From a bacterium (lineage in GTDB: Bacteria; SZUA-182; DTGQ01), in assembly GCA_040755755.1 (NCBI GenBank), contig JBFLZW010000011.1, positions 1 through 14,502 on the forward strand: 14,502 nucleotides of DNA, in the 5' to 3' direction. Numbering within the stretch: position 1 is the stretch's first letter; each line of letters opens with the position of its first letter. A model generated the notes under the pieces. It did no database searches. It worked only from the letters and a program-made list of their open reading frames with translations, and was not told the origin of the DNA. This document shows, in pieces, positions 1 to 14,502 of the stretch. A program made the position numbers and the translations under genes.

Positions 1-1112
1 AGAACGAGCTGCTCGCGGTAGGTACCGGCCCTGACCAGGACCGTATCACGGGCCTGGGCTGCATCAATGGCCGCCTGGATGGTTTTATACTGGCTGGTGG
101 GAACCACCAGGGTGCGGCAGGGCAGGGTGAGCCAGTTATTGAGCACCTGGGTTATAACTTCCATCCTGGCCTGGTTGAATCCAGGCAGGCAGTAGAACTG
201 GCCGTACTGACCTCCTGCCGTGTTCACCAGAATGATGTTGTCCGACTGATAATTCTCACTGTCTTCGGCAAATATCTCATCGACCCGCCAGAAGGACATA
301 TGATGCCAGTCCGAGGAGAGGGCGTCGATCAGCAGATGATCGTAGCGCAGTGCGTATTGGGCTATGTATTCGGTAAACGAGCTGATATCGTAATCTCCAT
401 CCGGATCTTCATAATCCCTGACCGCCGTAGTCGGCTCCTGGAGACCGCCGCCCCGGCACAGACCGGGTGAGGACACGTCAAGGACCTGGCTTGCCCCTTT
501 GGCCTCTGTGCTGTAATCCAGCTTCTTCCCATCGGTCTTTACCGAACTGCCAAAGGGCTCGGATCCTGTCCAGATCAGCATGTTGCCGTTCTCCATCCAT
601 TTCTCGGCCAATGATCCGTCAACCTCTCCCCCGTAAATAAGAGCAGGGCACAGATCGATAATTATCAGCACATCCAGCTTGCCGTTTTTCAGGCGCTCCT
701 CGATCCAGGCATCCAGGGAATCGACTGTTCCCTGGTTATATCCGCTGAATATGGTCTTTGAGGTCAGGCCAAGATGATTGAAGATATAATTGGCACAGGA
801 CTCCTGCTCCTTCAGGCTCATCATCCCCTGAAGCTTCGGATAATAGATGGCCACTTCACCGAGGGACGCTGCTGCCGCCAGGAGCGGGCCACCGCAGGAG
901 CCCGGAAAGACAGGAAGGCCCAGCATGAGTAATGCGGCGATGCAGGTAAAAATGACCATGCTGATCGAAACCGCTTTCCTTTCTCCCCCGCCTGTTATTT
1001 CTCTGCTGCTGTCGCTGCGCCTTCCGCTGGCGCCGCACCTGCGTATGGCATTACTCTTGTTGCCCGTGTGATTGAGTACTGCAATCTTTCCCCATCCTGT
1101 GACTTTCATCAT
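1..1112 (-). CDS. Exported protein: Rossmann-like domain then start of parallel beta-helix (3' end outside window)
   Basis: Open reading frame from ATG at 1112 through the window edge, 370 codons with no stop, so the C-terminus is missing. The start is chosen because an AGGGGG Shine-Dalgarno lies about 5 nt upstream; a second ATG follows directly at 1109. Residues 1-47 are polar and basic, 48-80 form a hydrophobic segment (VIFTCIAALLMLGLPVF) ending in an Ala-rich stretch, so an export signal or membrane anchor. Residues about 85-330 alternate beta and alpha; the pieces DVLIIIDL and WMENGNMLIWTG recall glutamine-amidotransferase/ThuA-like folds, but I do not recognise a named family. From about residue 337, TIQAAIDAAQARDTVLV followed by GTYREQLV is the typical first rung of pectin-lyase-like parallel beta-helix proteins. 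The same rung opens the small beta-helix protein at 8917-9615. Function unknown; a cell-surface or secreted role is inferred. Confidence 0.8.
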   Translation of the reverse strand, partial: MMKVTGWGKIAVLNHTGNKSNAIRRCGASGRRSDSSREITGGGERKAVSISMVIFTCIAALLMLGLPVFPGSCGGPLLAAAASLGEVAIYYPKLQGMMSLKEQESCANYIFNHLGLTSKTIFSGYNQGTVDSLDAWIEERLKNGKLDVLIIIDLCPALIYGGEVDGSLAEKWMENGNMLIWTGSEPFGSSVKTDGKKLDYSTEAKGASQVLDVSSPGLCRGGGLQEPTTAVRDYEDPDGDYDISSFTEYIAQYALRYDHLLIDALSSDWHHMSFWRVDEIFAEDSENYQSDNIILVNTAGGQYGQFYCLPGFNQARMEVITQVLNNWLTLPCRTLVVPTSQYKTIQAAIDAAQARDTVLVRAGTYREQLV

Positions 1113-1332
1113 TAATCCCCCTTTTTGGTTTATGATAGGCGTTATACTTAATAGACGCTATTGTCTGGCTTTTTGTTACTATTGCGATGGCACATGGAAA
1201 AATGATCTCCCCGCAGAGACGCAGAGGCGCAGAGAATAACCGAAAATGATATCCTCAGCGTCTCAGCGTCTCTGCGGGAGAAATACAACACTGCTGCTGT
1301 GTCGTCTTTCCCATAAGAGCGGGGGGCTTATG
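1113..1332. other. Intergenic region, no gene
   Basis: No convincing coding sequence. It holds the leader of the gene starting at 1112 and the large palindromic repeat at 1207-1280. An AT-rich stretch at about 1130-1165 lies upstream of that start and could contain its promoter, but I see no clear -35/-10 pair. Confidence 0.6.
1207..1280. repeat. Palindromic dispersed repeat (GCAGAGACGCAGAG type)
   Basis: Left arm 1207-1234 reads CTCCCCGCAGAGACGCAGAG and continues GCGCAGAG. Right arm 1253-1280 is its imperfect inverse, ending CTCTGCGGGAG. The arms themselves carry internal GCAGAGAC/GCAGAGGC near-repeats. A single-arm copy in the same orientation as the left arm occurs at 14443-14476. Repeats of this type are dispersed in many environmental bacterial genomes; their function is not known to me. 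Confidence 0.75.
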
Positions 1333-3093
1333 TTATCTTCCCCGTTTCCGTGCCAAACCAAAGAAAGGAGCATGGGCTGCCCGGAAAAAGGGAGGATCAT
1401 GCTGCAAGATTGGAGCCACCAGGGGATGAGGGGAAAATACTTTTTCCAGAAAGTGCCGGGCTGATGGCCGGATATTTTCCCCCTGGGAGATAAACCCCTT
1501 ATACAGGCTGAATGAGCAGCCTGCCTCACCCTCATCCTCATCCTGATCATTACCCGGTTCATAAGCCTGACTGCCGTCATCCTGTTTCCGGCTGTCACCT
1601 TGTCCTTTATCATATTCCTCACAATCTGGCCCGGTGGCAGCCAGCTCATAGGTCCGGTCGATGAGAAACCTGCCGGGGTCCCTCTCCATAGGACTGCCAA
1701 TCGGCAGATTCATCAGGGCAGGATTGATGAAATGAACAACACTCTGGTTACGGGCGATAAAATCCAGGGTTTTCCGGCGGTCATGATCGGTTTCCGAGGG
1801 CAGGCCAAAGAGAAGATAGACATAATTCAGGATATTTTCCCGGGCCGACAGTTCCAGAATCCGCTCGGCCCGTTGCAGATCGATACCTTTTCGGCTCAGG
1901 GCAAGCAGCCGCTCCGATGCGCTTTCCAGGCCGAACTGCAGCATCCTGCATCCGGACGAGGAAAGATGTTTCATAAAGGCGGCATCTTCAAAGCAGGCTT
2001 CAAAGCGGACAAAGGAATAATAGGTGACGTTGCGCCCGGCAAAAAGATCAGCGATAATTTCCATGTTGGCCGGGGGCACTGCCGGGTCGGTGAAATGAAA
2101 AAGCGCTCCGGGGTGGTCCTCAAGGGTTTTTTGCAGGTTCCGGGCCAGATCCTTGCTCCCGGAAGTATGGGGGCTTCGCCCTGCATCCGGGCAAAAGGCA
2201 CACCTGTTCCAGTAGCAGCCAAGGCTGGTGGCATAGGGCAGGACAGGGACCGGCGAAAAATAGCCGGACAGATTGAAATCCCCGTAATCAGGGGCAGGAA
2301 GATGGGGCAGAAGGTCCGGGGTTTCGATGAAAGGGCTCTTCGCTGCTGACTGCCGCAGAACAGCAGGCCACATCGGGCCGGATTCTGCCGCCCTTCCCAG
2401 GACAATCCGGTCAAAGAGGCCGGAGAGCAGGGACAGGCTCCGGGGCCGGTCCCGGTAGCAGTTGATCAATCCGCCGCCGATAATTGCCGGTATTTTGGGA
2501 AAACGTGTCTTGAGCCTGGCCGCCACGAAGAGCGTGGGAAAGAGCTGGGAGAGATAGGTCAGGGAGAAGGCGATGAGGTCGGGCCGATACTGCTCGACCC
2601 TGGGAAAGAGCCGCTCAGAGCACCAGTCATCGAAGGGGGAGCAGTTGGTTTGCCGGGCAGAGCGCAGGTTATTTGCCATATCCACCGCTGCATAGGGAAG
2701 CAACTGAAAGTTATTCAGGGATACGGCCATGTCAGGATACGGGGCAAATACCAGCTTCAGGGCATCATTCAGATGATGGACGAAGGTGAGATAGCGGCTG
2801 AACGATCGATACCCTTCCTCCGACTTCAGCGCCGCCCTGGCCCGGTCCAGGTGAAGATATGCCCGCCTGGCCCGCGTCCATCGGGAGGATGGCGCTCCCA
2901 TCGTGCTGAAGGCAGCAAGGCACTCCAGTACATATTCGATGGATAAGACATAGTCCAGGAAATCGAGATTGGCGTCAAAGGCTAAAACCGTATGTTCCTG
3001 CTGATCCTGCTGCCACAGCGACTTGAGAAGGGCAAGCTGGCCGGGCGGTTCCGCAGGATGAAAAAAGGGAAGAGTAAGGAGAAGGATTCGCAT
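1333..3093 (-). CDS. B12-binding-type radical SAM protein
   Basis: 586 residues from ATG at 3093; the Shine-Dalgarno is weak, but no better upstream start exists and MRILLLTLPFF is a typical N-terminus for this family. Residues about 165-230 (PDLIAFSLTYLSQL, then IIGGGLIN) fit the Rossmann-type cobalamin-binding domain. Residues about 287-480 are the radical SAM barrel: GCYWNRCAFC gives cluster cysteines C293, C298 and C301, a CX4CX2C spacing instead of the usual CX3CX2C, followed by FGLES and FGLPSET motifs of the barrel. The C-terminus ends in FRAAHAPFF, which I associate with this subfamily. Residues about 491-525 form an acidic, low-complexity insert (GNDQDEDEGEAG). Members of the superfamily use S-adenosylmethionine to form a 5'-deoxyadenosyl radical, often for methyl transfer; the substrate here cannot be told. 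It is a lone gene with no obvious pathway partner. Confidence 0.85.
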   Translation of the reverse strand: MRILLLTLPFFHPAEPPGQLALLKSLWQQDQQEHTVLAFDANLDFLDYVLSIEYVLECLAAFSTMGAPSSRWTRARRAYLHLDRARAALKSEEGYRSFSRYLTFVHHLNDALKLVFAPYPDMAVSLNNFQLLPYAAVDMANNLRSARQTNCSPFDDWCSERLFPRVEQYRPDLIAFSLTYLSQLFPTLFVAARLKTRFPKIPAIIGGGLINCYRDRPRSLSLLSGLFDRIVLGRAAESGPMWPAVLRQSAAKSPFIETPDLLPHLPAPDYGDFNLSGYFSPVPVLPYATSLGCYWNRCAFCPDAGRSPHTSGSKDLARNLQKTLEDHPGALFHFTDPAVPPANMEIIADLFAGRNVTYYSFVRFEACFEDAAFMKHLSSSGCRMLQFGLESASERLLALSRKGIDLQRAERILELSARENILNYVYLLFGLPSETDHDRRKTLDFIARNQSVVHFINPALMNLPIGSPMERDPGRFLIDRTYELAATGPDCEEYDKGQGDSRKQDDGSQAYEPGNDQDEDEGEAGCSFSLYKGFISQGENIRPSARHFLEKVFSPHPLVAPILQHDPPFFRAAHAPFFGLARKRGR

Positions 3094-3265
3094 GGGCCGA
3101 TTCTATGCAAGCCTCTTTCAAATGTCAATATCCTGGAGTAAAATTATCGTTTTGATTTAGAAGTGTTTCCCTCTCTATCGAGAGGGGAAATCCACCTACT
3201 ACTCTTTTCAGAAAATACTACACGTCTCTAACCACTTACCTTTCAATTCCTTAAGAGACCATTTG
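3094..3265. other. Intergenic region with hairpin
   Basis: Non-coding stretch between the toxin stop and the radical SAM start, both on the minus strand. Apart from the hairpin at 3166-3190 it is AT-rich and shows no clear signal. Confidence 0.5.
3166..3190 (-). terminator. Hairpin downstream of the toxin gene, possible terminator
   Basis: TTTCCCTCTC at 3166-3175 pairs with GAGAGGGGAAA at 3180-3190 across a TATC loop, with one bulged base. It lies about 75 bp downstream of the toxin stop on the minus strand. There is no strong T tract after it, so intrinsic termination is uncertain; it could equally be a processing or insulating hairpin. Confidence 0.4.
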
Positions 3266-3574
3266 TCAGCTCCTTCCCTCTACTTTTCTCTTGATCAATG
3301 CAGGATTACGGCGCATTGGCAAGACCGCTACAACATAAGCAATGTCATCTACGATTTCGTAGTAAATGGCATAAGGAAATCGCTTGGCAAGCATTCGGTA
3401 GAGACCATGCTCTCTATTATGAATGCCTGCATAGATTACCAGGGATTCGATATCGGCAAGGAGACTATCCCAGAAGTAATCACCAACACCGGCTTCTCTT
3501 TGATCGTAAAAAGCTTTTCCGTCGTTCAGATCATCAGCGGCATCTTTCAGTATAACGATGTCTCTGACTTTCAT
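3266..3574 (-). CDS. ParE/RelE-type toxin of a type II toxin-antitoxin pair
   Basis: 102 residues. The pattern ILKDAADDLNDGKAFYDQ (helix hairpin), then GLYRMLAKRFPYAIYYEI and a YVVAVLPMRRNP strand region, is the compact fold of the ParE/RelE toxin superfamily (plasmid stabilisation system type). Its ATG at 3574 overlaps the antitoxin stop in an ATGA tetranucleotide, so the two are translationally coupled with the antitoxin first. Family members either inhibit DNA gyrase (ParE) or cleave mRNA on the ribosome (RelE); the sequence alone does not tell which. The length is normal and I see no sign of damage. Confidence 0.88.
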   Translation of the reverse strand: MKVRDIVILKDAADDLNDGKAFYDQREAGVGDYFWDSLLADIESLVIYAGIHNREHGLYRMLAKRFPYAIYYEIVDDIAYVVAVLPMRRNPALIKRKVEGRS

Positions 3575-3777
3575 GACTTACGGCTCGCCCTCAGCTTTTC
3601 AAGAGAAATGAATTCTGCTTTGCCGGTTTCAATCTTTATTTTCCTCTCTTCCAGGATATCCCTATGCCATTCAGGGGATTTTACTTCGGATTCTTCATCA
3701 ATAAGTGAATCCCAAAGCGCCTCTATGGCTTGAAGACGCTCAATTCTGCTCATTTTCTTGATTTCCAGTGCGTTCAT
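3571..3777 (-). CDS. Addiction-module antitoxin (Unstab_antitox/PF09720-like)
   Basis: 68 residues, from ATG at 3777. A longer frame reaches an ATG at 3825, but the internal start is preferred: AGAAGGGAA sits just upstream and the family begins with a short MNALEIKKMSRIERLQAIEALWDSL-type helix. The core LQAIEALWDSL, then SPEWHRDIL and a basic C-terminal tail, matches the small addiction-module antitoxins that pair with ParE/RelE toxins encoded immediately downstream. It should bind the toxin and probably represses its own promoter. The promoter region at about 3790-3860 contains the palindromic element at 3831-3858, so that element could affect expression. Confidence 0.88.
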   Translation of the reverse strand: MNALEIKKMSRIERLQAIEALWDSLIDEESEVKSPEWHRDILEERKIKIETGKAEFISLEKLRASRKS

Positions 3778-3782
3778 TTCGG

Positions 3783-3791
3783 TTCCCTTCT
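3783..3791 (-). promoter_or_regulatory. Ribosome binding site deciding the antitoxin start
   Basis: AGAAGGGAA on the minus strand, 5 nt before the ATG at 3777. The alternative start at 3825 has no comparable site. Confidence 0.7.
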
Positions 3792-3830
3792 CTAAACCAA
3801 ATCGCTCATATATGATGGCCATCACGCATT

Positions 3831-3858
3831 CGTCATTCCCGCGAAGGTGGGAATGACG
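3831..3858. repeat. Short palindromic dispersed element (CGTCATTCCC hairpin)
   Basis: Perfect 10-bp inverted repeat: CGTCATTCCC at 3831-3840 and GGGAATGACG at 3849-3858, with an 8-nt loop GCGAAGGT. This is the core of a very common dispersed hairpin family in bacterial genomes. It lies in the leader/promoter of the toxin-antitoxin pair. Confidence 0.8.
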
Positions 3859-4076
3859 GAGTTTAATGCCTGTAAAAGGTGTGTTACCTTACCAATATGA
3901 GCAAACCAAATACAACTTTGAATATCCTTTTATCTAATAATATAAGAATATCTACGGAAAGGCAAGGATAAAGTCACAGTGCTTTATCTCAAGGGCAAAG
4001 GATTTTAAAATCGAACGGAGAGTCGCTTTTTAGTCAACTTAAGAAAGGGAAGATCAGGGGAGACTTCTAGTAACTT

Positions 4077-4145
4077 AGAGGCCATCCCAAAACCTTTGGC
4101 GCAGGTACAATCAGTCACCTGAAGTAGGGTTTTGGGACAGCCTCT
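4077..4145. repeat. 69-bp inverted-repeat element with IS-end-like termini
   Basis: Left arm 4077-4095 (AGAGGCCATCCCAAAACCT) and right arm 4126-4145 (inverse reads AGAGGCTGTCCCAAAACCCT) match at all but a few positions. An inner CAGGT/ACCTG pair extends the hairpin. GGCTGTCCCAAAA-like ends are typical of some insertion sequences, so this may be a minimal MITE or two abutted IS ends. No transposase is present. The element ends 2 bp before the open frame of the truncated cupin gene. Confidence 0.65.
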
Positions 4146-4147
4146 TA

Positions 4148-4711
4148 GTGGTCGTCTCGCTAAGTGCACGGCACGGGAATTACCCGGCCGGTTTGGTTCA
4201 ACGACGCCCCCCTCACCCTAACCCTCTCCCCCCAAAGGGCAATGTCATTAACTTAAGAGGTGGATTAAGGACAGGCTTTTGCTCCATGATGGAGCTATCG
4301 TCCAGCCGCCCTGTCTCGACGGCCATCTATTACCTTTTAAGTGCCGATGAATTTTCCGCCTTCCACAGCCTCAAGTCTGATGAAATGTGGCATTTTTACT
4401 CCGGTGCTGCCTTGGCGATCCACATCATTGATAATACGGGGAAGTACTCGCAGGTGAGGCTTGGCAGCGATTACGAGCGGGGAGAAGTATTTCAGGCAGT
4501 GGTGGAGGCAGGATGCTGGTTCGGGGCTGCGATTGACAGCGGGGGGGCGACAGGCAGCAGCAGAGCGGCAGCCAGCGGCACCGATTATACGTTGGTAGGC
4601 TGTACGGTAGCACCGGGTTTTGATTTCATCGACTTTCGTCTGGGGGACAGAAGGGAACTGATCGAGCGATATCCTGAGCATACGGCGATTATCGAAAAAC
4701 TCAGCCGGTGA
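4148..4711 (+). pseudogene. Cupin_5 (DUF985) protein lacking its N-terminal part
   Basis: From about residue 53 the frame reads SRPVSTAIYYLLSADEFSAF, then SDEMWHFYSG, GCWFGA and YTLVGCTVAPGFDFIDF, ending EHTAIIEKLSR: the body of the cupin_5/DUF985 family, a small RmlC-like beta-barrel of poorly known function. The family normally starts about 30 residues earlier with a PHPEGGYFRE-like motif, which I cannot find in any frame upstream. Instead the first 50 codons run through repeat DNA, including PHPNPLPPKG from a dispersed CCCTCACCCTAACCCTCTC-type repeat. A shorter product could start at the ATG pair at 4287/4290, but it has only a weak ribosome binding site. It is the only plus-strand gene. 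Most likely a 5'-truncated relic; expression of a short protein cannot be excluded. Confidence 0.75.
4206..4240. repeat. Fragment of dispersed CCCTCACCCTAACCCTCTC repeat
   Basis: The sequence CCCTCACCCTAACCCTCTCC followed by CCCCAAAGGGC translates as the PHPNPLPPKG peptide seen in many spurious or truncated proteins. Only one arm is present here. It sits where the missing N-terminus of the cupin gene should be. Confidence 0.6.
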
Positions 4712-4740
4712 TAGTCACAGCGCACTCAGGGCAGCATCCT

Positions 4741-4775
4741 GCAGGGGGCCGGGGTGTAAAGCCCCGGCTCCCTGC
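4741..4775 (-). terminator. Strong hairpin at the end of the cytochrome operon
   Basis: GCAGGGGGCCGGGG (4741-4754) pairs with CCCCGGCTCCCTGC (4762-4775) over 14 positions with a single G/T pair and a 7-nt loop. It lies 25 bp past the stop of the last cytochrome gene and 30 bp past the stop of the convergent cupin gene, a natural place for a bidirectional terminator. There is no T tract on either side, so it may block 3' exonucleases or act with Rho rather than terminate intrinsically. Confidence 0.55.
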
Positions 4776-4799
4776 AAAGAGGACAATCCTTATGGCATC

Positions 4800-6815
4800 T
4801 TACCAGTCATCACCGTTTCCATCGGCTGGATGATGGTATGTCTGGCCATGACACAGAACCGAGCACCAGTCATTACCCCTGCCGGGGGTATTGTCATAGC
4901 CTGCCGGATCGTCACATTTCCAGAACTTCGTCACCCACATATTTGAAAGGTCATTGTTAAATGCATACCGGGCGGGCATGCTGCTGTCCTGGTCTCCGAT
5001 CAATCTGGACAGCTTGCCCCCGTGAGGCACAAGGATGTGACACCTTATGCATTCAGGTCCATCGGGCCAGTTGGAGGCATGAGAGATATGGACATTGGTG
5101 CTGTCCTGGACCCCGTACTTATTCTTGGAAAAACTCACGGTGGAATGACAGTTCAGGCAGAACAGCCCGTTTCCGTCCGGATGTCCATCCTTGACCGATC
5201 GATGGTTAGGGACAGCGGTATTTGCGATCTTGCGCAAGGTGCCGGTGCCGGTGCCGTTTTCTGCCGCTGACAGGGTGGGCCAGGCCCTGTTTCTCCCTTT
5301 GAGCATCCATTTGACTGTCGATCCGTGCGGTCCCTGGGCCGATGTTCCGGAAATCTCGTTATTGCTGTGACAGTCAGAGCACATCATGGTCTTGCCGGTT
5401 GCGGAGAAGTAGTAGCCGACGGTTCCATCCGAAGGTACGCCGCCGACAGGGACTCCCGTTGGAGCCTGCCAGGCGATCCATTGGGCTACTTCAAACCAGG
5501 TGGGCTGACTTTGCACGACCTGGCCAATGGCATACTTTTGCGTACTCCCCGGACTGCTGCAAATAACGACATAATACCCCACCAATGACGGCAGGTATTG
5601 ATGGTAGTTCTTGACAGTGTCCGTGATTCTGTTCCCGGCTTTCGTGCCCTTGCCCGCATAGTATTCGATGGAGTAAACCACATCGTACTTGTCTGATCCG
5701 GACTGGAGCCCTGTCATACCCTGCCATGAAATGCTGAGACTGGTCGTGGTATTCGAATTGATTTTTCCAACCTGGTTGAAGGTGTATGATCCGGCTTTGC
5801 TCAAGGTCCCCACGCGGATTCCCCAATTTGCCCATTGGTTCGTCTGCCATCTCTTGCCATTGCCTGCATCGGGATCGATATTCAAAGTGAATTCGTAAGC
5901 ATAACCGGAAAGGCCGGAATCCCCAATGAGCAGGCTGGTAAATGGGGCTGGCAGCCGGTTGGAGCAACACTCATTTCCGGGGTCAGTATCAGGAAGTGCC
6001 TGAGCTGCCGGGTGATAGGAATTGTTCTTGGAATTGAACTCCAGTGCAGCATCTGTCCATGACTGAGTTCCCGATCCGCCCCAGGAAGAGAAACTGGTGT
6101 TATAATTGCTGTGACACTTGAAACAGATATGGTATTCCCTGGTTGCCACCGACAAGAGGGCGGGCCATGAGGATACTGTGCTCCAGTTGCTGCTTCCCCA
6201 TACTGCCGGCTCGATGCCGAAGGCACCCTTGAGAGGACCCGAAGCAGCTATTTCATTCGTGCCGGATGCAAGATGGAGCCCCGCATTACTGGCCAGCTCA
6301 TTATGCAATCCGCTGTCAGCGGCATGAGGGTTATGGCAGTCATTGCACTCCACGTGCTTATTGGCCGACAGGTAGGCCCTGGTTTCCTCTTTGGGCGAAT
6401 AGCGGTGAAGACCGCTGTAGCCGGTAACATTGTGCCGGTAGGTCTTGCCAAACACTGCCGGGATACTGGCAGGAGCACCTGACATGCCGCCAGCCTGCTG
6501 AGAGCCGCTGGTCGTATGACACTTCATGCAAAAGTCGGGGTCATCCAGGTCAGTAAACAGCATCCTCTGGTTTACCCCGCAAATACCGCCATCGAACGTA
6601 TCATGGCAGTGGGTGCAGTCTCCTGTCAGACACCCTGTGCCTTCCGGGCATTCTATATGACCGGCACGATTGACCCCAAACGCGGTGTCACCGTGAGAGG
6701 TATCAGGATAACCCGCCATCCCCGCCTGCGGGAAGGCGGGAATCCCTGCTACGAGCACTATGATTATAAAAACAGCGAGCCGCACATACCGGCCTTGAGA
6801 TTCTATGATCTGCAT
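4800..6815 (-). CDS. Exported octaheme-type cytochrome c, paralog A
   Basis: 671 residues, ATG at 6815 behind a GGGAAGG ribosome site. Signal peptide: basic ESQGRYVR then AVFIIIVLVAGIPAF, with cleavage likely near AGMA/GYP (residue 34). Heme motifs: CTHCH 67, CMKCH 96, CNDCH 157, CFKCH 231, CSDCH 479, CLNCH 553 and CIRCH 589, plus CX3CH (CSVLCH) at 651, so seven or eight hemes. Between hemes 4 and 5 lies a roughly 245-residue non-heme region, with two beta-rich repeats of the form W..NQW...VRV....VGKI.SNT (about 305-363) and ITDT...LVGYYVVI (about 395-447). A conserved Cys-Cys pair (283-284) precedes them. It should be matured in the periplasm and act there or outside the cell as an electron carrier; partners are unknown. 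It is the last gene of the operon and paralogous to the gene directly upstream. Confidence 0.88.
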   Translation of the reverse strand: MQIIESQGRYVRLAVFIIIVLVAGIPAFPQAGMAGYPDTSHGDTAFGVNRAGHIECPEGTGCLTGDCTHCHDTFDGGICGVNQRMLFTDLDDPDFCMKCHTTSGSQQAGGMSGAPASIPAVFGKTYRHNVTGYSGLHRYSPKEETRAYLSANKHVECNDCHNPHAADSGLHNELASNAGLHLASGTNEIAASGPLKGAFGIEPAVWGSSNWSTVSSWPALLSVATREYHICFKCHSNYNTSFSSWGGSGTQSWTDAALEFNSKNNSYHPAAQALPDTDPGNECCSNRLPAPFTSLLIGDSGLSGYAYEFTLNIDPDAGNGKRWQTNQWANWGIRVGTLSKAGSYTFNQVGKINSNTTTSLSISWQGMTGLQSGSDKYDVVYSIEYYAGKGTKAGNRITDTVKNYHQYLPSLVGYYVVICSSPGSTQKYAIGQVVQSQPTWFEVAQWIAWQAPTGVPVGGVPSDGTVGYYFSATGKTMMCSDCHSNNEISGTSAQGPHGSTVKWMLKGRNRAWPTLSAAENGTGTGTLRKIANTAVPNHRSVKDGHPDGNGLFCLNCHSTVSFSKNKYGVQDSTNVHISHASNWPDGPECIRCHILVPHGGKLSRLIGDQDSSMPARYAFNNDLSNMWVTKFWKCDDPAGYDNTPGRGNDWCSVLCHGQTYHHPADGNGDDW
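6250..6804. repeat. 555-bp identical tract, copy in cytochrome A
   Basis: Compared by eye, this stretch is identical base for base to 8314-8868 at a constant offset of 2064 bp. It covers codons 5 to about 189 of both paralogs. On the operon-downstream side identity drops abruptly at 6249/8313. On the start-codon side there are single differences at 6805 and 6812, then about 35 bp of near-identical leader. Confidence 0.85.
6712..6746. repeat. Palindrome inside the signal-peptide/mature junction of cytochrome A
   Basis: ATCCCCGCCT (6718-6727) and AGGCGGGAAT (6734-6743) pair at 9 of 10 positions around a GCGGGA loop. It encodes GIPAFPQAGMAG. The sequence resembles the dispersed GTCATTCCCGC hairpin family, one member of which is at 3831-3858. 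Confidence 0.6.
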
Positions 6816-6872
6816 CGCTTTACCTTCCCTTCCTTACCTGTGCTGGAAAGGTTCTCTTACCTAGAGGTTCCC

Positions 6873-8879
6873 TTACCAATCCTCACCATTTACCCCAGAT
6901 ACATGATTTGCTACTCCGTGACACAGAACCGAGCAAAAAAGATCACCCCCTCCGGGAGGGTCGTTATAGCCTGCGGGATCGTCACATTTGCTGAACTTTG
7001 TAATCCACATATTGGAAAGATCGTTGTTAAAGGCGTAGCGGCTCGGCATGGTGCTGCGGTCTCCAATCAATCTGGATAACTTGCCGCCATGGGGCACAAG
7101 GATGTGACACCTTACACATTCAGGCCCATCGGGCCAGCCAGCAGCATGAATAAGATGGATATTGGTGCCATCCTGGACCCCGTATTTATTCTTGGAAAAA
7201 CTCACCGTGGAGTGGCAGTTCAGGCAAAACAGGCCATTCCCATCCGGATTCCCGTCTTTTACGGATCTATGGTTAGGAGCAGCAGTGTTTCCGATCTTGC
7301 GTAACGTGCCTGTTCCTGTTCCGTTCTCTGAGGCTGACAGGGTAGGCCAGGCCCTGTTTCGTCCTTTCAGCATCCATTTGACTGTGGAGCCATGCGGCCC
7401 CTGGGCTGAAGTCCCGGAAATCTCGTTATTGCTGTGACAGTCGGAGCACATCAGGGTCTTGCCGGTTGCTGAGAAGTAGTAGCCGATTGTTCCGTCCGCA
7501 GGTACACCCCCAACAGGGACTCCCGTTGGAGCCTGCCAGGCAGTCCATTGCGCTACTTCAAACCATGTAGGCTGACTTTGCACGACCTGACCTATGGCAA
7601 TTTTTTGAGAGCTTCCCGGACTGCTGCATATAACGACCTTATAACCCACCAGTGACGGCAGATATTGATGAAAGTTCTTGGCAGTGTCCGTGATTCTGAT
7701 GCCGGCTTTGGTGCCCTTTCCTGCATAATATTCAATGGAATAAACCACATCGTACTTGTAGTTTATAAACGTAAGTCCCGTCATATCCTGCCATGAAATG
7801 GTGAGGCTGGTCGAAGTGTTTGAGACAATTTTCCCAACCTGATTATAGTACAGATTCCCGCCCGTAGTCAGCGTTCCCACTCTTACGCCCCAATTTGTCC
7901 ATTGGTTAGCTGTCCATGTCTTACCATTGCCCGCGGCAGGATCAATGGCAAGAGTGAAATCTCCAGCTTGAGCGGAAAGGCCGGAATCACCAATGAGAAG
8001 ACTCGTAAATGGGGCGGGCAGCCGGTCAGAACAGCACATGCTGGCAGGGTCCGTGTCAGGAAGAGCCTGAACGACAGGGTGATAGGATCCGTTACTGGGA
8101 TTGAACTCCAGGGCAACGTTTGTCCATGCCTGAGTCCCCGATCCTCCCCAGGAAGAGAAACTGGTATTGTAATCGCTGTGGCACTTGAAGCAAATCTGGT
8201 ATTCTCTGGTTGCTCCTGTTAATGTTACGGGCCATGACACTCCGCTCCAGTTGCTGCTTCCCCATACTGCCGGCTCGATGCCGAAGGCACCTTTGAGCGG
8301 GCCTGAACTGGCGATTTCATTCGTGCCGGATGCAAGATGGAGCCCCGCATTACTGGCCAGCTCATTATGCAATCCGCTGTCAGCGGCATGAGGGTTATGG
8401 CAGTCATTGCACTCCACGTGCTTATTGGCCGACAGGTAGGCCCTGGTTTCCTCTTTGGGCGAATAGCGGTGAAGACCGCTGTAGCCGGTAACATTGTGCC
8501 GGTAGGTCTTGCCAAACACTGCCGGGATACTGGCAGGAGCACCTGACATGCCGCCAGCCTGCTGAGAGCCGCTGGTCGTATGACACTTCATGCAAAAGTC
8601 GGGGTCATCCAGGTCAGTAAACAGCATCCTCTGGTTTACCCCGCAAATACCGCCATCGAACGTATCATGGCAGTGGGTGCAGTCTCCTGTCAGACACCCT
8701 GTGCCTTCCGGGCATTCTATATGACCGGCACGATTGACCCCAAACGCGGTGTCACCGTGAGAGGTATCAGGATAACCCGCCATCCCCGCCTGCGGGAAGG
8801 CGGGAATCCCTGCTACGAGCACTATGATTATAAAAACAGCGAGCCGCACATACCGGCCTTGAGATTCTGTGATCTTCAT
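6873..8879 (-). CDS. Exported octaheme-type cytochrome c, paralog B
   Basis: 668 residues from ATG at 8879, chosen because GGAAGG lies 7 nt upstream and the N-terminus (MKITESQGRYVRL) then matches paralog A. The frame stays open to 8978, but that would overlap the upstream beta-helix gene and add a non-signal extension. Signal peptide as in A. Heme motifs in order: CTHCH, CMKCH, CNDCH, CFKCH, then after the beta-rich region CSDCH, CLNCH and CVRCH, ending with CSVLCH (CX3CH). Extra cysteines around the first heme (CPEGTGC and GGICG) and the Cys-Cys pair are conserved. The two beta repeats are present but diverged from A (SGLSAQAGDFTLAIDPAAG versus SGLSGYAYEFTLNIDPDAG). The C-terminus differs mainly in a short linker. 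Role as for A: secreted multiheme electron carrier, inferred. It sits 37 bp after the beta-helix gene and 57 bp before A. Confidence 0.88.
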   Translation of the reverse strand: MKITESQGRYVRLAVFIIIVLVAGIPAFPQAGMAGYPDTSHGDTAFGVNRAGHIECPEGTGCLTGDCTHCHDTFDGGICGVNQRMLFTDLDDPDFCMKCHTTSGSQQAGGMSGAPASIPAVFGKTYRHNVTGYSGLHRYSPKEETRAYLSANKHVECNDCHNPHAADSGLHNELASNAGLHLASGTNEIASSGPLKGAFGIEPAVWGSSNWSGVSWPVTLTGATREYQICFKCHSDYNTSFSSWGGSGTQAWTNVALEFNPSNGSYHPVVQALPDTDPASMCCSDRLPAPFTSLLIGDSGLSAQAGDFTLAIDPAAGNGKTWTANQWTNWGVRVGTLTTGGNLYYNQVGKIVSNTSTSLTISWQDMTGLTFINYKYDVVYSIEYYAGKGTKAGIRITDTAKNFHQYLPSLVGYKVVICSSPGSSQKIAIGQVVQSQPTWFEVAQWTAWQAPTGVPVGGVPADGTIGYYFSATGKTLMCSDCHSNNEISGTSAQGPHGSTVKWMLKGRNRAWPTLSASENGTGTGTLRKIGNTAAPNHRSVKDGNPDGNGLFCLNCHSTVSFSKNKYGVQDGTNIHLIHAAGWPDGPECVRCHILVPHGGKLSRLIGDRSTMPSRYAFNNDLSNMWITKFSKCDDPAGYNDPPGGGDLFCSVLCHGVANHVSGVNGEDW
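8314..8868. repeat. 555-bp identical tract, copy in cytochrome B
   Basis: Partner of 6250-6804. The contrast with the rest of the genes (about 87% identity in a 60-base sample downstream) marks it as recently homogenised rather than simply conserved. Confidence 0.85.
8776..8810. repeat. Palindrome inside the signal-peptide/mature junction of cytochrome B
   Basis: Same palindrome as at 6712-6746, within the identical tract; arms at 8782-8791 and 8798-8807. Confidence 0.6.
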
Positions 8880-8886
8880 CGCTTTA

Positions 8887-8898
8887 CCTTCCTTCCTT
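8887..8898 (-). promoter_or_regulatory. Ribosome binding site deciding the start of cytochrome B
   Basis: AAGGAAGGAAGG on the minus strand ends 7 nt before the ATG at 8879. Paralog A has almost the same leader (AAGGAAGGGAAGG), differing by a small insertion. Confidence 0.75.
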
Positions 8899-8916
8899 AC
8901 CTGTGCTTGAAAAGTT

Positions 8917-9615
8917 TTATTCCTTCCAGTAGGTGTGAATATCTTTCCCGCTATTAGCGCGATTACCGAGGACAGCATTGTTCTGCACTGTTCCCTGTGA
9001 CTCGATGAGGGAAACCGCCCCGCCCTCTCCAGACAATGCCTGGTTTTCAGTGAAGTTATTGTTCACCAGGGTCGGGGTTGACCGGAAGACATACAGAGCC
9101 CCTCCTTCACCATAATCGGCCCTGTTCTGGTAAAAGTCATTGTTTTTGATAACCGGAGAGGACTTGAAACAGAAAATCGCTCCTCCCAGCCCCTTATCAG
9201 CAACATTGTTTTTGAAGATATTATCCTGAATTGCCGGATTGGATTGATAACAGGCAATGCCGCCACCCTCACCTGCATTTCCCCGAGCGTTTCCATGCTG
9301 GATAGTCAATCCCTGGATCCGGCCATTACTCCCGTTCTTCAGGATAATGCAGGGAGCCCTGTTTCCTCCATCGAGGATAGTCCTTTCCCGGTTTTTACCC
9401 TGGAGATTGATGGATTTCCCATCAATAACCAGATTTTCACGATATATGCCGGGGAAAACGGTAACCGTATCCCCATCCCGAGCCAGGGAAATTGCCTTCT
9501 GAATGGTAGGGCATTCTCTGGAAGGAACGGAAAAAGAGGCAGCTTCCAGCGAATACGAAGGCATGAAGAATAATACTATACTTCCCAGTACGATAATCCC
9601 TATGAATTTCTTCAT
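8917..9615 (-). CDS. Small secreted parallel beta-helix protein
   Basis: 232 residues, ATG at 9615 behind AAGGAGA. Signal peptide MKKFIGIIVLGSIVLFFMPS with cleavage near residue 26 (SLEAA). TIQKAISLARDGDTVTVFPG and YRENLVI (37-64) form the first rung of a pectin-lyase-like right-handed beta-helix. Residues 116-223 are four exact 27-residue rungs (116-142, 143-169, 170-196, 197-223), each with GG at the start, a small hydrophobic strand and a NN or DN turn followed by F or V. No catalytic residues of pectate lyases or pectinesterases are evident, so binding or structure is likelier than enzymatic activity. It is co-transcribed with three multiheme cytochromes, which suggests a cell-surface scaffold or attachment function; this is inference. 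It has the same opening rung as the gene at 1-1112. Confidence 0.85.
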   Translation of the reverse strand: MKKFIGIIVLGSIVLFFMPSYSLEAASFSVPSRECPTIQKAISLARDGDTVTVFPGIYRENLVIDGKSINLQGKNRERTILDGGNRAPCIILKNGSNGRIQGLTIQHGNARGNAGEGGGIACYQSNPAIQDNIFKNNVADKGLGGAIFCFKSSPVIKNNDFYQNRADYGEGGALYVFRSTPTLVNNNFTENQALSGEGGAVSLIESQGTVQNNAVLGNRANSGKDIHTYWKE

Positions 9616-9668
9616 CGGTAATTCTCCTTATTTCGCGATTATAATAAACTCTGCCAAGACTGCGAATA

Positions 9669-12320
9669 TCAGTTCTCTGTGGCCACGTCTACTTCCAGCA
9701 GTGTATTAACCTCGAGTGGTCCCATTCCCGTAAAGAGTTTGAGATATCTGCCCTGTTTGGGAGTAACGGCAGTGCCCGTTCCTGCCGGATCTGCCTGGGC
9801 CAGCCAATTGGCTTTCACCGCAGTGCCAAAGGCGGCTGGATCATCGCTGACGAAGATGTTCCACTGCCGGGTGGCCGAGAGGAGAAGGCGAATTTGCGTA
9901 ACCTGACAGCTTTGTCCCAAATCAAAAATTACCCAATGGTCGGCAAAGGGAACGTACATATTGCCCGTCTCCGGATGATCGTCAATCAGGCATTCGGGCA
10001 GCCAGAAAAGATATTCAGAATGAACTGCCTGGGGAGTTCTCCAGATAACGGGGGAAGAAACCCCGGTGGTAAAATCCCAGGCGGGCGGGGTCAGGCTATG
10101 GCCGCCAACATCCTGGATCGATACCGTTATGGTAATATGTTCCTGGTCGCTGAAATTGGTTGCGGGATTGACAGTTACCTGATAGCGGGAGGATGTTCCG
10201 GTGACTGAAACGATTCCGGTATCCTCATCCGTATAGGTTTGCGAATAGGAAAGATCGCCCTGCAGGGAAATGGAGAATGTGCTCCAGTCAAGAGCATCCT
10301 GGCCATTGGAGAGAAGCAGCAGGCTGAGGTTACTGTCTACAGCCACGCCTTCACTTCCCGGCTGCGGATTCAGCAACCGGATCGAAGGGGGAAGCACCGG
10401 TCTGGCCCAGGTGCCCGCAGGCTTGTCCAGTGCCTGATAGGTCCGGTCATATTTGATGGTTGACGGACCAGCGTGACAGGCAACACATACACCTGTGTCT
10501 TCCAAAGCTCCGCCTCCAACTCCTCCCAGCACCGGCATATCACCATAAGCGCTCTCTTCACCAAAGATGGTGGGAGTAAATCCATCCTGTTTATACCAGC
10601 GGAAGCTCAGGGCAGGCACCTTATCCTCGGTTCCCGGCGTACTGATCAATTCTCCGTGGCGGATCATCACCGGATTCGGGGCGCCATGCACATTGTGGCA
10701 GGCAGGGCAACTGAGGCGGGAATCGATAAGGGCATCACCGAATTTTACGGCATCGGCTACGACAATACCATTTGCCAGATCAGAGAGCTGGACATAGCCG
10801 GAGCTTCCCTCGATAAAGGAAAATGTTCCCAACAGCGTCCAGGTGTTCCCATTAATCTGTTGATTTACTGTTCCCGTATAGGTTCCACCGCTATACACGA
10901 TGGAATACTGAGCATTACTGGCATGCTCGGCGCTTGCCGGCCAGCGGGCGTAGACTTTGTATTCTCTGTTCTGGGGAAGGAGCGGGATCCAGGCAGCGGT
11001 GCTGGTGCCATCTCCCGCCGCATGCCACTGGTAATCAGTTCCATAGTATCCTCCAATCACTGTGGAGGAAGGCCAATCACCCACAAAAACGGCGTTGAGA
11101 TTATCCACAATGATTTCATCGGGAACCAGCCGGTAATCCCAGTCCGAATCCCAGGCCACCCGTCCGGAAGTGATATGGGCCCGATGCCGGTTGACCCCGT
11201 CATCCTGGAAATTAGTCATAAAGGGAGCGGTACTTCCCATAATACGGTCATAGTTGTGACAGGTAAAGCAGAGGGTGAATCGATTGGCACCCGAACCGCC
11301 CAGAGGACCGACCCCCAAAGGTATGGTCATGGAATATTTAAGCCGATATCCATTCTGGTAATTGTGAGGATCATCGGGATTAAATGGATCGGAGCCGTGA
11401 GCATACGTCCGGGCATCACCGTCGATATGGGCAGTGGTCACAGTATGACAGGCTGAGCAGGTGATCTTATGGCCGGTGATGTTGTAGCCATAGGTGGCAT
11501 TATCGCCCATAACATTGGGGGCGGATATTCCCTCACTGACTGAAATGCCATCGTCGTGGCATCCGGCACACCAGTTTTCCCGTCCGGATTGCAGGTCCTG
11601 CCCCTGCGGCTGTTGATACACTCCGCTCTGCCAGTTTGCTTTGGCTCCGATCACCGGGTCATCAACTCCATCATAGGCACCAGCCGGGCTATGACACCCG
11701 TCGCAAACATCCGTCTCTGAAAGATTGAAATGTCCATCTCCATTGCTGTCCGTCCCGGATTTAAAAAATGGATAATTGGCAGTATCGTGACAGGCAGCAC
11801 AATCAATACATGGCCCCCGCAAATCATCGCTGTCGTGTTCCGTATGCGTGGAATGGCTGATAAAAGAGCCTGCTCCCGGACTCGTTTGACCCGGTTCATA
11901 CTCGTATCCACTATCGTGGCCATGACACGATATACAGCCGGTTCCGGAACCGCCATTGTGGAAAAACTCTCCGCAATGGAAATGGCACGCGGAACAATCC
12001 TGACCGGTATAATGGCTGCCCCGCGGGGATGTGCCATCCGTTCGATAATAATTCGTCGAGGTATGACATACTTCACAGATACGGCTTCCACTCCCGTCAG
12101 CATAGTGATCAGGCTTAATCTGAAATACGACATTCTCTCCATTGATCGTTTCCGAAATGCCCGCCAGGTTTTGACTGGAACCGCTCAGATCATGACAAGC
12201 CGTACAATTGGTTTGGTAATGAAACGGAGCGGACCAGGCTACACCTCCGGTACCGAAGACAAGACATACGACAGCCAGACCCGCTGTCAATAGTCCCCAT
12301 CCAGTCTTTATGACATTCAT
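9669..12320 (-). CDS. Exported 11-heme cytochrome c with golvesin-like, Ig-like and discoidin-like domains
   Basis: 883 residues, ATG at 12320, Shine-Dalgarno GAGGAGA 8 nt upstream. Signal peptide residues 1-30 (LLTAGLAVVCLVFGTGG, cleavage near WSA). Eleven CxxCH motifs with first Cys at 39, 82, 109, 129, 174, 206, 251, 288, 351, 538 and 612. Between hemes 9 and 10, residues about 402-528 (EIIVDN, GYYGTDYQW, YKVYARWPA, NGNTWTLLGTF, VVADAVKF) match the golvesin C-terminal/Xly carbohydrate-binding-like domain. Residues about 645-752 look like a bacterial Ig-like domain (LNPQPGSEGVAVDSNLSL). Residues about 757-880 resemble an F5/8-type C (discoidin) beta-sandwich (WVIFDLGQSCQVTQIRL). This architecture suggests a cell-surface or extracellular electron carrier that also binds polysaccharide. 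It is the first gene of the operon and probably the dominant product. No lipobox is seen. Confidence 0.9.
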   Translation of the reverse strand: MNVIKTGWGLLTAGLAVVCLVFGTGGVAWSAPFHYQTNCTACHDLSGSSQNLAGISETINGENVVFQIKPDHYADGSGSRICEVCHTSTNYYRTDGTSPRGSHYTGQDCSACHFHCGEFFHNGGSGTGCISCHGHDSGYEYEPGQTSPGAGSFISHSTHTEHDSDDLRGPCIDCAACHDTANYPFFKSGTDSNGDGHFNLSETDVCDGCHSPAGAYDGVDDPVIGAKANWQSGVYQQPQGQDLQSGRENWCAGCHDDGISVSEGISAPNVMGDNATYGYNITGHKITCSACHTVTTAHIDGDARTYAHGSDPFNPDDPHNYQNGYRLKYSMTIPLGVGPLGGSGANRFTLCFTCHNYDRIMGSTAPFMTNFQDDGVNRHRAHITSGRVAWDSDWDYRLVPDEIIVDNLNAVFVGDWPSSTVIGGYYGTDYQWHAAGDGTSTAAWIPLLPQNREYKVYARWPASAEHASNAQYSIVYSGGTYTGTVNQQINGNTWTLLGTFSFIEGSSGYVQLSDLANGIVVADAVKFGDALIDSRLSCPACHNVHGAPNPVMIRHGELISTPGTEDKVPALSFRWYKQDGFTPTIFGEESAYGDMPVLGGVGGGALEDTGVCVACHAGPSTIKYDRTYQALDKPAGTWARPVLPPSIRLLNPQPGSEGVAVDSNLSLLLLSNGQDALDWSTFSISLQGDLSYSQTYTDEDTGIVSVTGTSSRYQVTVNPATNFSDQEHITITVSIQDVGGHSLTPPAWDFTTGVSSPVIWRTPQAVHSEYLFWLPECLIDDHPETGNMYVPFADHWVIFDLGQSCQVTQIRLLLSATRQWNIFVSDDPAAFGTAVKANWLAQADPAGTGTAVTPKQGRYLKLFTGMGPLEVNTLLEVDVATEN

Positions 12321-12999
12321 TTTTTTCTCCTCGGTGAAAGATATCCTCTTATGTTCCAGCTTCTTGCGGCCGTTTTTGATATTGCATTTAACTCATCAAA
12401 ATCAAGGTCTTACAACAAGCACCAGAACCATATTGTATTGGTAATGCATGATTGCAGTGAGCTTAAAATTTTCATCTCTCCCATGCCGTCGCCCATGCTG
12501 ACGGGCGATATGAGCCATTCTCCCAATAGTCATCGAGTACGTTTTTTTCAGGCCATTTACCTCCGATCTTCCCCCCGGCAAATCCCCTTATAATTTTGCC
12601 AAAAAGCCCATTCTGGTACCTCGTGTTTGTACGAGAGAGGTACCTTGTATGGCCACTCCAATTGTAAAGAAAGGCTCTCCCTATCAAACTCTCGCTTTAT
12701 GGAGGCAGAGTCTTATGCTGGGGATTATTACGCTGGGGATTATGCTGGAGGTAAGCGGTGTCTGCAGTCTCTGGAACAAATTGATAATGCTTCTCTTTCA
12801 TTCCAGGTATAATAAACTTGCCGGGTATTTTGCAAAGCCCAATACCATAACCATGCACCGAGTCAGGGGAATTCGCCAACATCCATATCCCTACCAGCCC
12901 ATAAACAAATATACCTGCCACAGATAGACACAGCCCTGGCTCATAATAATATTTTATCTTTCAATGCTCCCTATTGTCAAAAAAATGAAACCAGTGGGG
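12321..12999. other. Long intergenic/leader region of the cytochrome operon, no supported gene
   Basis: About 680 bp. Immediately upstream of the operon (12321-12480) the DNA is AT-rich and should hold the promoter; I see no convincing -35/-10 or sigma-54 site. A 6-bp hairpin, TCGCCC/GGGCGA, lies at 12489-12508. An imperfect palindrome with GGTACC ends spans 12615-12644. Two 15-bp tandem units (TATGCTGGGGATTAT and TACGCTGGGGATTAT) lie at 12714-12743. Short open frames exist on both strands but show no family resemblance. I looked for a c-di-GMP riboswitch pattern and did not find one. Confidence 0.55.
12615..12644. repeat. Imperfect palindrome with GGTACC ends
   Basis: GGTACCTCGT (12615-12624) faces ACGAGAGAGGTACC (12631-12644). 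The right arm inverted is GGTACCTCTCTCGT, so the arms differ by a 4-nt CTCT insertion. It could form a bulged hairpin; function unknown. Confidence 0.5.
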
Positions 13000-13022
13000 T
13001 CAGCCCTTGACATTTGACAAAT
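12993..13022. repeat. RAYT-associated end sequence (GGGGTCAGCCCTTGACATTTGACA)
   Basis: The plus strand reads GTGGGGTCAGCCCTTGACAT and then TTGACA, with a direct repeat TTGACA/TTGACA 7 bp apart. The stop codon of the transposase gene lies inside this sequence. I associate this kind of sequence with REP-associated transposase genes. No matching copy is visible on the other side of the gene in this window. Confidence 0.5.
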
Positions 13023-13998
13023 CAGACGAATAAAGCAAATGTGCTTTCATGGTTTCCACATTTTTTTTCAGGTCACTATTCTTTTCCATCTTTTGAATAA
13101 ATCTCTGACACACTTTAGTCACTGCTGAATAGCTCAGGTTGGTGAATATCTGTCCGATTTGCCTGTTCGAGAGGTTTGTATATCTTTTAGCCAAGTAAAC
13201 AGCCAGGTCCCTGTATTTTCCATTCTTGTTGAAGATGTCATCTTTTGAAGTATGCAAACAACTGCACATCTGATCAATAATGAATTCAATATCAAGGGAG
13301 GACAATCTGTTACTCAGTGCTCTACGGCAGGAGATATCGCATCTTTTGGCGATCTCCTTTCCTTGAAATTTCCGCAGGGTTTCCTCAATAAATTCTCCCC
13401 CTCCCAGGATCACTCCTCCATAGATATTCCTCAGAGGATTCTCTCCTTCTATCCCGATCGCATCCTCTACAAATGCCTTGTACCTGCCTGGGGCTTCCTG
13501 TTTATTTCTCGAAATCATTTCCCAGATAAGATCATGGCTAATAATATCTTCTGCATCTTTACATACATAAGCTCTATAGCTGCTAAAGGGATAATCTTCC
13601 GGTCTTTCCACCATCTTTGCCCTCACAGGATTCAGGTGTAGATAGCGGCTCAACTCCAGCAAATAGTTATCTCGCTCTACCAGCAAGGCTTTATATCTTC
13701 CCTGGAAGAGGTGACCGGTTCTTTTTCGCTTTGTATTGAAGTATGTGGTGTAAGAGCCATTAATATAATGCATGACCTTGCTCAGGTTGGCTTGTGCTGT
13801 CTCCATGATCAGATGATAGTGATTCGTCATAAGCACATAGCAGTGAAGAGTGCAGTTATATTTTTCCTGGGCTTCCTGTAAATACTCCTTGAATTTTTCA
13901 TAATCAAATCGTGACTGGTAGATCGTTCTCTGTTCATTGCCTCGAGCTGTTACATGATAAAAGGCACCTTCAAATTCAATTCGCAATGGTCTAGCCAT
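13000..13998 (-). CDS. REP-associated tyrosine transposase (RAYT, Y1_Tnp family)
   Basis: 332 residues, ATG at 13996-13998 with AGGAGA upstream. The N-terminus MARPLRIEFEGAFYHVTARG, the HUH motif in TNHYHLIM (H60, H62), GHLFQGRYKALLV and RYLHLNPVRA with the catalytic tyrosine at 119 are hallmarks of HUH single-strand nucleases of the RAYT group, which are thought to act on REP palindromes. The C-terminal part (about 232-305: DDIFNKNGKYRDLAVYLAKR, then SNRQIGQIF and SYSAVTKV) resembles the DnaA C-terminal DNA-binding domain, as in the long subgroup of these proteins. All catalytic residues are present, so the gene is probably intact. It is a single gene transcribed toward the operon's upstream region. 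RAYTs are usually single-copy domesticated genes rather than active transposons. Confidence 0.9.
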   Translation of the reverse strand: MARPLRIEFEGAFYHVTARGNEQRTIYQSRFDYEKFKEYLQEAQEKYNCTLHCYVLMTNHYHLIMETAQANLSKVMHYINGSYTTYFNTKRKRTGHLFQGRYKALLVERDNYLLELSRYLHLNPVRAKMVERPEDYPFSSYRAYVCKDAEDIISHDLIWEMISRNKQEAPGRYKAFVEDAIGIEGENPLRNIYGGVILGGGEFIEETLRKFQGKEIAKRCDISCRRALSNRLSSLDIEFIIDQMCSCLHTSKDDIFNKNGKYRDLAVYLAKRYTNLSNRQIGQIFTNLSYSAVTKVCQRFIQKMEKNSDLKKNVETMKAHLLYSSDLSNVKG

Positions 13999-14072
13999 AT
14001 ATTCTCCTGCTATTTTTAATCTCAGTACTTGGCAATTTTTGTAAAGATGTTAAAATTAATTCACTCTCATAT

Positions 14073-14239
14073 TTCGCTACCGGACACTTTTTTTTCAATT
14101 CCTGTAATCAACCGCGAATGCACACGAATAGACGCTCATAAATTCTTTTGATTTGCCTTCATTATCGAGTCCTCTTTGTTCAGTTCGCGTTCATTCGCGT
14201 TCATTCGCCGTTGTTACCTCAAAAGTGTCCGGTAGAGAG
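14073..14239. mobile_element. MITE-like element with terminal inverted repeats and 8-bp direct repeats
   Basis: Perfect inverted repeats TACCGGACACTTTT (14078-14091) and AAAAGTGTCCGGTA (14221-14234), extended outward by 5 imperfect bases on each side. Immediately outside lies the direct repeat TCTCATAT, at 14065-14072 and 14240-14247, as expected for an 8-bp target-site duplication. The interior has no transposase, only GCGAATG/TTCGCG-type repeats. It is most simply a non-autonomous derivative of an insertion sequence whose family I cannot name. Confidence 0.65.
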
Positions 14240-14265
14240 TCTCATATATCAGTCACCATACCTTC

Positions 14266-14349
<84 letters not shown>

Positions 14350-14442
14350 TTCTCTTTTAAAACGGTATCTAATATGAATGGCACTTACATAAGCCAAGCT
14401 TATAATATAGAGAGGACACAAAGCACACAGGGAAAAAAATAT

Positions 14443-14476
14443 CTCCCGCAGAGACGCAGAGACGCAGAGAACAACC
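14443..14476. repeat. Second copy of the GCAGAGACGCAGAG dispersed repeat (single arm)
   Basis: CTCCCGCAGAGACGCAGAGA followed by CGCAGAGAACAACC closely matches the left arm at 1207-1240. The inverse arm is not seen before the window ends. Confidence 0.7.
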
Positions 14477-14502
14477 AATCCGGCAAGGTCCTGATGAAAG
14501 TC

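Follow-up and report, generated by a model that had tools for sequence, protein, structure and literature searches.

The window analysed here, 14,502 bp, is an entire contig (C11, with contig ends at both window ends) of the 5.26 Mb draft genome G000 (88 contigs, 97.6% complete) of an uncultured cytochrome-rich bacterium. It carries a cluster of four minus-strand genes in the order cytA, beta-helix gene, cytB and cytC (Table 1), with gaps of 53, 37 and 57 bp by ORF analysis, as an earlier note on this DNA had read them. For cytB the start at MKITES (ATG) was used; the longest possible frame would reach 8978 and run into the beta-helix gene. All four proteins begin, as also claimed earlier, with a signal peptide; it is of the Sec type, and no lipobox cysteine is present in these peptides (both judged by eye). 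The cluster encodes 25 CxxCH and 2 CX3CH heme sites (the latter CSVLCH, one each in cytB and cytC), and the resulting 27 sites correspond to the upper figure of the 25 to 27 first counted. By their several CxxCH motifs (11, 7+1 and 7+1 sites) and export signals seen by eye, the three large proteins are multiheme c-type cytochromes, and Paired_CXXCH_1 (Pfam) is above cut-off in cytB and cytC.

The hairpin that the earlier note placed after the last stop is present, and none of 200 shuffles folds as well. For want of a U-run it was rejected as a plain intrinsic terminator. With cytC on one side and a convergent gene on the other, it may serve as a terminator common to both. The close spacing of the four genes on one strand and the strong hairpin behind them support a joint module, and we infer that the genes are co-transcribed. 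A promoter-like site in the gap between cytA and the beta-helix gene, found in a consensus scan that returned 16 sites where 9.6 were expected, is a possible internal promoter and would allow separate transcription. Rfam and tRNA scans were empty.

Elsewhere on the contig lies a dispersed repeat, CTCTGCGTCTCTGCGG, which may be a REP-like element. The genome contains it 72 times in exact form, against 0 matches for the reversed sequence used as control; the copies frequently form inverted pairs spaced by about 50 nt and are frequently found near contig ends. The same contig encodes a REP-associated tyrosine transposase with a DnaA-like C-terminal helix-turn-helix domain, which may act on this repeat. 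It also carries an overlapping pair of a ParE-type toxin and a putative addiction-module antitoxin, a short tandem array, and a B12-binding radical SAM protein whose closest matches, well below cut-offs, are RiPP maturation methyltransferases.

Table 1. Positions, strands and evidence for the features of the contig.
Feature	Position	Strand	Evidence
Exported protein, cut by the contig edge	3-1112	-	
Dispersed repeat CTCTGCGTCTCTGCGG	1210-1284 and 14439-14476		Copy count
B12-binding radical SAM protein	1333-3093	-	
ParE-type toxin and putative antitoxin, overlapping pair	3266-3574 and 3571-3825	-	
Cupin_5 (DUF985) gene, convergent with cytC	4148-4711	+	Pfam; hairpin between the two stops
Hairpin between cytC and Cupin_5 gene	4741-4775	-	RNA fold dG -33.9, z -3.9
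cytC, tandem copy of cytB, 671 aa, 7 CxxCH + 1 CX3CH	4800..6815	-	87% protein identity to cytB
Tract of cytC, 555 nt, identical to that of cytB	6250..6804	-	Sequence comparison
cytB, exported cytochrome, 668 aa, 7 CxxCH + 1 CX3CH	6873..8879	-	ORF, motif count
Tract of cytB, 555 nt, exactly identical to cytC (signal peptide, hemes 1-3)	8314..8868	-	Sequence comparison
Heme-free insert, ~205 aa, between hemes 4 and 5	cytB 7455..8069; cytC 5388-6002	-	Missing from cytB-core relatives
Small exported right-handed beta-helix protein, 232 aa	8917..9615	-	Pfam, AlphaFold2
Promoter-like site, cytA/beta-helix gap, 10/12 match	9638..9666	-	Consensus scan only
cytA, exported 11-heme cytochrome, 883 aa	9669..12320	-	ORF, 11 CxxCH, Pfam
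Discoidin-like (F5/F8 type C) domain of cytA, residues 793-862, weak	9735..9944	-	Pfam PF22633
Big_5 Ig-like domain of cytA, residues 644-752	10065..10391	-	Pfam PF13205, E 1.1e-6, above cut-off
Golvesin_C domain of cytA, between hemes 9 and 10	10740..11114	-	Pfam PF25275, E 1.3e-34
REP-associated tyrosine transposase	13000-13998	-	NCBIfam above cut-off
Short tandem array, 7-nt unit like CTTCTGA	14251-14367		

The golvesin-like and Ig-like domains that had been proposed for cytA both pass Pfam cut-offs, as Golvesin_C (119.6 bits against a curated cut-off of 31.6, and 123.8 bits in the genome search) and Big_5. The discoidin-like domain proposed along with them is there as a match (E 0.0021), but its 19.1 bits stay below the cut-off of 27.8; a paralogue of cytA on contig C10, with the same domain order, has such a match at the equivalent place (E 1.2e-4), likewise below cut-off. 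Golvesin_C is common to cytA and the Paenibacillus xanthan lyase 6f2p, which residues 402-527 match in a PDB search (E 1.3e-20), but in cytA it is located between heme sites of a cytochrome and is not accompanied by a lyase domain. Plasmid relatives of cytA, among them xanthan lyases and a PL8-type lyase, share the golvesin part only. Within the source genome, all five Golvesin_C matches are inside multiheme cytochromes of 7 to 15 hemes. The golvesin-bearing part of cytA has matches in 28 of 386 sampled genomes; among the loci opened, which cover part of the matches outside the cytA family, golvesin is joined to hemes solely in G000, in G001 of the same genus and in G003 (cytA family), and the golvesin loci opened in other genomes encode heme-free proteins, with no heme fusion. 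Nine of the 11 heme-linked golvesins cluster together in a domain tree with weak support (82/87), a grouping that would be consistent with one or few gains. Among the papers searched, none dealt with golvesin or discoidin combined with multiheme cytochromes.

The cytB and cytC proteins are 87% identical overall, but this identity is unevenly spread. In the 555-nt tract dS is 0.008 (over codons 5-189), whereas the remaining 1,437 nt have a dS of 0.87 and a dN of 0.119 (dN/dS 0.14). Judging from these rates, the two genes arose by an old tandem duplication, and purifying selection acts on both; the duplication is absent from the earlier reading of the sequence. The contrast in dS indicates that the 5' end was homogenised, either through gene conversion or during assembly. 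Assembly from short reads can merge repeats that are nearly identical, and an error of this sort (one repeat edge placed twice, or two near-identical copies merged) fits the sharp edge of the identity and the draft state of the genome. We regard it as a serious possibility but the less probable one: the contig continues on either side of both copies with differing flanks, and tandem copies commonly undergo gene conversion. This matter concerns the duplication alone and is compatible with every functional reading below.

The heme-free insert of both proteins has no homologue by Pfam, PHROG or comparison with the sampled genomes; a phage origin, which the sequence of the cytB insert had suggested, was rejected (no PHROG match, and a search of 50,697 phage records gave nothing better than E 0.7). 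No plasmid relatives of cytB were found, and its AlphaFold model, built from three sequences, is unusable (pLDDT 25.6). Outside the class, twelve further genomes encode relatives of the cytB core, most of which do without the insert. Several of these genes are clustered with others for multiheme cytochromes, NHL propellers and exported proteins; Pfam revealed no porin in these clusters. In the related genome G003 (CSMAG_2299), a protein encoded at one edge of contig C156 joins a cytA-like part (residues 9-257) and a cytB-like part (424-770) in one chain. It lacks the insert, and its matches to cytA and cytB reach beyond the heme motifs.

The source genome has a second pair of cytA and beta-helix genes (C10:57374-60300), 61% and 59% identical to the first, in the same order and tightly spaced. 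Since cytB and cytC are missing there, what is conserved as a unit is the pair of cytA and beta-helix gene, to which cytB and cytC are not obligate partners. The earlier note would have been contradicted by homologous cytochromes regularly lacking a nearby beta-helix gene, and this is largely what we found for the cytA homologues, but not for the closest paralogue, on C10, which has kept its own. No beta-helix gene was seen within the stretch read around the homologues on contigs C6, C18 (two), C42 and C54, or around those in G001 and G003. The pair is absent from these two genomes, where the listed beta-helix matches are on contigs other than those of the listed cytA matches. The full four-gene set turned up nowhere else in the genomes sampled, in keeping with the earlier note, which knew of no described system with exactly this set but held its novelty to be unproven. 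As far as the searched collections and papers show, the combination of golvesin, hemes and a paired beta-helix gene is undescribed, the parts themselves being known. The same genome also encodes giant cytochromes with 26, 21 and 24 CxxCH motifs (L037 6279-16145 and L036 6203-13888), each of the two clusters holding a large protein with invasin-like Big_1 and fibronectin type III domains.

Such a distribution could have arisen by chance, a duplicated cytochrome having landed behind an unrelated pair of cytA and beta-helix genes, without cooperation among the four. The restriction of the full set to the window, the C10 pair standing alone and the many cytA homologues without a beta-helix neighbour all point this way, as does the C-terminus of the beta-helix protein, about 25-30 residues shorter than that of its C10 paralogue, as if cut by the arrival of cytB and cytC. 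We nevertheless consider this unlikely, as the pair has stayed together at two loci that have diverged to about 60% identity, the four genes share one strand with short gaps, and cytA-like and cytB-like parts are fused in G003.

The beta-helix protein had been described as having four rungs, which is too low a figure: it does contain four 27-residue repeats, whose turns read GEGG/GLGG, yet about seven coils are predicted (best AlphaFold2 model, mean pLDDT 86.6, built from two sequences, with four of the five models poor). Chlam_PMP and DUF1565 (Pfam) are above cut-off. The protein shares parallel beta-helix repeats with NosD, DUF1565 and Chlamydia PMP-repeat proteins, but differs from NosD and PMP proteins in that there are no nos genes and no autotransporter domain; a NosD or N2O-reductase role was rejected (NCBIfam TIGR04247, 48.3 bits against a cut-off of 300). 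Beta-helix proteins are widespread in the class, with matches in all eight relatives, and the exported protein at the start of the contig begins a pectinesterase-like beta-helix at its cut end. In a Foldseek search the model weakly resembles RbmB (best E 2.5e-3) and pectin methylesterases. A periplasmic or surface module for polysaccharide breakdown, with the beta-helix protein as a lyase-like enzyme and cytA binding the substrate and supplying or draining electrons for a redox step, would agree with this resemblance and with the frequency of golvesin in polysaccharide lyases, but it is improbable, as no polysaccharide lyase or CAZy-type family is above cut-off in Pfam or NCBIfam, the protein is smaller than the lyases it resembles, the E values are weak, and the cluster contains neither a sugar-uptake gene nor a redox enzyme.

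Among known electron-transfer systems, OetABI of syntrophic sulfate reducers and Geobacter is a porin-cytochrome conduit (PMC10553843). OetABI-type conduits, which are assigned to extracellular electron transfer, have in common with the window multiheme cytochromes in clusters (PMC10553843). The clusters of the cytB-core relatives resemble them in gene make-up. The window, however, has no beta-barrel porin and no lipoprotein cytochrome, and has golvesin, Ig-like and beta-helix parts instead; since porin and lipoprotein define these conduits, we did not file the cluster among them. No porin was detected among the Pfam-scanned ORFs of the 14.5-kb contig, and one farther away in the genome is possible. 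The filament cytochromes OmcS, OmcE and OmcZ show no sequence likeness to the cluster, the best cytochrome match in the PDB being NrfH (E 0.25). Anaerobic methanotrophic archaea are said to have large cytochromes with surface-layer or Ig-like domains, which, like cytA, would combine hemes and non-heme surface domains in one protein; cytA differs from these in having golvesin and discoidin-like domains rather than an S-layer domain, in being bacterial and in its partner beta-helix gene.

Taken together, we favour a polysaccharide-binding redox module, with the beta-helix protein as a polysaccharide- or surface-binding partner, a reading drawn from sequence to which we give an even chance of being right. 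Polysaccharide binding is suggested because Golvesin_C is otherwise found in polysaccharide-active proteins, and the beta-helix fold with its weak likeness to polysaccharide lyases counts on the same side; a redox role is suggested because the cytB-core relatives lie in large multiheme clusters and the cytA-like/cytB-like fusion exists. The adhering electron-transfer module of the earlier note thus stands as a redox module with polysaccharide-binding parts, but its binding of minerals has no support, and nothing found here points to the beta-helix protein as the scaffold that the note proposed. The golvesin and probable discoidin-like domains of cytA would bind polysaccharide (own matrix, sheath or substrate), holding the heme chain there. 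The beta-helix protein, adjoining cytA and duplicated with it, would be the binding partner, and the tandem 8-heme cytochromes cytB and cytC would pass electrons to or from cytA, presumably by protein-protein contact. Signal peptides take proteins only across the inner membrane. The module may occupy the extracellular site proposed earlier, but no porin or lipobox supports a reach beyond that membrane; as neither a porin nor a lipoprotein signal nor any known secretion tag was seen in or near the cluster, a periplasmic location is also possible.

One might speculate further, as a long shot, that golvesin cytochromes with a dedicated beta-helix protein form a conductive layer, a lineage-specific wiring of the polysaccharide matrix that would be independent of porin conduits. 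The golvesin-heme fusion can be used as a marker to find such proteins. If cytA does bind polysaccharide, an electron-carrying protein would be tied directly, at the molecular level, to an extracellular matrix in an uncultured lineage.
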